Shown piece by piece: positions 1 through 64,000 of a stretch of DNA of 64,000 nucleotides (position 1 is its first letter; each line of letters opens with the position of its first letter). The notes below the pieces were generated by a model, which was not told where the DNA came from, did no database searches, and was given only the letters and a program-made list of their open reading frames with translations. The position numbers were made by a program, and so were the translations under genes. Source of the DNA: Sphingopyxis sp. OPL5 (lineage in GTDB: Bacteria; Pseudomonadota; Alphaproteobacteria; Sphingomonadales; Sphingomonadaceae); the NCBI RefSeq assembly GCF_003797775.2, contig NZ_CP060725.1, forward strand, positions 1,978,001 to 2,042,000, written 5' to 3'.

Positions 1-927
1 CGCGCACGCGCCAAACGCCTCGACGACGCGGTCATAGACCGGCCGTTCGACGAGGACGCGGCTGCCGAGCGCGCAGCTCTGCCCGCACAGCGCCCAGGCC
101 GAACCCGTCGCGGCGTTCAGCGCATTGTCCAGATCGGCATCGGCGAAGATGATGTGCGGCGCCTTGCCGCCCAGTTCGAAGGTGCAGCGGGTGAGCGTGT
201 CGGCGCCCGCCTTCAGGATCGTCTTCGCGGTCTCGCCTTCGCCGGTGAAGCTGATCTTTGCCACGTCGGGATGCTCGACCAGCGCCGCACCGGCAACCGG
301 ACCATCACCCGGCACAACATTGACTACCCCGGGCGGAAAGCCCGCTTCCTCGAACAGCTTCGCGAGCGCCAGCGACGAGGCCGGGGTCTGCTCGGCGGGT
401 TTCAGCACCACGGTGCAGCCCGCGGCGAGCGCCGCGCCCAGCTTCCACGCCGCCGCCATCATCGGCACGTTCCACGGCGTGATCGCGCCGACGACCCCGA
501 CCGGATGACGCGTGGTAAAGGCGTGCACGCTGTCGTCCATCGGGATCGTCCGCCCGCCGAGCTTGTCGGCTAGCGAGGCGAACCAGTGATAATATTGCGC
601 GTGCAGCCCGATGTCGCCGCGCGATTCGCGCACCGCGCGGCCATTGTCGCGCGTCTCGATTTCGGCGAGCGCATCGACCTGCGTCGCGTAAAGATCCGCG
701 AATTTGCGCAGCAGCGCGGCGCGTTCCCACGGCGGCATCTTGCGCCACGGCCCTTCGAACGCCGCCTTCGCCGCCGCCACCGCACGGTCGATGTCGGCGC
801 GTCCGCCATAGGCGACGTCGCCCCATGGTTCGCCCGTCGAAGGATCGATGCTGGGACGCACCCCGCCATCAATCGGCGCGACCCACGCGCCGCCGATGAA
901 CAAACGATCAAATCGGAATTCGCCCAT
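1..927 (-). CDS. Aldehyde dehydrogenase, NAD(P)-dependent (3' end outside window)
   Basis: Cytoplasmic oxidation of an aldehyde to its acid with NAD(P)+. The 309 visible codons read through the family in order: N-terminal 'LFIGGAWV', 'GAITPWNVP' (cofactor binding), 'LKPAEQTP', 'ISFTGEGE', 'FELGGKAP' with the general-base Glu, and 'GQSCALGSRV' with the nucleophilic Cys. Full-length members are about 480 residues, so roughly the last third lies beyond position 1. The ATG at 927 is preceded by GGAAGAGGGTG, a good ribosome site. The upstream region holds a palindrome (957-988) and a TTACCC box (1002-1007), suggesting control together with the catabolic genes to the right. The substrate cannot be told. 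Confidence 0.93.
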   Translation of the reverse strand, partial: MGEFRFDRLFIGGAWVAPIDGGVRPSIDPSTGEPWGDVAYGGRADIDRAVAAAKAAFEGPWRKMPPWERAALLRKFADLYATQVDALAEIETRDNGRAVRESRGDIGLHAQYYHWFASLADKLGGRTIPMDDSVHAFTTRHPVGVVGAITPWNVPMMAAAWKLGAALAAGCTVVLKPAEQTPASSLALAKLFEEAGFPPGVVNVVPGDGPVAGAALVEHPDVAKISFTGEGETAKTILKAGADTLTRCTFELGGKAPHIIFADADLDNALNAATGSAWALCGQSCALGSRVLVERPVYDRVVEAFGACA

Positions 928-956
928 CACCCTCTTCCATCATATTTCTTATACTG

Positions 957-988
957 GACATATTTGTCCCTATATAGAGATATATGTC
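957..988 (-). promoter_or_regulatory. Inverted-repeat operator before the aldehyde dehydrogenase
   Basis: GACATAT at 957-963 and ATATGTC at 982-988 form a 7-bp inverted repeat separated by 18 bp. Inside, on the gene strand, is TCTCTATATAGGGACAAA (980-963), closely matching 18161-18178 upstream of the CoA-transferase. TTGACA (991-986) could be a -35 element. The AT-rich block stands out from its GC-rich surroundings. The regulator is unknown. Confidence 0.5.
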
Positions 989-1000
989 AACAAGGCGAAA

Positions 1001-1009
1001 CGGGTAAGG
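1001..1009 (-). promoter_or_regulatory. TTACCC box upstream of the aldehyde dehydrogenase
   Basis: The gene strand reads CCTTACCCG, with the hexamer at 1007-1002, about 75 bp before the ATG. It matches the boxes at 3829, 3851, 10713 and 10763. It is a single copy here with no partner at 20-22 bp. Confidence 0.4.
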
Positions 1010-1060
1010 CGCCGCGGCGACGCGCCGCGGCTTGACCGGGAACAAAAGGGCGGCTCGCTG

Positions 1061-3742
1061 TTACATCCCGGCGGGGATGAGGCCTCGCTCGGCGGAAATG
1101 CGCACCGCATCACGGCGCTTGCTGACGCCGATCTTGCGGAACACCGACTTCAGCCGGTATTTCACCGTGTCGGGCGACATGCCGATCAGCCGGGCGATTT
1201 CCTTGTTCGAATGGCCCTGGCTCAGATAAAGCAGCACCTCGGCCTCGGCTTCGCTGAACACGCCGAGCACCGTGACATTGTTGCGATAGACGGCCAGCGA
1301 CTTCGCCAGCGACTTCATGAACTGCGCCCGGAACCTGTCGACCTGTCCGTCGGTTTCGAGCGCGTCGTCGAGGCAGGCCTGGACGAACTGCCGCGCCTCG
1401 ACAAAGGGACGGACGATGTTCTGGAACATCGCGATCCCGACCGCCTCGTCGAAACAGGCGCGCGACGAAGCGGTATCGCCCCGCATGCGGAGGCCGGCGG
1501 CGGCGAGGATGTTGACGTCGACCAGCAGGCGCCCCGCGCCATGTTGCTCGGCCCATTCGCGAAGTTTGCGCAGTTCCTCGAGTGCCGGCTCGACCTCGCC
1601 GATCAACAGCCGCAGCCGGGTCCGGCACAGGCTGGCGGCTATCGCGACCGGCCGATAGGGCGGCGATTGTTCGTGCATCATGTCGGCCATCGGATCGAGC
1701 CCGACGACCGCCGCCGCGGCGAGCACGGCATGCGTCGGCGCGCCCTGCGAGATCTGCAGTTCGATGCTGCAAATGTCGGCGAGCATTTCGAGCTGGCGCA
1801 GCCGCCGCCGCGCCGCGACGCGCCGCGCGCGGGCGATGATGTCGCACGCTTCCTCGAACGCGCCTTCGCCGGCGAGCGCCCGCGCCTCGGTCAGATAGGC
1901 GGCGGCATAGACATCGACCCAGCCGTCCGACTGTTCCATGTGCGGCAGCGCCCAGACCAGCAGCTCGCGCGCCTCGGCGACCAGATCCTGTTCGAACAGC
2001 AGTTCGGCCTTGAAGGCCGCGCAATTGGCGGCGAGGTCGGACCGGTCGCCATAATTGGCGTTGATGTCGGCGCAGGCCGATTGCAGGATCGCCTCGGCCT
2101 CGCGCGAGCGCCCCTGCGCGCGTTTGATGCGCGCTTCGAGGAAGCGGGTGAAGAGATCGCTGTAGAGCGACCCGATCGCGAGATAATGGTCGCGCGCCGC
2201 GAGCGTCGGCTGCAGCGCGCGCTCGAGCCAGCCGCCCTCGAAATATTTGGCGCCCAGCGTCTCGCTGATATTGGCGAGCACCAGATGGTCGTTCGCGGGA
2301 AGCTTGCGCAGCAGCGCTTCGCGCGCGAGCAGGTCGTCGAAGGTCACCGGCTGGTTTTCGTAATCGGTAAGCGTGTCGCCGACGACGCGAACCTCGGTCC
2401 GGAGGTCGACCGACAGATCGGCGCCCTCGACCTGCGTCAGAAAGCGGTCGAATTCGGCGCGGGCGGAGCCGAGTTCGCCGAGCTTGATCTGCAGATAGAC
2501 CTGCGCGAGCGCGAGCCGCGGCCGCGCCCGGATCAGCGCGACCGGCAGCTTGGCGAGGCCGCGCACGACGACGCCCTGCAACCCCTGCGGGATCAGGCGC
2601 CAGCCGCCGGCGTCCTCGAGGATCGCGGCCATGAGCAGGTCGTCGCCCGACAATATGGCATGGTCGATCGCCTCGGCGACCTGTCCGCGCTCGGCGAGCC
2701 AGCTCGCGATCCGCCGCTGGAGCGCGGCGAATTGCGCGCGGTCCGAACGCTCGAAGCGATCGCGCAGATATTCGGCGAACAGCTGGTGATAGCGATATTC
2801 GCGCCGTTCCCAGCTCACCGGCGACAGGAACACGCCCTGCTGCTCCAGCCGTTCGAGCACCATCCAACCATCCTGCCGGTCGCACAGCAGGTCAACCATT
2901 TCGCCGGTCAGCCGGTCGACCAGCGCGGTGCGCGCCACAATATCGCGCGTTTCCTGCGGCAGCGTCATCAGCACCTGTTCGGACAGGTAGCGCGCAAGGT
3001 CGCTGCTGGTGCCGCAATATTCGTCGATGACGCGCTCGGCGCCCATCCCGCGCTTGATCGACAGCGAGGCGAGCTGGACCGCGATCGGCCACCCCTCGGT
3101 CCGGTCGAGCAGCGTGTCGATGTCGAGCGTTTCGAGCGGCCGGTCGGTCCGCGTCAGCAGGCATTCGGTTTCCTGCGCCGAAAAACGCAGGTCGGCCGGA
3201 CCGATTTCGAGCAACTGTTCCTCGGCAGCAAGGATCGATTGGCCGACCCAGGGATAGTCGCGCGAGGAGAAGAGGAAATGGCAATCGGGCGGCGCGAGGC
3301 GGACCAGCGATTCGAGGAACTGGCCGACGGGTTCGCTGAAAGCATGGTGCAGGTCGTCGAGGATCAACACCACCGGGACCGCCGCATCGCCGAGTTCATT
3401 GACGATCGCCGACAGCGCCGCGCGCGGCGGGATGTCGCTCGGCGCGCCCCTGGCCTCGCCGTCGCCGCGATCCTGCCGAAGCGCGAGAAGCAGATATTTG
3501 ACGAAACGCTTGAGGTCGCGGTCGTCGCGATCGAGCGTGAGCCAGGCGACATGCGCCGTCCCCGCGTCGATGCTGTCGCGCCACTGCGACAGCAGGCTGG
3601 TCTTGCCATAACCGGCGGGGGCATGAACGAGGGTCAGGCGGTGACGCAGGACGCCCTGCAGCCTGCCGAGGAGCGCGTCCCGGCGGATCTGGTCGCCCAT
3701 CCACATCGGCGGGTCGAACTTGGCGGCTATCAAGTCCTGCAT
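1061..3742 (-). CDS. MalT-like LuxR-family ATP-dependent transcriptional regulator
   Basis: Large signal-sensing STAND-type activator. From the chosen start, Walker A 'APAGYGKTS' is at about residues 41-49 and Walker B 'VVLILDDLHH' near 125. A long helical, TPR-like sensor region follows, and the C-terminal 65 residues are a LuxR helix-turn-helix ('FSEAEAEVLLYLSQGHSNKE', then 'IARLIGMSPDTVKYRLKSVF'). At 893 residues it has the usual MalT size. The ATG at 3742 is preferred because GAGG lies 9 bp upstream and the family 'AAKFDPP' begins soon after; a TTG at 3814 or ATG at 3763 are alternatives. It diverges from the hydantoinase operon. MalT-type proteins bind short asymmetric boxes in direct repeat, so it is the best candidate for the TTACCC repeats of this island. 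Confidence 0.9.
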   Translation of the reverse strand: MQDLIAAKFDPPMWMGDQIRRDALLGRLQGVLRHRLTLVHAPAGYGKTSLLSQWRDSIDAGTAHVAWLTLDRDDRDLKRFVKYLLLALRQDRGDGEARGAPSDIPPRAALSAIVNELGDAAVPVVLILDDLHHAFSEPVGQFLESLVRLAPPDCHFLFSSRDYPWVGQSILAAEEQLLEIGPADLRFSAQETECLLTRTDRPLETLDIDTLLDRTEGWPIAVQLASLSIKRGMGAERVIDEYCGTSSDLARYLSEQVLMTLPQETRDIVARTALVDRLTGEMVDLLCDRQDGWMVLERLEQQGVFLSPVSWERREYRYHQLFAEYLRDRFERSDRAQFAALQRRIASWLAERGQVAEAIDHAILSGDDLLMAAILEDAGGWRLIPQGLQGVVVRGLAKLPVALIRARPRLALAQVYLQIKLGELGSARAEFDRFLTQVEGADLSVDLRTEVRVVGDTLTDYENQPVTFDDLLAREALLRKLPANDHLVLANISETLGAKYFEGGWLERALQPTLAARDHYLAIGSLYSDLFTRFLEARIKRAQGRSREAEAILQSACADINANYGDRSDLAANCAAFKAELLFEQDLVAEARELLVWALPHMEQSDGWVDVYAAAYLTEARALAGEGAFEEACDIIARARRVAARRRLRQLEMLADICSIELQISQGAPTHAVLAAAAVVGLDPMADMMHEQSPPYRPVAIAASLCRTRLRLLIGEVEPALEELRKLREWAEQHGAGRLLVDVNILAAAGLRMRGDTASSRACFDEAVGIAMFQNIVRPFVEARQFVQACLDDALETDGQVDRFRAQFMKSLAKSLAVYRNNVTVLGVFSEAEAEVLLYLSQGHSNKEIARLIGMSPDTVKYRLKSVFRKIGVSKRRDAVRISAERGLIPAGM

Positions 3743-3827
3743 TCGGTATAACCTCGCACGCATCGTCGTCGGTTTCCGGACCGGCAGGTTACGGATCGAT
3801 GACAGGCCTGACAACCGCCCGTAAAGC

Positions 3828-3879
3828 CTTACCCGTCTTCGCCGAAGCGCTTACCCGTTCGCGGCCCCGAAGCACCCGT
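3828..3879 (+). promoter_or_regulatory. Triple direct repeat (CTTACCCGT) in the divergent regulator/hydantoinase promoter
   Basis: CTTACCCGT occurs at 3828-3836 and again at 3850-3858, with a degenerate third copy AGCACCCGT at 3871-3879. The copies are 22 and 21 bp apart, about two helical turns, all facing the hydantoinase operon that starts at 3950. Arrays of same-face direct repeats are typical of MalT-type activator sites. That the neighbouring MalT-like protein binds here is inference. Confidence 0.6.
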
Positions 3880-3949
3880 TTTACGCGTTGCGCGCCCCCA
3901 TGCCCTCCAGTGTAATCGGCCCCGCAAGAGGTTGCGGGAGGATGCGTCA

Positions 3950-5557
3950 GTGCGAATTGGTGTCGATGTCGGGGGAACCAACACCGACGCGGTCCTGATC
4001 GCGGGCCGCCGCGTGGTCGCATCGACCAAGCAGCCGACCAGCGCCGATGTCAGTTCGGGCGTGACCGCCGCGATCCGCGCCATCCTCGCCGACGCGGGCG
4101 TTCCCGCCGCCGATGTGAGCGCGGTGATGGTCGGTACCACCCATTTCACCAACGCGCTGGTCGAACGCGAGCGCCTCGACCGCGTCGGCATCATCCGGCT
4201 CGCCAGCCCGTCGGGCGAAGCGCTGCCGCCGCTCACCGGCTGGCCCGAGGCGCTTGCGGGCCAGCTCGGCGGGAGCATCTTCCTGCTTCCCGGCGGTTAC
4301 GAGGTCGACGGACGCGAAATCGCGCCGCTCGACGAAGCCGCCGTCCGCGCCGCCGCACGCGACTGCCGCGACCGGGGCATCGACAGCATCGCGATCAGCT
4401 GCGCCTTCGCGCCGATCAATGCCGCGATGGAAGACCGCGCGGGGGCGATCGTCGCCGACACCTGTCCCGACGCGAATATCAGCCTGTCGCACAATATCGG
4501 CCGGCTGGGCCTGATCGAGCGCGAAAACGGGACGATCCTGAACGCCGCGCTTGCCAGCCTCGCCCGGCATGTCGTGGCCTCGCTCGAGCGCGCACTCGCG
4601 GACCTCGGCATCGCCGCACCGCTCTATATTTCGCAGAACGACGGAACGCTGATTTCGGCCGCCGATGCCGCGCGCTACCCGGTGCTGACCATCGGGTCGG
4701 GACCGACGAACAGCATGCGCGGCGCGGCTTTCCTGACCGGCGTCGACAATGGTATCGTGATGGATGTCGGCGGCACGACCTGCGACATCGGGGTGCTTGC
4801 GGGCGGCTATCCCCGCGAATCCTCGATCGCGGTCGATATCGGCGGGGTCCGCACCAATTTCCGCATGCCCGACATCCTCGCGATCGGGCTGGGCGGCGGC
4901 ACGCGGATTCATCTGCCCCCAGAGGGCGCAGCGACGGACGATTTCGCTATCGGCCCGGACTCGGTCGGCTTCCGTCTGACCGAGGATGCCTGGCTGTTCG
5001 GCGGATCGACGCTGACCGCCAGCGACATCGCCGTCGCGGCGGGCAAAGCGAGTTTCGGCGACGCGAGCCGGATTCCCACACTCACCCCCGCGCTCCACAG
5101 GGCGATCCTTGACAAGATGGCGGCGATGCTGGCCGACGGGATCGACCGGATGAAGACCCAGCCCGGCGACGCGACGATCATCGCGGTCGGCGGCGGCCAT
5201 TTCCTGATCGACGACAATCTCAAGGGCGCAGCGCGCGTCGTTCGCCCCGACCATGCCGCGGTAGCCAATGCCGTCGGCGCCGCGATCGCACAGGTCGGCG
5301 CGCAGGCCGAGCGCATCGTCGATTATGACGCCGAACCCCGCGCCGCCGCGATCGAGGCGATGCGCGCGGACCTGCTCGCGCGCGTTATCGCCGCCGGCGC
5401 CACCCCCGAAAGCGTAGAGATTGTCGATATGGACGAGGTGTTTCTGTCTTACCTGCCCGGTCGTTCGGCGCAGCTGCGGATGAAGGCGGTCGGCAGCCTC
5501 GCCGACGAAGCGGGCGCCGTCGCCCTGCCGGTCGCGGAGGCGCGTCATGCGCATTGA
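3950..5557 (+). CDS. Hydantoinase/oxoprolinase family protein (HyuA-like)
   Basis: ASKHA-fold enzyme of the hydantoinase A/oxoprolinase family, expected to open a cyclic amide with ATP in the cytoplasm. It shows the N-terminal phosphate loop 'VDVGGTNTDAV', then 'GTTHFTNALVER', 'YISQNDGTLI', 'TIGSGPTNSMRGA' and the second loop 'VMDVGGTTCDIGVL'. At about 535 residues it is the short form that usually accompanies a DUF917 protein, not the 650-700-residue HyuA with a HyuB partner. The GTG at 3950 is preferred because GGGAGG ends 10 bp upstream; the frame opens at a TTG at 3932. Its end overlaps the next gene by 11 bp. The substrate is unknown; a hydantoin or thiohydantoin is plausible. Confidence 0.88.
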   Translation: MRIGVDVGGTNTDAVLIAGRRVVASTKQPTSADVSSGVTAAIRAILADAGVPAADVSAVMVGTTHFTNALVERERLDRVGIIRLASPSGEALPPLTGWPEALAGQLGGSIFLLPGGYEVDGREIAPLDEAAVRAAARDCRDRGIDSIAISCAFAPINAAMEDRAGAIVADTCPDANISLSHNIGRLGLIERENGTILNAALASLARHVVASLERALADLGIAAPLYISQNDGTLISAADAARYPVLTIGSGPTNSMRGAAFLTGVDNGIVMDVGGTTCDIGVLAGGYPRESSIAVDIGGVRTNFRMPDILAIGLGGGTRIHLPPEGAATDDFAIGPDSVGFRLTEDAWLFGGSTLTASDIAVAAGKASFGDASRIPTLTPALHRAILDKMAAMLADGIDRMKTQPGDATIIAVGGGHFLIDDNLKGAARVVRPDHAAVANAVGAAIAQVGAQAERIVDYDAEPRAAAIEAMRADLLARVIAAGATPESVEIVDMDEVFLSYLPGRSAQLRMKAVGSLADEAGAVALPVAEARHAH

Positions 5558-6653
5558 ACGCGCGGCACAACTCGTCGATCTGGCCGGCGGCGCCGCCTTT
5601 CTGGGTTCGGGCGGCGGCGGCGACCCCTATTACAGCCTGTTGCTTGCCGAGGCAGCGCTGACCCGTTGCGGCGGCTTCGACCTCATGCCGCTCGCCGAGG
5701 TTGCCGACGACGCGCTGCTCGCGCCCTGCGGATGGATCGGCGCGCCCACCGTGTCGGTCGAAAAGCTGCCCAACGGCGGCGAAGCGGTGGCCGGGCTGCG
5801 CCGGCTCGAAGAGATCATGGGGCGGCGCATCGATGCCGTTCTGCCGATCGAGATCGGCGGCGGCAACGGCCTCGCACCCTTCATCGCGGCGGCCGAACTC
5901 GGCATTCCGGTGGTCGATTGCGACGGCATGGGGCGCGCCTTTCCCGAATCGCAGATGGCGATCTTCAACATCCGCGGCCTGTCGGCCTGCCCGTCGGTGC
6001 TCACCGCCGCCGACGGTTCGCTGAGCGTCATCGAGACCGAGGACAATGTCACCCACGAACGCATCGCGCGCGCGCTGGCGGTATCGCTCGGCGGGATCGC
6101 GCATATGGTCGAATATCCGCTCAGCGGCGCCGAGGCCAAGGCGCATGCGATACCCGGCAGCATCAGCGCGGCGATCGCCGTCGGTCGCGCGATCCGCGAG
6201 GCGCGGGCGGCCGGCGCCGATCCCTTCGATGCGCTGGCAGAGGCGCTGGAGGCGACCGGACTCTACCCGCACTGTCTGACGCTGTTCGACGGGAAGATCG
6301 TCGATGTCGAGCGCGAGACGCGCGGCGGCTTTTCGGTCGGCAAGGTGACGATCGACGGTTTCGCGGCGAGCGGGCGGATGGAAATCGCGTTCCAGAACGA
6401 GAATCTCGTCGCGACCAGCGGCGGAAAAATTCTGGCGATGGTCCCCGACATCATTACGGTGATGGACCGCGACACGGCCGACACGATCACCACCGAGAAG
6501 CTCAAATATGGACAGCGGGTCAAGGTGATCGCCGCAGCCGCGCCAGACATTTTGCGCGACGACCATGCGCTGTCCTTTGTAGGGCCGCGCGCCTTCGGTA
6601 TGGGCCATGACTTTGCCCCGGTGGAACAGTTGAACGAGACGGAGACGGCATGA
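5547..6653 (+). CDS. DUF917 family protein (S-methyl-thiohydantoin desulfurase-like)
   Basis: 368-residue member of the DUF917 family, recognised from 'AAFLGSGGGGDPYY', 'EIGGGNGLAPFIAAAELGIP' and 'VDCDGMGRAFPE'. The family is nearly always encoded beside a HyuA-like protein, as here, and has been linked to desulfuration of thiohydantoins. It overlaps the hydantoinase gene by 11 bp and its own stop overlaps the permease start (ATGA), so the three genes are translationally coupled. The actual reaction in this organism is not known. Confidence 0.82.
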   Translation: MRIERAAQLVDLAGGAAFLGSGGGGDPYYSLLLAEAALTRCGGFDLMPLAEVADDALLAPCGWIGAPTVSVEKLPNGGEAVAGLRRLEEIMGRRIDAVLPIEIGGGNGLAPFIAAAELGIPVVDCDGMGRAFPESQMAIFNIRGLSACPSVLTAADGSLSVIETEDNVTHERIARALAVSLGGIAHMVEYPLSGAEAKAHAIPGSISAAIAVGRAIREARAAGADPFDALAEALEATGLYPHCLTLFDGKIVDVERETRGGFSVGKVTIDGFAASGRMEIAFQNENLVATSGGKILAMVPDIITVMDRDTADTITTEKLKYGQRVKVIAAAAPDILRDDHALSFVGPRAFGMGHDFAPVEQLNETETA

Positions 6654-7909
6654 GCGCAGAGGCAGGCGGGAACTATGCGAGCGGGCGCCTGCCCGAAGAG
6701 CTGACGGTCCCCGGCTGGCGCGTCGCGCTGATCATTGCGAGCTTCACCTTTTCGTTGCCGGGATTCCTCAACAACGCCCAGGCCGGCATGGCGCTCGGGC
6801 TGCACCAGGCGGTGCTGGCTTCCCTGCTCGCCGGGCTGATCCTGTGCGCCGGCGCATGCCTGACCTCGGTGGTCAGCGTGCGCACCCGCCTCACCACCTA
6901 TGTGCTCGTCCAGCGCTCGTTCGGCATCTGGGGCGCCGCGCTCGTCAATATCGTCATCGCGATCGTCCATTTCTGCTGGTTCGGGGTCAATGTGTCGTTC
7001 TTCGGCGACGCGATGGTCGCCGCCGCGCGGCAGGGATATGGGATTCCCGGAAATTTCAACCTCTTCGTCGTCGCCGGGAGCATCATCATCACGCTGTCGA
7101 CGATCTGGGGCTTTCGCACCCTCGACCGGCTGGCGATGATCGCGGTGCCCTTTGTCGGGGTGATCCTGATCGCGGTCTGCGTCTCGGCGCTCGGCAGCAA
7201 TCCAGCTCCCGATCTCGGCCCGGTCGCACAGCCGCCGGTTCCGATGAGTTTCGGCATCGCGCTGTCCTCGCTCGTCGGCGGCAACCTGCTGACCGTCGCG
7301 GCGATGCCCGACCTGTCGCGGTTCATCCGCACCGAGCGCGGCGCGGTGATGGGTATGCTGCTCTCCTTTCCCTTCTGCGCGCCGGTGATCATGCTCGTCT
7401 CGGCGCTGATCGCGCTGGCGACCGGGCAGACCGACATCATGCAACTCGTCGTCGCCATGGGCTTCGGCATCCCGGCGCTGGCGATGCTCGTGCTGTCGGT
7501 GTGGACGATCAACGCGCTCAACCTCTATTCGGCGGGGCTGTCGATGGCGGCGACCTTTCCCCGCCTCAGGCAAGGAACGATCATCGTCATCGGCGGCGCG
7601 ATCGGATGTCTTTTCGCGCTCCTCGGCATCATCAACAGCTTCATTCCCTTCCTGATTGCACTCGGCCTGATCATCCCGCCGATCGCGGCGATCTATGTCA
7701 TCGATGCCTTCCTGACCTTTCGCGACCGCGACGAGGGCGCGGCGGTGACGGTGGCGGTTCGTTGGGAAGCGATCGGCGTGTGGCTCGGCAGCCTCGCGAT
7801 CACCCTTCCCGCGATGCATTTCGGCTGGTCGCTGACGACAGTGCCGGCGCTCGACGCCACAATCCTCGCCGCGGGGGTCTATCTCGCGGTGCTGCGCCTG
7901 CGCCGCTGA
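6650..7909 (+). CDS. NCS1-family permease (cytosine/hydantoin-type)
   Basis: Inner-membrane symporter of 419 residues with about twelve hydrophobic segments. It begins with the NCS1-like 'GFLNNAQAGMALGLHQAV' and has 'GGNLLTVAAMPDLSRFIRTE' mid-protein, the CodB-like substrate/sodium region. NCS1 proteins import nucleobases, allantoin or hydantoins. Coupling by ATGA overlap to the DUF917 and hydantoinase genes suggests it imports the cyclic ureide or thiohydantoin they act on. Substrate inferred only from context. Confidence 0.85.
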   Translation: MSAEAGGNYASGRLPEELTVPGWRVALIIASFTFSLPGFLNNAQAGMALGLHQAVLASLLAGLILCAGACLTSVVSVRTRLTTYVLVQRSFGIWGAALVNIVIAIVHFCWFGVNVSFFGDAMVAAARQGYGIPGNFNLFVVAGSIIITLSTIWGFRTLDRLAMIAVPFVGVILIAVCVSALGSNPAPDLGPVAQPPVPMSFGIALSSLVGGNLLTVAAMPDLSRFIRTERGAVMGMLLSFPFCAPVIMLVSALIALATGQTDIMQLVVAMGFGIPALAMLVLSVWTINALNLYSAGLSMAATFPRLRQGTIIVIGGAIGCLFALLGIINSFIPFLIALGLIIPPIAAIYVIDAFLTFRDRDEGAAVTVAVRWEAIGVWLGSLAITLPAMHFGWSLTTVPALDATILAAGVYLAVLRLRR

Positions 7910-7938
7910 ACGCCCCGCAGGGCTCGAAGGGGATCGAC

Positions 7939-8802
7939 ATGAAAGCCATCGCCGCCGGTCTCGCGCTCGCGCTTACCCCCGCGTCGCTCGCCACCGCGCA
8001 GCCGCCCGCCGCACCCTATGCCATGCCCGAAACCGAGACATGGGACATGGTCTCGGCCACCGGCCGGACCTACCGCATCTTCGTCTCGCGCCCTGCGGGT
8101 CCGGCGCCCGAGGGCGGCTATCCGGTCCTCTATGTCCTCGACGGCAATGCGATGTTCGCGGGCTTCGCCGAGACGCGGCGCGTCCAGGGCTTCGGCGGCC
8201 GCGGGCTCGACAAGATGATCGTCGTCGGGGTCGGCCATCCCGGCGACCAGATTTATGATCCGCGCCGGATGCAGGACTTCACCGCGCCGATCGCAACCCC
8301 GGCGCTGAAGCAGCTGTACGCGGCCTATCCGTCGGGCGGTCGCGACGCCTTTCGCGCCTTCCTGCTTGGCGAGCTCAAACCCGCGATCGAACGGCGCTTT
8401 GCCGTGCATCCCGGGCGCCAGACGCTGTTCGGCCATTCGCTGGGCGGACTGTTCGCGCTCCACCTCTTTTACACCCACCCCGGCGCCTTCAACACCATCG
8501 TCGCCGCGAGCCCGTCGATCTGGTGGGACGATCAGGCGATCCTCGCCGAGGAAGCCGCCTGGCGGGAGCGGGCGGGCAAGGACGGCGCGCTGGCGCGGCG
8601 CACGCACCTGCTGCTCATCGCCGGCGTGCTCGAGAGCGACGCCTTGATCGCGCAGGACACATCCGCACTCGCCGCGCGCCTCGCCCCGCTGTCGGGCGAA
8701 GGGCTGCGCAGCGAACTGCTGATGCTCGAGGACGAAACGCACATCAGCGTGCCACACCGGTCGATCACCGCGGTGATGCGCGCGGCGATGCGCTGGCCCT
8801 GA
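7939..8802 (+). CDS. Secreted alpha/beta hydrolase, enterochelin-esterase-like
   Basis: 287-residue esterase of the IroE/Fes-like putative esterase family. A signal peptide ('MKAIAAGLALALTPASLATAQ') indicates the periplasm. 'PVLYVLDGNAMF' and the nucleophile elbow 'FGHSLGGLFALH' are clear, and the late 'DETHISVPH' supplies the catalytic His. The ATG at 7939 has AAGGGG 8 bp upstream. It lies 29 bp after the permease, probably as the last gene of that operon, and ends convergently with the amidohydrolase. With a TonB receptor and PiuC-like gene nearby a siderophore ester is one possible substrate, but this is not shown. Confidence 0.85.
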   Translation: MKAIAAGLALALTPASLATAQPPAAPYAMPETETWDMVSATGRTYRIFVSRPAGPAPEGGYPVLYVLDGNAMFAGFAETRRVQGFGGRGLDKMIVVGVGHPGDQIYDPRRMQDFTAPIATPALKQLYAAYPSGGRDAFRAFLLGELKPAIERRFAVHPGRQTLFGHSLGGLFALHLFYTHPGAFNTIVAASPSIWWDDQAILAEEAAWRERAGKDGALARRTHLLLIAGVLESDALIAQDTSALAARLAPLSGEGLRSELLMLEDETHISVPHRSITAVMRAAMRWP

Positions 8803-8809
8803 CCGCGCG

Positions 8810-8836
8810 GTCCCGCGCCCTAGCGGGCGGCGGGAC
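8810..8836. terminator. Hairpin between convergent genes
   Basis: GTCCCGC (8810-8816) pairs with GCGGGAC (8830-8836), with an inner GCCC/GGGC stem. It sits across the stop of the minus-strand amidohydrolase and just after the plus-strand esterase. There is no T tract, so intrinsic termination is uncertain. Confidence 0.4.
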
Positions 8837-10559
8837 TTGCCGCGTCGGTCCAGTCGCCGAATACCGGCTTGCCTTCGAAAAGGGTAACCAGCACCTTCGT
8901 CTTCGAGATTTCATAGGCCGGCAGGTTGAAAATGTCCTTGTCAAGCACGACAAGGTCGGCGCTCTTACCGGTCTTGATCGACCCGGTGACGGCGTCGAAG
9001 CCATTGACATAAGCGACGTTGATCGTGTGGCTGGCGATGGCTTCCTTCAGGCTGACGCCTTCGTCGGGCAGAAGCGGTTTGGCGTTCGGGTCGCCCGCGG
9101 TGCGGCGGGTCATCGCGACCTCGATGCCTTCGAGCGGGTTGGCGCCGCCGACCGGCCAGTCGGCCCCATAAGCGAGCTTGCCGCCGGCGCGGACGATGCT
9201 GCCGGCGGGGTAGATATAGGTCGCGCGCTTCGGCCCGATCGCGGCGACCGTCAGCTCCATATAGTCGTACCAGGACGCCCAGGTCGGCTGGAACTGCGCG
9301 AAGGTCGACAGCTTGCCGAAGCGCGGCTGGTCGGCGGGATCGACGACATTCATATGGGTGATCATATGGTGCGTCGGCCTGGCGCCGTTCGCCTTGCGCG
9401 CCGCCTCGATCGCGTCGAGCGAGATATGCACCCCGCCGTCGCCGATCGCGTGGAGGAAGGCGTGCATGCCCTTGCCATCGACGGCGGTGACCGCCTGTTT
9501 CAGGAGGTCGGGCGCGATCTGCGGCGTGCCGCGTTCGTCGCCGCTATTCTCATAGGGCGCGAGCATGAAGGCGGTCTTTTGCGGGATCACGCCGTCGACG
9601 TAGAATTTGACCGTATGCGTTGAAATGCCGAGGCGGTTCGCGCGCTCGGCGGCGCGCAGCAGGCCGGGCAATTGTTCCATGCCCTGTTCATTCTTCCACT
9701 TGAGCGACACCGCGACATGGCTGGTCAGTTTCCCCGCGTCGAGCACCGCCTTATAGGCGTCGACCATCGCGCTGCCGCCATCGGCATCATATTCGACCCC
9801 GGCGTCGTTCCAGCTGACGATGCCGAGGCTGTTGAAATGGTCGGCGACATACAGGATCGAATTCTGGATTTCGGCCGCCGACGGCGGCGGGATCATATGT
9901 TTGACCAGATCCATCGCCGCTTCCTGCAGGCTGCCGACGGGTTCGCCGGTGGCGGGGTCGCGGTCGATCGTCCCGTTTGCCGGATCCTTCGTATCGCGGG
10001 TGATCCCGGCGACCGCGAGCGCTTTCGAATTGAGCCAATAGGTATGGCCGCCCGTCGATTCGAAGATCAGCGGGCGTGTCGTCGACACCGCGTCGAGCAG
10101 GGCCTTGTTCGGAATGCCGCTCGGTGGAAACAGCGCGTCGCTCCAGCCGATGCCATAGATCGCCCCGTCGCCCGGCACCGCCGCGACGCATTTGGCGATC
10201 AGCGCCTGATAATCGGCGATCGTCTTGCCGTCCTGGAGCGGACAGCGCGAGCGGCTGAGCGCGCCGAACAGCGGATGGACATGCGCGTCGCCGAAGGCGG
10301 GCAGGACCAGCTTGCCGCCAAGGTCGACGGTGCGCGTCGCCGCGCCGCGCAGCTTGCCGACCGCGGCGATGCTGCCGACCGCAACGATCTTGCCGTCCCG
10401 GATCGCCACGGCCTCCGCCCAGGGCTGCTTGTCCTCGACCGTGTAGACCCGTGCATTGGTCAGGATCAGGTCGGCCGGCGCCTTGTCGCGGGCGGCGGCG
10501 GTGCCGGCGGACAGGGCCAGCGCGAGGGCGAGAGCGGCGGAGACGGCAGGTTTCGACAT
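8820..10559 (-). CDS. Secreted amidohydrolase, YtcJ-like (amidohydrolase 3)
   Basis: 579-residue metal-dependent hydrolase exported by a signal peptide ('SAALALALALSAGTAAA'). Metal-site motifs are present: 'DAHVHP' (HxH), 'HAIGDGGVHISLDAIEAA', 'HMITHMNVVDP' and 'GADWPVGG' with the catalytic Asp. YtcJ relatives deacylate or deformylate amides such as N-substituted formamides. The ATG at 10559 follows GGGAG at a good distance; the frame runs further upstream without ribosome-site support. Two TTACCC-type boxes 20 bp apart (10718-10693) face this gene. It is a paralogue of the amidohydrolase at 32302. Confidence 0.88.
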   Translation of the reverse strand: MSKPAVSAALALALALSAGTAAARDKAPADLILTNARVYTVEDKQPWAEAVAIRDGKIVAVGSIAAVGKLRGAATRTVDLGGKLVLPAFGDAHVHPLFGALSRSRCPLQDGKTIADYQALIAKCVAAVPGDGAIYGIGWSDALFPPSGIPNKALLDAVSTTRPLIFESTGGHTYWLNSKALAVAGITRDTKDPANGTIDRDPATGEPVGSLQEAAMDLVKHMIPPPSAAEIQNSILYVADHFNSLGIVSWNDAGVEYDADGGSAMVDAYKAVLDAGKLTSHVAVSLKWKNEQGMEQLPGLLRAAERANRLGISTHTVKFYVDGVIPQKTAFMLAPYENSGDERGTPQIAPDLLKQAVTAVDGKGMHAFLHAIGDGGVHISLDAIEAARKANGARPTHHMITHMNVVDPADQPRFGKLSTFAQFQPTWASWYDYMELTVAAIGPKRATYIYPAGSIVRAGGKLAYGADWPVGGANPLEGIEVAMTRRTAGDPNAKPLLPDEGVSLKEAIASHTINVAYVNGFDAVTGSIKTGKSADLVVLDKDIFNLPAYEISKTKVLVTLFEGKPVFGDWTDAASPAAR

Positions 10560-10692
10560 GTTCACTCCCGAGGACGCTGGATGGACCTTGTTGCAGGTCC
10601 GGCTTTCGATGGACATCAATTTGCGCGTGCGAAGCGGCGCGGCGCTTCGACGATATGACCAGCAAGCCGTCTGCGGATCGAATCCAAATCCG

Positions 10693-10718
10693 GGGTAGTC
10701 GCGGGCGAAGACGGGTAA
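10693..10718 (-). promoter_or_regulatory. TTACCC direct repeat facing the amidohydrolase
   Basis: On the minus strand TTACCC (10718-10713) and CTACCC (10698-10693) are exactly 20 bp apart, about 135-155 bp before the amidohydrolase start. The flank of the first is CTTACCCGT, identical to the boxes at 3828 and 3850. Confidence 0.5.
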
Positions 10719-10742
10719 GCCTTTGCCGCCCCGCGGCGCCCC

Positions 10743-10768
10743 TTCCCCAATATTGACCGGCCTTACCC
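10743..10768 (+). promoter_or_regulatory. TTACCC direct repeat facing the HTH/PepSY operon
   Basis: TTCCCC (10743-10748) and TTACCC (10763-10768, in CTTACCCGT) are exactly 20 bp apart, with the latter 70 bp before the HTH gene. Together with the opposite-facing pair at 10693-10718 this makes the 278-bp intergenic region a two-way control region. I see no gene in it. Confidence 0.5.
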
Positions 10769-10837
10769 GTCGCGTCGCTTTCGCGGTCCCGCCGCGCACC
10801 GGATAGTGGCCGCTCGGCACAGCGGGCGGAGGAAGCA

Positions 10838-11254
10838 ATGCTGCAAAACTGGCACGTCGGCCTGCGCGACCGCATCGACCGCAGGCGTCGCGAGGCGCTC
10901 CATTGCCAGATCGCGAGCGCGATCATCCACGACATCGAGGCCGGACGGCTGATGCCGGGCGCCTGGCTGCCGAGCAGCCGCTATTTGGCGGAGACCCTGG
11001 GCCTCAACCGGAAAACGGTGGTGTCGGCCTATGCATATCTGATTGCGCAGGGTTGGCTTGCGAGCCTCGGCACCAGCGGCACGGCGGTTGCAGCGGGGCT
11101 GCCCCGGATGTCGGCGGCGACGCCCCCGCCCGATTCGGGCGCCTGCGGGATCGGCTATCGCTTTCGCAAGCCTCGACGAGGCCGGGCAGCTTTCCGGCTT
11201 GCGTCCGCTGCGCCCGGCGCTTCTTTAGAGCCTCAAAAGAAAGACCAGGGATGA
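10838..11254 (+). CDS. GntR-type winged-helix protein lacking the MocR aminotransferase domain
   Basis: 138-residue protein whose first ~85 residues are a GntR/MocR winged helix ('LPSSRYLAETLGLNRKTVVS', 'AYAYLIAQGWLASLGTSGT'). The N-terminus parallels the full-length MocR regulator at 30251: 'MLQNWHVGLRDRID' here against 'MLRPWQVSLSERID' there. The roughly 400-residue aminotransferase-like effector domain is absent; a basic, Ala-rich tail of ~45 residues replaces it. The stop overlaps the PepSY start (ATGA), so the gene is still translated with its neighbour. It may be a free DNA-binding domain competing for MocR-like sites, or a decayed MocR gene. Confidence 0.75.
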   Translation: MLQNWHVGLRDRIDRRRREALHCQIASAIIHDIEAGRLMPGAWLPSSRYLAETLGLNRKTVVSAYAYLIAQGWLASLGTSGTAVAAGLPRMSAATPPPDSGACGIGYRFRKPRRGRAAFRLASAAPGASLEPQKKDQG

Positions 11255-12333
11255 CCGATATTTTGGCGGCCAGCGGAACGACACGCCGGACCCTAGTGAA
11301 ATTGCACCGCTGGCTGGGGCTTGCCGCCGCTGCGATCTGGCTTGTCCAGGCGGTGACGGGAATCCTGCTGACCTTTCACTTTGAGGCCGAGGACGCGATG
11401 CTGTCGATGCGGCACGTGCCCACCGATCCGGCGGCGATCGAGCGGCGGATCGAGACGCTGGCGGAGGCGGGCGGCAAGGCGAGGGTCGACTGGATCTGGA
11501 CGACCGCCGGGCTGTCCGATCGCTATATCATCCTGCACGCCGATTCGGCGGGCGTCAGCCGCAAGGCCTATATCGACGGCGCCGGAACGATGCTGCGCAA
11601 CGCCCCCGCCGATGAGTACAGCTTCCTCGGGCTGATGCGCGAGGTCCATCTGACGCTTGTCGCCGGGACCGCCGGTCACTGGATTCTCGCGGTCAGCGGG
11701 GTGCTGCTGCTGACCAACCTGATCTTCGGCCTGATCATCGCCTGGCCGAAACGCGGCCAATGGCGCCAGGCGCTGCGCCCGCGCGGGCGGCGGGGTTCGA
11801 CCGCCAGCTATTATAGCTGGCACAAGGCGCTGGGCCTGTGGGCCGGTATTCCCGCGCTGATCATCATAGCGTCCGGCACGCTGGTGATGTTCGAGGAACA
11901 GGTGCGCGACCTCGTCGGTGCCGAGGAGGTCAGCCTGCCCCCCAATCGCGCCACCGGCCAGGCGGTCGGTTTCGCCGCCGCGTCGCGCGCGGCGGTCGCG
12001 GCGATCCCGGGCAGCCGCTTCGTCGGCACCACCATGCCCTCGGCCGAGGACGCCAGCTATCATGCCTGGGTGCGGGCGCCGGGCGAGCTGTATCGCGGCG
12101 GCTATGGCGGCAGCCTGGTCATCGTCGATGCCAATGACGGCAGCATCCGCGGCGCCTGGCCGATCACCGAAGCGAGCGCGAGCCAGATCGTCGTCGCCTC
12201 CTTCTATCCGCTGCACACCGGAGAGGGCCTTGGTCTCACCGGCCGTATCCTGTCGCTGGCGACCGGGCTGTGGCTGGCCGTCACCATCGTCCTCGGCGTG
12301 CTGCTCTGGTGGCGCCGACGCGCGCGCGGCTGA
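11251..12333 (+). CDS. PepSY-domain inner-membrane protein
   Basis: 360-residue PepSY-associated membrane protein with four predicted membrane segments, beginning 'LVKLHRWLGLAAAAIWLVQA' and including 'YYSWHKALGLWAGIPALIII' near the middle and 'WLAVTIVLGVLLWWRRR' at the end. Conserved His residues in the membrane segments are typical of this family, several members of which are ferric-siderophore reductases encoded beside TonB receptors. It is coupled to the HTH gene by ATGA overlap and is a paralogue of the protein at 36469, which has the same order of segments. Role in reduction or energising of an imported metal complex is inferred. Confidence 0.82.
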   Translation: MTDILAASGTTRRTLVKLHRWLGLAAAAIWLVQAVTGILLTFHFEAEDAMLSMRHVPTDPAAIERRIETLAEAGGKARVDWIWTTAGLSDRYIILHADSAGVSRKAYIDGAGTMLRNAPADEYSFLGLMREVHLTLVAGTAGHWILAVSGVLLLTNLIFGLIIAWPKRGQWRQALRPRGRRGSTASYYSWHKALGLWAGIPALIIIASGTLVMFEEQVRDLVGAEEVSLPPNRATGQAVGFAAASRAAVAAIPGSRFVGTTMPSAEDASYHAWVRAPGELYRGGYGGSLVIVDANDGSIRGAWPITEASASQIVVASFYPLHTGEGLGLTGRILSLATGLWLAVTIVLGVLLWWRRRARG

Positions 12334-12336
12334 CCC

Positions 12337-12383
12337 ATTACCCTTCGAACCCCCCGCTTACCCAAAGACCCTGCTGACCACCC
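12337..12383 (+). promoter_or_regulatory. TTACCC direct repeats upstream of the secreted protein
   Basis: TTACCC occurs at 12338-12343 and 12358-12363, with degenerate CCACCC at 12378-12383. All three are exactly 20 bp apart and face the gene at 12468. They fill most of the 134-bp gap after the PepSY gene, implying a separate promoter. Confidence 0.55.
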
Positions 12384-12467
12384 CTTCCGAATGTGCTGAA
12401 TTCGCAAAGGGCGGATTCGGCGCATCGGGCGCCATCTGGGTCGTTTCCAACAGGGAGGTCTTTTGAC

Positions 12468-13094
12468 ATGCAGACATTCACGATGAAGCTGTGGACGGTG
12501 GCGGCGGGCGTCGCGGCTGCGACAACGATGGCGGTGCCGGCCACGGCGGCCGATCCGAACGCGCCGCAGGCACCGCAGCCGAGCGAGCTCGTCTATCCGA
12601 CCGGTTTCGACAAGGCGCTGTCGCTGATGCTCGCAGGCGAAGGCGGCGAGAACGGCATCGGCTCACACCGCGTCTGGCCGACCCTGTCGTTCCCGGCGCT
12701 GACGACCGAGCAGATCGGCAAGGCGCTCACCGGCAACACCCTCGCCATCGCCTATCATTATGCGCACCAATATGGCGCCGACGGCAAGGTGGGCGGTTAC
12801 AACATCCGCTACGATGCGGTCGATGTGAAGAAATGCCCCAAGAAGGAAGTTCCGGGCGACGGCCTGCTCCTCTACGAAGGCGTGTGCAGCGCGCAGGTCA
12901 ACGAGCCGGTCACCGGAACGTGGAAGGCCACCGACGACAAGCTGTGCGTCGACATCGCATGGGCCGGCAAGACCCAGATCACGGGCTGCTATACAATGTT
13001 CTTCGTGATGGATAGCGTCGCGATGGTGAAGCCCGACGGCACCGTTTCGGGCAAGGCGCATGCGCTGAAGAAAGGCGCCGCGCCCGACATGTAG
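12468..13094 (+). CDS. Secreted protein of unknown function
   Basis: 208 residues. A signal peptide ('LWTVAAGVAAATTMAVPATAA') predicts periplasmic or exported location. The mature part has four Cys ('VKKCPKKEV', 'YEGVCSAQV', 'KLCVDIAW', 'TQITGCYTMFF') that could make two disulfides, and no transmembrane segment. I do not recognise the family. The ATG at 12468 has GGGAGG 10 bp upstream. It lies 10 bp before the PiuC-like dioxygenase gene, and its promoter region carries TTACCC repeats, so a role in the same uptake programme is likely. Confidence 0.75.
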   Translation: MQTFTMKLWTVAAGVAAATTMAVPATAADPNAPQAPQPSELVYPTGFDKALSLMLAGEGGENGIGSHRVWPTLSFPALTTEQIGKALTGNTLAIAYHYAHQYGADGKVGGYNIRYDAVDVKKCPKKEVPGDGLLLYEGVCSAQVNEPVTGTWKATDDKLCVDIAWAGKTQITGCYTMFFVMDSVAMVKPDGTVSGKAHALKKGAAPDM

Positions 13095-13104
13095 GAACGG
13101 CATC

Positions 13105-13776
13105 TTGCTGATTTGCATCCCCGATATCCTGACTGGCGACCAGCTGAACAAGCTGGTCGCCATGATGGACAGGCAGCGCTTCATCGACGGACGCGAAACC
13201 GCCGGCTGGGCTGCGGCGGGGGTGAAGGAAAACAAGCAGGTCGCGGGCGATTCGAAGGACTATGCCGCAATGCAGGCGGCGGTCACCGAAGCGCTGGCGG
13301 CCAATCGTTTTTTCGCGATGGCGGCGATGCCGCGCACGATGCGGCCGGTGCTGTTCAGCCGCTATACCGAGGGCATGGGTTACGGCCCGCACGTCGACAA
13401 CGCCCTGATGGGCGAAGCGCCGCAGACGCGCATCGATCTCGCCTATACGCTCTTCCTCTCCGATCCCAACAGTTACGAGGGTGGCGAGCTGGAGATCGAC
13501 GAGCCCGCCGGTACGCGATCGTTCAAGCTGCCCGCCGGGGCCGCGATCCTCTATCCCGCCAATTCGGTACACCAGGTCGCCAAGGTCGTCTCAGGCCAGC
13601 GCGACGTCGCGGTCGGCTGGATCCAGAGCCTGGTGCGCGAGGCCGACAAGCGCCGCATATTGTTCGAGCTGGAAAATCTGCGCGCGACGATGTTCGCCGA
13701 GAGCGGCAAGAGCGCGGCGTTCGATACGCTGACGCGCAACACCAGCGACCTGTGGCGGATGTGGGCCGAAACCTGA
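13105..13776 (+). CDS. PKHD-type 2-oxoglutarate/Fe(II) hydroxylase (PiuC/YbiX-like)
   Basis: 223-residue non-heme iron dioxygenase. The HxD pair is 'YGPHVDNALM', the distal His is in 'PANSVHQVAKV', and the 2-oxoglutarate-binding Arg is in 'GQRDVAVGW'; 'EGGELEID' is also typical. Length matches PiuC/YbiX (about 225). PiuC genes commonly neighbour TonB-dependent siderophore receptors, as here (receptor ends at 15814). The start appears to be TTG at 13105, 10 bp after the preceding stop with GGA upstream. Physiological substrate unknown. Confidence 0.9.
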   Translation: MLICIPDILTGDQLNKLVAMMDRQRFIDGRETAGWAAAGVKENKQVAGDSKDYAAMQAAVTEALAANRFFAMAAMPRTMRPVLFSRYTEGMGYGPHVDNALMGEAPQTRIDLAYTLFLSDPNSYEGGELEIDEPAGTRSFKLPAGAAILYPANSVHQVAKVVSGQRDVAVGWIQSLVREADKRRILFELENLRATMFAESGKSAAFDTLTRNTSDLWRMWAET

Positions 13777-13779
13777 GTC

Positions 13780-15717
13780 CTAGAGCATGTCCATGATCTG
13801 CCCCGCCGCGCGATGCGCCTCGTGCATCGCGTGCGCCATCGCCATTTCGCCGAGCAGTTCGGAGTGCGCGAAGACGATCCGGCCGTGCGGCTTGCGAATC
13901 ACGTCCGAAGGCGGCGGCGCGCCGTCGCGGCCGAAGTAGAAACCCGGCTGCGGCGCGACATAGGCGTGGCCCCAGCGGTTGAGAATGATCCCCGCGATAT
14001 CGCGCTTCGCATCGAAACCCGCGGCGGCGAAGCCGGCGGTCAATTGCTCGCGCAGCTGGCGTTCGAAATCGGCATAGCTGGTCGCGAACAGCCGCGCGCG
14101 CGCCGCCGGCCCCTGTTGCGGACCGGGCAGATCGGGATGCAGGAAGGGGATGTAGAAGGTCAGCACCGTCGGGCTGTCGGGGGTGAAGGTTTGCGCCCCG
14201 CTCATATCGACATTGCGCCGGATCGATGTCTGCCAACCGAGCGCATCGAACCAGCGCGTGTTGGTGAAGCCGAGCTTGTCGAAAAAGCGCCAGTTGCGGA
14301 GCGCGACATTGGCGACCATCACCGGCCCATATTGGAATTCGCCATAGGCCTTGCGGTGATCGTCCGGCATGTCGGAAACGATATTGCGGTTCACCCAGCC
14401 GCCCGACGCCATGACGACCGCCCTGGCACGAACGCGGCGAACCTTGCCATCGCGCACATAGCTGACGATCGCATGATCGGCCTTGGCCGGATCGCCCGGA
14501 TGGCGCACGTCGATCGCGGTCGAGCCCGAGCGGATGCGGATCTTGTTGCCCGCGCGGTCGAGCTTCGCGGGGTCGATCGTGCCGCCGACCGGGGCCAGCG
14601 GCCCTTGTTCCTGCGTCCGGATCGCACCGGGAATCATCCGTTGCAGCATGATCCGCATGAAGGCGGTGTTGCCGCCCGGAAAGGAGACGAGGCCGATGTC
14701 GGACGAGGAAATCACCTTGTCCTTGATCGTCGTGCCGGGGAGCCGCAACCGGTGCGCCGCGAAGGCCGAAATGCCGCTGCCGCAGACGCCGTAATTGCTG
14801 ACCGCGATGCCGGGATCGATATAATTGCGGACCTCGGTGCCATAGCCGAGCTTGTCGAGCAGCTGGTAATAGGTGAGCGTATCGAGCCAGGCTTCCGGAT
14901 TCGCCACCCCTGACAGGACATCGCGGCGGTCGGCGACGAAATCGTCGAGCTGCTTCTGCGCCGATCCCGGCCAGGGCGTCTTTGCAAAGCCATCGGTCGT
15001 CGGATTGGCGACCCAGCCGGTGCCCGGGAAATGATAGCCGGTGGCGTAAGCCTTTTCCCACGCCGGGGCCATCGGACCGAAATGATAGTCGGTCAGTTCA
15101 TATTTCTCGGCGCCGCCGCCGAGCGGTTCGAGGTCATATTTCGTCGGCAGGCCGAACTCGCGATAATAGTCGGTGAAGATGTCATAAGTGCCTTCGCCAA
15201 AGCTGCCGCGCACATAATTGTCGTGCGGAACGATCGCGCCGTTCGATCCCTGCGGCGCGACCAGGCGGTGGCCATCGACGTCGAATTCATTCTGCTTCGC
15301 CTCGCCGCCGACCACCGGATGATTGTCGAGGAGCAGGCAGGTCGCGCCCTCGCCGGCGCGCTTTGAAAATTCATAGGCTGCGGTCATGCCGGAGAAGCCG
15401 CCGCCGACGATCACCAGATCGAAATCCTCGTCGATCGGCTTCGTCGCGGGATCGGGGTAAAGGCGATCGCGGATGCCGTGCGCGGCATCGACCACTGCCT
15501 GCGTATTGCCGTTCGACCAGGCATAGTCGCCGACCCCGCCATAGCCGGTCCAGGACGAACCCGAGGGCGCCCATGGGCCGTCGGCGGCGGCGCCCTGTCC
15601 GCCACCGCAACCCGCAACCAGCGCCGCGCCGCTCGCCACCATCGCGCCGTTGAAGAAATCGCGCCGCGTGATGCGGCTGCCCATGCCCAGCAATTCGTCC
15701 GACCTTTGTCCGCTCAT
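13780..15717 (-). CDS. Tat-exported FAD-dependent oxidoreductase
   Basis: 645-residue flavoprotein. The N-terminus has a twin-arginine signal ('SRITRRDFFNGAMVASGAAL') ending near 'VAGCGGG', so the folded flavoprotein is exported and may be a lipoprotein. The dinucleotide fold 'DLVIVGGGFSGMTAAYEFSK' and the later 'ARAVVMASGGWVNR' are clear. It resembles large periplasmic NAD(P)/FAD-dependent or amine-oxidase-like proteins, but the substrate is not evident. The ATG at 15717 has GAGGAGAGG upstream. It follows the TonB receptor on the same strand but a strong terminator lies between, so it is probably expressed separately or by read-through. Confidence 0.82.
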   Translation of the reverse strand: MSGQRSDELLGMGSRITRRDFFNGAMVASGAALVAGCGGGQGAAADGPWAPSGSSWTGYGGVGDYAWSNGNTQAVVDAAHGIRDRLYPDPATKPIDEDFDLVIVGGGFSGMTAAYEFSKRAGEGATCLLLDNHPVVGGEAKQNEFDVDGHRLVAPQGSNGAIVPHDNYVRGSFGEGTYDIFTDYYREFGLPTKYDLEPLGGGAEKYELTDYHFGPMAPAWEKAYATGYHFPGTGWVANPTTDGFAKTPWPGSAQKQLDDFVADRRDVLSGVANPEAWLDTLTYYQLLDKLGYGTEVRNYIDPGIAVSNYGVCGSGISAFAAHRLRLPGTTIKDKVISSSDIGLVSFPGGNTAFMRIMLQRMIPGAIRTQEQGPLAPVGGTIDPAKLDRAGNKIRIRSGSTAIDVRHPGDPAKADHAIVSYVRDGKVRRVRARAVVMASGGWVNRNIVSDMPDDHRKAYGEFQYGPVMVANVALRNWRFFDKLGFTNTRWFDALGWQTSIRRNVDMSGAQTFTPDSPTVLTFYIPFLHPDLPGPQQGPAARARLFATSYADFERQLREQLTAGFAAAGFDAKRDIAGIILNRWGHAYVAPQPGFYFGRDGAPPPSDVIRKPHGRIVFAHSELLGEMAMAHAMHEAHRAAGQIMDML

Positions 15718-15753
15718 CGTCTTGCCTCTCCTCGGCGTCACGTCCGCCCCAAG

Positions 15754-15785
15754 AAAAACGGCGGCCGGGGATGCCCCGGCCGCCG
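15754..15785 (-). terminator. Rho-independent terminator after the TonB receptor
   Basis: A perfect 12-bp stem, CGGCGGCCGGGG (15759-15770) with CCCCGGCCGCCG (15774-15785) and a 3-base loop, is followed on the minus strand by five T residues (15758-15754). Confidence 0.9.
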
Positions 15786-15813
15786 CCCCATGAAGACCTT
15801 GGCTATGCTCGGT

Positions 15814-17892
15814 TCAGAACCGGAAGCTCAGCGTCCCCTGCACCGTGCGCGGTTCGCCATTGGCGCACGACCCGAAGGCCGAGCAGCTCGGATAATAGAC
15901 GTCGTCGAACAGGTTGATCGCGTTGAACTGCAGCGTCCAAGCCTTGTAGTCGAAGGCGACCAGCGCATCGACCAGCGTGTAGCTGGGCGTTTCGACGACG
16001 AAGGCGCCACCGAAGGGGTCCGACGTCTGCTTGCCCTGATAGCGCACACCGCCACCAAGGCGCATGTCGATGTCGCCGGTGAGTTCGACCGTCTTGGTGC
16101 CGAAGATGCTGGCGAGATATTTCGGGGTATCGTCGCGTTGACGCCCCTCACCCGAAAGCCGGACCTTGCCATAGGAGAAGGCCGCGGTGAGCGAAAAGTC
16201 GTCGGCGACATTGTGGTTGGCCTGAAACTCAACGCCCTTCGACTTGACCGAGCCGGTCTGGATCTGATTCAGCGGATTGGCCGGATCGGTGCGGAGCGCA
16301 TTGTTTTCCTTCAGATCGTATAGCGACACGCGCAGCATCGTTGTGCGGAGCGGCTGCCACTTGATCCCGATTTCCTTCTGCTTACCCGACAGCGGCTGGT
16401 AGGTGCTACCGAACTGGTTGAGGCCCGAGATCGGCAGGAAGGATTCCGAATAGCTGATATAGGGCGCCAGCGTCGACGTGGCATTGATGGTCAAGCCGGC
16501 ACGCTTGGTCGTCTTTTTGGTGATTTCCACCGGCTGACCAACATCCACCTTCGAGTAACGGTCGCGCCGGATGCCGAGGACGAGCGACGCCACTTCACCG
16601 AAATCCACCTGGTCCTGCAGATAGAAGCCGGTCTGCTTCAGAATCTGGGTGTTGAAGAAGTTGAAGACCGGCGTGGGGGCGTTGCCATAAACCGGATTAT
16701 AGACGTCGATCGCGCCGGCGTTCTCGATGAACGCCTGTCCCGATACCTGCTTGAAGTATGAATAGTCGACGCCGGCGAGCAGCTGGTGAGAGACCGGACC
16801 GGTGTCGAACTTGAACGCCACGCCATTGTCGGTGTTGAACGTCCGATATTTGATGTTGATCGCGAACAGGTTGCGCGGAACCATCGTGGTGCCGGGAAGG
16901 AAGGGGTCCAATGGGCCACCCGGGCTGAGATAGGTGGCCAGATAATATTCGGCCTGCTTGGTGTTGGCCCAGGTATAGCGGCTCGAGCTGCGGAAGCTGA
17001 ACGCATCCGAAAATTCGTGGGTCGCGAGCAGCGAGACCGCGGTATATTCCTTGTCACCGCGGTTGATTCCCGGCTCGCCGAAGAAACTCGAGTTCCGGAT
17101 GCGCTGTCCCGGAAGCGCGAAAAGCGATCCGACGATCGGCATGACATTATAGTTCGGCGGGTTGTGATCTTCCTGATAGATGCCGATCGCGGTGATGTCG
17201 GTGCGGTCGCCCGGCCGCCAGGTCAGCGCGCCCTGCGCGACGATGCGGTCGTTGCGCGTGAAGTCCATGCGCGAGTCCGAATCGCGCACCACGCCGACGA
17301 AGCGCGCGGCGAGCGTATCGCTCAGCGGCCCGGTGACGTCGACGGTCGCTTCCTTGCGATCGAAGGTGCCATAGCTGACGCTGGCGCTGCCGCCGAAGTC
17401 GAACTGCGGACGCTTGCTCTGCATGTTGGTGAGGCCGCCCGAGCTGCCCGCGCCATAAAGCACCGAGGCCGGGCCGACGAGGACCTCGACGCGTTCGAGC
17501 GTCGCGATTTCGGGGCGCGGCATATAGACGAAGCCATAGTTGCGCTTCAGCCCGTCGACATAGAGCACCGATTCAAAGCCGCGGACGATGTTGAAATCGC
17601 CGCGCGAATCGTCGCCGCCGTTGTAGACGCCCGCCGTGTACTTCAGCGCTTCGCGAATATTCTGCGCACCGCGGTCCTGCATCTCTTCGACCGTCACGAC
17701 CTCGATCGCCTGCGGAATGCGCAATATGGGGGTGTCGGTCTTGGTCGCCGTGGACGCGGTCGCGGTCACCACGATATCGGATTCATCGGTCGGTTCGGAC
17801 TGGGCATAGGCCGGCTGCGCGCAGGCCAGCGCCAGCAATGACACCCCGAACGATCCCCGCATCACAGCCATACGATCTAGACAAACGCGCAT
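15814..17892 (-). CDS. TonB-dependent siderophore-type receptor
   Basis: 692-residue outer-membrane receptor. A signal peptide ends near 'PAYAQ', followed by the TonB-box-like 'SDIVVTATA'. The plug domain shows 'IPQAIEVVTVEEMQDRGAQN', 'NIVRGFE', 'VLVGPASVLYGAGSSGGLTN', and the beta-barrel ends in Phe ('QGTLSFRF'). The layout is that of FhuA/FpvA-like ferric-siderophore receptors. The ATG at 17892 is 6 bp after AAGGGGG. Two TTACCC-type boxes face it 110-130 bp upstream. The nearby PiuC and PepSY genes agree with metal-complex uptake, while the surrounding catabolic enzymes would also allow an organic ligand. Confidence 0.93.
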   Translation of the reverse strand: MRVCLDRMAVMRGSFGVSLLALACAQPAYAQSEPTDESDIVVTATASTATKTDTPILRIPQAIEVVTVEEMQDRGAQNIREALKYTAGVYNGGDDSRGDFNIVRGFESVLYVDGLKRNYGFVYMPRPEIATLERVEVLVGPASVLYGAGSSGGLTNMQSKRPQFDFGGSASVSYGTFDRKEATVDVTGPLSDTLAARFVGVVRDSDSRMDFTRNDRIVAQGALTWRPGDRTDITAIGIYQEDHNPPNYNVMPIVGSLFALPGQRIRNSSFFGEPGINRGDKEYTAVSLLATHEFSDAFSFRSSSRYTWANTKQAEYYLATYLSPGGPLDPFLPGTTMVPRNLFAINIKYRTFNTDNGVAFKFDTGPVSHQLLAGVDYSYFKQVSGQAFIENAGAIDVYNPVYGNAPTPVFNFFNTQILKQTGFYLQDQVDFGEVASLVLGIRRDRYSKVDVGQPVEITKKTTKRAGLTINATSTLAPYISYSESFLPISGLNQFGSTYQPLSGKQKEIGIKWQPLRTTMLRVSLYDLKENNALRTDPANPLNQIQTGSVKSKGVEFQANHNVADDFSLTAAFSYGKVRLSGEGRQRDDTPKYLASIFGTKTVELTGDIDMRLGGGVRYQGKQTSDPFGGAFVVETPSYTLVDALVAFDYKAWTLQFNAINLFDDVYYPSCSAFGSCANGEPRTVQGTLSFRF

Positions 17893-17998
17893 CTTACGCC
17901 CCCTTTTCTTTCTGTCGGTCTAAGCCAAAAATTCCCCGGTCGTCTTGAATTTGTCACGCCAGTGTAGATCGCCTGAAATTCTGTGGTTGTCCGGATTC

Positions 17999-18024
17999 GG
18001 GTAAAAGCCGACTTTGATGGGTGG
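17999..18024 (-). promoter_or_regulatory. TTACCC direct repeat upstream of the TonB receptor
   Basis: On the minus strand CCACCC (18024-18019) and TTACCC (18004-17999) lie exactly 20 bp apart and face the receptor gene. On the plus strand ATACCC (18038-18043) and TTACCC (18046-18051) face the CoA-transferase but with 8-bp spacing. The 305-bp intergenic region holds no gene that I can support. Confidence 0.45.
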
Positions 18025-18138
18025 ATTTTGCTTCCCGATACCCGCTTACCCGCGGCTAACTGCGGATAATTCGGCGGTCATCGCGACCCGAACGCCCCCG
18101 GAACCGGGTAGCACATATTGCCAGAAGGCAAGATTTTA

Positions 18139-18178
18139 TCTCTATTTGTGATAATTTTCGTCTCTATATGGGAACAAA
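18139..18178 (+). promoter_or_regulatory. TCTCTAT direct repeat before the CoA-transferase
   Basis: TCTCTAT occurs at 18139-18145 and 18161-18167, 22 bp apart, and the second runs into TCTCTATATGGGAACAAA, a near copy of the sequence before the aldehyde dehydrogenase (980-963). It lies just upstream of the ribosome site, consistent with a repressor operator or core promoter. Confidence 0.45.
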
Positions 18179-18197
18179 ATCGCCAAGGGAGAGAGAC

Positions 18198-19388
18198 ATG
18201 CTGCCGCTGTTGCAAGGGGTCCGGATCATCGAGGTCGGCGCGGTCGTGCTCGGCCCCTATGCCGGCCAGATCCTCGCCGACCTTGGCGCTGAGGTGATCA
18301 AGGTCGAAGCGCTCGAGGGCGACATCGCGCGCCACGCCCATCCCGCCGGTCCAGGCGGCGGCGCTCTGTTCCTCAACAACAACCGCAACAAACGGATGCT
18401 CGCGATCGACCTCAAGAAACCCGAAGGCAAAGCCGCTCTCGACCGGCTGATCCGCACCGCCGACGTCCTTTTCCACAATATGCGCGTCGATGCCGCCGAG
18501 CGGCTGGGACTCGGTTTCGATGCGGTCGCGGCGATCAACCCCGACATCATCCATTGCGCCGCGATCGGTTTCGGGCAGCGCGGACCCTATCGCGACCGGC
18601 CGGCATTCGACGACATCATCCAGGCAGCGAGCGGGCTGGCGGGACTCGAAGCTGCGACCGGCGCCGATCCGCGCTTCGTGCCGACGGTGCTGGCCGACAA
18701 GGTCGCGGCGCTGCATGCCGTCTATGGCATCATGGCGGCGCTGGTCGCGCGCGCGAACGGGCGGAGCGGCGCGATCAAGGTCGAGGTTCCGATGTTCGAG
18801 GCGCTCGCCGCCTTCCTGCTCAACGAACATCTCGCGGGCGCGACCTTCGCGGTCGACGGCGAACCCGGCTACCCGCGCATCCTGTCGCCCAATCGCCGCC
18901 CGTTTCGCACGGCGGACGGCTGGATCGCGGTGCTGCCCTATACCGACCGGCAGTGGCGGTCCTTCCTGACCGAGGTCGGCCGCGACGACGTCATCGCGCA
19001 GCCGTGGTTCGCCGACCCGCGCCAACGCCCCGCGCATATCGACACCCTCTATGCGATCGTCGCCGGGAGCCTGCCGGCGCGGACGACCGCCGCATGGCTC
19101 GACGCGCTTTCGGGGCGCGACATTCCCTGCTCGCGCGTCCCCGACCTGCCCGGCCTGCTCGACGACCCGCATCTGGCCGAGATCGGCTTTTTCGACGTGC
19201 CGGCGGACTATCCCGACGGCATCCGGCGCACGCTGCCGCAGCCGGTGCTGTTCGACGGCGTCGCATCGGTTCCCGATGTCGCGCCGCGCGCGCTGGGCGC
19301 CGACAGCCGTGCGATCCTGCGCGAGGCGGGGCTCGACGAAGGCGAGATCGACACGCTCATCGACAGCGGCGTCGTCGACGCGGCCTGA
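18198..19388 (+). CDS. CaiB/BaiF (family III) CoA-transferase
   Basis: 396-residue cytoplasmic enzyme that moves CoA between carboxylic acids. The typical start 'LQGVRIIEVGAVVLGPYAGQ' is followed by 'LADLGAEVIKVE', 'NKRMLAIDLKKPEGKAALDR' and 'HNMRVDAAERLGLG'. The family's catalytic Asp probably corresponds to the conserved Asp in the 'PAFDDIIQAASGL' region. The ATG at 18198 follows GGGAGAG; an in-frame ATG at 18168 lies inside the regulatory repeat. It ends 1 bp from a convergent esterase gene. Shared upstream sequence with the aldehyde dehydrogenase suggests they act in one acid-activation route. Confidence 0.9.
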   Translation: MLPLLQGVRIIEVGAVVLGPYAGQILADLGAEVIKVEALEGDIARHAHPAGPGGGALFLNNNRNKRMLAIDLKKPEGKAALDRLIRTADVLFHNMRVDAAERLGLGFDAVAAINPDIIHCAAIGFGQRGPYRDRPAFDDIIQAASGLAGLEAATGADPRFVPTVLADKVAALHAVYGIMAALVARANGRSGAIKVEVPMFEALAAFLLNEHLAGATFAVDGEPGYPRILSPNRRPFRTADGWIAVLPYTDRQWRSFLTEVGRDDVIAQPWFADPRQRPAHIDTLYAIVAGSLPARTTAAWLDALSGRDIPCSRVPDLPGLLDDPHLAEIGFFDVPADYPDGIRRTLPQPVLFDGVASVPDVAPRALGADSRAILREAGLDEGEIDTLIDSGVVDAA

Positions 19389-20336
19389 TCAGCCGAACCG
19401 GCGGCGGATGAAGGCGGCACCGTCGCGGATCGCGCGGCGCGCGACCTCGGCGATCGACATCGCCTCCAGAAAGCTGTGCGTCGCCCCGGCATAGATGCGC
19501 GCCTCGGTATCGACCCCCGCGGCTTCGAGCCGCGCTTCCATCGCGATCGACTGCTCAGTCAGCAGGTCGCATTCGGGGATCACCAGCAACACGGGCGGCA
19601 GGCCGGCGAGTTCGGCGTGGATCGGACAGGCAAAGGGATCCTGCGCGCCCGCCGCGATGTCGACGAGATAATTGGCATAATAGCCCTGGGCCTCGGCGCG
19701 ATCCATGATCGACCCCGGCCCGCCGAAAAGGGCTTCGGCACGGTCGGAGACCGCGGGCGTGAAATAGCCATAGTTGGAGAGGATCGCGCGGATCAGCCCG
19801 CCCTCGCCCTGCGCGCGCAGCCGCAGCGCGGTCGCGAAGCAGAGATTGGCGCCCGCCGAATCACCGCCCATCGCGATCCGCGCCGGATCGATCCCCAGCG
19901 TCGCGCCATGCGCCCCGAGCCACAGCATCAGCGCCTCGATGCGGTCGAGCGCGACAGGATATTTATGTTCGGGCGACAGCGGATAATCGACGCCGACCAC
20001 CACGAAGCCGCCCGCCGCGGCATATTCGCGCATCAGCCGGTCGTGCGTGTCGATCGAGAACAGGGTGAAGCCGCCGCCGTGGAGATAGACGAGCGCCGGC
20101 GCGGGCGCCGCCACGCCTTCGGGCCGGTAGACGCGGATGCGCAACTCCCCCGCGCCGGCGTCGAAGCGGCGTTCGAACGTCTCCGCCATGACAGGGCCGC
20201 CCGCCGTCCAGTGCGCGCGCACCGCCTCCGACACCGCGCGCTGTTCGGGAAAGTCGAGCGTGTCGAACGGCGGATGGGCCGCCCAGCGCTGCTTCATGAT
20301 CGCCAGAAATTCAACGATTTCGGGGTCAATCGTCAT
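19389..20336 (-). CDS. Alpha/beta hydrolase fold-3 esterase (HSL family)
   Basis: 315-residue esterase of the hormone-sensitive-lipase family. The oxyanion-hole motif 'VYLHGGGF', nucleophile elbow 'GGDSAGANL', acid region 'IPECDLLTEQ' and terminal 'ATHSFLE' are all intact. No signal peptide, so cytoplasmic. The ATG at 20336 overlaps the stop of the upstream amidohydrolase gene (ATGA); the frame extends five codons further without support. It is the last gene of an eight-gene minus-strand operon beginning near 30036. Confidence 0.92.
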   Translation of the reverse strand: MTIDPEIVEFLAIMKQRWAAHPPFDTLDFPEQRAVSEAVRAHWTAGGPVMAETFERRFDAGAGELRIRVYRPEGVAAPAPALVYLHGGGFTLFSIDTHDRLMREYAAAGGFVVVGVDYPLSPEHKYPVALDRIEALMLWLGAHGATLGIDPARIAMGGDSAGANLCFATALRLRAQGEGGLIRAILSNYGYFTPAVSDRAEALFGGPGSIMDRAEAQGYYANYLVDIAAGAQDPFACPIHAELAGLPPVLLVIPECDLLTEQSIAMEARLEAAGVDTEARIYAGATHSFLEAMSIAEVARRAIRDGAAFIRRRFG

Positions 20337-23300
20337 TTTACCGGCAGCCACTGCGCGTCCCTCTCAGCGTCGATGTAGGGCGACGCGGGCATCTTGCGCG
20401 CGGTCGGCCACAGTTCGTCAAGCGTCGCGGCGTCGAACAATTGCCCGCCGCGCATCACCAGTTTGATCGACATCGTCTTGCGGATGTCGGTCAGCGGGTC
20501 TTCGTCGAACACCACGAGGTCGGCATATTTGCCCGGTTCGATGGTGCCCATGTCGGCGAGCCGTCCGATCGTCTCTGCCGCCCCGGCAGTCGCCGCATGC
20601 AGCACCGCCATCGGCTTCATCCCGCCGAGCGCATGGCCCTCCATTTCGTAGTGAAAGCCGATCCCCGGCTCGTCGCCGTGCGATCCCATGCCGACGAGCG
20701 CGCCGCTTTCGGCGAGCTTGGCCGCATCGGCGGCCAGCGCGGGCATGCGCGACGCCGCGAGCGAACCCCAGGGCCGGAAACCGAGCTTGTGCGCGATCGC
20801 CGACGGCGACCAGAAATGCCGCACCTTGGGATCGAGCGCGGGATCGTGCATCGACACATAATAATGCCGCCCCGACGGACCGCTGGTGTTGATGAGCAGC
20901 GTCGCAACATAGCTGGTGCGCATGCGCTGATAGAGGCCGACGACATCCTCGCCGAACGGCGTGATCGGCAACGCATGTTCGTTGCCGGCATAGCCGTCGA
21001 TGATCTGGGTCAGCATCAGCTTGGGATTATGGCTGCCCTCGGTCGTCGGGACGATGCCCTGTTCGCGCGCCGCCATCGCGATCCATTGCCGCACGGTTCG
21101 GCTCTCTCCGCGATATTGCTTGATGTTGCGCAGCCCCCAGGCGTCGCGATAGCGGCGCAGCACGTCGCGCACCTGGTCGAGCGAGGTGAAACGCTCCTTG
21201 GAAAAGAGCGCCGGGCCGGTCGAGCGGAGCCGCGGCCCGATCACCAGCCCCGCATCGATCAGATCCTGATAGGCGATCTGGTCGATGCCCAAGGTCGAGG
21301 GATCGAAGGACGTGGTGACGCCGAACGCAAGCCGTGCCGGCAGGTCCCATTCGTCGTAACCGATGACGTTGCGGCGCACCCCGCCGATATGGTCATGATC
21401 GTCGATGAAGCCCGGGACGACGGTCTTGCCGCCGAGTTCACGCTCGGGCGTGCCGCTCGGCACCGCAAGGCTGCCACGCGGCCCGACGGCCACGATCCGG
21501 TCGCCGCCGATCAAAATGTCGGCATCGTCGACGATCTTGTCGCCGCCCGCCATCGTCAGCGCCCGCGCACCGCGCAGCAAGAGGCTGCCCGCCGGCCGGG
21601 CACGCGGCATTTCGGCGACGAGTTCGACATGTTTCGCGGGCGGGGTCGCCGTGGCGTCAGGCAGGACCTGCAAATAGTTGCCAACCGTCCAGATCAGGCT
21701 GCCGTCGGCGCGCCAGTCGAAGAAGTCGGCGCCCATGCGCGTGACCTTCCGCCCCGTCGTGTCGGCGGCGGTCAGGTCGACCGCCACCTTGGGATCGGCG
21801 GGCACGGGCAGCACATACAGCTGTTCGCTCGTCTGCGCCGCGATCCATTGGCCGTCGGGACTGATCCGCAAATCGTCGGCGTCGGCGAGCCGCTCGGTAA
21901 AATAATAGTCCTGCGCCTTCACCGACGCGACGACACGCTGCGTCCCGCGCGCCAGATCGATGGCGACCAGCCCGTCGCTGCCGAGCAGATAGGTCGTACC
22001 CGGTTCGCCGCGCACGAAATGCGGCCGCTGGCCGAGCGCGCCGCTGGTAACGACTCGCGCCGGCCCACCCGCCGCAGGCAATGCCACGAGGTCGGCGGGG
22101 CGCACCGTGCCGAATTCGAAGCTGGTCTGTTGCCGCGCCGCCGCCGGCGAGCGGACCGCGAGGATATTCGCGCCATCAGGCGTGAAGGCGGGATGGGTGT
22201 AGAAGGCCGAAACATCGCTGACCTTCACCGGCGTGCCGGAGCCGTCGGCGGCGATGCTCCACACCGCGCCGCCCGCGCGCTCGCTCCAGGTGACATAGGC
22301 GATGCGCGACCCGTCCGGGCTCCAGCCCGGCAGCGAGGCGGGGTCGCCGCTGATCGGCAGGCGCAGCGCCTTGCCGCCATCGACCGGCTGGACATAGACG
22401 CTGCCGAGCGCGGCATAGGCGACGCGCTGGCCGTCAGGCGACGGCGACGTCCCCTGCAACAATTTGGCGCGGACCGGGCCGGTGTCTTCGCGAAAACCGA
22501 TCCGGGTGCTCGGGCCGACCGCCAGCTTCAGCCGCGCGGTGAAGGGCACCGGCGTCGCCGCCGCCCCGTCGATCGGCCGCCGCTCGATCCGCCCCTGCCA
22601 GGCGATCAGGATCGCCTGCCCATCAGGCGTGAAGGCATAGCGCGGGATCAGGTCGAGCGAGGCCGCGCCGTTCATCAGGTCGGCGGGCGCGGGGCCCAGA
22701 TCGCGGTCGTCGCCGGTCGCGAGGTCGCGCAACCGCAGCCGCGTCTCCGCTAGCCGCCGCGTCGCATAGGCGAGTTTGCTGCCGTCGGGCGAAATCGCAG
22801 GTCGGAAGAAAGTCTCCTTCCCCGCCTCGCGCCCGCCCGAATTGCCGACGACGGTCTGTTCGGCGCCGGTGGCCAGATCGCGGCGGACGATCGTCCATGC
22901 CACCGGTTCGGCAAAATCATTGTCACCGACGCGGCGAGCGAAATAGAGATATTTGCCGTCGCGCGACGCCGCGGCGCCAAGCGTGCTTTGCCAGGCATCG
23001 CGCGGTGCATCGGCGGACGGCTTGGCCGGCGCAACCAGTTCGCCCGGCCCGCCATCGACCGGATGGCGCCACAATTCATAGCGATCGATGCGGATACGGT
23101 AGCGGCTGACATAGATCGACTTTCCGTCGGCACTCCATTCGGGCGAGGTGCGCACCGCGCCCTCGTCTTCGTCGCTGATCCGCCGCGCGCCGCTGCCATC
23201 GGTGTGCGCGATCCAGACATTGTCGCCGCCCGAGCGATCGCTGACATAGGCGATCCATTGCCCGTCGGGCGAAAAGGTCGGCTGCACCTCGAACGCCATG

Positions 23301-23542
23301 CCCGTCGCGATCGGCACCGCCTTGCCGCCGGCAGCGGGCAACGCATAGATTTCGCCGAGCATGTCGAAGAGGATCGTCTTGCCGTCGGGCGAGATCGCCA
23401 GCGACATGAAGGTGCCGCTCGACACCTGATAGTCGAGCGTTCTTGCGGGCTTCATCGGCAGCGCGGTTTCGTCGGCGGCGAAGGTCGCCACCGGCATCGC
23501 CAGCGCCCATGCCGATACCAGTCCCCATATCGCGCGTTTCAT
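20333..23542 (-). CDS. Secreted PD40 beta-propeller/amidohydrolase fusion
   Basis: 1069-residue exported protein (signal peptide ending near 'ATFAADE'). Residues ~40-600 carry repeated TolB/PD40 propeller motifs ('ISPDGKTILFDMLGEIYALP', 'FSPDGQWIAYVSD', 'WSPDGSRIAYVTW'). The last ~400 residues are an amidohydrolase with HxH in 'VPGFIDDHDHIGG', a His in 'TTEGSHNP', and 'VGMGSHGDEPGIGFHYEMEG' near the C-terminal metal/substrate site. This architecture occurs in secreted peptidase-like amidohydrolases, where the propeller may gate or bind peptide. AAGGGGG precedes the ATG. It follows the YncE-like gene by 13 bp and is coupled to the esterase. Confidence 0.88.
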   Translation of the reverse strand: MKRAIWGLVSAWALAMPVATFAADETALPMKPARTLDYQVSSGTFMSLAISPDGKTILFDMLGEIYALPAAGGKAVPIATGMAFEVQPTFSPDGQWIAYVSDRSGGDNVWIAHTDGSGARRISDEDEGAVRTSPEWSADGKSIYVSRYRIRIDRYELWRHPVDGGPGELVAPAKPSADAPRDAWQSTLGAAASRDGKYLYFARRVGDNDFAEPVAWTIVRRDLATGAEQTVVGNSGGREAGKETFFRPAISPDGSKLAYATRRLAETRLRLRDLATGDDRDLGPAPADLMNGAASLDLIPRYAFTPDGQAILIAWQGRIERRPIDGAAATPVPFTARLKLAVGPSTRIGFREDTGPVRAKLLQGTSPSPDGQRVAYAALGSVYVQPVDGGKALRLPISGDPASLPGWSPDGSRIAYVTWSERAGGAVWSIAADGSGTPVKVSDVSAFYTHPAFTPDGANILAVRSPAAARQQTSFEFGTVRPADLVALPAAGGPARVVTSGALGQRPHFVRGEPGTTYLLGSDGLVAIDLARGTQRVVASVKAQDYYFTERLADADDLRISPDGQWIAAQTSEQLYVLPVPADPKVAVDLTAADTTGRKVTRMGADFFDWRADGSLIWTVGNYLQVLPDATATPPAKHVELVAEMPRARPAGSLLLRGARALTMAGGDKIVDDADILIGGDRIVAVGPRGSLAVPSGTPERELGGKTVVPGFIDDHDHIGGVRRNVIGYDEWDLPARLAFGVTTSFDPSTLGIDQIAYQDLIDAGLVIGPRLRSTGPALFSKERFTSLDQVRDVLRRYRDAWGLRNIKQYRGESRTVRQWIAMAAREQGIVPTTEGSHNPKLMLTQIIDGYAGNEHALPITPFGEDVVGLYQRMRTSYVATLLINTSGPSGRHYYVSMHDPALDPKVRHFWSPSAIAHKLGFRPWGSLAASRMPALAADAAKLAESGALVGMGSHGDEPGIGFHYEMEGHALGGMKPMAVLHAATAGAAETIGRLADMGTIEPGKYADLVVFDEDPLTDIRKTMSIKLVMRGGQLFDAATLDELWPTARKMPASPYIDAERDAQWLPVK

Positions 23543-23555
23543 ATCGCTGCCCCCT

Positions 23556-24605
23556 TCAATATGGTTGCCATGTCTCGACCCGGAAGCTGTCGGGATGGTA
23601 GCGCGTCACTTCTTCGCCGCCATCCTTGCCGGGAAAATCGGTCGAGTCCGCATTGACCAGATAGAGACGGCCGGTGCGATGATCGATGTCCATCATGCGG
23701 GCGCCGAACGCGGTGCGGATCGTGGCGACGACACGCAGGCTGTCGGGCCCGTCGCGCTGGATGACCGTCATCGACCCTTCGTAATTGCTGCTGACGATCC
23801 GCTCGCGCTCTTCGTCATAGGCGAGCGCGTCGAGCCCCTTGCCGATCGGCACGCGCGACAGGATGGCGCCGCTTGCCGGATCCATCAGGAACACCGCGGG
23901 TTTGTCGCCGCCGCACGCACCGAGCAGGCGGTCGGTCGCGGCGAGATATTTCATCTTCGACACATTGCAGCCGACGTCCCAGCGCGCCTGTTCCTTGAGC
24001 GTCGCCGAATCGAGCCGGAGGACGAGGCCGTCGAGCCGGGCGGGCGCATAGAGATGGCCTTTGCCGTCAGCGGCGGGATCGTCCATCTTGCGAAAGGGAA
24101 AGCGCGTCGTCCGCAGCAGCTTGCCCGTCGCGGCGTCGAGGCTGAACCAGGTCGCCTCGCTGGGCCGGGTGCCGGTGATGATATGAAGCTGCCCCGTCGC
24201 GGGATCGAGCGAGCCGCTGTTGAGCCCGCCGTCGCCGGCGAGCGGCGTCCGCGCGATGAGTTTCAGCGTCTTGAGATCGAAGCTCAGCAGCGAGCCGTCG
24301 GCCATCGCAACATAGCCGCGATTATATTTCGGAAGCAGGATCGGGCCGTTGGCGCCGACCGAATTTTCGATCGTCGCGACGGCTTGCCCGCGATCGACGT
24401 CATAGACGGTCAGCCCATCCTTCAGCCGCGCCATGAACAACCGCGAGGTGCCGGGTTCGAACTTCACATAATCCCAGCCCGTATCGCCGCTCGGCAGCGT
24501 CACGCTGTTCGTCATCGCATAAGGCAGATCGGGCGCCGCGTCCTGCGCGAGGGCCGGGGCGCCGCACAGCAGCGCGGCGGCCCAGAGAAGCGAGATCGGT
24601 TTCAT
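23556..24605 (-). CDS. Secreted YncE-like beta-propeller protein
   Basis: 349-residue periplasmic protein with a signal peptide ('LLWAAALLCGAPALAQ') and a predicted seven-bladed propeller of YncE type ('GTSRLFMARLKDGLTVYDVD', 'LLSFDLKTLKLIARTPLAG', 'YLVNADSTDFPG'). No catalytic motif is visible; such proteins bind ligands or support periplasmic enzymes. The ATG at 24605 is chosen because the signal peptide starts there and GGAG lies upstream; the frame extends 36 codons further into the MFS gene end. It is a middle member of the long minus-strand operon. Confidence 0.82.
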   Translation of the reverse strand: MKPISLLWAAALLCGAPALAQDAAPDLPYAMTNSVTLPSGDTGWDYVKFEPGTSRLFMARLKDGLTVYDVDRGQAVATIENSVGANGPILLPKYNRGYVAMADGSLLSFDLKTLKLIARTPLAGDGGLNSGSLDPATGQLHIITGTRPSEATWFSLDAATGKLLRTTRFPFRKMDDPAADGKGHLYAPARLDGLVLRLDSATLKEQARWDVGCNVSKMKYLAATDRLLGACGGDKPAVFLMDPASGAILSRVPIGKGLDALAYDEERERIVSSNYEGSMTVIQRDGPDSLRVVATIRTAFGARMMDIDHRTGRLYLVNADSTDFPGKDGGEEVTRYHPDSFRVETWQPY

Positions 24606-24633
24606 CGGGAGAACTCCGGTTTCGAGGAATGGA

Positions 24634-25974
24634 TCAATGAAGATGGCCGTGCGCGCGCGGTTCGCGCATGCGCAGCGCGACGACGAACGCGACCGCGCAG
24701 ACCGCCGAGACATACCAGGCGAAGACCTGTTCGTGCCCCATCTGCTTGAGCGTCAGCGCCGCATATTCGGCGGTACCGCCGAAAATCGCCGACGCGATCG
24801 CATGGCCGAGCCCGACGCCGAGGGCGCGAACATTGGCGGGGAACAGCTCGGCTTTGAACAGCCCCGAGACCGAGGTGTAGAAACTCATGATCGCGAGCGC
24901 CGCGAATATCAGCAGCAGCGCGCTGCCCATCGTCTGCGCCTTGCCGATCGCACCGAGCAGCGGCACCGCGAACAGGGCCATCCCGCCGCTGAAGATCAGG
25001 AGGTTGGTTCGCCGCCCGATCCGGTCCGACAACAGACCGAGCAGCGGCTGGAGCAGCAGGAAGGCGAAGGTGACGATCAGCATCGTCCGGCTCGCGATCG
25101 TCACGTCCATGCCCGCAGTGTTGACCAGATATTTCTGCATATAGGTGGTGAAGGTGTAGAGCGTCACCGCCCCCGCCGCGCTGAGCGCCATCACCGTCAG
25201 CATCGCGCGCGGATGCTGCATCAGCGTCCGGAGCGATCCCGCCTCGTCGCCCTTGCCCGCTGGTTCCGCCGTCTCGTGCATCGCATCGCGGAACAGGATG
25301 AACACGCCGGCCAGCACCGCGCCGAGGAAGAAGGGAATGCGCCAGCCCCATTCGCGGATCGCCACGTCGCTCATCGCCGTCTGGAGCAGGAAGACCGTAA
25401 GCAGCGCGAACAATTGTCCGCCGATCAGCGTCACGAACTGGAACGAGGCGTAAAAGCCGCGCTTGCCCGGCTCGGCGATCTCGCTGAGATAGGTCGCCGC
25501 CGCGCCATATTGGCCGCCGGTCGAAAAGCCCTGCATCAATCGCGCCACCAGCAGCAGCGCGGGCGCCGCGGCGCCGATCGTCGCATAGGTCGGCAGGATC
25601 GCGACGAGCAGCGAGCCCGCGCCCATCAGCAGTACCGAGGCGATCATCGCGGCGCGGCGCCCGTGGCGGTCGGCATAGCGCCCGAAATACCAGCCCCCGA
25701 GCGGACGGATCAGGAACCCCGCGGCATAGATGGCGGCGACATTGATCAACTGCGCGGTGCGGTCGCCTTCGGGAAAGAAGGACGAGGCGAAATAGAGCGC
25801 GGTGTAGGCATAGGCATAGAAATCATACCATTCGATCAGATTGCCCGCCGACCCGGCCACCGCCGCGCGCGCGCGCGTCCGACGATCGAGCGCGTCCGGC
25901 GGCGCCGGGCGCGGGGCGGGCGCGGCGTCGGGATCGGCCGGTACGCCGGCCAGGCCGGACCTATCGGACATCAT
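24634..25974 (-). CDS. MFS transporter, metabolite:H+ symporter (MHS) family
   Basis: 446-residue inner-membrane transporter. It has the MHS signature 'SAGNLIEWYDFYAYAY' before the first segment, the loop 2-3 motif 'GRYADRHGRRAAM', and 'ARLMQGFSTGGQYGAAATYL' in segments 4-5, as in KgtP and ProP. MHS carriers bring in small organic acids or zwitterions such as proline, betaine and 2-oxoglutarate. The start ATGATG at 25974 follows AGGGAG. It lies between ProC (36 bp upstream) and the propeller gene, so it probably imports a product released by the secreted amidohydrolases. Confidence 0.9.
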   Translation of the reverse strand: MMSDRSGLAGVPADPDAAPAPRPAPPDALDRRTRARAAVAGSAGNLIEWYDFYAYAYTALYFASSFFPEGDRTAQLINVAAIYAAGFLIRPLGGWYFGRYADRHGRRAAMIASVLLMGAGSLLVAILPTYATIGAAAPALLLVARLMQGFSTGGQYGAAATYLSEIAEPGKRGFYASFQFVTLIGGQLFALLTVFLLQTAMSDVAIREWGWRIPFFLGAVLAGVFILFRDAMHETAEPAGKGDEAGSLRTLMQHPRAMLTVMALSAAGAVTLYTFTTYMQKYLVNTAGMDVTIASRTMLIVTFAFLLLQPLLGLLSDRIGRRTNLLIFSGGMALFAVPLLGAIGKAQTMGSALLLIFAALAIMSFYTSVSGLFKAELFPANVRALGVGLGHAIASAIFGGTAEYAALTLKQMGHEQVFAWYVSAVCAVAFVVALRMREPRAHGHLH

Positions 25975-26010
25975 CGTCTCCCTGCCGACATCGGCGCCGG
26001 TCCGTTCGGG

Positions 26011-26787
26011 TCAATCGGCAAGCGCGCGCGAACGCGCTGCGGCGGCCCTGACCACCGCCGCAGCGAGCCGGTCGATCGCATCGTCGCGGTCCATCTCGCC
26101 AAGCCCCGCCGCCGTGGTGCCGCCGGGACTCGTCACCTGGCGCCGAAGCTCTGCCAGTTCAGCGGAGTCCTGTTCCGCCAGCGCGGCGGCGCCGGTGAAG
26201 GTCGTGCGCGCGAGTTGCATCGCGAGCGGTGGCGGCAGACCCGCCTTTTCGCCCGCCAACGCCAGCGCCTCGGTAAAGCGGAAAAAATAAGCCGGGCCGC
26301 TCCCCGACACCGCGGTCACTGCGTCCATCTGCGCCTCGTCGTCGAGCCAGAGCAGCGCCCCGGTCGGGGCGAGCAAGGCTTCGACGCGTGCGCGGTCGGT
26401 GGCGTCGATCGCTTCGCCAGCGGCGGCGGCGGTGATACCGCGACCGATCGCGGCGGGCGTGTTGGGCATCGCGCGAACGATCCGCCGCGAACCGCTTAGC
26501 GCCCCGCTCAGTCCTGCCAGCGTGATCCCGGCCATGATCGACACGCAGAGCGCGCCGCCGTCCGCAAGCGGCCCGAGCGACGGCGCCAGCGATGCGAAGA
26601 CCTGCGGCTTGACCGCGAGCACCACCACCAGATCGTCGGATGCGAGCGCGTCGAGCCGGTCGACACGCGTCGCGCCATCGGGCAGCGCTTCGGCGAGCGG
26701 ATCATGGACGAATATATGTTCGCCGCCCGCCCAGCCGCGCGCCATCGCGCCGCCCATGCGTCCGCAACCGACGAGGAGCACGGGCAT
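26011..26787 (-). CDS. proC: Pyrroline-5-carboxylate reductase
   Basis: 258-residue cytoplasmic enzyme reducing 1-pyrroline-5-carboxylate to proline with NAD(P)H. It shows the nucleotide fold 'LLVGCGRMGGAMARGW', 'LAVKPQ', 'VRAMPNTPAAIGRGITA', and the signature region 'DAVTAVSGSGPAYFFRFTEA' with 'QVTSPGGTTAAGL'. Its start overlaps the stop of the upstream amidohydrolase (TGATG). Presence inside a secreted-amidohydrolase operon is unusual for the housekeeping enzyme, so a specialised role, for example on another cyclic imine, is possible. Confidence 0.93.
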   Translation of the reverse strand: MPVLLVGCGRMGGAMARGWAGGEHIFVHDPLAEALPDGATRVDRLDALASDDLVVVLAVKPQVFASLAPSLGPLADGGALCVSIMAGITLAGLSGALSGSRRIVRAMPNTPAAIGRGITAAAAGEAIDATDRARVEALLAPTGALLWLDDEAQMDAVTAVSGSGPAYFFRFTEALALAGEKAGLPPPLAMQLARTTFTGAAALAEQDSAELAELRRQVTSPGGTTAAGLGEMDRDDAIDRLAAAVVRAAAARSRALAD

Positions 26788-28055
26788 CAGCGCGCGTCCC
26801 TGTAGCGTTCGGCGAGCCTGTCCTGCCGCGAGCGGCTCTCCGTCTCGCGGCCTTCGACGATAACGTGGAGCGCGATGGAAGAGGGCTCGAGCGGATCGCC
26901 GTCCCAGACCACGAGATCGGCATCGGCGCCGGGCGCCAGCGTCCCGCCGCCGCGGCCCCAGATCGCCAGCGGATTGACCGTAACCGCGCGCAGCGCATCG
27001 ATATAGGGCAGGCCGTTGGCGACCGCGAGCCCAGCGCCTTCGCGCAGCCCCATGCCCGCATTATAGGTCGCATGGATTGCGCCGCCCGCCTGTCCGACCG
27101 CGACGCGCACGCCGGCTTTGGTCAGGATCGCGGCATTGTCCTGCCGCGCGCCGAGCTGGTCGAAACTGAACGGCAGGTTCGCGACCGGATCGAGGATCAC
27201 GTCGACCTTCGCCGCGGCAAGAAGGTCGGCTGCGCGCCACGCTTCAGCCCCGCCGACGACGATCACCCTGATCCCGAAATCCGATGCCAGCACCGCCGCC
27301 TGCCGGATATCGGATTCGCGGTTGGTCTGGATCGCCAGCGGCACATTGCCTTGCAGCACGCCGCGGATCAATTCTTCGCCCGGCCGCCCACCGGGCGGGC
27401 CGCCCGCCGGGGCGTCGCCCTTGCGGTCCTTCTTTTTGTCGACCGGAGGCGGTGGCACGAGGCCGCGCTTGCCCTCGTCGAGCGCCTTGCGCAGCGCCGC
27501 CCATTGCACGCCGCGCGAGCCGAGCCGGTCCCACGCGCCGCCGCCGATGACGGCGTAGACGCCGACATTGGGCTTATCGAGGATGTCGACCCCGTCGCGC
27601 AACCGCGCCAGCGCCGGCTCGCCGCTGAAAGGAGCCTGGCGCGAGGGCGACGGAAAGATGAGCGCGCGCGTGATCCCGTCGGCGCGCGCGAGGCTGACGA
27701 GCGTCGAGTTGCCGTTGAGCGCCCGGCTGACGTCATTGCCCGGATTGCGTTCGTCGGCCGAGCCGGTGTCGCTGGTGTCGGGCGATCCCGCTATCTCGAC
27801 GAGGCCGATCTGGGTCGCGCCGTTGACGAGGCCCGGCGTCACCGGCTTACCCCGCGCGTCGATGATCGTTGCGCCCTCCGGCACGCCGCCGCCCGCCGCG
27901 ACCGAGGTGATGCGCCCGTTGTCGATGACGATCGTCGCGTCACGGATCGGCGTATCGGCCTCCAGCGTCCAGGCGTCGGCGTGGATCACCGCGATCGTCT
28001 GTGCGGCGGCGGGCGTGGCGAGCGCCAGGGCGAGCAGGCTGACGAGCGTCCTCAC
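26787..28055 (-). CDS. Secreted amidohydrolase-fold protein lacking the metal ligands
   Basis: 422-residue exported protein (signal 'LVSLLALALATPAAAQ'). The overall imidazolonepropionase-like layout is clear ('IIDARGKPVTPGLVNGATQI', 'NPLAIWGRGGGTLAPGADAD'). Where active members have HxH this one has 'NGATQIG', and the later positions read 'VIVVGGAEAWRA' and 'AVGQAGGAIH' with no His/Asp ligands, so it is probably non-catalytic. A linker 'PPPPVDKKKDRKGD' lies mid-protein. The GTG start at 28055 overlaps the stop of the intact amidohydrolase (GTGA), suggesting a heteromeric pair. Confidence 0.85.
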   Translation of the reverse strand: MRTLVSLLALALATPAAAQTIAVIHADAWTLEADTPIRDATIVIDNGRITSVAAGGGVPEGATIIDARGKPVTPGLVNGATQIGLVEIAGSPDTSDTGSADERNPGNDVSRALNGNSTLVSLARADGITRALIFPSPSRQAPFSGEPALARLRDGVDILDKPNVGVYAVIGGGAWDRLGSRGVQWAALRKALDEGKRGLVPPPPVDKKKDRKGDAPAGGPPGGRPGEELIRGVLQGNVPLAIQTNRESDIRQAAVLASDFGIRVIVVGGAEAWRAADLLAAAKVDVILDPVANLPFSFDQLGARQDNAAILTKAGVRVAVGQAGGAIHATYNAGMGLREGAGLAVANGLPYIDALRAVTVNPLAIWGRGGGTLAPGADADLVVWDGDPLEPSSIALHVIVEGRETESRSRQDRLAERYRDAR

Positions 28056-29440
28056 TGGCCGATCCCCCCGCGCCCGAGTTCGAAGTCGGATACCGGTTCC
28101 GCGCGCGGCTTCGACCGGTCCCAGGCGATCGCGCCGCCGATGAGGACAAGGTCGGCGCGGCTGTAGATGCTGAACGGATCGCCCGACCAGAGGACGATGT
28201 CGGCCTCGAACCCCGGGGCGAGCGTGCCGATGCGTTTTTCGAGTCCCAGCAGCTTCGCCGGGTTGCTCGTCGTCCATTTGATCATCGTCTCGGGCGGCGT
28301 GTCGATGCCGATGCGCCGTCCCGCCGCCGCCGCCTTCGCCGCCGCGATATTGAGCCGCTGGCCGTCGTTCGCCGAATCCGAATGCATCATCACGCAGACC
28401 CCGGCGCGTTCGAGCAACGGCGCCTCGGCGCGGATCGCGTCCTGCGCCTCGACCTTGAAGCCCCACCAGTCGGCCCACACCGCGGCGCAGGTCCCCGCCT
28501 CGCGCAGCAGGCCGGGGATCTTGTACGCCTCGGTCGCGTGATGGATCGCCCCGATGCGGAAACCGAACTCCTTCGCGACCGACAGCACCGCCGCGATATC
28601 GCCCGCGCGGTAGCAGTGGAGATTGACGCGGACATCACCCGCGAGGATGCCGGCGACCGCTTCCAGCTTCAGGTCGCGCGACGGCATGGTACCGACCCCG
28701 GCGCGCGCCTGTTCGACCGCGCGCTTGTAGCGTTGCGCGTCGAGGAATTCCTGCCGCATATAGCTGATCACGCCCTGCCGGCTCGTCGGGCCTTCATTGT
28801 CGTCGTCGGCGCCCCAGCTCTTGGGATTTTCGCCGCACGCCATTTTGAAGCCCTGCACCCCGCCGGTCACCTTCATGTCCCACACAGTCGCGCCGCGAAC
28901 CGGTTTCACCACCACCGAGCGGCCGGCGAAGATCGGGGTCGAGCCGGGCAATATCTGGGTCGTGGTCACGCCGTTCGCCAGCGCCCGGTCGAACGCCATG
29001 TCCTGCGCGTTGACCGCGGTTTCGATCCAGGTGTCGGCCGCATTGGGGGTGCTGACCTCCGACACGTCGGAGGCTTCGCGGTCGATCGCGGTGAGCGGCA
29101 GCACGAAGGTCCCGTTGTGCGTGTGGACGTCGACCACCCCGGGGGTGATCCAGCGCCCGCGCGCATCGACTTCGCGGACGCCGGGGTTCGCGAGATTTTT
29201 CCCCATCGCGACGATCTTGCCGCCGCGAAGGAGGATGTCGCCGCCGTCGATCCGCCCACCGACACCGTCGAGGATGGTCGCACCGCGGAGCAGCAAGTCG
29301 TCCGCCGGCGGCGCGTGATAGCGGCTCGGGAAAGGGTCCTGCTGCCAGGGCCATGAAGCCTGGCGCTGCGCCCCCGCGGGGCCGGCCGTGCACAGGATCG
29401 CGCCGATCGCGGCGAGCAGTCCGATCCGCTTCATGCTCAT
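28052..29440 (-). CDS. Secreted amidohydrolase, imidazolonepropionase-like
   Basis: 462-residue exported metal-dependent hydrolase (signal 'GLLAAIGAILCTAGPAGAQ'). The metal motifs are intact: 'VVDVHTHNG', 'VNLHCYRAGDI', 'IGAIHHATEAYK', and 'MMHSDSANDG' with the catalytic Asp. Related secreted amidohydrolases cleave dipeptides or N-acyl amino acids. The start overlaps the stop of the PaiB-like gene (ATGA), and its own stop overlaps the start of the ligand-less paralogue, so the two should be made in equal amounts. Confidence 0.88.
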   Translation of the reverse strand: MSMKRIGLLAAIGAILCTAGPAGAQRQASWPWQQDPFPSRYHAPPADDLLLRGATILDGVGGRIDGGDILLRGGKIVAMGKNLANPGVREVDARGRWITPGVVDVHTHNGTFVLPLTAIDREASDVSEVSTPNAADTWIETAVNAQDMAFDRALANGVTTTQILPGSTPIFAGRSVVVKPVRGATVWDMKVTGGVQGFKMACGENPKSWGADDDNEGPTSRQGVISYMRQEFLDAQRYKRAVEQARAGVGTMPSRDLKLEAVAGILAGDVRVNLHCYRAGDIAAVLSVAKEFGFRIGAIHHATEAYKIPGLLREAGTCAAVWADWWGFKVEAQDAIRAEAPLLERAGVCVMMHSDSANDGQRLNIAAAKAAAAGRRIGIDTPPETMIKWTTSNPAKLLGLEKRIGTLAPGFEADIVLWSGDPFSIYSRADLVLIGGAIAWDRSKPRAEPVSDFELGRGGIGQ

Positions 29441-30036
29441 GATCGCCCCCTGTTGAACCGCCGCATCCAGTCCGTCATCGCCGCGTCGGGAAGCGTCCCG
29501 AGGATCGAGGCCAGCGTGTCCTTGCCCTCATCCTGCCCGAGCTTGAACTTGCCCGTCAGTCCGGCGACGGTCGCACGAAATCCGATGATGCGGCCGAGCA
29601 TACCATGATAGCGCTCGCCAAGCTCTTCCTTCGTCCAGGGCTGCAGCCGTCCCTTTTCCATCGCATCGATCAGCAGATCGAGCGAAGGCCCGGTCAAGGC
29701 GTCGTCGAAGTGCACCGCGGCGCGGACCTTGACCTGCGCATAGTTCCAGGTCGGCGCCCAGTCGCGAAGCCCCGCATGTTCGGGACTGACATAGCTGTCC
29801 GGACCCTGAAAGAGGATCGTCGCGCGCGGATCGGACAGGAGTGCGGCATGAAGCGGGTTGGTCCGCATGAGGTGGCCGATCAGTTCGACCAGATCCCCTT
29901 GCGCGTCGAAGCGGCCGATCAGCGGCAACAGGCTCGCCTCGATGTCGGCCGCGCCGCCGCCGCAAACCCAGGCGAGCGGATAATCCTCCACCAGCTTGCG
30001 TACATCGGCCCCGTCAAATCGTTCGAAAAGCGTCAC
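29437..30036 (-). CDS. PaiB-like FMN-binding split-barrel protein
   Basis: About 199 residues resembling PaiB/Pfam FMN_bind_2: 'DYPLAWVCGG', 'HLMRTNP', 'ATILFQGPDSYVSPEHAG', 'WAPTWNYAQVKVRAAVHF', 'GMLGRIIGFRATVAGLTGKF', 'KLGQ'. PaiB proteins are small flavin- or heme-binding proteins, in Bacillus linked to protease repression. The GTG at 30036 is chosen because it follows AGGGGG closely and gives the usual family start; an ATG at 30081 or GTG at 30099 would add 15-21 residues. It is the first gene of the eight-gene minus-strand operon and diverges from the MocR regulator. Confidence 0.8.
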   Translation of the reverse strand: MTLFERFDGADVRKLVEDYPLAWVCGGGAADIEASLLPLIGRFDAQGDLVELIGHLMRTNPLHAALLSDPRATILFQGPDSYVSPEHAGLRDWAPTWNYAQVKVRAAVHFDDALTGPSLDLLIDAMEKGRLQPWTKEELGERYHGMLGRIIGFRATVAGLTGKFKLGQDEGKDTLASILGTLPDAAMTDWMRRFNRGRS

Positions 30037-30207
30037 GCCGCCCCCTGAGAAAAGCCTTTCGTGCTCCGCCCCGCGACTCATCGCCGGCCCGGCACGCACC
30101 CCGTCGTACCGTTCTTGTCGAGCAGCCTTGGCTCTCCGACAAGCACCAAAAAAAGAAAGCTGGGGGGACCAGCGGGCACTTGCCGCGCCGCCCTGCCCTC
30201 GTTACCC

Positions 30208-30251
30208 TTGGCTCCCGACTCGAAGGATTTCTTCGGAAAGGACTGGTCCAA
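30208..30251. promoter_or_regulatory. 44-bp TTGG...CCAA element at the MocR gene start
   Basis: TTGGCTCCC (from 30208) ends 44 bp later in GGTCCAA, overlapping the first base of the MocR ATG. Outer length and ends match elements at 34002 and 36404, and the length matches 31722, though the internal TGGATGTTTA is not conserved here. It lies in the divergent region shared with the minus-strand operon, so autoregulation and control of both directions are plausible. The rest of the 214-bp gap shows only a short A-rich run and a CTGGGG/ACCAG-type repeat. Confidence 0.45.
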
Positions 30252-31717
30252 TGCTCCGACCCTGGCAGGTGAGCCTCAGCGAACGGATCGATCCGTCGCG
30301 CGAGACCCCCATCTATATGCAGATCATCCAGGCGCTGATTCGCGACATCGAGCGCGGCAAGCTGACATCGGGGACCTATCTGCCCAGCAGCCGCGAAATG
30401 GCGAAGATATTGGGGGTCAACCGCAAGACCGTCGTTTTCGCCTATGAGGATCTCATCGCGCAGGGCTGGCTCGATTCCGCCGGCACGCGCGGCACGATGG
30501 TCGCGGCAGCGCTGCCCGACCCGGTCAAGCGTCAGCAGGGCGATGTCGAACTGACGATGAGCAGCGTGCGGGTCGACTATCGCTATTCCGAGCCGCCGGC
30601 GCGGCCGATCGCGCTGCCCGGCGGATCGGGGCTGAAGATCGACGAAGGCGCCCCCGACGGGCGGCTTTTTCCCACCGAATTGTTGGCGCGCGCCTATCGC
30701 GGCGCGACGAACCGGGCGGCCGAGATCAACGGCTTCCAATATGGCGACCCGCGCGGGTCCCCCGCACTGCGCGAGGGCATCGCGTCGATGCTGCGCGGCC
30801 AGCGCGGGCTTTCGGTGACCGCCGAAAATATCTGCATCACGCGCGGCAGCCAGAACGGGATATTCCTCGCCTCGCAGGTGCTCCTTCGCCCCGGCGATTC
30901 GGTGGTCGTCGAAGCGCTGACCTATGAGCCGGCGGTCGCGGCGTTTCGCGCTTTCGGCGCCAATATCGTGCCGGTCGGGCTCGACGAGGACGGGATCGAC
31001 ATCGACGCGGTGGAGCATGCGTGCCGCCGCAACGCGGTCCGCGCGGTTTTCGTTACCCCGCACCACCAGTTTCCGACGACGGTCTCGCTGCGCCCCGAAC
31101 GGCGGCTCCGCCTGCTCGAACTCGCGCGCCAGTTCGGCTTCGCGATCATCGAGGATGACTATGATCACGAGTTTCATTTCCATTCGCAGCCGCTGCTGCC
31201 GCTCGCGAGCTATGGTCCAGGTCAGGTCATCTATGTCGGATCGATGTCGAAGCTGCTGCTGCCGGCGCTGCGCATCGGCTATGTCGCGGCGCCCCCCGCC
31301 ATCGTCGATGCGATCGCGCACCGCGTCTCGCTGACCGACGGCATGGGCAATGCGCTAACCGAGGATGCCGCGGCGGAGCTGATCGAGAATGGCGAGTTGC
31401 GCCGCCATGCGCGCAAGGTGTGGCAGGTCTATTCCGAACGGCGCGAGAATTTCGCGGCCGAACTCGACAAGACGCTCGGCGATATCGTCCGGTACAAGAT
31501 GCCCGACGGCGGGCTCGCCTTCTGGCTGCGGTTCGGCGATATCGACCTTGACCAAATGGAGGCGCGGGCGTCGGCGATGGGCCTGCGCTTCGCCTCGTCG
31601 CGCTCGTTCATGACGCATCCCGATGCGCCGCGCGGGCTGCGGATCGGTTTTGCCAGCCTGAACAGCTATGAAGCGCGCACCGCGCTCGCCGCGCTGCGCA
31701 AGGCGGCCGCAGGCTGA
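30251..31717 (+). CDS. MocR/PdxR-type regulator (GntR HTH + aminotransferase domain)
   Basis: 488 residues. The N-terminal winged helix ('GTYLPSSREMAKILGVNRKT') is joined to a fold-type I aminotransferase-like domain: 'RGSQNGIFLASQVLLRPGDS', 'VFVTPHHQFPTTVSL', 'IIEDDYDHEFHFHS', and 'YVGSMSKLLLPALRIGY' with the PLP-binding Lys. MocR proteins bind PLP and an amino compound and act on long, multi-part operators. The ATG at 30251 matches the start of the short relative at 10838; the frame opens 85 codons upstream without support. It is divergent from the amidohydrolase/proC operon and upstream of a TonB/porin group, which it probably controls. Confidence 0.93.
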   Translation: MLRPWQVSLSERIDPSRETPIYMQIIQALIRDIERGKLTSGTYLPSSREMAKILGVNRKTVVFAYEDLIAQGWLDSAGTRGTMVAAALPDPVKRQQGDVELTMSSVRVDYRYSEPPARPIALPGGSGLKIDEGAPDGRLFPTELLARAYRGATNRAAEINGFQYGDPRGSPALREGIASMLRGQRGLSVTAENICITRGSQNGIFLASQVLLRPGDSVVVEALTYEPAVAAFRAFGANIVPVGLDEDGIDIDAVEHACRRNAVRAVFVTPHHQFPTTVSLRPERRLRLLELARQFGFAIIEDDYDHEFHFHSQPLLPLASYGPGQVIYVGSMSKLLLPALRIGYVAAPPAIVDAIAHRVSLTDGMGNALTEDAAAELIENGELRRHARKVWQVYSERRENFAAELDKTLGDIVRYKMPDGGLAFWLRFGDIDLDQMEARASAMGLRFASSRSFMTHPDAPRGLRIGFASLNSYEARTALAALRKAAAG

Positions 31718-31721
31718 CGCC

Positions 31722-31765
31722 TTGGTCCCATCGATGGCACCATTGTTGGAGGTTTTACGATCCAC
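31722..31765. promoter_or_regulatory. 44-bp element before the secreted protein/amidohydrolase pair
   Basis: TTGGTCCCA at 31722-31730 is followed 25 bp from its start by TGGAGGTTTTA (31747-31757) and ends in TCCAC. The arrangement matches 34002-34045 and 36404-36447 in spacing and internal core. It lies 40 bp before the gene at 31805. Confidence 0.55.
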
Positions 31766-31804
31766 GGCGATGGGGAAATCTGCAACGATCCAGGAGGGAA
31801 ATTC

Positions 31805-32302
31805 ATGAAACATAATGTCGCGTTGGTTTTCGCCGCAGCCTTGCTGCCGTTCACGCCCGCAGCGGCCCAGCAGGCCCCCGCGCCCGCTCCGGCCGCCGAA
31901 AAAGCGGCCTGGCCCGAGGCCTGGTTCGAAATCTTCAAGCTCGCCCCCGGCAAGCAGGAAGAGTTCATCCGCCGCATCGCGCAGGCCGACGAGGTCGCCG
32001 CCGCCGGCGGTTTTCCGCCGACCCAGCTGTTCTTCCATGAAAATGGCGCCGATTTCGACGTCATCCTGTTCAAGCCGGTGACCGGTATCGAGCCGACCCC
32101 CGCGCAGGAAGCGGCGATGGACAAGAAGCGCAAGGAGCTCGGTCTGCCGAGCGGCCCCGCCTATTTCGTCAACATCCGCGAACTGGTCGCCGAACATACC
32201 GATTCCAAGACCTATGGCCCGCTCTCCGCGGCGACGTGGCTCGGACGCCTCGACACATGGCGTGCCGAGAACCCGCCGCGGAAATCGGTGGCGACCAAGT
32301 GA
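31805..32302 (+). CDS. Small secreted protein of unknown function
   Basis: 165 residues with a clear signal peptide ('ALVFAAALLPFTPAAAQ') followed by an Ala/Pro-rich stretch. The mature domain ('WFEIFKLAPGKQEEFIRRIA', 'QLFFHENGADFDVILFKPV') could be a small alpha/beta ferredoxin-like fold, but I do not recognise the family. No Cys. GGAGGG lies upstream of the ATG. Its stop overlaps the amidohydrolase start (TGATG), so the two are coupled, and it may be an accessory or chaperone of that exported enzyme. Confidence 0.75.
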   Translation: MKHNVALVFAAALLPFTPAAAQQAPAPAPAAEKAAWPEAWFEIFKLAPGKQEEFIRRIAQADEVAAAGGFPPTQLFFHENGADFDVILFKPVTGIEPTPAQEAAMDKKRKELGLPSGPAYFVNIRELVAEHTDSKTYGPLSAATWLGRLDTWRAENPPRKSVATK

Positions 32303-33969
32303 TGATCGGCCGCCGCACGCTCCTCGCCGTCGCCGGCGGAACCGCTGCGGCGGCCGTCTCCCGCGCCGCCTTTGCCAAGGGCGGCGACACGCTCGACACC
32401 GCCTATATCAACGGCCGCATCTGGACCGGCGCCGGCCCGGCGACCTTCAGCGACGCGATCGGCGTCAAGGGCGACCGCATCGCCGCGATCGGCGCCGACG
32501 CGGTTCGCTCGCGCACCGGCAAGGCCACGCAGGTCATCGACCTGAAGGGCGCCTTCGTCACCCCGGGCTTCATCGACCCGCACGTCCATTTCGTAATCGC
32601 ATCGACGATGCTGTCGCAGCCGTCGCTGCGCGACGCCGAAAACCCCAAAGCATTCGTCGACCGCATCGCCGCGGCGGCGAAAGCGCTGCCCAGGGGCGAA
32701 TGGCTGCAGGGCGGCAATTGGGACCAGGACCGCTGGGGCGGCGAGATGCCGCACAAGGACTGGATCGACGCGGTCACCCCCGACACGCCGGTCGCGGTCA
32801 TCCGTTACGACCTCCACATGTTGTTCCTCAACTCGCTGGCGCTCAAGCTGGCAGGCATCGACCGCAACACCCCCGACGTGCCCGGCGGGGTGATCGAACG
32901 CGATGCGAAAGGCGAACCGACCGGCATCATCAAGGATGCGGCGAAAGAATTGGTGAACCGCGCGATCGGCACGCCAACGCCGGCGCAGATCGACGCGACG
33001 GTCGAGCGCGGCATCGCGATCGCGCTGAGCAAGGGCGTGACGCAGGTCCACCCGACCGAACTCGAAACGAGCAGCTTCGATTCCACCCGCCGCCTGCGCG
33101 CGAAGGGCGAAACCGGGCTGCGTTTCCGCCACTATCTGCCGCTCAAGGATTGGGAAGCGCAGGTCGAACTGATCAAGCGCGAGGGGCGCGGCGACGACTG
33201 GGTGCAGTGGGGGGCGTGCAAGGTCGTGTTCGACGGCTCGCTCGGGTCACGCACCGCGCGCTTTTACGAACCCTATGCCGACGATCCGGCGACGCGCGGC
33301 ATCGTCGTCACCGACCCGGCCGACCTCAAGGCCTGGATCACCGGCGCCGACAAGGCCGGGCTGCAGGTGACCACCCACGCGATCGGCGACGAGGCGAACG
33401 ACATCGTGCTCGACACCCTCGCCGCGGTCGCCAAGGCCAATGGTCCGCGCGACCGGCGTTTCCGCGTCGAGCATGTCCAGCATATGAAGCCGCACGCGAT
33501 CGCGCGATTCAAGAAACAGGGCGTCATCGCCTCGGTCCAGCCCTATCATGCGATCGACGACGGCCGCTGGGCGGTGCGCCGGATCGGCGAGGAGCGGCTC
33601 AAGACCAGCTTCGCCTTCGGCTCGCTCGTCCGCTCGGGCGCGCATGTCTGCATGGGGTCCGACTGGCCGGTCGCGCCGATCGACCCGCTGACCGGACTCG
33701 AAGCCGCGGTCGACCGCGAAACGCTCGACGGGCTGAACCCGAACGGCTGGTTTCCCGAACAGCGCGTCACGCTGGCGCAGGCGATGCACAGCTATACGCA
33801 GGAAGGCGCCTATGCCGGCTTCAACGAGAAGAAGATGGGCGCGATCGTGCCGGGTTTGCTCGCCGACTTCGTGGTGTGGGACAGCAATCTATTTGCTATC
33901 GACTCGCATTTGCTTGTAGAGGCGAAAGTGCTCCGGACGATCGTCGGAGGACGGCAGCGTTACGGCTGA
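32302..33969 (+). CDS. Exported amidohydrolase, YtcJ-like (amidohydrolase 3)
   Basis: 555-residue metal-dependent hydrolase. The N-terminus 'IGRRTLLAVAGGTAAAAVSR' looks like a Tat-type signal. Metal motifs are intact: 'IDPHVHF', 'THAIGDEANDIVLDTL', 'RVEHVQHM' and 'MGSDWPVAP'; the carboxylated-Lys region is 'ACKVVFDGSLGSR'. It is a paralogue of the protein at 8820-10559. The start ATG at 32302 overlaps the preceding stop. The stop codon lies inside the stem of the downstream terminator. The substrate, probably an amide or N-acyl amino acid, is not known. Confidence 0.88.
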   Translation: MIGRRTLLAVAGGTAAAAVSRAAFAKGGDTLDTAYINGRIWTGAGPATFSDAIGVKGDRIAAIGADAVRSRTGKATQVIDLKGAFVTPGFIDPHVHFVIASTMLSQPSLRDAENPKAFVDRIAAAAKALPRGEWLQGGNWDQDRWGGEMPHKDWIDAVTPDTPVAVIRYDLHMLFLNSLALKLAGIDRNTPDVPGGVIERDAKGEPTGIIKDAAKELVNRAIGTPTPAQIDATVERGIAIALSKGVTQVHPTELETSSFDSTRRLRAKGETGLRFRHYLPLKDWEAQVELIKREGRGDDWVQWGACKVVFDGSLGSRTARFYEPYADDPATRGIVVTDPADLKAWITGADKAGLQVTTHAIGDEANDIVLDTLAAVAKANGPRDRRFRVEHVQHMKPHAIARFKKQGVIASVQPYHAIDDGRWAVRRIGEERLKTSFAFGSLVRSGAHVCMGSDWPVAPIDPLTGLEAAVDRETLDGLNPNGWFPEQRVTLAQAMHSYTQEGAYAGFNEKKMGAIVPGLLADFVVWDSNLFAIDSHLLVEAKVLRTIVGGRQRYG

Positions 33970-33985
33970 AAACTTCAGCCGTTTG
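33963..33985 (+). terminator. Rho-independent terminator overlapping the amidohydrolase stop
   Basis: CGGCTGAA (33963-33970) pairs perfectly with TTCAGCCG (33974-33981) around a 3-base loop, followed by TTTG. The TGA stop is within the 5' arm. Confidence 0.7.
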
Positions 33986-34001
33986 TAACATAAATGCAAA
34001 G

Positions 34002-34045
34002 TTGGTCCCCAGTCGGCGCAACGAACTGGATGTTTAATGGCCCAA
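34002..34045. promoter_or_regulatory. 44-bp element upstream of the second TonB receptor
   Basis: TTGGTCCCC (34002-34010) and, 25 bp from its start, TGGATGTTTAATGGCCCAA (34027-34045). The core TGGATGTTTA is identical to that at 36428. It lies 87 bp before the receptor start. Confidence 0.6.
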
Positions 34046-34132
34046 TCGACGATCTAAGGTCGCCATACCGATAAGAGGCTTGGCCCCCGTGGCCTGCCGG
34101 CTCGGAAGGGGTTTTGGACACCAACAGGGGGA

Positions 34133-36316
34133 ATGAACATGGTTGCCTATCGCAACATCTATCGGGGAAGCGCGCTTGCCGTTCTGGGCGTGGCACTTCT
34201 TTCCACCGCGCCGGCCCTGGCGCAGGACAGTGCCGAAGACAGCGAGAGCATCGTCGTCACCGCGCAGCGCAACAACCAGACTCAGGTTTCCCGCGAGGGA
34301 TCGCTCGGCGCGCTGGGCAACATCGACGCCATGGACGCCCCCTTTGCGGTCAAGTCCTACAACGAAACGCTGATCCTCAACCAGCAGTCTCTGTCGCTCG
34401 GCGCGGTGCTAGAAAATGATCCTTCGGTCCGGACCTCGCTCGGTTTCGCCAACGCGTCCGAACAGTTCGTGATCCGCGGTTTTCCGCTGTTCGGCGAGGA
34501 TATCGCGATCGACGGCCTGTACGGCGTCACGCCGCGCCAGCTCGTTTCGCCCGAACTGTATGACCAAGTCCAGATCCTGAACGGCGCCAGTTCCTTCCTT
34601 TTCGGCGCCGCGCCGGGCGGCACCGCGCTCGGCGGCACCGTCAACCTCTCGCCCAAGCGCGCGAAGGACAAGGACACCAACCGCGTCACCGCCAATTACC
34701 TGTCCGATGCGCATTTTGGCGGCGCTTTCGACTTTGGTCGCCGCTTTGGCGGTGAAGGCGAATTCGGCGTCCGGATCAACGGCGCGGGCCGCTGGGGCGA
34801 TATCGCCATCGACGACGAATATCGCAGCTCGACTGTGCTCGGCGCGGCATTCGATTATCGTTCGGGGCCGCTGCGCGTGTCGCTCGACCTCGCCTATCAG
34901 CGCGCCAAGGTCCAACATATGCGCCCGATGGTTCAGCTCGCCTTCGGCGTCACGACCATTCCCGACGTGCCGAGCGCGAGCGGCAACTATGGCCAAGAGT
35001 GGAATTATACGACGCTCCGCGACATCTTCGGCATCGCAAAGCTCGAATATGATATCGCCGACAACTTCACCTTCTACGCTGCCGTCGGCGCACGTGACGC
35101 CGCCGAGCGGGGCCGCTACCAGAGCCTGACGATCGACAATCTGGTCAACCCCGGCGACGGTTACGCCACCGGTTCGAACATTCCACGCAACGACAATAAC
35201 GAGGCCGGACAGGTCGGGCTGCGTGGCCATTTCGCGACCGGGCCGATCACGCACCAGATCAACGTCGGCGGTTCGCACAGCCGCTACGTCAATCGCAACG
35301 CCTATCAGTTCGGGATCTTTTCGCGCGGGCCCACCAACGGCACCAACCTTTATGACCCCGTCGATGTGGCGCAGCCGGCGTTCAATTTCTTCTTAGGCGG
35401 CAATATCGCCGATCCCTTCCCGATCAGCCGCACACGCCTGACCAGCTTCTTCGCGTCGGACACGATCGGCGCCTTCGACGACAAGCTGCTCGTGACCGTC
35501 GGCCTGCGCCGCCAGAAGATCGAGACCAGCAGCTATTCCTATGCCAATGGCGCAAAGACCGGCGGCTATAAAGAAAGCGCGACCACCCCGGTCGTCGGGA
35601 TCGTCGTCAAACCGAGCGAGAATTTCTCGATCTATGGCAACCGCATCGAGGGTCTGGCGCAGGGTCCGGCGGCGCCTGCCGGCACCTCGAACGTCGGCGA
35701 GATTTTCCCGCCCTTCAAGAGCGTGCAATATGAAATCGGTGGCAAGGTGTCGTTCGGCAACTGGAACGCGTCGGCGGCGCTGTTTACGACCGACCGGCCG
35801 CAGTCGTTCGTAAGTCCCGACCCCGACGGCGCGGGTCCGCTGCTGCCGGTCTTCACGGTCGACGGCTTGCAGCGCAACCAGGGCTTCGAGCTGAGCTTCG
35901 ACGGCGAGCCGACCAAGGGCCTGCGCATCATCGCCGGCGTGTCGATCACCGACGCGACGCAGAAGAAGACGACCGGCGGCGCGACCGACGGCCGCGACGC
36001 GATCGGCGTGCCCAAATACACCGCGAACGCGAACGTCGAATGGGACCTTGGCTTCCTGCCCGGTGTCACACTGACCGGCCGCGTCATCCAGACGGGCAAG
36101 CAGGCGTTCAACCTGACCAACACGATGGAACTGGGCGAGTGGACCCGCTTCGACCTTGGCGCACGCTATGTCGTCGCGGCGGGCGAGACCCCGATCACGT
36201 TCCGCTTCAACGTCGATAACGTGGCAAACAATGCCTATTGGTCCTCGTCGCTCGGCGGCTATCTGGTCCAGGGCCAGCCGCGGACGTTCAAGACCTCGGT
36301 GACCGTCGAATTCTGA
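34133..36316 (+). CDS. TonB-dependent receptor
   Basis: 727-residue outer-membrane receptor. A signal peptide ends at 'APALAQ', then TonB-box-like 'ESIVVTAQR'. The plug shows 'VLENDPSVRTSLGF', 'FVIRGFPL', 'VQILNGASSFLFGAAPGGTA'; the barrel ends in Phe ('KTSVTVEF'). It resembles siderophore-type receptors, but the neighbours (amidohydrolases, MocR, porins) suggest an amino-acid- or amide-containing ligand. It has its own promoter region with the 44-bp element and is closed by a strong terminator, so it is monocistronic. Confidence 0.92.
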   Translation: MNMVAYRNIYRGSALAVLGVALLSTAPALAQDSAEDSESIVVTAQRNNQTQVSREGSLGALGNIDAMDAPFAVKSYNETLILNQQSLSLGAVLENDPSVRTSLGFANASEQFVIRGFPLFGEDIAIDGLYGVTPRQLVSPELYDQVQILNGASSFLFGAAPGGTALGGTVNLSPKRAKDKDTNRVTANYLSDAHFGGAFDFGRRFGGEGEFGVRINGAGRWGDIAIDDEYRSSTVLGAAFDYRSGPLRVSLDLAYQRAKVQHMRPMVQLAFGVTTIPDVPSASGNYGQEWNYTTLRDIFGIAKLEYDIADNFTFYAAVGARDAAERGRYQSLTIDNLVNPGDGYATGSNIPRNDNNEAGQVGLRGHFATGPITHQINVGGSHSRYVNRNAYQFGIFSRGPTNGTNLYDPVDVAQPAFNFFLGGNIADPFPISRTRLTSFFASDTIGAFDDKLLVTVGLRRQKIETSSYSYANGAKTGGYKESATTPVVGIVVKPSENFSIYGNRIEGLAQGPAAPAGTSNVGEIFPPFKSVQYEIGGKVSFGNWNASAALFTTDRPQSFVSPDPDGAGPLLPVFTVDGLQRNQGFELSFDGEPTKGLRIIAGVSITDATQKKTTGGATDGRDAIGVPKYTANANVEWDLGFLPGVTLTGRVIQTGKQAFNLTNTMELGEWTRFDLGARYVVAAGETPITFRFNVDNVANNAYWSSSLGGYLVQGQPRTFKTSVTVEF

Positions 36317-36344
36317 TCGGCGATCCAAATCCAGACGCTCTCAC

Positions 36345-36374
36345 GGCCCGGCTGGCAACAGCCGGGCCTTTTTT
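36345..36374 (+). terminator. Rho-independent terminator after the TonB receptor
   Basis: GGCCCGGCTG (36345-36354), loop GCAA, CAGCCGGGCC (36359-36368), then six T residues. Perfect 10-bp stem, 28 bp after the receptor stop. Confidence 0.95.
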
Positions 36375-36403
36375 GGGTGCGATGTTCCATCCGAAATCGC
36401 CCC

Positions 36404-36447
36404 TTGGCCCCATCCATTATCCGAAAGTGGATGTTTAGGGGACCCAA
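36404..36447. promoter_or_regulatory. 44-bp element upstream of the PepSY/porin operon
   Basis: TTGGCCCCA (36404-36412) and TGGATGTTTAGGGGACCCAA (36428-36447). It shares the core TGGATGTTTA and the 44-bp outer length with 34002-34045. It ends 21 bp before the PepSY ATG. Confidence 0.6.
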
Positions 36448-36468
36448 TGCCGAGGCCAGAAGGGCAGG

Positions 36469-37572
36469 ATGAGCGAGGCTGTTTCCAGCGGGCGCAAGCC
36501 CTTCCGCCGGTCGATCCTGACCATCCATCGCTGGCTGAGCATCGGCGCCGCGATCTTCTGGCTGCTTCAGGCGCTGACCGGCATCGCGATCGCCTTCCAT
36601 TGGGAAATCACCGATGCGCAGCTTTCGAGCGCGCACCGGACCACCGACCTGACCGCCATCGAACGCCGCATCGACACGCTGGTCGCCGAGGACGCCGGCT
36701 CCAGCGCCACGACGGTGTGGACGACCGGCAGCGGCACCGACCGGTTCAACATCTATCTGCAGCGCAAGGATGGCGAAAGCACATCGGTCCGTATCCTCGG
36801 CGACGGGACGGTCATCGACCGCCCGCGCGCGGAGGAAAGTCGGCTGATGGGCTTTCTGGTCGATTTTCATCACGATCTGCTCGGCAGCTGGGGAAGCTGG
36901 ATCGTCGCGATCAGCGGCACACTCCTTTGCTCGAACCTCCTCCTCGGCCTGATTGCCGCCTGGCCGAAGCGCGGGACCTGGCGGCGCGCGCTGGCGCCCG
37001 CGCGAAAGGGGCCGCCCGCCGCGCGCCTGTACAGCTGGCACCGCGCGCTCGGGCTGTGGGTCGCGCTTCCCGCGCTCGTCATCGCGGCGACGGGCACGCT
37101 GATGAAATTCGAGGATGGCGTCGGCGATCTGATCGGCGCGAAGAGCGTCGCGTTGCCGGCGGTGCCCGCCGCGGGACCCTCGATCGGATTTGCGCAAGCG
37201 GCGAACGCGGCGCTCGACGCGGTGCCCGGCAGCAGCTTGACGCAGGTCGCTTGGCCCAAGGGCGACGACGCGACCTTTTATGTGCGCGTCAACGCCCCGG
37301 GCGAAATCCGCCGCGCCTATGGCGACACGCGGGTGCTGGTCGACGCTAACACCGGTGCGGTGCGCGGGGTCTTCCCGATCGCCGAGGCCGAACCGGCGCG
37401 CGCCTTCATGAGCGCGCTGTTCCCGATCCATACGGGCGAAGCCGGCGGGATCATCGGCCGCGTCCTGTCGATCGCCGTCGGCCTATGGCTGGTGACGATG
37501 ATCGTCGCCGGGCTGTTGCTGTGGCTGAAACGCCGAAAGCCGCGGGATCGGGCGTCAGCCTCGCGTCAGTGA
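36469..37572 (+). CDS. PepSY-domain inner-membrane protein
   Basis: 367-residue paralogue of the protein at 11251: 'ILTIHRWLSIGAAIFWLLQA', a periplasmic PepSY region, 'LYSWHRALGLWVALPALVIA' and a last segment 'WLVTMIVAGLLLWLKRRKP'. Such proteins often accompany TonB receptors, and some reduce imported metal complexes. The ATG follows AGGGCAGG. It is the first gene of a group with the two porins and directly follows the TonB receptor unit, from which it is separated by a terminator and the 44-bp element. Confidence 0.82.
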   Translation: MSEAVSSGRKPFRRSILTIHRWLSIGAAIFWLLQALTGIAIAFHWEITDAQLSSAHRTTDLTAIERRIDTLVAEDAGSSATTVWTTGSGTDRFNIYLQRKDGESTSVRILGDGTVIDRPRAEESRLMGFLVDFHHDLLGSWGSWIVAISGTLLCSNLLLGLIAAWPKRGTWRRALAPARKGPPAARLYSWHRALGLWVALPALVIAATGTLMKFEDGVGDLIGAKSVALPAVPAAGPSIGFAQAANAALDAVPGSSLTQVAWPKGDDATFYVRVNAPGEIRRAYGDTRVLVDANTGAVRGVFPIAEAEPARAFMSALFPIHTGEAGGIIGRVLSIAVGLWLVTMIVAGLLLWLKRRKPRDRASASRQ

Positions 37573-37637
37573 CAGACGCCAACATCGCGAACGCACGCCG
37601 CCGCGACGCGGCTCCGTCAATTCCGGGAGAACCCAAT

Positions 37638-38912
37638 ATGCAACTGCGCCCCATTTTTCTTGCCGCAACGGCGCTCAGCCTTGCCATGCCCGCGCAGGCG
37701 CAGGACAGCCGTCTCGATGCGCTCGAACGCCGTATCGCCGAACAGGACCGGCGGATCGCGGACCTTGAGGCGCTGGTCACCCGGCAAGCGGATCTGCTGC
37801 AGCGGACAAGCGCACCGGCTCCGGTCGCCTCGCCCCCCGCACCTGCTCCGGTCCTTGCGGCACCTGCCACCGCAAACGCGGCGCCCGACGGCCTGTTCCG
37901 CATTCCCGGCCTCGACGTCGCGGGCGACATGCGCGTCCGTCAGGAATGGAATTTCGTCGACGGCCGCGACCGGTCGCGAACCGCGGTGCGTGCGCGGGTG
38001 CGCGCATCCTATGCCGTGTCGGACCATTTTTCGGTGGGGACGCAGATCGCAACCGGCGATCCCGACGACCCCAATTCGACCGACGTGACGCTCGGCAATT
38101 TCGTCGATGATTTCCAGATGTCGCTCGATCAGGCGTGGATTCGCTATGCGAACGGCGGCTTCACCACCTATGCCGGCAAGTTCCCGCAGCAGTTCCAGCG
38201 GACCGACATGCTGTGGGACGGCGACGTTTCGCCGCAGGGCGTCGCTGCCGCCTATGGCGCGAATATCGGCAAGGCACGCGTCGATGCGCGCGGGCTGTGG
38301 TTCGTCATCGACGAGGCCTCGGTCGCCCGCGATAGCGACATGCTCGGCGGCCAGCTGGCGCTTTCGGCGCCCCTCGCCAGCGATTTCAAGGCGGGGCTGA
38401 CCGGCAGCTATTATCATTATCGCCTCGGTTCGGTCACGGGGGCCGATGCCGGCGATTTCCGCGGCAATCTGGTCTCGGGCGGGCGCTATCTGTCCGACTT
38501 TCACCTGCTCGAAGGCATCGGCACGCTAGGCTGGGCCGGGCTGTCGCCGCGCTGGCCGCTGAGCTTCACCGCCGACTATGTCCACAATCTGGGCGCGGCC
38601 GTGTCGGGCGACACCGCCTTCAACCTCGAACTTGCCGCCGGCCGCACCGCGCAGCCCGGCGACTGGCGCATCGCCTATAATTATTCGGAAGTTGAGGTCG
38701 ATTCGGTGCTCGCAGCGTTCAGCCACGACAATATCGACCTGTCGACCAACTATAAGCTGCACGGTTTGGGAATCAGCCATGTGCCGGCACCGCACCTGCA
38801 GCTCGACCTGCTCTGGTATCATTATCGCCCGCTCGATCCGGCCTATGCGGGCAGCCTGCCGCCGACCGACTGGCTCGACCGCATCCGCCTCGCCTTCATG
38901 GTCAGCTTCTGA
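37638..38912 (+). CDS. Putative outer-membrane porin with coiled-coil N-terminus
   Basis: 424-residue outer-membrane protein. A signal peptide ending at 'MPAQAQ' is followed by a short coiled coil ('LDALERRIAEQDRRIADLEA') and a Pro/Ala linker, then a barrel with alternating strands and a terminal Phe ('RLAFMVSF'). This is the layout of trimeric putative porins with a periplasmic coiled coil. The ATG at 37638 gives the signal peptide; GGGAGA lies upstream. It is 65 bp after the PepSY gene, and its stop overlaps the start of the next porin (TGATG). Confidence 0.82.
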   Translation: MQLRPIFLAATALSLAMPAQAQDSRLDALERRIAEQDRRIADLEALVTRQADLLQRTSAPAPVASPPAPAPVLAAPATANAAPDGLFRIPGLDVAGDMRVRQEWNFVDGRDRSRTAVRARVRASYAVSDHFSVGTQIATGDPDDPNSTDVTLGNFVDDFQMSLDQAWIRYANGGFTTYAGKFPQQFQRTDMLWDGDVSPQGVAAAYGANIGKARVDARGLWFVIDEASVARDSDMLGGQLALSAPLASDFKAGLTGSYYHYRLGSVTGADAGDFRGNLVSGGRYLSDFHLLEGIGTLGWAGLSPRWPLSFTADYVHNLGAAVSGDTAFNLELAAGRTAQPGDWRIAYNYSEVEVDSVLAAFSHDNIDLSTNYKLHGLGISHVPAPHLQLDLLWYHYRPLDPAYAGSLPPTDWLDRIRLAFMVSF

Positions 38913-40117
38913 TGCTGGCGTCCGCGATCGCGCTGGCCGCCTCGGCGGGGTCTGCGGTCGAGACCGCACCGCACCCGACCCACCATGACCACCTGCCGCA
39001 CAGCCACACCCATGCCCCGGCCGAGATCGACGAGGGCCATGGCCCGATCTTGCTGCAGGTCACCTATACCGGGGAGGTCATGGGCAATGCTTCGGGCGGG
39101 CTGCGGCGCGGCACCCGCTATCTCGACAATCTCGACATCGTGTTCGAGGCCGATATGGAAAAGCTCGCCGGCTGGACCGGCGCGCAGGTTCACATCTATG
39201 GCCTTTATAACAATGGCCGGTCGATCAGCGACCTGGTCGGCGATACGCAGGCGGTAAGCAATATCGAGGCCGGCACGCGCGCGCTGCGGCTCTATGAAGC
39301 CTGGATCGACCAGAAATTAGGCGAAACGCTGTCGCTCAAGGCCGGTCTCTACGACCTCAATTCGGAGTTCGACGCGCTCGACACGGCGGGACTCTTCGTC
39401 AGCAGTCCGCACGGCATCGGTACCGACTTCGCGCAGAGCGGCCGCAATGGTCCCTCGATCTTTCCCTCGACTTCGCTGGCGGCGCGACTGCAGTGGGACC
39501 CCGCCGACGGCTGGGCGATCCGCGCCGCGGTCCTCGACGGCGTGCCCGGCAATCCCGATCATCCGGGCCGCACCGCGATCCGGCTGGGACATGGCGACGG
39601 CGCGCTGCTCGTCGGCGAGGTCCAGGCGCCGCTCGGGGGCGGGAAGCTGCTCCTCGGCCACTGGCACTATACGGCGCGCTTCGACCTGAACGACGGGACG
39701 GGAACCGGCCACGGCAATCGCGGAACCTATTTCCGCGGTGAATTTCCGCTGATCGAAAAGGCCGACCGAAAGCTCGATGCCTTTTTCCGGCTCGGCAAGG
39801 CGGCCGACCGCTTCAACATGTTCGATGCTTTTGCCAGTGGTGGATTGAAATTCAGCGGCTGGGTGCCGGGACGCGACAAGGACGAGTTCGGCGTCGCTTT
39901 CGCGGCCGTCTTCACCTCGGACAGCCATCGCGCGGCAACCGGTGCGACCGCGTCGGAGATGGCGATCGAGGCGACCTATCGCGCGCCGATCGCGCCCTGG
40001 CTCACGCTCCAGCCCAGCCTCCACTACATCCGCCGACCGTCCGCCGATCGCACGATTGCCGATGCGCTCGTCATGGGGCTTCGCGCCGAGGCGAGTTTTG
40101 CCGTCGCGGGCTTTTAG
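38912..40117 (+). CDS. OprB-like carbohydrate-type porin with His-rich N-terminus
   Basis: 401-residue outer-membrane porin of the OprB family ('LDIVFEADMEKLAGWTGAQV', 'YEAWIDQKLGETLSLKAGLY', 'GPSIFPSTSLAARLQW'), ending in Phe ('ASFAVAGF'). After a very short signal ('LASAIALAASAGSAV') comes a stretch with eight His ('HPTHHDHLPHSHTHAP'), rare for OprB and possibly metal-binding. It overlaps the preceding porin gene by one base and ends the group. It may admit a small sugar- or amide-like solute. Confidence 0.85.
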   Translation: MLASAIALAASAGSAVETAPHPTHHDHLPHSHTHAPAEIDEGHGPILLQVTYTGEVMGNASGGLRRGTRYLDNLDIVFEADMEKLAGWTGAQVHIYGLYNNGRSISDLVGDTQAVSNIEAGTRALRLYEAWIDQKLGETLSLKAGLYDLNSEFDALDTAGLFVSSPHGIGTDFAQSGRNGPSIFPSTSLAARLQWDPADGWAIRAAVLDGVPGNPDHPGRTAIRLGHGDGALLVGEVQAPLGGGKLLLGHWHYTARFDLNDGTGTGHGNRGTYFRGEFPLIEKADRKLDAFFRLGKAADRFNMFDAFASGGLKFSGWVPGRDKDEFGVAFAAVFTSDSHRAATGATASEMAIEATYRAPIAPWLTLQPSLHYIRRPSADRTIADALVMGLRAEASFAVAGF

Positions 40118-40210
40118 GCCCGGCGGCGCGACCGATCACCCTATTGCTCCCGGCAGGCCTGTTCCGACCGACCTCAGGGCCGCCCGCGCAACCTTTTGTA
40201 TTTCAAGGAA

Positions 40211-40284
40211 TGGAGCGGGTGAAGGGAATCGAACCCTCGTCACTTGCTTGGGAAGCAAAAGCTCTACCATTGAGCTACACCCGC
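40211..40284 (-). tRNA. tRNA-Gly (CCC)
   Basis: A 74-base cloverleaf on the minus strand. The acceptor arm GCGGGTG/CACCCGC, D arm GCTCAATGGTAGAGC, T arm AGGGTTCGATTCCCT and an encoded TCCA end (40214-40211) are all present. The anticodon loop TTCCCAA (40254-40248) gives anticodon CCC at 40252-40250. It resembles E. coli glyU. The remaining ~230 bp of the gap 40118-40432 show nothing else I can support. Confidence 0.97.
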
Positions 40285-40432
40285 GCGCCATCGACGCGTG
40301 CCGACGTCCGGCCTTTGCCGCCATCCGCGCCGCCGGTCAATATCGGATGCGAGGACGGTGCTGACGGAAAAACGGGTTGTGGCATCGCCGCGCGGGCAAT
40401 AGGCGGCATTCCACCGACAAGAAGATGGAAGG

Positions 40433-41590
40433 ATGCCGGTGTTCGATACGCTCACCCTCGCCAGCCTGCCCACCGCGGACGAGGCGCTGCGCCCGGCGAT
40501 CCGCGCGCTCGCCGATGCGGCGGCGGCGCAGGCCTCCGCCGATGTCCGTGCGCGCTCATGGTCGGGCTTCGATCCCGCGTTCAGCCGCCGCCTCGGCGCG
40601 GCGGGTTTCCTCGGTCTTACTTTGCCCAAGGCCTATGGCGGGCAGGAGCGCGGCCCCTTCGCCCGCTTCGTCGTCGTCGAGGAACTGCTCTCGGCGGGCG
40701 CCCCGGTCGCGGCGCATTGGATCGCCGACCGCCAGAGCGCGCCGCTGATCCTCAATTACGGCAGCGAGGCGCAACGCGACTATTACATCCCGCGCATCTG
40801 CCGCGGCGAACTGGTCTTCTGCATCGGGATGAGCGAGCCGGGGTCGGGTTCGGACCTCGCGAGCGTGCGCACGCGGGCCGAGCGCACCGAAACCGGCTGG
40901 CGCGTCAACGGGCAGAAGATCTGGACCACCAACGCGATGCACGGCGATTATATGATCGCGCTGCTCCGCACCTCGGGCACCAGCGAGGACCGCCATGCCG
41001 GGCTGTCGCAGCTGATCATAGACCTCAAGGCGCCCGGCGTGACCGTGCGTCCGATCACCGACCTTGCCGGCGACGCCCATTTCGCCGAGGTTTTCTTCGA
41101 CAATGTCGACCTGCCCGCCGATGCTTTGATCGGCCATGAGGGTGAGGGATGGAAGCAGGTCACCGCCGAACTTGCGTTCGAACGCAGCGGGCCCGAGCGC
41201 ATCTATTCGAGCGTCGTGCTGCTCGACGCATGGATCGCGCATCTGCGCGGCATGAAGCGCGACGATGCGGCGACGCTGACGCTCGTCGGCGACTTCACCG
41301 CGCGCCTCGCAACCTTGCGCGCGATGTCGATCGCCTGCACCGCGCGGCTGGCGCTGGGCGAAAGCCCGGTGACCGAGGCGTCTTTGGTCAAGGACCTCGG
41401 CACCGCGTTCGAACAGGAACTGCCGGTGGCGATCGGCGACGATCTCGCCGCGCATCCCGAGGAAGCGGTCGATGCCGAACTCTATCGTACTTTGATGTTT
41501 GTCACGCACGTGGCGCCCAGCTTCTCGCTGCGCGGCGGCACGCGCGAGGTGTTGCGCGGGATCATCGCGCGCGGAATGGGGCTACGCTGA
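40433..41590 (+). CDS. Acyl-CoA dehydrogenase, larger subunit type
   Basis: 385-residue FAD enzyme that introduces an alpha,beta double bond in an acyl-CoA. Motifs: 'LTLPKAYGGQERGP', flavin-binding 'FCIGMSEPGSGSDLASVRTR', 'VNGQKIWTTNA', and near the end 'LRGGTREVLRGIIARGMGL'. The stop overlaps the start of a second, shorter acyl-CoA dehydrogenase gene (TGATG). Such adjacent pairs form alpha2beta2 enzymes in steroid side-chain and related degradation. The actual acyl-CoA is not known. Confidence 0.92.
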   Translation: MPVFDTLTLASLPTADEALRPAIRALADAAAAQASADVRARSWSGFDPAFSRRLGAAGFLGLTLPKAYGGQERGPFARFVVVEELLSAGAPVAAHWIADRQSAPLILNYGSEAQRDYYIPRICRGELVFCIGMSEPGSGSDLASVRTRAERTETGWRVNGQKIWTTNAMHGDYMIALLRTSGTSEDRHAGLSQLIIDLKAPGVTVRPITDLAGDAHFAEVFFDNVDLPADALIGHEGEGWKQVTAELAFERSGPERIYSSVVLLDAWIAHLRGMKRDDAATLTLVGDFTARLATLRAMSIACTARLALGESPVTEASLVKDLGTAFEQELPVAIGDDLAAHPEEAVDAELYRTLMFVTHVAPSFSLRGGTREVLRGIIARGMGLR

Positions 41591-42534
41591 TGAGCGAATT
41601 TCTCGAACCCTTCGAGCGGATGCTCGAGGATATCGCGCCCCCCGCCGCGGTGCGCGCGATCGAACAGGGCAGCAGCATCGACACGATGTGGAGAGCCTTC
41701 GCCGAGTCGGGCTTCCTCGATGCGCTGGTGCCCGAGGAGCGCGGCGGCGCAGGCCTGCCACTTTCCGAGGTGCAGCCGCTGTGGATGGCGCTCGGCCGCC
41801 ATGCGGTACCATTGCCGGTCGGCGAAACGATGATCGCGCGGGCGCTGCTCGCCGATGCGCCCGAAGCTCCGGTCGCGCTGGCGGTCGCCGAAGGTGCGGC
41901 CGTCGTCGTGCCATGCGGACTGGTCGCGGCGCATCTTCTGGTCGAATCGGGTGATGGTCTCCATCTGATCGAAGCGAAGGGCGAAGCAACCGGCGTACCC
42001 GCGAGCCTCGCCGCGCGGTTCGATCTCGCCGCGCTGCCCGCGCCGGTCGTGCCCGCGCCCGAAGGCAGCCTTCGTGGCCTCGCTGCGATCCTGCGCGCGG
42101 CGCTGATCGCGGGCGCCGCCGAGCGGCTCACCGCGATGACCGCCACCTATGCCAATGAGCGCGTCCAGTTCGGCAAGCCGATCGGCCGCCAGCAGGCGTT
42201 GCAGCAGCAGATGGCGGTGATGGCCGAGGAAATGGTCGCCGCGCGCGTCGCGTCGCAGCTCGGCTGCGCAGGCGCCTTCCCGCCGTCGCTCGTGGCCGCC
42301 GCCACGGCCAAGTCGGTCGCGAGCCGCGCCGCCGCGTGCGTCGCTGCCACTGCGCATGCGGTGCATGGCGCGATCGGGATCAGCGAGGAGTACGACCTCC
42401 AGCTCTTCACCCGCCGCCTCCACGAATGGCGCCTCGCCGACGGGTCGGAGACCTATTGGAACCGCCTGCTCGGTGCCGCGCGGCTGGGCGATGCCGGCCG
42501 GTCGGTCGACTATGTGCGCGAGGCTTTCACCTAG
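41590..42534 (+). CDS. Acyl-CoA dehydrogenase, short partner subunit
   Basis: 314 residues, below the usual 380, with a shortened middle region. It retains 'FLDALVPEERGGAGLPLSEV' near the N-terminus, 'YANERVQFGKPIGRQQALQQ' for flavin contacts, and 'HAVHGAIGISEEYDLQLFTR' near the end. It lacks a 'SEPGSGSD'-type flavin motif, supporting a partner role with the upstream protein. Coupled by a one-base overlap. It ends convergently with putR, the stops overlapping by 4 bp. Confidence 0.88.
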   Translation: MSEFLEPFERMLEDIAPPAAVRAIEQGSSIDTMWRAFAESGFLDALVPEERGGAGLPLSEVQPLWMALGRHAVPLPVGETMIARALLADAPEAPVALAVAEGAAVVVPCGLVAAHLLVESGDGLHLIEAKGEATGVPASLAARFDLAALPAPVVPAPEGSLRGLAAILRAALIAGAAERLTAMTATYANERVQFGKPIGRQQALQQQMAVMAEEMVAARVASQLGCAGAFPPSLVAAATAKSVASRAAACVAATAHAVHGAIGISEEYDLQLFTRRLHEWRLADGSETYWNRLLGAARLGDAGRSVDYVREAFT

Positions 42535-43001
42535 CGCGCCGATTCGAGGATCGTCTCCATCGCGACGAAGGTCGAGGTGCTCGCGACATGCGGCAGGCTC
42601 GAAATCTTCTCGCCCAGCACGATGCGATAGCGGCGGATGTCGGGGGTGCGAACCTTAAGCAGATAGTCGAAGCTGCTCGCGATCATGTGGCATTCCTCGA
42701 CCTCGGGGATCCGCCGCACCGCCTGATTGAACCGGCGCAGCGCATCCTCGCGCGTGTCGGACAATTTGACCTCGGTGAAGGCGACATGGTCGAGGCCGAC
42801 CTTGGCGGGATCGACGATCGCGCGAAAGCCGGTGATCAGTCCGCTGTCGACCAGCCGTTTGACGCGTAACTGGCACGGCGTCTTCGACAGCCCGACCTGC
42901 GCCGCGAGGTCAGTGTAGGTGATCCGCCCGTCGCGGCCGAGAATGGCCAGAATCTTGCGGTCGAACTCGTCCAGATCGACCAAGGATGCGGTGTTTTTCA
43001 T
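42531..43001 (-). CDS. putR: Lrp/AsnC-family regulator of proline catabolism
   Basis: 156-residue Lrp-type regulator: helix-turn-helix 'GRITYTDLAAQVGLSKTPCQ', then the RAM ligand-binding domain ('AFTEVKLSDTREDALRRFNQ', 'VEECHMIASSFDYLLKVRT'). It diverges from putA across a 98-bp AT-rich region, the classic alphaproteobacterial putR-putA arrangement, in which PutR activates putA in response to proline. The symbol is based on this context and the sequence. Confidence 0.9.
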   Translation of the reverse strand: MKNTASLVDLDEFDRKILAILGRDGRITYTDLAAQVGLSKTPCQLRVKRLVDSGLITGFRAIVDPAKVGLDHVAFTEVKLSDTREDALRRFNQAVRRIPEVEECHMIASSFDYLLKVRTPDIRRYRIVLGEKISSLPHVASTSTFVAMETILESAR

Positions 43002-43099
43002 GTAATCAGACTAAACTGATGCCAATATTTGGTCAAAATATATATGCTGTGAGGAAAATCAAGTCGAATCGACTTCATCCAATCTGCTATGAAGTCGCC

Positions 43100-46000
43100 A
43101 TGACCCAGCCCACCGACCGCGCCGCCATCCGCGCCCTCGCCCGCCGCCCCGAAACCGATATCGTCGCCGACCTGCGCGCCGACCTCGCCCGATCGCCCGC
43201 CACCGTCGAGGCGACCACCGCGCGCGGGCTGGCGCTGATCCGCAAGGCGAAGGCCGAGGGCGAGCGCGAGACGCTCGTCGCCCAGCTGATGAACCGCTAT
43301 CGCCTGTCGACCGAGGAAGGCGTGGTGCTGATGTGTCTCGCCGAGGCGTTGCTGCGCGTGCCCGACAGCGCGACCGCCAATGCGTTGATCCGCGACAAGA
43401 TCGCCGGCCGGCACTGGAACGAGGGGGACAACGAAGACAGCCCACTGATCGTCGCGCTGTCGGCGCGCGGCCTGTCGCTCGGCTCGGCGACGCTGATGCT
43501 GGGGGCGATGGGCAGCAAGGCGAACCCGCTCGCGCTGCTCAAATCGATGATCCGCCGTTCGGGCGAGCCGGTGATCCGCCAGGCGTCGCTCGCCGCGATG
43601 AAGATGCTCGGCCAGCAGTTCGTGATGGGCGAGACAATCGACGCCGCGGTCAAGCGTGCCGACAAGGAGAAGGGCGAACTCGCGAGCTTCGATATGCTCG
43701 GCGAAGCGGCACGCACGGCGGAAGACGCGCAGCGCTATTTTGACAGCTATGCGAATGCGATCACGCGAATTGGCAAGAGCGCCAAACCGGGCGATCCGCA
43801 CACCAATCATGGTATTTCGATCAAGCTGTCGGCGCTCCACCCGCGCTATGAATATCTGCAAGGCGCGCGCGTTCGCGAGGAACTCATCCCGCGCGTCATC
43901 ACCCTCGTCCGCGCCGCGCGCGCGGTGAATATTCCGCTGATGATCGATGCCGAGGAAAGCGACCGGCTCGAACCGCATATGGATGTGTTTGGCGCGCTGA
44001 TCGACGCGGGATTGGCCGATGACTGGACCGGACTCGGCATCGTGATCCAGGCCTATCAGAAGCGCGCGCCCGAGGTGATCCGCTGGGTCGCGGCAAAGGC
44101 GCGTACGCGCGGGGTTAAACTGTCGATGCGGCTGGTGAAAGGCGCCTATTGGGATACCGAGATCAAGCGCGCACAGACGATGGGCCTCGCCGACTTCCCC
44201 GTCTTCACCGCGAAAAATCACACCGACCTCAATTACATGCATTGCGCGCAGATATTGCGCGAGGCGCAGGACGCGATCTTCCCCGCCTTTGCCAGCCATA
44301 ATGCAATGACGCTCGCCTTCGTTGCCGAGCTGTTCACAGGCGCCGATTACGAACTGCAGCGGCTCCACGGCATGGGCGAGGGCGCGCATGACGCCATCGT
44401 CGGCCTCTTCCCGCCGCCGCGCCCGGTGCGCGTCTATGCCCCCGTCGGCACCCACCGCGACCTGCTCGCCTATCTCGTCCGCCGCCTGCTCGAAAATGGC
44501 GCGAACTCCAGCTTCGTCCACCAATTCTCGGACCCCGACGTGACCGCCGAACAGCTTGCGGTCGATCCGCGCAGCATCGCGAGCAAGCCCTCGACGATCG
44601 CGACCGGCCGCACCCTGCTCGACCCCGAGCGCCGCAATTCGCGCGGCTACGACCTCGGCGAGCCCGGCGTGGCCGAAGCGCTGATGGCGGCGATCGCCCA
44701 GGCGCGCCGCGCGAACCCGGTTGCCGCCCCGATCGTCGCGGGCCGCAGCCTCGACGGCAAGTCCGAGCCCGTCCACAACCCCGCGACCGGCGTCGTCATC
44801 GGCTCGGTGATCGAGGCCGACGCCGCGGCGGTCGATACCGCCGTCGCCGCATCGCGTCAGGTGCAGGAGCATTGGAGTCTCGCCGGCGGCGCCTTCCGCG
44901 CCGAGCGGCTCGAACGCGCCGCCGACCTGCTCGAGGAGCGCGACGCGCTGTTCCTCGGCCTCGCGATCGACGAAGCCGGCAAGACGCTCGTCGACGCGGT
45001 CGCCGAGGTCCGCGAGGCGGTCGATTTCCTGCGCTATTATGCGGGCCAGACGCGCGCGCATTTCACCCACCCGCTGCCGCTCCCCGGCCCGACCGGCGAA
45101 CGCAACGAGCTGATGCTCGAGGGCAAGGGCATTTTCGCGTGCATCAGCCCGTGGAATTTCCCGCTCGCGATCTTCCTCGGCCAGGTGTCGGCGGCGCTCG
45201 CCGCGGGCAATGCCGTGCTCGCGAAGCCCGCCGAACAGACCCCGCTGATCGCGCACGCCGCGGTCGAACTGCTCCACGAAGCGGGCATTCCCGCCGAAAT
45301 TCTCCATTTTCTCCCCGGCCGCGGCGAGACCGTCGGCGCGGCGGTGACGGGACATGACGACGTCATTGGGGTCGCCTTCACCGGCTCGACCGAGGTCGCG
45401 CGCCTGATCAACCGCAGCCTTGCGATGCGCGACGGCCCGATCGCGACGCTGATCGCCGAGACCGGCGGCGCCAACGCGATGATCGTCGATTCGACCGCGC
45501 TCCCCGAACAGGTCACGCGCGACGCCGTCGCGTCGGCCTTCCAGTCGGCGGGCCAGCGCTGTTCGGCGCTGCGCCTGCTCTGCGTGCAGGAGGATGTCGC
45601 CGATACGATGATCGAGATGGTCGCAGGCGCGATGGCCGAACTCGACGTCGGCGATCCCGCGCTGCTCGCGACCGACACCGGCCCGATCATCGACGAGGAA
45701 GCGCAGGCCAATATCGCGACTTATGTGGCCGAGGCGCGAACTGAGGGCCGCGTGATCGCCGAGGCGGGCGGTGACCTGCCCCCCGGCGGCCATTTCGTCC
45801 GCCCCGCGTTGATCCGCCTCGACCATGTCACCGACCTGAAGCGCGAAATCTTCGGCCCCGTGCTGCATGTCGCGACATGGAAGGGCGGCGAGCTCGACGC
45901 GCTGATCGATGCGATCAACGCCTCGGGCTATGGTTTGACCTTGGGCATCCATACCCGCATCGACGGCGTCGCGGCGCACGTCGCGGCGCGCGCGGCGGTG

Positions 46001-46189
46001 GGCAATGTCTATGTGAACCGCAACCAGATAGGCGCGATCGTCGGCTCGCAACCGTTCGGCGGCCGCGGCCTGTCGGGCACCGGGCCCAAGGCCGGCGGCC
46101 CCCACTATCTGTTCCGCTTCGCCGAGGAAAAATCGATCTCGACCGACATCACCGCCGCGGGCGGCAATGCGGCGCTGATGGCAGGCTAG
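43100..46189 (+). CDS. putA: Bifunctional proline dehydrogenase / glutamate semialdehyde dehydrogenase
   Basis: 1029-residue enzyme oxidising proline to glutamate in two steps. The N-terminal FAD domain has 'GISIKLSALHPRYEY', 'LGIVIQAYQKRAP', 'KLSMRLVKGAYWDTEIKRAQ' and 'FASHNAMTLA'. The C-terminal aldehyde dehydrogenase has 'ISPWNFPLAIFLGQVSAALA', 'AFTGSTEVARLINR', Glu in 'LIAETGGANAMIVDS' and Cys in 'QSAGQRCSALRLL'. There is no N-terminal ribbon-helix-helix DNA-binding domain, so it does not regulate itself; PutR does. The ATG at 43100 is chosen for the usual family start. A palindromic CTAG carries both its stop and that of the opposite gene. Confidence 0.96.
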   Translation: MTQPTDRAAIRALARRPETDIVADLRADLARSPATVEATTARGLALIRKAKAEGERETLVAQLMNRYRLSTEEGVVLMCLAEALLRVPDSATANALIRDKIAGRHWNEGDNEDSPLIVALSARGLSLGSATLMLGAMGSKANPLALLKSMIRRSGEPVIRQASLAAMKMLGQQFVMGETIDAAVKRADKEKGELASFDMLGEAARTAEDAQRYFDSYANAITRIGKSAKPGDPHTNHGISIKLSALHPRYEYLQGARVREELIPRVITLVRAARAVNIPLMIDAEESDRLEPHMDVFGALIDAGLADDWTGLGIVIQAYQKRAPEVIRWVAAKARTRGVKLSMRLVKGAYWDTEIKRAQTMGLADFPVFTAKNHTDLNYMHCAQILREAQDAIFPAFASHNAMTLAFVAELFTGADYELQRLHGMGEGAHDAIVGLFPPPRPVRVYAPVGTHRDLLAYLVRRLLENGANSSFVHQFSDPDVTAEQLAVDPRSIASKPSTIATGRTLLDPERRNSRGYDLGEPGVAEALMAAIAQARRANPVAAPIVAGRSLDGKSEPVHNPATGVVIGSVIEADAAAVDTAVAASRQVQEHWSLAGGAFRAERLERAADLLEERDALFLGLAIDEAGKTLVDAVAEVREAVDFLRYYAGQTRAHFTHPLPLPGPTGERNELMLEGKGIFACISPWNFPLAIFLGQVSAALAAGNAVLAKPAEQTPLIAHAAVELLHEAGIPAEILHFLPGRGETVGAAVTGHDDVIGVAFTGSTEVARLINRSLAMRDGPIATLIAETGGANAMIVDSTALPEQVTRDAVASAFQSAGQRCSALRLLCVQEDVADTMIEMVAGAMAELDVGDPALLATDTGPIIDEEAQANIATYVAEARTEGRVIAEAGGDLPPGGHFVRPALIRLDHVTDLKREIFGPVLHVATWKGGELDALIDAINASGYGLTLGIHTRIDGVAAHVAARAAVGNVYVNRNQIGAIVGSQPFGGRGLSGTGPKAGGPHYLFRFAEEKSISTDITAAGGNAALMAG

Positions 46190-46842
46190 GGCGCCGCCTT
46201 GATCGACATCGCGACGTTGCGCGCGGCGCGCATCTTGCCCGCGACGCCGCCGCCCTTGCCGGGATCGTCATAGGTATAGACCGCGACGACCTTATTCGCG
46301 GCGCTGGTGATGCAGCCGCCAAGGATGATCGGATAGCTGACCCCGCCGCCGTTGACGTTCAACGTGCCGCCCAGATAGGCGCAATCGCCGTCGGTGCCGC
46401 GCGGTGCGATATCGCCCTGGATATCGACCGGCGTGCTGAACGCGTCCGAAAGACCCTTGGCGGCGTCGGCGGTCGCCGCCTTGCCCGTCGCGCCCGATTG
46501 CCATTCGGCCTTGCCGAATTCGGCGCCGAGCGCGGTGAGCAGTTCGGCGCGCGGGATGCGCGTCGCCAGCGCGTTTTGGGGCGTCTTGATCAGCATATAG
46601 TCATTGCCTGGTCCCTCGGCACGCCCGGCCTTGTCGCAGCGGATCAGCGTCGCGAGCGTGATATTATCCTTGTCGCCCGTCGCCAGTGTATCGGCGATCA
46701 ACTTGTCCTTGTTCACCGGCACGCAATAGCCCGCCGGAATCGTGGCGGTCAGCGTGACGTCATGGACCGTGAAGGTCACGTCGGCCGCCTCTGCGGCACC
46801 CGGCACCATCATCGCGCCCGCCACCAAAGCCCATTTCATCAT
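46186..46842 (-). CDS. Secreted protein of unknown function
   Basis: 218 residues with a signal peptide ('KWALVAGAMMVPGAAEA'). The mature protein has four Cys ('AGYCVPVNK', 'LIRCDKAGR', 'GDCAYLGGT', 'GGCITSAANK') and a C-terminal 'KMRAARNVAMSIKAAP'. No family recognised; it could be a small periplasmic beta-rich protein. The ATG at 46842 follows AGGGGG by 9 bp. It is downstream of the TPR gene by a small gap of 14 bp after that gene's stop, on the same strand. Confidence 0.7.
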   Translation of the reverse strand: MMKWALVAGAMMVPGAAEAADVTFTVHDVTLTATIPAGYCVPVNKDKLIADTLATGDKDNITLATLIRCDKAGRAEGPGNDYMLIKTPQNALATRIPRAELLTALGAEFGKAEWQSGATGKAATADAAKGLSDAFSTPVDIQGDIAPRGTDGDCAYLGGTLNVNGGGVSYPIILGGCITSAANKVVAVYTYDDPGKGGGVAGKMRAARNVAMSIKAAP

Positions 46843-46856
46843 CGGTCCAATCCCCC

Positions 46857-47795
46857 TCAAGCCCCCGGCACGCCGAGCATCTGCGCCTGCGCCTTCAATC
46901 GTCCCGCCGCGCCCGGATTGGCTGCGATCCCGTCCTTCAAGGCCTGCGCCGCCTTCGCCGTCTCGCCCAGCGTCATACGGCTGCGCATCAGCATGATCCA
47001 GCGGTCGACGTCGGCGGGATTGGCCTTCAACTTCGTCTCCAGCCCATCGACCATGCCCTGGATCATCGCGTCCTGCTGGCCCTTGGGCAGCTGTGACGCC
47101 GCCTCCATGTCGGACCGACTTGGCCCCGGAATGGCGCGCGCCGCAACCGGAATTTCATTGGGGGTCAACGGCCGCGCTTGCGTTTTCGCGAGCCGACCCG
47201 CGACCTCGATCTTGTGGATCGCGCCGACCTGTTCGATCGTCCGGCGGAGGTCGGCCTCCCACGGCGCGCCCTGCGGCGTGTCCTCGAGCAGCGCGAACCA
47301 GTCGGCGATCGCGCCCTTGTGATCGCCGCCGACGTCCTTTTTCACCGCGCGGAAATAGCGCGCGCGCGGGTCCCTGGGGTCGAGCGCGATCGCCTTGTCG
47401 AACGCCTGCAAAGCCGCCGGCGGCATCGGGTCGCTCTGGCTTGCCATCACTCGCGCCTCGCCGAGCGCCGACCACAGCCCCGCCGATTCGGGCGAAAGCC
47501 CCACCGCCTTTTCATATGCTGTTGCCGCGCCGCCGAAATTGCCGAGGTCGAATCGCGCCGCGCCGAGTTGCATCCACGCGTCGGCGCTGTTCGGTTCGCT
47601 GCGCGTTCGCGCCTCGAGTGCGGCGAGCTGGTCCGACGGCGCCGCGGTCGGCTGTGCCGCCGCACCGTCGCTTCCGGGCGCCGAATCGCGCCAGATCGCG
47701 TAGCCGATCGCCCCCGCCAGCAGCAGGACGGCCGCGATCAGGATTGCGCCGTTAGCCCGCGTCATACCACCCGCCATCTTCTTGCTCTCGCTCAT
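46857..47795 (-). CDS. Membrane-anchored TPR protein (CcmI/NrfG-like C-terminal type)
   Basis: 312 residues. One N-terminal membrane segment ('AILIAAVLLLAGAIGYAIW') is followed by TPR repeats ('DAWMQLGAARFDLGNFGGAA', 'GLWSALGEARVMASQSDPMP', 'RARYFRAVKKDVGGDHKGAI'), facing the periplasm. This resembles the TPR part of the cytochrome c maturation protein CcmI/CycH, which binds apocytochromes. No other ccm genes are nearby, so the function is uncertain; the multiheme cytochromes 1.5 kb away are suggestive. The ATG at 47795 follows AAGAGGGG. It diverges from gdhA. Confidence 0.75.
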   Translation of the reverse strand: MSESKKMAGGMTRANGAILIAAVLLLAGAIGYAIWRDSAPGSDGAAAQPTAAPSDQLAALEARTRSEPNSADAWMQLGAARFDLGNFGGAATAYEKAVGLSPESAGLWSALGEARVMASQSDPMPPAALQAFDKAIALDPRDPRARYFRAVKKDVGGDHKGAIADWFALLEDTPQGAPWEADLRRTIEQVGAIHKIEVAGRLAKTQARPLTPNEIPVAARAIPGPSRSDMEAASQLPKGQQDAMIQGMVDGLETKLKANPADVDRWIMLMRSRMTLGETAKAAQALKDGIAANPGAAGRLKAQAQMLGVPGA

Positions 47796-47952
47796 TTTTG
47801 CCCCTCTTGTGCGCGTGCGAAAAAATCGGCGCGATGCGCGCTCGCGACTTGCCTTTGCCGGACGATGGTGTAGCCTTTGAAGGGCGAGGTCGGTCAACGA
47901 CAAAATCGTAAAGGGGTCGCACCGATTTTCCCAGCCAACAGGGGAGGGGTGC

Positions 47953-49308
47953 ATGGCAGTTACAGATCACGTCGATTTCAAGACGTTCATGGAGGGTGTG
48001 TCGAAGCGCAACCCGGGCCAGCTGGAGTTCGTCCAGGCGGTTCAGGAAGTCGCCGAGGACATCTTCGACTTCATCAAGGACAAGGAAGAATATCACGCGC
48101 AGCAGATATTGCGGCGCATTGCCGAACCCGACCGGGTCGTGTCCTTCCGCGTCTGCTGGGAAGACGATAACGGCAATATCCGCGTCCAGCGTGGCTGGCG
48201 GGTCCAGAACAACAACGCCATCGGTCCGTACAAGGGCGGCATCCGTTTCCACCCCTCGGTCACCGAATCGGTGCTCAAATTCCTCGCCTTCGAACAGACG
48301 TTCAAGAACGCACTGACCGGGCTGCCGATGGGCGGTGGCAAGGGCGGGTCGAACTTCAACCCCAAGGGCAAGAGCGTGCGTGAGATCATGCGCTTCTGCC
48401 AGAGCTTCATGACCGAGCTGTACCGTCACATCGGCGCCGACATCGACGTGCCTGCGGGCGACATCGGCGTTGGCGGGCGCGAGATCGGCTTCATGTTCGG
48501 CCAGTATAAGCGCATCACCAACGAATTCACCGGGGTGCTCACCGGCAAGGGCCTCGAATGGGGCGGCTCGCTGATCCGCACCGAAGCGACGGGTTATGGC
48601 GCGGTCTATTTCCTCGCCAACATGCTCGCGGCCAAGGGGCAAGACCTTGTCGGCAAGACGGCGGTGATCTCGGGATCGGGCAATGTCGCGACCCACGCCG
48701 CCGAAAAGATCGTCCAGCTGGGCGGCAAGGTACTGACGCTGTCCGATTCGGGCGGCTTCATCCACGATCCCGACGGCATCACGCAGGAAAAGATCGACTG
48801 GGTGAAAGCGCACAAGACGCACCGTCGCGGCCGGATCGAGGATTATTGCACCGAGTTCAAGGGCGCGAGCTTCACCGCGGGCAAGACGCCGTGGGGTGTC
48901 AAGTGCGATGTCGCGCTGCCCTGCGCGACGCAGAACGAGCTGCTCGGCGACGATGCCAAGGAGCTGGTGAAGAATGGCTGCATCGCGGTCAGCGAAGGCG
49001 CCAACATGCCGACCAACCTCGAAGGCGTGCATGCGTTCAAACATGCCAAAATCATGTTCGCGCCGGGCAAGGCCGCCAACGCCGGCGGCGTCGCGGTGTC
49101 GGGTCTCGAAATGAGCCAGAACAGCGGTCGTCGCAGCTGGAGCGAGGGTGAACTGCAGCAGATGCTCAAGGACATCATGGACGGCATCCACAAAAGCTGC
49201 CTGACCCATGGCGACCAGGGCGACGGCTATATCGATTATGTGAAGGGTGCCAATATCGCCGGCTTCAAGAAAGTCGCCGATGCGATGCTGGCGTTCGGAG
49301 TGGTTTGA
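47953..49308 (+). CDS. gdhA: NADP-type glutamate dehydrogenase
   Basis: 451 residues. It interconverts glutamate and 2-oxoglutarate plus ammonia. Hexameric-type motifs: 'NNAIGPYKGGIRFHPSVTES', catalytic 'GLPMGGGKGGSNFNPKGKS', 'DVPAGDIGVGGREIG', nucleotide fold 'VISGSGNVATHAAEK', and 'AGKAANAGGVAVSGLEMSQN'. Length is as in E. coli GdhA (447). It is 50 bp upstream of the first cytochrome gene on the same strand, with no terminator visible, so partial cotranscription is possible. Confidence 0.96.
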   Translation: MAVTDHVDFKTFMEGVSKRNPGQLEFVQAVQEVAEDIFDFIKDKEEYHAQQILRRIAEPDRVVSFRVCWEDDNGNIRVQRGWRVQNNNAIGPYKGGIRFHPSVTESVLKFLAFEQTFKNALTGLPMGGGKGGSNFNPKGKSVREIMRFCQSFMTELYRHIGADIDVPAGDIGVGGREIGFMFGQYKRITNEFTGVLTGKGLEWGGSLIRTEATGYGAVYFLANMLAAKGQDLVGKTAVISGSGNVATHAAEKIVQLGGKVLTLSDSGGFIHDPDGITQEKIDWVKAHKTHRRGRIEDYCTEFKGASFTAGKTPWGVKCDVALPCATQNELLGDDAKELVKNGCIAVSEGANMPTNLEGVHAFKHAKIMFAPGKAANAGGVAVSGLEMSQNSGRRSWSEGELQQMLKDIMDGIHKSCLTHGDQGDGYIDYVKGANIAGFKKVADAMLAFGVV

Positions 49309-49358
49309 GTTTCGAGCCAGGACGCAAACGTCCGGTTCGGATAACAAGGGGTTCTGCG

Positions 49359-50846
49359 ATGACGACGCACGCTGGACAGGAGCGCCGCGATCGGCCTTCG
49401 GCGGCGTTCGCCGTCGTCCGGCCCGGACTCGCGGCCTTCGCCGCGCTTGTGCTGTTGCTGACGGCGCTCGCCGTCGCGGCCGTCATCGCCGCCCCGCCCG
49501 CCCGCTCGCAGGGCGAGGCCGGCGGGCGCTATACCGGGGTCGCCTCGTGCGCCGGGTCGACCTGTCACGGACGGATGGAGGGTGACGGCGCCGTCGTCCG
49601 TCAGGACGAGCTGATGAAATGGCAGGAACCCTCGACCCCCGGCGGCGCGCACAGCCGCGCTTGGGCAGTGCTGAGCAACAGCCGCAGCCAGTTCATCGCA
49701 CGCAATCTGGGACTGAAGGATGCCGCGACCGCGCCGATGTGCCTCGGCTGTCACAGCAGCAAGGGCGCGATCGACGCGGCCGGCGGCGCGCAGCGCGGTA
49801 CCGTGCCGCTCGAGGACGGCGTCGGCTGCGAATCGTGCCACGGCCCCGCCGGCGGCTGGATCGCCAGCCACTATGCCGGGATCGGTACCAACGCCGACCC
49901 CGACCGCGAGAGCCGCGACAAACATCTCGCCAACCTGTCGGCGGGCCTGAAAAAGCTCGAGGATCCGGTGGTGCGCGCGGGCGTGTGCGTCGACTGCCAT
50001 TTCGGTTCGGCGGGCGAGGGGCAGTTCGTTACCCACCGGATCATGGCGGCCGGTCACCCGCGAATCAGCTTCGAACTCGACCTCTTCTCCTCGCTCCAGG
50101 CGCATCACCAGGAAGACGCCGATTATGGCTGGCGCAAGTTCGGCGCCGCGAACGCGCGCACCGACCATGTCCAGATGTGGGCGATCGGACAGGCGACGGC
50201 TCTCGAACGCAGCCTTCAGCTCTTCCAGTCGAAGCGCGGGACCGAAGGCATGTTCCCCGAATTCTACTTCCTCGACTGCCACAGCTGCCACCGCCGCATC
50301 TATGACCAGGCCAAGCCGGTGAAGACCAGCATGGGCAATGCCGGCCGCAACATCCCCGAGGGCATGCCGCCCTATAATGACGAGAATCTGATCATGCTCG
50401 CCGCCGCCGCGCGTATCGCCGCCCCCGCCCTCGCCGACCAGCTCGCGGCGCGCACCGCCGCCTTCCACCGCGCGATGACGATCGACCGCGACAGCGCCAA
50501 GGCGGCGGCGGCGCAACTCGGCCAGACCGTCGCGGCGCTCAAATCGGCCTTCGCCTCGCGCAATTTCTCGGGCGCCGACGCCTTCGCGCTCGTCGACGCG
50601 ATTTCGGCCAAGGCGATCAATGATCGCCTCACCGATTATTCGGGATCGCAACAGGCGGTAATGGGGGTCGATACGCTGCTCAATTCGATGGTCTCGTCGG
50701 GGCGGATCACCGTCGGTGCCGCAGCGGGAATCCGCGGAGACATCGATCGCGCCTATGCCGCGGTGAAGGACCCCAATGCCTATAAACCCGCCGAATTCCA
50801 GGCCTCGCTCGGTAGCGCGGTGCGCGCCATCCGGGCGCTGCGCTGA
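49359..50846 (+). CDS. Five-heme cytochrome c
   Basis: 495-residue periplasmic or membrane-anchored cytochrome. A hydrophobic stretch at residues ~22-45 ('LAAFAALVLLLTALAVAAVI') is a signal peptide or uncleaved anchor. Heme-binding motifs lie at residues ~64 (CAGSTCH, a CX4CH variant), 128 (CLGCH), 157 (CESCH), 210 (CVDCH) and 307 (CHSCH). The first domain resembles cytochrome c554-type proteins; the last ~170 residues are heme-free and Ala-rich helical. AAGGGG precedes the ATG at 49359. It is the first of four genes separated by only 3-5 bp and probably feeds electrons to the outer-membrane part. Confidence 0.88.
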   Translation: MTTHAGQERRDRPSAAFAVVRPGLAAFAALVLLLTALAVAAVIAAPPARSQGEAGGRYTGVASCAGSTCHGRMEGDGAVVRQDELMKWQEPSTPGGAHSRAWAVLSNSRSQFIARNLGLKDAATAPMCLGCHSSKGAIDAAGGAQRGTVPLEDGVGCESCHGPAGGWIASHYAGIGTNADPDRESRDKHLANLSAGLKKLEDPVVRAGVCVDCHFGSAGEGQFVTHRIMAAGHPRISFELDLFSSLQAHHQEDADYGWRKFGAANARTDHVQMWAIGQATALERSLQLFQSKRGTEGMFPEFYFLDCHSCHRRIYDQAKPVKTSMGNAGRNIPEGMPPYNDENLIMLAAAARIAAPALADQLAARTAAFHRAMTIDRDSAKAAAAQLGQTVAALKSAFASRNFSGADAFALVDAISAKAINDRLTDYSGSQQAVMGVDTLLNSMVSSGRITVGAAAGIRGDIDRAYAAVKDPNAYKPAEFQASLGSAVRAIRALR

Positions 50847-50851
50847 TCGTC

Positions 50852-52831
50852 ATGCCGAACCATAGTCGCCTTTTCCGCTCGACCGCCTTGGCCGCGATGG
50901 CCACCCTGCTCCTGTCCTCGTGCGGGGGGCGGTGGTGGTGGCACCCCACGCCCACCCCGACACCGACCCCCGCGCCAACCCCGACCCCGACCGGCAGCGT
51001 CTTCACCCAGCCGGGCAGCGAATCGCTGAGCGTCGCCGACGTTCAGGCGGTGATGGCTGGCGCCATCGCCGAGGCGCAGGCGCAGGGCCTGCCGTCGGTG
51101 ATCGCGGTGACCGACCGCGTCGGCAACGTCCTCGGCATTTTCCGCATGAACGGCGCGCGCGCCAACGCGACGACCGGTGCGGCGCCCAATGGCGTCAACA
51201 TGGATGCGCAGAATGTCACCGTCCCGGCCGAAGCCGGCGCGATCGCGAAGGCGGTGACCGGCGCCTATCTGTCGAGCGCGGGCAACGCCTTTTCGTCACG
51301 CACCGCGAGCCAGATCGTCCAGCAACATTTCCCGCCCGCGCCGACCACCGTCGGTCTCGAAAGCGGGCCTTTGTTCGGCGTGCAGTTCAGCCAGCTGCCG
51401 TGCAGCGACCTCAGCGCGCGCTTCGGCGCGCCCGGCGGCGCGGCGCTGATCGGACCCAAACGCTCGCCGCTCGGCCTGTCGGCCGACCCCGGCGGCCTGC
51501 CGCTCTACAAGAATGGCAAGCTGGTCGGCGGCATCGGGGTGATGGGCGACGGCGTTTACGGCAGCGACGCCAACACGCTCGACATCGACAATGATGCCGA
51601 GGAGTTCATCGCACTCGCCGGAACGCGCGGCTTCGAGGCGCCGACGAGCATCACCGCCGACAAGATCACCGTCGACGGCACCACCCTGCGCTTTTCCGAC
51701 GCCACCTATGGCGGCCTGAAATCATCGACCGGCGCGAGTTTCGCGAGCTTCAACGGCGTTGCGGGCAATCTGGTCGCGGTGATCGGCTATGCCAATGCCG
51801 CGATCATCGCGGGTACCGTCTATGGCACCGAGGCATCGGGCATGCGCCCCTCGACCGCCGCCGAGTTCAGCAACCGTGACGCCTATGTGCTCACCGACGG
51901 CAGCGGCACCAACCGCTATCCGGTCCGCGCCGCCACCGACGCCGCCAGCAACAGCGCGCCACTGACCCAGGCCGAAGTGCGCGCGGTAATGGAAGAGGCT
52001 TTCACGATCATTAGCCGCGCGCGCGGCCAGATCCGCCGCCCGCTCGACAGCCGCGCGCAGGTGTCGGTCAGCGTCGTCGATACGCATGGCGCGGTGCTCG
52101 GCATCGTTCGCTCGCCCGACGCGCCGATTTTCGGCACCGACGTTTCGTTGCAGAAGGCGCGCACCGCGACCTTTTTCTCGAACGCGATCGCCGGCGCCGA
52201 CTTGAGCGCCAATGCCAGCGCCGACGTGCGCCAGTTCGTCACCGCAACGCGCAGCTTTCTGAACGATCCGGCGGCGCTGACCGGCACCCATGCCTTCTCC
52301 GATCGCGCGAACGGCAATCTGTCGCGCCCCTATTTCCCCGATGGCGAGGTCGGGCGCCCGAACGGCCCGCTGTCGCGCCCGATCGCGCAGTTCAATCCCT
52401 TCTCGACCGGGCTGCAATCGGCGCTGATCATCGGCAATATCGGGCAGCATCTGGGATTCGTCACGGGCGCCAGCGCGACCGACACGCCGCAGCGCTGCAC
52501 GACGCTGCCCGACACGCCGTCGGGCACCAACCGGCTGCAGAACGGCATCCAGATCTTCCCCGGCTCGGTTCCCATCTATCGCGGCAACCAGCTCGTCGGC
52601 GGCATCGGCGTGTCGGGCGACGGCATCGATCAGGATGACATGATCAGCTTCCTTGGCGCGCATAATGGCGGCGCGCGTGTCGGCGGCATCGGCAATGCGC
52701 CGCCCGCGATCCGCTCGGACCGCATCATCGTCAATCTCGCCGGCGGCGCCTCGGTGCGGCTGCGCTATATCGGCTGTCCGTTCGCGCCCTTCCTCGACAC
52801 GGCGCAGCAAAATGTCTGCGATGGGCTATAG
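50852..52831 (+). CDS. Lipoprotein with two HbpS/GlcG-like domains
   Basis: 659-residue lipoprotein: lipobox 'TLLLSSCGG' (Cys near residue 24), then 'RWWWHPTP' and a Pro-Thr tether of about 16 residues. Two HbpS/GlcG-like domains follow, at ~60-330 ('VADVQAVMAGAIAEAQAQG') and ~375-650 ('EVRAVMEEAFTIISRARGQI'), each with 'VVDTHGAVLGIVR'-type strands and a 'VGGIGVSGDG' loop. Such domains bind heme or small ligands. Cys residues in the far part of each domain ('LPCSD', 'QRCTTL', 'IGCPF', 'NVCDGL') could form disulfides. Packed 5 bp after the five-heme gene and 3 bp before the barrel gene, it is likely part of the same outer-membrane assembly. Confidence 0.85.
   Translation: MPNHSRLFRSTALAAMATLLLSSCGGRWWWHPTPTPTPTPAPTPTPTGSVFTQPGSESLSVADVQAVMAGAIAEAQAQGLPSVIAVTDRVGNVLGIFRMNGARANATTGAAPNGVNMDAQNVTVPAEAGAIAKAVTGAYLSSAGNAFSSRTASQIVQQHFPPAPTTVGLESGPLFGVQFSQLPCSDLSARFGAPGGAALIGPKRSPLGLSADPGGLPLYKNGKLVGGIGVMGDGVYGSDANTLDIDNDAEEFIALAGTRGFEAPTSITADKITVDGTTLRFSDATYGGLKSSTGASFASFNGVAGNLVAVIGYANAAIIAGTVYGTEASGMRPSTAAEFSNRDAYVLTDGSGTNRYPVRAATDAASNSAPLTQAEVRAVMEEAFTIISRARGQIRRPLDSRAQVSVSVVDTHGAVLGIVRSPDAPIFGTDVSLQKARTATFFSNAIAGADLSANASADVRQFVTATRSFLNDPAALTGTHAFSDRANGNLSRPYFPDGEVGRPNGPLSRPIAQFNPFSTGLQSALIIGNIGQHLGFVTGASATDTPQRCTTLPDTPSGTNRLQNGIQIFPGSVPIYRGNQLVGGIGVSGDGIDQDDMISFLGAHNGGARVGGIGNAPPAIRSDRIIVNLAGGASVRLRYIGCPFAPFLDTAQQNVCDGL
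50945..50992 (+). repeat. Pro-Thr-encoding low-complexity tract
   Basis: Sixteen codons encode alternating Pro and Thr with one Ala, giving a C-rich tract of ACCCCG-like units. It forms the flexible tether after the lipoprotein anchor. Confidence 0.85.
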
Positions 52832-52834
52832 GAT

Positions 52835-54814
52835 ATGAGCCTCGTGGGAAGCAGCCTTTGGCCGATCATCGCCAGTCTGGCGGCGCAAAGCGCCCCGGGC
52901 GACGTGGCCGAACCGGTGCCCGCCGATCCCCCGGTCGTAACGACCGAAAGCCCGACCGCAGAACCGTCGCTCGACGACCTCACCCCGCCGCCACCGCCGG
53001 TCGACTGGCAGCAGATGATGAGCGACGATCTGATGACCCAGATCATCGACGGTCGTCGCCGTCCGGGATACCGCCCCGACTTGCCCGACCAGCTTACCCA
53101 AGACAATATCGGGGCGCTGCGCCCGCCACCGCCCGAGGCCTTTCCGGGCATGGAAAACCAGCTGCCGGTCCCCGATCGCTGGCGACTGATCGAGAGCCTT
53201 GGCGTCGTCAAGGAACGCTGGTTCGATCCCTATCACCAGAACACCTACAAGGGCGACCGGCCGATCTGCATCCCGACCGAAGAGGAGCAGGAACTGCGCG
53301 CGCGGGCCGGCGAAGTGCGCTGCAAGACGCCAAAATTCCTTGGACTGAAGGGCGACGACTGGTTTTTCGTCGTCAACGCCATTTCGGACACGGTGTTCGA
53401 ACCGCGCACCTTTCCGATCCCGGTCGGCGTCCAGACCACGTCGCGCCCCGGCAGCCTCGACGTGTTCGGCAAGAACCGCAGCTTCGTCGCGGCGCAGACC
53501 TTCATTGTCGGCGCGGCGTTGATCAAGGGGTCGACCGCGTTCAAGCCGCCCGACATCGAATATCGCGTCACGCTGGCCTATCAGGCGAACTATGTCGACG
53601 TGCCCGAACGGCGCGTGCTCGACGTGCGCCCATCGAAGAAAAGTCACCGTTTCGACCATTTCATCGGCGTGCAGGAATTGTTCGTCGACAAGCATCTCGG
53701 CAACGACAGCGACCGCTTTGACTTCCACTCGATCCGTGTCGGTATCCAGCCGTTCCAGAGCGATTTTCGCGGCTTCCTGTTCCAGGATTCGCAGCTCGGC
53801 GTCCGCTTTTTCGGCAACCGCGACAACAACCGCTTCCAATATAATCTCGCGGCCTTCTGGCGGCTGGAGAAGGACACCAACAGCGGCCTCAACGACATCA
53901 CCCAGACCCCGCGCGACGATTTCGTCTTCACCGGCAATCTCTATCGCCAGGATTTCCCGTTCGTCGGGCTGACCAGCCAGGTCAGCGTGACCTATAATAT
54001 GAACCGCGAAAAGAACGACGTTCAGATCGACCATAATGGTTTCCCGGTGCGCCCGGCGCTGCTCGGCGACCTGCGCGGGCGTGAATATGATGTCGTCTAT
54101 CTGGGGTACAGCGCCGACGGCCGCATCGGGCGGATAAACCTGACCGCGAGCTTCTACGCCGCGCTGGGTGAGGACCGGAACAGCTTCTTCACCAGCAAGC
54201 CCGCCAAGATCCGCGCGGGCTTCGGCGCGGTCGAACTCAGCTACGATCACGACTGGATGCGCTTCCGCCTGTCGGGCCTCTACGCCACCGGCGACCGCGA
54301 CCCGTATAACAACACCGAAGGCGGCTTCGACGCGATCTTCGAAAATCCGATCTTCGGCGGCGCCGACACCAGTTACTGGATCCGCCAGACGATCCCCTTC
54401 GCCGGCGGCGGTCGCGTCATCGCGATCTCGGGCCGCAACGGCATCCTGAATTCGCTGCGCTCGTCGAAGGAAGAGGGGCAGTCGAACTTCAACAACCCCG
54501 GCACCGTCTTCGTCGGTGTCGGCGGCGATTTCGACCTGTCGCCCGAAGTGCGCGTCAGCACCAATTTCAACCATCTGTGGTTCGCCGACACCTCCAGCCT
54601 GCAAGTGCTGCGCAGCGAGGGAACGATCCCCAAGGATATCGGCTTCGACCTCTCGGTCGCCGGGATCTGGCGACCCAAGGCGACGCAGAATATCGTCGGA
54701 CGCCTCAGCGCCGCGGTGCTGTTGCCAGGCAAGGGGTTCAAAGACCTGTTCGACAACAAAGAGGGTGACGACGCCTATCTCTCGATCCTCGCCAATGTGA
54801 TTGTGAGTTTCTAG
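52835..54814 (+). CDS. Large outer-membrane beta-barrel of the cytochrome cluster
   Basis: 659 residues. A short signal-like start ('SLVGSSLWPIIASLAAQ') is followed by a Pro-rich periplasmic region of ~130 residues ('LDDLTPPPPPVDWQQMMSDD', 'ALRPPPPEAFPGMENQLPVP'). The remaining ~500 residues alternate amphipathic strands and end in Phe ('LANVIVSF'), as in outer-membrane barrels. Two Cys ('RPICIPTEEE', 'EVRCKTPKF') may form a disulfide. No match to MtrB or PioB is visible by eye, but its position between two multiheme cytochromes suggests the same sheath-like role. It starts 3 bp after the lipoprotein stop and ends 3 bp before the decaheme gene. Confidence 0.8.
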   Translation: MSLVGSSLWPIIASLAAQSAPGDVAEPVPADPPVVTTESPTAEPSLDDLTPPPPPVDWQQMMSDDLMTQIIDGRRRPGYRPDLPDQLTQDNIGALRPPPPEAFPGMENQLPVPDRWRLIESLGVVKERWFDPYHQNTYKGDRPICIPTEEEQELRARAGEVRCKTPKFLGLKGDDWFFVVNAISDTVFEPRTFPIPVGVQTTSRPGSLDVFGKNRSFVAAQTFIVGAALIKGSTAFKPPDIEYRVTLAYQANYVDVPERRVLDVRPSKKSHRFDHFIGVQELFVDKHLGNDSDRFDFHSIRVGIQPFQSDFRGFLFQDSQLGVRFFGNRDNNRFQYNLAAFWRLEKDTNSGLNDITQTPRDDFVFTGNLYRQDFPFVGLTSQVSVTYNMNREKNDVQIDHNGFPVRPALLGDLRGREYDVVYLGYSADGRIGRINLTASFYAALGEDRNSFFTSKPAKIRAGFGAVELSYDHDWMRFRLSGLYATGDRDPYNNTEGGFDAIFENPIFGGADTSYWIRQTIPFAGGGRVIAISGRNGILNSLRSSKEEGQSNFNNPGTVFVGVGGDFDLSPEVRVSTNFNHLWFADTSSLQVLRSEGTIPKDIGFDLSVAGIWRPKATQNIVGRLSAAVLLPGKGFKDLFDNKEGDDAYLSILANVIVSF

Positions 54815-54817
54815 ATC

Positions 54818-57800
54818 ATGGCCCGCAAGCTCCTCGCCCTCCTTGCCTTCGTCCTGATGGGCGCGAGCCTAGCCGTCTCGATGGTGCGCGCGGCCGAGGG
54901 CGAAAAGCCGGTGAAGGTCGAATATCGCTTCAGCCCTCCGGCGCCCAAGGAGCAGCCCGGGGCGACCTTCGCCGAGCGCGAGGCTGCGGTGCTCGCAAAA
55001 TCGAAGGGCTGCTACAGCTGCCACACCCAGACCGACGCCCCATCGATGCACGCGACCCCCGCGGTGCAACTCGGCTGCGTCGATTGCCATGGCGGCGACG
55101 CCGAATCGCCCGCGGCTTTCGGCAACGCGAAGCTCGGTTACGACAATCCGTACAATCTCGAGGCAATGAAGGTCGCGCATCCGCAGCCGACGCTGCCGAA
55201 CAGCTGGGGTCACAGCTCCGCGAATCCGAAACGCAGCTACACCTTGCTCAACAAGGAAGCGCCCGAGTTCATCCGCTTCATCAATCCCAGCGACTATCGC
55301 GTCGCACGCGAGGCTTGCGGGGCGTGCCACCTTGAGGTGATCGAGGCGACCGAACGCTCGATGATGTCGACGGGGGCGATGCTGTGGGGCGGTGCGGCCT
55401 ATAACAACGGCATCGTACCCTATAAGAACTACGTCTTCGGCGAGGCCTATACCCGCAAGGGCGAGGCCGCCTGCATATTGTCGCCGACCACCTCGATGAC
55501 GCCCGAGGAATATAAGAACGCCTGCGACCCCAAGGTCGCGTTCGACAAGATCCTGACCGACAAGGAGCGCGCGCGCGGCGCGCTCGCCAAAATGTATCCG
55601 CTGCCGCGCTGGAGCGTGCTCCCGCCGGGCGACGTCTTCCGCGTGTTCGAACGCGGCGGGCGCAACATCAACACGCAATTCCCCGAAATCGGCCTGCCCA
55701 ACCCGACCGGCAGCATCCAGCGGCTCGAGGAGCCGGGGCGCCCCGACCTCAAACAATCGAACCGCGGCCCCGGCACCGGGCTGCGCGTGTCGATCCCCGT
55801 GCTCAACATCCACAAGACCCGCCTCAACGATCCTTTGATGTGGTTCATGGGTACCAACGACCAGCCGGGCGATTATCGCCACTCAGGCTGTTCGGGCTGT
55901 CACGTCATCTATGCCAACGACCGCGAACCACGCCACAGCCTGACCTATTCGCAGTTCGGCCGCGACGGGGAGACTGCGACGATCGACCCGACGATCCGCG
56001 ACCGCAAATACAAGGCCGACGACGGCCATGGCGACAGTCACGGCGGCGGGGGCACCGAGCATGGCGATCCCGCCAAGCACGCGCCCGATCCCGACCAGCA
56101 CGGCGGGCTGATCAACCCCGCCGATGCCGCGGCGGGGCCGCAGGTGTTCGCGAAAAAGGAGCGTCTCGAAGCGGGGCACCCGATTAAGCACACCTTCACC
56201 CGCTCGATCCCGACGTCGCAGTGCATGTCCTGCCACATGCACCAGCCGAACATCTTTCTGAACTCCTATCTCGGCTACACGATGTGGGATTATGAATCCG
56301 ACGCGCCGCAAATGTGGCCGGGTCCGAACAACACCGCACCGCGCCCGCCGGGGATGAGCGACGCGGACTATCAGAAGAAATACAAGCAGCAGCATTATCC
56401 GACCGCGGCCGAGGTGCATAAGACCCTCGAACGCAACCCCGAGGCCGCAGCGACGCGCGGACTGTGGGCCGACGTCGAATTCCTGCGCGACGTCTATGAC
56501 GTCAACGACACCAACAAGGACACCCAGTTCGCCGACTATCACGGCCATGGCTGGAACTTCCGCGGCATCTTCAAGCGCGACCGCAACGGCAATCTGCTGA
56601 CAGCCGACGGGAACATGGCGACCTACGGCACCGACCCGAACATCATCGACCCCAAGGACCCGGAGAAATGGCGCAAGAGCTGCAGCCATTACACCGACGT
56701 CAAAGAACGCGACCTCTGCCTGTCGAGCGCCGATCCCGGCCGCCCGGGTGTCGAGGGCAAGTTTGTGCCGCCCGGCATCAACCCCGGCAAGGCGGTCCAT
56801 ATGATGGACATCCACGCCGAAAAGGGCATGCAATGCGCCGACTGCCACTTCGCGCAGGACAGCCATGGCAACGGCTATATCCAGGGTGAAGTCGCCAACG
56901 CGGTCGAGATCGGGTGCAAGGATTGCCACGGCACCGCCGACGCGCTGCCCAACCTTTTGACCTCGAACGTCGCGGCCCGGCCGCAGGGCACCAACCTCGC
57001 GCTGCTGCGCAACCCCGACGGGCGCCGCCGCTTCGAATTCCAGTATAATGACAATGGCGACGTCACCGGGCTGATCCAGCGCTCGATCGTCGATCCGAAA
57101 CTCGAATGGCAGGTCAGCCTGGTCAAGCAGGCGGTGACCCCCGGGCCGCATTTCAACGCCAAGGCGGCGCGTGCCAAGCTGATGGCGCGCAGCGGCGACG
57201 ACGACGGCACTTTCGCCTGGGGTCCCGAAGTCGCGAAGGAAGACCGCGCGCACGGCGAAGACAAGATGACCTGCTTCACCTGCCACCTGTCGTGGACGAC
57301 GAGTTGCGGCGGCTGCCATTTGCCGATCGAGGCGAACTGGAAGACGAGCATGCATCATTTCGAGGGCGAGGAGACGCGCAACTTCGCTACCTACAACCCG
57401 CAGGTCGCGCGCGACGAGATGTTCCAGCTCGGCCGGCACCAGCTCACCAAGCCCGGCGAACCCGGCCCGAACGGCGAGGTCCGGGGGATCATCACGCCGG
57501 TCCGATCGACCTCGGCGCTCGTGCTGTCGTCGACCAACATCAACCGCGAGCGCATCTATGTGCAACAGCCGCCGATCTCGTCGGCGGGCTATTCGAGCCA
57601 GGCCTTCGCACCGCATTTCCCGCACACGGTGCGCCGCCAGGAAACCAAGCAATGCTCGGACTGCCACCTGTCCGAAAATGACGACAACAACGCGATCATG
57701 GCGCAGCTCAACCTGCTGGGGACCAACTTCGTCAACTTCGTCGGCCTCAACGTCTGGTCGGGCCTGGAAGACGGCTTCCAGGCGACGCGCGTCACCGAAT

Positions 57801-59173
57801 GGGACGAGCCGCAGGCGGTGATCGGCAGCTACCTCCAGAAATATGCCTATCCCGATTATTGGAAGCTGCACGTCGAGCAGAACGGGCGCGAGCTCAAGAA
57901 CTGGGTGCGCGGCAAGACCTTCGACAAGAAGGTGTCGGGCGAAAAATATGCGCTCGAGGAATTCGCCAATATCGTCCAGGACACCAGCGGCCGCGTGAAC
58001 TGCCTGCAACAGCGTGGCGAATATATGTTCGTCGCAGAGGGCAAGGGCGGTTTCCGCGTCTATGACGTCGCGTCGATCGGCAACAAGGGCTTCTCCGAAC
58101 GCATCATTCGCGCACCCTTCTCGTCGCTGGGTCACGACACCCATGTGAAGACGAAGAACGCCACCTGCATGGCGATCGCGACGACCCAGCCGGTCAGCGT
58201 GTCGCGCAACGACCATATCGTGAAGGATTTCCCGCAGAACCACGAACAGGCGATGCACCCCATCTATCGCTATGCGGTGATCACCGACAGCGTCGAAGGG
58301 CTGATCCTGGTCGACATCGACACGATGGCCGACGGCGAGTTCCGCAACAACAAGCTGACCCGGGCGCTGACTTGGAACGAGGGCAATGTCCTCGCCGGAG
58401 CGCGGCACGTCACGCTCGCGGGGAGTATCGCCTATGTTACCACCGACGCGGGCCTCGTCGTGCTCGACCTGGCCAACCCACTCGCACCCAAGGTGACGGC
58501 GCAGTTGCCGCTGACCGATGCGCGCGCCAGCGCGGTTCAGTTCCGCTACCTCTGGATCACCGATGCCGAGGGGGTGAAGCTGTTCGACGTCACCAATCTG
58601 GCCCAGCCGGTGCCGGTGCCCTCGGGCACGGTGCGCCTGACCAATGCGCGTAAAATCTATGTCGCGCGCACCTATATGTATGTCGCGGCCAAGGCGGACG
58701 GCCTCGTCATCGTCGACGTCACCAAGCCCGCGGCGCCGCTCGTCTGGCCGGGGCAGACCTTCGGCGGCGCGCTCACCGATGCCGAGGATGTGATCGTCGC
58801 GTCGACCAACGCTTCGCTCTTCGCCTATGTCGCTGACGGGCGCGCGGGCATCAAGGTGATCCAGCTGACCAGCCCCGACAACGCCGGCCTCTACGGCTTC
58901 TCGCCCAAACCCACCCCCGAACTGATCGCCTGGGCCAGAACTCCGGCGCCGGCGCTCGCGCTGTCGAAGGGGCTCGACCGCGACCGCGCAGTTGACGAGA
59001 CCGGCGGCCAGATGGCGGTATTCGGCCGCCTCGGCTCGCGCCCCTTCACCCGGCCCGAGATGGAGAAATTGTTCCTGAACAGCCGGGGCAATGTCTACAA
59101 GGTCCGCGATTCCGATCCGAAGGACGCCAAGCAGGCGGCGGCGTGGCGTGGCCCCGACAAGTTCGGCGGCTAG
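54818..59173 (+). CDS. Decaheme cytochrome c fused to an LVIVD-repeat propeller
   Basis: 1451 residues with a cleavable signal peptide ('LLALLAFVLMGASLAVSMVR'). Ten CXXCH motifs start at residues ~65, 87, 167, 358, 469, 673, 700, 819, 830 and 946. A His/Gly-rich insert lies at ~405-435 ('DDGHGDSHGGGGTEHGD'). Residues ~1065-1360 are LVIVD-type repeats ('VEGLILVDIDTM', 'DAGLVVLDLANP', 'AEGVKLFDVTNL', 'ADGLVIVDVTKP'), a beta-propeller usually on extracellular proteins. No lipobox, so it may be held by the barrel or lipoprotein. It would be the terminal, outward-facing electron carrier; substrate or acceptor unknown. It is followed by a strong hairpin. Confidence 0.88.
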   Translation: MARKLLALLAFVLMGASLAVSMVRAAEGEKPVKVEYRFSPPAPKEQPGATFAEREAAVLAKSKGCYSCHTQTDAPSMHATPAVQLGCVDCHGGDAESPAAFGNAKLGYDNPYNLEAMKVAHPQPTLPNSWGHSSANPKRSYTLLNKEAPEFIRFINPSDYRVAREACGACHLEVIEATERSMMSTGAMLWGGAAYNNGIVPYKNYVFGEAYTRKGEAACILSPTTSMTPEEYKNACDPKVAFDKILTDKERARGALAKMYPLPRWSVLPPGDVFRVFERGGRNINTQFPEIGLPNPTGSIQRLEEPGRPDLKQSNRGPGTGLRVSIPVLNIHKTRLNDPLMWFMGTNDQPGDYRHSGCSGCHVIYANDREPRHSLTYSQFGRDGETATIDPTIRDRKYKADDGHGDSHGGGGTEHGDPAKHAPDPDQHGGLINPADAAAGPQVFAKKERLEAGHPIKHTFTRSIPTSQCMSCHMHQPNIFLNSYLGYTMWDYESDAPQMWPGPNNTAPRPPGMSDADYQKKYKQQHYPTAAEVHKTLERNPEAAATRGLWADVEFLRDVYDVNDTNKDTQFADYHGHGWNFRGIFKRDRNGNLLTADGNMATYGTDPNIIDPKDPEKWRKSCSHYTDVKERDLCLSSADPGRPGVEGKFVPPGINPGKAVHMMDIHAEKGMQCADCHFAQDSHGNGYIQGEVANAVEIGCKDCHGTADALPNLLTSNVAARPQGTNLALLRNPDGRRRFEFQYNDNGDVTGLIQRSIVDPKLEWQVSLVKQAVTPGPHFNAKAARAKLMARSGDDDGTFAWGPEVAKEDRAHGEDKMTCFTCHLSWTTSCGGCHLPIEANWKTSMHHFEGEETRNFATYNPQVARDEMFQLGRHQLTKPGEPGPNGEVRGIITPVRSTSALVLSSTNINRERIYVQQPPISSAGYSSQAFAPHFPHTVRRQETKQCSDCHLSENDDNNAIMAQLNLLGTNFVNFVGLNVWSGLEDGFQATRVTEWDEPQAVIGSYLQKYAYPDYWKLHVEQNGRELKNWVRGKTFDKKVSGEKYALEEFANIVQDTSGRVNCLQQRGEYMFVAEGKGGFRVYDVASIGNKGFSERIIRAPFSSLGHDTHVKTKNATCMAIATTQPVSVSRNDHIVKDFPQNHEQAMHPIYRYAVITDSVEGLILVDIDTMADGEFRNNKLTRALTWNEGNVLAGARHVTLAGSIAYVTTDAGLVVLDLANPLAPKVTAQLPLTDARASAVQFRYLWITDAEGVKLFDVTNLAQPVPVPSGTVRLTNARKIYVARTYMYVAAKADGLVIVDVTKPAAPLVWPGQTFGGALTDAEDVIVASTNASLFAYVADGRAGIKVIQLTSPDNAGLYGFSPKPTPELIAWARTPAPALALSKGLDRDRAVDETGGQMAVFGRLGSRPFTRPEMEKLFLNSRGNVYKVRDSDPKDAKQAAAWRGPDKFGG

Positions 59174-59181
59174 TCAATCGC

Positions 59182-59214
59182 GTCCGCCTGTGCGACAGCC
59201 TCGCACCGGCGGAC
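59182..59214 (+). terminator. Hairpin closing the cytochrome operon
   Basis: GTCCGCC (59182-59188) pairs with GGCGGAC (59208-59214), and inside it GTGCGA pairs with TCGCAC around CAGCC. The stem is long, but a pyrimidine-rich stretch replaces a true T tract. Confidence 0.65.
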
Positions 59215-59249
59215 CGTCCCGCCGCCTTCCTGTTATGAGACGTTAGCCG

Positions 59250-59816
59250 ATGCGCCCGGTCGTGATCCCCCATCCCAGTTTTGGCGACAAAGTGCGCCGT
59301 GCGCTGTGGAACGCCGTCTGGCTCATCCTCTATCGCACCAGCCCGATCCCACTCCACGGTTGGCGCCGCCTCCTGCTCCGCGCGTTCGGTGCAAAAATCG
59401 GATCGCAAACGCGGCCCTATCCCAGCGCGCGAATCTGGGCGCCGTGGAATTTCGAAATGGGGGAGGGCAGCACGCTCGGCCCGCGCAGCGAGATTTATTC
59501 GGTGGCACGCGTCACGCTCGGCCCCTGGTCGGTGGTCAGTCAGCGCGCTTATCTCTGCACCGCCAGCCACGACATCCACGCCCCCAGCTTCGCGCTCACC
59601 GCGGCGCCGATCGCGATCGGCCGCAATGCGTGGGTCGCCGCCGACGCCTTTGTCGGCCCGGGCGTGACCCTCGCCGACGGCGCCGTGGCGGCGGCGCGCG
59701 CGGTGGTGGTCAAGGATGTCGATCGCAATATCATTGTCGGCGGCAATCCGGCGACGCCGATCGGTGAATGCGGCCTCGCTGACTTTGCGGACGGATCGGT
59801 AAAACCCGGCGGCTAG
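59250..59816 (+). CDS. Hexapeptide-repeat acetyltransferase (WcaF-like)
   Basis: 188-residue left-handed beta-helix acyltransferase. 'RTSPIPLHGWRRLLLRAFGA' is followed by hexapeptide repeats ('IWAPWNFEMGEGSTLGPRSE', 'IYSVARVTLGPWSVVSQRAY') and the catalytic His region 'LCTASHDIHAP', then 'AWVAADAFVGPGVTLADGAV'. It resembles colanic-acid-type O-acetyltransferases that modify surface sugars. With the glycosyltransferase at 62034 it suggests polysaccharide work, though spoT lies between them on the other strand. Its stop overlaps the opposite spoT stop. Confidence 0.85.
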   Translation: MRPVVIPHPSFGDKVRRALWNAVWLILYRTSPIPLHGWRRLLLRAFGAKIGSQTRPYPSARIWAPWNFEMGEGSTLGPRSEIYSVARVTLGPWSVVSQRAYLCTASHDIHAPSFALTAAPIAIGRNAWVAADAFVGPGVTLADGAVAAARAVVVKDVDRNIIVGGNPATPIGECGLADFADGSVKPGG

Positions 59817-61906
59817 AGCCGTTCGGCCTGCACCACCGTGTCGGACGCGCGCAGCGCCGACAATATCCGCATCAGATGATGGACGTCGCGTACCTCGACG
59901 ACGACGTCATAAGTGTGGAACCCGCCCTCGCGGTTCGACAGCCGCAAATTGGTGATGTTCGCCATATTGGCGGCAAGGATGCCCGACATTTCAGCGAGCG
60001 TGCCGGGCTCGTTGAGGATGACGATGCACAGCCGCGCATTGCCGCCCTCGCTGTCCTCCTGCCAGCGCAAGTCGATCCAGTCGGCATCGACCCCGTCGGC
60101 GAGGCTCGGGCAGTCGATGACATGCACCTCGATGCCTTCACCCGGACGCGCCAGCCCGACAATGCGGTCGCCAGGTACCGGGTGGCAGCAGTCGGCGAGC
60201 TGATAGGCGACGCCGGGGGTGAGTCCCTCGATCGACACCGCCGCGCCCTGCGTCAGCTTACCGGGTTTCGATTTCATCTCGGCGGTGATGCCGGGGACGA
60301 GTGCCTCGAGCACCGCATTGTCGGACAGGCGCCGCTTGCCGATCGCGACATAGAGCGCGGTGTCGTCTTCGAGCTTGAGCCGGGTCAGCGCCGCGGCGCG
60401 CGCCTTGTCGCCGACCCTGCCAGGCAGCCGCGCGACGATCTCGTCGTACAGCTTGCGGCCCAGCGACGCGAGTTCGACCTTTTCCTTCGAACGAACATGG
60501 CGGCGGATCGCGGCGCGCGCCTTGCCGGTGACCGCGAAGCCGAGCCAGGCGGGCTGCGGCGTCTGTTTATCCGACGACAATATCTCGACCGTATCGCCAT
60601 TGGCGAGCTGGGTGCGCAGCGGCACCAGCCGGCCGTTGACCTTCGCACCGACCGTCCGGTCGCCGAGCCCGGTGTGGACGGCATAGGCGAAATCGACCGG
60701 GGTCGCGCCCTTGGGCAACTGGTGCAGACTGCCCTTGGGGGTGAAGGCGAAGATGCGGTCCTGGTACATCGCGATGCGCGTGTTTTCGAGGAACTCTTCG
60801 GGATCGTGCGTCTGTTCGAGGATTTCGAGCAGGTCGCGGATCCACCCCGCCTGCCCGTCGGGCGCGGTCCCGCCCTGCTTGTACGCCCAATGCGCGGCGA
60901 AGCCGAATTCCGACTGCTGGTGCATGCCGACGCTGCGAAGCTGGATCTCGATTCGCATATTCTGCTGATGCATGATCGTCGTGTGCAGCGACTTGTAGCC
61001 GTTGCGCTTCGGCGTCGAGATATAGTCCTTGAAGCGACCCGGCACCATTTTCCACTTGCGATGGAGCAGCCCGAGCGCGGCGTAACAATCGGCATCGGTC
61101 GGGGTGATGATGCGGAAGGCGATGATGTCGGTCACCTGTTCGAAACTGACATGCCGCTCCTGCATCTTGCGCCAGATCGAATAGGGATGCTTCTCGCGCC
61201 CCGACACATCGGCCTCGATGCCGTTCTTCGCCAGCAGCTCCTTGAAATCCGACGTGATCTTCGCGACCTTGTCCTTGCCGCCGGCGGCCAGCTTCGCCAG
61301 CCGCCCGGTGATCGTCGCATAGGCCTCGGGCTCGAGTTCGCGGAACGCGAGCAGCTGCATCTCGCGCATATATTCATACATGCCGATCCGCTCGGCGAGC
61401 GGGGCATAGATGTCCATCGTCTCCTTGGCGATGCGCCGCCGCTTGTCGGGATTCTGGATGAAATGCAGCGTGCGCATGTTGTGCAGCCGGTCGGCGAGCT
61501 TGACCAGCAGCACCCGGATGTCGTCGGACATGGCGAGCAGGAATTTGCGGAGGTTTTCCGCTGCGCGCTCATTCTCGGTCTGCGCCTCGATCTTCGAAAG
61601 CTTGGTCACCCCGTCGACCAGCCGCCCGACATCGGCCCCGAACAACCGCTCGATTTCTTCAGGGGTGGTCAGCGTGTCCTCGAGCGTGTCGTGGAGCAGC
61701 GCGGTGACGATCGTTTCGCTGTCGAGGTGCAACTCGGTCAAAATGCCCGCGACCTCGACCGGATGGCTGAAATAGGGGTCGCCCGACGCGCGTTTCTGGC
61801 TGCCGTGTTTCTGGACGGTGAAGACATAGGCGCGGTTGAGCAACGCCTCGTCGACGTCGGGATCATAAGCGCGCACGCGCTCGACAAGTTCATATTGACG
61901 CAGCAT
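59813..61906 (-). CDS. spoT: Bifunctional (p)ppGpp synthetase/hydrolase (Rel/SpoT)
   Basis: 697 residues in the usual order: HD hydrolase domain ('SHPVEVAGILTELHLDSETI', 'ALLHDTLEDT', 'KLADRLHNMRTLHF'), synthetase domain ('YSIWRKMQERHVSFEQVTDI', 'PKRNGYKSLHTTIM', 'EIQLRSVGMHQQSEFGFAAH'), TGS ('IFAFTPKGSLHQLPKGATPV') and a C-terminal ACT ('CIVILNEPGTLAEMSGILAA'). Alphaproteobacteria normally carry one such long enzyme, controlling the stringent response. The ATG at 61906 starts the usual 'MLRQYELVERVRAYDP'; the frame extends 103 codons upstream without support. It diverges from a glycosyltransferase gene across 127 bp. Confidence 0.96.
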   Translation of the reverse strand: MLRQYELVERVRAYDPDVDEALLNRAYVFTVQKHGSQKRASGDPYFSHPVEVAGILTELHLDSETIVTALLHDTLEDTLTTPEEIERLFGADVGRLVDGVTKLSKIEAQTENERAAENLRKFLLAMSDDIRVLLVKLADRLHNMRTLHFIQNPDKRRRIAKETMDIYAPLAERIGMYEYMREMQLLAFRELEPEAYATITGRLAKLAAGGKDKVAKITSDFKELLAKNGIEADVSGREKHPYSIWRKMQERHVSFEQVTDIIAFRIITPTDADCYAALGLLHRKWKMVPGRFKDYISTPKRNGYKSLHTTIMHQQNMRIEIQLRSVGMHQQSEFGFAAHWAYKQGGTAPDGQAGWIRDLLEILEQTHDPEEFLENTRIAMYQDRIFAFTPKGSLHQLPKGATPVDFAYAVHTGLGDRTVGAKVNGRLVPLRTQLANGDTVEILSSDKQTPQPAWLGFAVTGKARAAIRRHVRSKEKVELASLGRKLYDEIVARLPGRVGDKARAAALTRLKLEDDTALYVAIGKRRLSDNAVLEALVPGITAEMKSKPGKLTQGAAVSIEGLTPGVAYQLADCCHPVPGDRIVGLARPGEGIEVHVIDCPSLADGVDADWIDLRWQEDSEGGNARLCIVILNEPGTLAEMSGILAANMANITNLRLSNREGGFHTYDVVVEVRDVHHLMRILSALRASDTVVQAERL

Positions 61907-62033
61907 CCTGTTCCAATGTCGTTCATGCGCGCCCAAATGCAATGCGAAACTTTGCTGCGCACCGCCGCCGGGAACTCGCAATTTTGGTAAACGGCTTTGG
62001 AAGCATCGTGCGTGCGGGCTATGGCGGGAGGCA

Positions 62034-62924
62034 ATGACAGGGACCGAAGCTTTCGATTCGACCACGGCAAGCCCGCGCGTGTCGGTGGTGATGCCCGTGC
62101 ACAATGGTGCGCGCTGGCTCGACGAGGCGATCGATTCGGTCCTCGCGCAAGGCTTCCTCGACTTCGAACTGATCCTCGTCGACGATGCTTCGCGTGACGA
62201 AAGCCCCGCGATCATGGCCGCCGCGGCGGTGCGCGACCCGCGCGTCCGTCATTTTCGCCTCGACACCAATGTCGGCCTGCCTGCGGCGCTCAACCACGGC
62301 TTTGCGCAGGCGCGGGGCGAATTGCACAGCTGGACGTCGGACGACAACCTCCTCCGCCCGCAGATGCTCGACCGCCTTGTCGCGACACTCGACGCGCATC
62401 CCGATGCGGGGGTCGCCTATGCCGATTTCTCGCTGATCGACGATGCCGGAAACGATCTCGGCCGTTCGCGGGTCGGACCGGTCGAACGCTTGCTCCACGG
62501 CAACAACATCGGCGCCGCCTTCCTGTATCGCCGCGGCGTGACCGACGCGCTCGGCGGCTATGACGTCGGATTGTTCGGGGTCGAGGATTATGATTTCTGG
62601 CTGCGCGCGGCGCGGCGTTTCGCCTTCGTCGAACTGCACGAAGATCTCTATATCTACCGCAAGCATGGCGGCAGCCTGACCAGTCAGCGTGCCGATCAGA
62701 TCTATGCGTTGACCGCTGTCATCGTCGAACGCGCGATGCCTGATAAGTTGCCGGCGCGCAGCCGTAGCGAAATCCTGCTCGGCCTCGCGCTCAAGAGCCA
62801 GCGCCGGTGGCGCTTCGACCTCGTGAGCCGCGCCTTGCGCGCGCATCCCCCGACGGTCCTCGCGCGGCTGCCCGCGCTCGCGCGCTGGACGCTCGTCGTC
62901 GCGCGCAATCGCCTTACGGCCTGA
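62034..62924 (+). CDS. Family 2 glycosyltransferase
   Basis: 296-residue cytoplasmic GT-A enzyme. 'VSVVMPVHNGARWLDEAIDS', 'LILVDDASRDESPAIM', 'DTNVGLPAALNHGFAQARGE' and the metal-binding 'TSDDNLLRP' are typical, with 'GVEDYDFWLRAARRF' for acceptor binding. No membrane segment. Sugar donor and acceptor are not deducible; surface polysaccharide assembly is likely. The ATG at 62034 follows GGGAGG at a short distance. Confidence 0.92.
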   Translation: MTGTEAFDSTTASPRVSVVMPVHNGARWLDEAIDSVLAQGFLDFELILVDDASRDESPAIMAAAAVRDPRVRHFRLDTNVGLPAALNHGFAQARGELHSWTSDDNLLRPQMLDRLVATLDAHPDAGVAYADFSLIDDAGNDLGRSRVGPVERLLHGNNIGAAFLYRRGVTDALGGYDVGLFGVEDYDFWLRAARRFAFVELHEDLYIYRKHGGSLTSQRADQIYALTAVIVERAMPDKLPARSRSEILLGLALKSQRRWRFDLVSRALRAHPPTVLARLPALARWTLVVARNRLTA

Positions 62925-62938
62925 TCATCCGGGCATAG

Positions 62939-62984
62939 AAAAAGCCGCCGTGCCTCGCCGGGGCTATGGGAGGTCGCGGCGGCT
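62939..62984 (-). terminator. Rho-independent terminator of the small secreted protein gene
   Basis: AGCCGCCG (62943-62950) pairs with CGGCGGCT (62977-62984), and on the minus strand the stem is followed by five T residues (62943-62939). It lies about 60 bp beyond the stop at 63043. Confidence 0.75.
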
Positions 62985-63042
62985 CTCTATGCGGCCAGGG
63001 TCGAACGGCGGAGCGGGAGGGGAGCGCCGTCCGTCCGGCCGG

Positions 63043-63372
63043 TCAGACGGCGCCGTTGCAGCGCGCCAGATCCTCGGCTTCGAGCGCCTTGCCGTCGGCA
63101 ATGAAGCCCTTCACTTCGCCGGCTTCCTTGGCAAGCCCGGCGCACATCATCTGCGGACGGCTGGTGCCGCGCGCGCCGACGCAATTGGTACCTTCGCACG
63201 ACCAGACGATACCGCGCGCGACGAACTTGCCCTTCGGGGCCGGGCTCGCCAGTTCGGCGCGGTAATAGGCGCCGCCCGCGGCCTGGGCGGTCACGGGCAG
63301 GGCGGCAGCACCGCCGGCCAACGCGACGGCGAACATCGGCACGACAGGCGCCGCGAAAGAGAATTTGAACAT
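63043..63372 (-). CDS. Small secreted protein, CC_3452-like
   Basis: 109 residues. Signal peptide ('MFAVALAGGAAALPVTAQA'), then 'GGAYYRAELASPAPKGKFVA' and four Cys arranged as 'VWSCEGTNCVGARGTSRP', 'MMCAGLAKEAG' and 'LARCNGAV'. I recognise it as the small exported family found widely in sphingomonads and caulobacters under the name CC_3452. No function is known. It diverges from the HxlR gene and probably shares its operator. Confidence 0.82.
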   Translation of the reverse strand: MFKFSFAAPVVPMFAVALAGGAAALPVTAQAAGGAYYRAELASPAPKGKFVARGIVWSCEGTNCVGARGTSRPQMMCAGLAKEAGEVKGFIADGKALEAEDLARCNGAV

Positions 63373-63404
63373 GGGGAGGCCCTTCCTTTTTGAGCACCTA
63401 TTTA

Positions 63405-63447
63405 GGTTGCAAAAGGAAATTTAGTGCGTGGGTTGCAAAATGCAACC
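63405..63447. promoter_or_regulatory. HxlR-type operator with GGTTGCA repeats
   Basis: GGTTGCAAAATGCAACC at 63431-63447 is a perfect 7-bp inverted repeat with a 3-base centre. A further GGTTGCAAAA lies at 63405-63414, 26 bp away. They occupy the divergent region between the small secreted protein and the HxlR gene, consistent with autoregulation and control of both. Confidence 0.7.
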
Positions 63448-63499
63448 AAGTCTACATATTTTTTTGTGCGGGGGCCGATTTTACGTTAGGGCTGGGCCT

Positions 63500-64000
63500 A
63501 TGGGAAAATTACGCGAACCGCTGAACATCCTCTACGGTGACAATTGTGCATTGCCGCTCGCGCTTGAGGCGATGGGCGAGCGCTGGTCGTTCATGATCCT
63601 GCGCGCGGCCTTCAACGGCGTCCATCATTTCGAGGAGTTCCAGCAGGAACTCAGTATCGCGCGCAACATCCTGTCGAACCGGCTGTCGCGACTCGTCGAC
63701 CATGGCATCATGGCGCGCGAAGTGATGGCCGAGGATCGCCGCAAGGTACGCTACGAACTCACCGAAAAGGGCCTCGAGCTGCTGCCCGCAATGATCGCGC
63801 TGCGCCAATGGGGCGAAAAATGGGGGGCCGGCGTGCCCTCGACCCCGGTGCTGGTCGATGTTCGCGACGAGCAGCCGATCGGCCCCGTCACCATGACCGC
63901 GCACGACGGACGGTCGCTCGGCTATAAGGAACTGGTGTGGAAACATCGGTCGGAACTGCAGCCGCTGGGCCAGGCCCGGACGCGCGCAGATGAGCGGATG
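63500..64000 (+). CDS. HxlR-family transcriptional regulator (runs off the window)
   Basis: At least 167 residues, open at the window edge. The winged helix is typical of HxlR: 'NCALPLALEAMGERWSFMIL' with the conserved Cys, 'RAAFNGVHHFEEFQQEL', 'ILSNRLSRLVDHGIM', 'EDRRKVRYELTEKG'. The normal HxlR domain is about 110 residues; a tail beyond 'EKWGAG' is present here. HxlR proteins sense aldehydes or oxidants, often through the N-terminal Cys. The ATG at 63500 gives the usual family start. It diverges from the small secreted protein gene. Confidence 0.9.
   Translation, partial: MGKLREPLNILYGDNCALPLALEAMGERWSFMILRAAFNGVHHFEEFQQELSIARNILSNRLSRLVDHGIMAREVMAEDRRKVRYELTEKGLELLPAMIALRQWGEKWGAGVPSTPVLVDVRDEQPIGPVTMTAHDGRSLGYKELVWKHRSELQPLGQARTRADERM

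Follow-up and report, generated by a model that had tools for sequence, protein, structure and literature searches.

A conserved sphingomonad gene set seems to move electrons out of the cell interior, along a heme chain, to an outer-membrane channel. Part of it lies in the window, the 64,000-nucleotide stretch of Sphingopyxis sp. OPL5 DNA analyzed here, where cytA, the gene for an HbpS lipoprotein, a barrel gene and cytB stand in this order at 49359-59173 with intergenic gaps of 5, 3 and 3 bp (Table 1); a preliminary description of this DNA had put the gaps at 3-5 bp, and the measurement agrees. It had also named a lack of joint conservation as an outcome that would speak against an electron conduit, and we found instead all four genes in order in 64/64 database loci with sufficient flank. 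It is very probable that these genes contribute to a two-module multiheme electron-transfer core, and the parts of both modules, their conservation, co-occurrence and gene linkage are established at the level of sequence. The fuller reading, a two-module trans-envelope system in which the barrel would be a substrate channel and the substrate would be reduced there, is more tentative and falls a little short of an even chance.

Table 1. Features of the four-gene cluster and its 3' flank (window positions)
Feature	Position	Strand	Remarks
cytA, pentaheme c-type cytochrome	49359..50846	+	495 aa; 4 CXXCH + 1 CX4CH; N-terminal signal/anchor segment; PF13435
Lipoprotein, two HbpS/GlcG-like domains (PF03928) after Pro/Thr linker	50852..52831	+	659 aa
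Barrel protein, N-terminal extension, residues 1-171	52835..53347	+	low-confidence model; conserved motifs P111-R117, D131-N136, K139-P143
Predicted 18-stranded outer-membrane beta-barrel, residues 172-659	53348..54814	+	AlgE/OprD-type fold (predicted), C-terminal Phe
cytB, decaheme c-type cytochrome	54818..59173	+	1451 aa; signal peptide; LVIVD repeats at the C-terminus; distantly related to ExtM
Best LVIVD repeat stretch of cytB, residues 1276-1307	58643..58738	+	PF08309 match
Terminator-like hairpin directly 3' of cytB	59207..59224	+	consensus match only

The cytochromes and the lipoprotein

The preliminary description had recognized a five-heme cytochrome, a lipoprotein with two HbpS domains and a decaheme LVIVD cytochrome, and all three assignments hold. 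Shuffled versions of cytA and cytB contain on average 0.009 and 0.012 CXXCH sites, so the four present in cytA and the ten in cytB are not due to chance. A further site of cytA is of the CX4CH type (CAGSTCH). This pattern of four CXXCH and one CX4CH is kept in 34/35 cytA relatives, the deviating one being a broken or truncated ORF of 187 aa (L076), and its conservation suggests that the CX4CH site also binds heme. PF13435 (c554-like) matches cytA (E 3e-11) as well as 31/31 aligned members, and the only PDB sequence matches of cytA are cytochrome c554 (1bvb, a local similarity) and a c552. The protein bears a hydrophobic N-terminal export segment and is probably periplasmic; a lipobox is seen in 3/35 relatives, a chance-like frequency. 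The model for NapC/NirT (quinol-donor type) stayed below its cut-off in all four proteins (cytA, 18.2 bits vs 24.1). The HbpS protein has the lipobox LLLSSC and matches PF03928 in four stretches (E 7.5e-22); a lipobox-like motif occurs in 28/44 of its relatives and is absent from 14/15 fused loci outside Sphingomonadaceae.

The ten CXXCH sites of cytB are kept in 45/45 relatives and, given 13 invariant His residues besides the ten of CXXCH, all ten hemes could be bis-His. Its LVIVD repeats match PF08309 (E 2.5e-11); a passage in PMC6315138 describes such repeats from bacterial and archaeal surface proteins, which somewhat favors an exposed cytB. No lipobox-like motif was found within residues 9-35 in any of 45 relatives. 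The ExtM model recognizes 36/36 cytB members at E<=0.001 and gives cytB 67.1 bits, far under the curated cut-off of 800, and no listed Ext model reached its cut-off in any of the proteins. Compared with NrfA, the single cytB sequence gave E 0.22 over 52 residues, and a search with a profile built from 36 cytB brought up no PDB entry at E<=0.1; the structure model (pLDDT 49.3) is too poor for a fold comparison of the heme domain. Matches to cytB on plasmids come from 13 Sphingobium/Sphingopyxis records and otherwise just from the LVIVD region, in two Gloeothece records.

A predicted AlgE/OprD-type barrel

The third protein is, as previously described, 659 aa long (52835-54814) and ends in Phe. 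It matches no Pfam family at E<=1, and its assignment as a barrel draws on the predicted structure together with an aromatic last residue in 45/45 relatives. Counting from the strand list of the AF2 model, with three short strands omitted, gives 18 strands; the best fold match of the model is the alginate exporter AlgE, and the barrel is thus predicted to have the 18-strand AlgE/OprD channel fold. Sequence identity to AlgE/OprD (Occ) channels is 8-15% in the alignments, and the barrel differs from them in having a conserved N-terminal extension and in being linked to cytochromes. PF13372 (alginate exporter) is matched weakly by 3/45 relatives (best 2.1e-4) and not by the window's own barrel. 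An ordinary solute porin had been named beforehand as a finding that would tell against a conduit, and a predicted channel of the AlgE/OprD type goes halfway in that direction. Since AlgE and OprD porins have one common fold, the fold does not fix the direction of transport.

The earlier judgment that the part list is unlike MtrCAB and the barrel not obviously MtrB was borne out. None of 45 barrel relatives matches PF11854 (MtrB/PioB) at E<=1, and a search of the genome itself returned only a 20.2-bit piece elsewhere (L171), under the 23-bit cut-off; on these two results we reject membership of the barrel in the MtrB family. MtrB and OmbB are also absent among the 50 structure matches listed for the barrel, which by itself does not exclude either, and a PDB sequence search with the barrel gave nothing useful. 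Lumen-facing residues, assigned by hydrophobic alternation (weak in four of the 18 strands), outline a conserved polar lumen with bulky conserved residues, and this lumen might equally bind a partner protein. By formula, the backbone radius is about 17 Å for 18 strands vs about 25 Å for 26, and 18 predicted strands with bulky conserved lumen residues would leave little room for a cytochrome.

An unlinked inner-membrane module

The inner-membrane half of the system had been overlooked in the preliminary description. It lies 775 kb from the four-gene cluster (G000:C1, about 1.2546-1.2610 Mb in this genome) and comprises three parts: a fusion protein with an NAD(P)H:FAD oxidoreductase part, two cyclic-nucleotide-binding (cNMP) domains and four 4Fe-4S sites; a b-type membrane protein, for which there was no PDB sequence match; and a decaheme cytochrome with a cytosolic FHA domain and one TM helix. 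PDB matches of the FHA cytochrome are to FHA proteins and various multiheme cytochromes, and its profile has local similarity (E 8.9e-5) to chain 6r2q_A, which we take to be MtrA of the MtrCAB structure.

cytB was present in 119/298 sampled Sphingomonadaceae genomes (about 40%), and 118 of these 119 also have the FHA cytochrome, in 53 cases >100 kb from cytB or on another contig. In S. herbicidovorans MH, by contrast, the two modules are neighbors. The HbpS-barrel-cytB set occurs, too, in other Alphaproteobacteria and in one genome of another class. Outside Sphingomonadaceae both modules adjoin in one direction in 15/18 loci, and cytA was found in only 6/15 fused stretches. Eight genomes of the class have the FHA cytochrome without cytB, so the inner module does not belong to the cytB outer module alone. 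In three loci this inner module and a cytA relative go with another pentaheme cytochrome and another putative barrel. An hhalign comparison from a 3-row profile detected no relation of that barrel to ours (probability 0.4%), and this genome gave no match to it in a search run without a positive control. Linkage and co-occurrence of the two modules outline a route for electrons that starts at NAD(P)H and ends at the outer membrane, and cytB together with the FHA cytochrome is a clean genomic marker whichever reading holds.

A working model and its alternatives

In our working model, multiheme electron transfer across the envelope is split between two modules, and the four genes encode the outer one. 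Electrons would pass from the cytosolic NAD(P)H:FAD/cNMP/4Fe-4S flavoprotein to the b-type membrane protein, from there to the inner-membrane-anchored FHA decaheme cytochrome, and on to cytA with its five hemes and cytB with its ten. Next to these cytochromes, the 18-strand AlgE/OprD-type barrel would serve as a dedicated channel through which a particular substrate, probably polar or charged, enters (or its product leaves), and cytB with the HbpS protein would reduce the substrate on the inner face of the outer membrane or at its rim. We infer the direction of electron flow, the location of the proteins and the channel function of the barrel. Substrate reduction at a dedicated outer-membrane channel is the possibility that we favor; a true conduit across the outer membrane is possible.

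The closest analogue is the Geobacter extHIJKLMNOPQS cluster for selenite/tellurite, whose mode of action may be similar. According to passages in PMC5877670 and PMC6148476, it too combines a lipoprotein without c-heme, an outer-membrane porin, pentaheme and 10-12-heme cytochromes, a b-type cytochrome and an Fe-S protein. However, its lipoprotein is a rhodanese rather than an HbpS protein, cytB lies far under the ExtM cut-off, and the AlgE-type barrel predicted here, the LVIVD domain, the NAD(P)H/cNMP/4Fe-4S flavoprotein and the FHA-anchored decaheme cytochrome set our system apart.

In a true conduit, the barrel would anchor a cytochrome that passes electrons to surface-exposed cytB and HbpS lipoprotein, for extracellular acceptors, and this we consider less likely than the working model. 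Otero et al. (PMC6148476) define conduit clusters by a periplasmic multiheme cytochrome, an outer-membrane barrel and an outer lipoprotein with a redox cofactor; cytA corresponds to the first, the predicted integral beta-barrel to the second and the HbpS protein, with its motif in 28/44 relatives, perhaps to the third. Further points in its favor are that: (i) GspD of type II secretion is present (548 bits, cut-off 351) and could export cytB; (ii) the LVIVD repeats are of a kind described from surface proteins (PMC6315138); (iii) the invariant His residues would allow bis-His ligation of every cytB heme; (iv) the three loci with another pentaheme cytochrome and another putative barrel keep the same inner module, as expected of swappable conduits and (v) ExtB, with 18 predicted transmembrane segments, is listed as a conduit part in PMC6148476, and a count of 18 strands is therefore by itself compatible with a conduit. 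Geobacter Pcc (OmaB-OmbB-OmcB), ExtABCD and ExtEFG share the gene-cluster logic, but their outer cytochromes, as given there, are lipoproteins. MtrCAB, PioAB and MtoAB likewise keep a barrel and multiheme cytochromes in one gene cluster, but MtrB, as described in PMC7198977, encloses decaheme MtrA in a sheath of 26 strands, whereas our barrel, with 18 predicted strands, a calculated radius of about 17 Å and bulky lumen residues, would leave little room for a cytochrome; it also lacks a PF11854 match, no NapC/NirT match exceeds the cut-off, and an outer-surface lipoprotein multiheme cytochrome is missing, cytB being without a lipobox in 45/45. Of the MtrCAB-like conduit proposed originally, the conserved sphingomonad multiheme cluster stands, and the MtrCAB-like architecture lacks support. 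Somewhat less likely again is that aerobic alphaproteobacteria have a complete wire, independent of quinones and gated by cyclic nucleotides, which links cytosolic NAD(P)H with the outer cell surface and is made of the flavoprotein/4Fe-4S/cNMP protein, the b-type protein and the FHA decaheme, pentaheme and LVIVD decaheme cytochromes, with an AlgE-type barrel replacing the MtrB sheath and with exchangeable outer modules.

Multiheme chains are reversible in principle, and PioAB and MtoAB work inward. cytB might thus oxidize an extracellular or imported donor; the inner end, however, consists of a flavoprotein of the pyridine-nucleotide type that also has Fe-S sites, so inward flow would need to reduce NAD(P)+, which is uphill for most donors and makes this direction improbable. 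Equally improbable in our view is that the barrel is an AlgE-like exporter of a polymer or of redox proteins, with the cytochromes serving assembly or redox maturation. AlgE is the top fold match, PF13372 is weakly matched by three of the barrels and a TPR protein is encoded close by (46857-47954, opposite strand), but that protein matches the CcmH/CycH TPR model, alginate-synthesis families are matched by none of the four proteins, and the fold is shared with OprD porins.

Sphingomonadaceae include well-known aerobic oligotrophs and degraders of pollutants. Should electrons arrive at the cell surface, a large group in which MtrCAB is almost absent would join those with extracellular electron transfer; if they do not, the system would be a trans-envelope reductase of a new kind, fed by NAD(P)H and possibly regulated by cyclic nucleotides and the FHA domain. 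No description of the two-module system was found in openly licensed full-text papers. Baker et al. report a single alphaproteobacterial MtrCAB (PMC8805035), and a word search of PMC4245776 found no mention of sphingomonads, Alphaproteobacteria, Erythrobacter or Parvibaculum.

Flanks of the cluster

The NADP-glutamate dehydrogenase gene directly upstream was rejected as a functional partner, being so placed in only 20/100 loci, mostly of Sphingopyxis. No consensus match to a sigma-70-type promoter was found 5' of cytA within the scanned stretch. Terminator-like sites are not in excess in the region (8 vs a mean of 9.2 in shuffles); the hairpin that follows cytB is consistent with an operon end at this point.

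Conservation and distribution of the outer module

We conclude that the cluster belongs to a real, conserved system of multiheme trans-envelope electron transfer, undescribed in the literature searched, and we are confident that its electron-transfer core consists of two multiheme modules. The four tightly packed reading frames of the preliminary description, separated by gaps of 5, 3 and 3 bp, proved exact. They encode a cytochrome with one CX4CH and four CXXCH motifs (cytA), a lipoprotein carrying PF03928 (HbpS-like) domains, a predicted barrel of 659 residues with a C-terminal Phe, and a cytochrome combining LVIVD repeats with ten CXXCH motifs (cytB).

Barrel relatives were encoded in at least 523 stretches of the GTDB contig set, scanned with two patterns so that one locus may count twice; the best 80 are, by their names, mostly Sphingomonadales. 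The synteny survey proposed in the preliminary description upheld the cluster: among these best 80, all 64 loci with enough flank have the four genes in the same order and on a single strand (57 satisfy a strict rule on gaps, in six the match ends touch or overlap, and L136 has a gap of 1.6 kb), and the other 16, cut by contig ends, agree as far as they reach. HbpS, barrel and cytB were likewise contiguous in all 40 loci retrieved with cytB as the anchor, which came from 18 of the 29 cytB genomes outside the family and 22 of the 119 within it; one HbpS gene was truncated by a contig end, and the L076 barrel was split in frame.

Of 60 genomes searched, including that of the window (4.68 Mb, one contig), 34 have the barrel: 34 of 36 in the genus and none of 24 from other families of the order. 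The best named relatives of this genome are Sphingopyxis; the barrel of Sphingopyxis sp. PET50 is 92% identical. Among 298 Sphingomonadaceae genomes, 119 carry cytB, spread over 42 of 96 genera; the class sample yielded 29 of 385 and the phylum sample 11 of 398. A few genomes belong to more than one sample, and the cytB genomes outside the family number 29 altogether. Twelve Sphingobium records matched cytB. The cluster also lies on large plasmids of Sphingopyxis indica and Sphingobium (L001-L003): identity to the window proteins is 76-78% for S. indica pMC4 and 61-73% for Sphingobium herbicidovorans pMSHV and the Sphingobium sp. TomTYG65 plasmid, and two of the three plasmids read were typed as conjugative.

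An inner module accompanies the outer module

After the cluster in Sphingobium, the opposite strand encodes three further proteins: a multiheme cytochrome whose N-terminus carries an FHA domain, a membrane protein resembling b561, and a flavoprotein that combines cNMP-binding domains with 4Fe-4S clusters. The window's genome has this inner module about 775 kb from the outer one. A metallophosphoesterase beside it has a relative in the plasmid locus L003 annotated as the cAMP phosphodiesterase CpdA, which suggests a redox protein under cyclic-nucleotide control. A large glycine-rich repeat protein, adhesin-like and possibly secreted, adjoins one module in each genome, the outer one in Sphingobium and the inner one in that of the window; part of its length aligns at 34% identity.

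Coordinates of the inner module, alternative outer modules and neighbouring genes
Feature	Location	Remarks
Inner module, window's genome (G000)	L022:6554-13011; G000:C1 about 1254553-1261010	flavoprotein, b-type protein, FHA-decaheme cytochrome, metallophosphoesterase
Alternative outer module	L172:3416-8461	beside same inner module
Alternative outer module	L173:3353-8306	beside same inner module
Alternative outer module	L174:10425-15162	beside same inner module
Glycine-rich repeat protein	L002:1-4692; L022:368-2983	
TPR protein	window 46857-47954 (-)	CcmH/CycH TPR domain PF23914
Relative of TPR protein	L002:21236-22207	flanks Sphingobium cluster
Glutamate dehydrogenase, NADP-type	window 47953-49308	about 50 bp upstream of cytA, same strand

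Within the family sample of 298, the FHA cytochrome and cytB occur together in 118 genomes, cytB alone in one (G081, 67% complete) and the FHA cytochrome without cytB in none (Fisher test, p 3e-84, relatedness ignored). Two genomes of the same genus (G015 and G017) have neither barrel nor FHA cytochrome, and one that is 73% complete (G031) has only the barrel. The 118 pairs lie less than 20 kb apart in 59 cases, 20-100 kb in 6, more than 100 kb on the same contig in 17, and on different contigs in 36; some of these last come from fragmented drafts, in which a contig split gives no true distance. In the class sample the FHA cytochrome is present in 29 of 29 cytB genomes and in eight others.

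Outside the family, 15 of 18 loci are fused, encoding in one direction the b-type protein, FHA cytochrome, HbpS, barrel and cytB; the flavoprotein comes next in 12 of them and lies past the end of the retrieved sequence in three. At the remaining three loci the inner module is unseen or merely touched at the stretch edge. cytA, found in 6 of the 15 fused stretches and in variable direction, is therefore the least tightly linked part. One Pseudomonadota genome from another class than the window's (L053) has the fused arrangement too, a hint of horizontal transfer.

Eight genomes of the class sample, as noted, have the FHA cytochrome but no cytB. In three of their loci (L172-L174) the inner module is joined by a cytA relative, together with a pentaheme cytochrome and a putative barrel that both differ from those of the window's cluster. 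We infer a barrel here; the protein ends in LRRKF or LRWKF and has no detectable relationship to the window barrel. The inner module also adjoins HbpS at a contig end in L178, probably a truncated copy of this system, accompanies a cytA relative in L175 and L176, and is represented by parts with other multiheme ORFs in L177 and L179. The simplest reading is that one inner module serves different outer modules.

A proposed electron-transfer chain

The flavoprotein keeps 16 Cys with Fe-S spacing in five of five near-complete copies, which would provide four 4Fe-4S sites; GXGXXG motifs number two in three of these and one in both Sphingobium copies, which as read start late at the N-terminus. Five His are invariant in 30 of 30 b-type proteins. 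The FHA cytochrome has ten CXXCH motifs in 30 of 30 main-set copies (eight in the shorter L175 ORF), one predicted transmembrane helix and nine further invariant His. Ten CXXCH motifs are found in 45 of 45 cytB relatives; cytB has 13 additional invariant His, and cytA has seven such His beside its five binding motifs. Because of these extra His, the hemes could be bis-His ligated, like electron-transfer wires. By domain logic, electrons would pass from NAD(P)H through FAD/Fe-S, the b heme, the FHA decaheme cytochrome and cytA to cytB.

The barrel is a predicted 18-stranded AlgE/OprD-type protein. We tentatively favor, at somewhat less than even chances, the full statement in which the barrel is a substrate channel for two-module electron transfer. 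That the cluster forms a conduit carrying electrons across the outer membrane, as the preliminary description proposed, seems to us less likely. By eye, cytB starts with a signal peptide, and none of 45 relatives has a lipobox. The genome encodes the type II secretion protein GspD (548 bits), which would make export of cytB possible; LVIVD repeats are described as repeats of surface proteins (PMC6315138). Among 44 relatives of the HbpS protein, a lipobox is present in 28. Fused loci outside the family account for 14 of the 16 that lack it, and the other two, in L001 and L071, are probably artefacts of the chosen start codon.

Relation to known systems

Judged by its barrel family, predicted strand number and lack of a lipoprotein cytochrome, the cluster is not a member of the Mtr family. 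The closest analogue is Geobacter extHIJKLMNOPQS, which comprises a rhodanese lipoprotein, the porin ExtI, pentaheme ExtKL, 12-heme ExtM, 10-heme ExtN, the Rieske protein ExtO and cytochrome b ExtP; when ExtI is lost, selenite and tellurite reduction falls (PMC5877670). ExtM was matched by 36 of 36 cytB members (best 8e-23; the window's cytB reaches 67 bits where the cut-off is 800), and by sequence cytB is a distant ExtM relative.

Our search of openly licensed literature found no description of the system, which may have been described elsewhere, and no mention of HbpS combined with multiheme proteins. Papers mentioning LVIVD together with cytochromes dealt with mycobacterial PE/PPE proteins and with DIET in Methanosarcina barkeri. 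The one Sphingomonadales passage in a paper mentioning porin-cytochromes concerned CtaA/CtaB homologues, and a paper mentioning multiheme proteins named Sphingopyxis once, for acetate genes. The terms Sphingo, Alphaproteobacteria, Erythrobacter and Parvibaculum are absent from the text of a 2014 porin-cytochrome survey (PMC4245776), and just one alphaproteobacterial MtrCAB is reported by Baker et al. (PMC8805035).

Two neighbours of the window cluster deserve mention. The TPR protein, a relative of which also flanks the Sphingobium cluster, is perhaps a dedicated cytochrome c maturation factor. In the window, glutamate dehydrogenase lies directly upstream of cytA, with putA further upstream; 20 of 100 loci, chiefly those of Sphingopyxis, have the dehydrogenase in this position.
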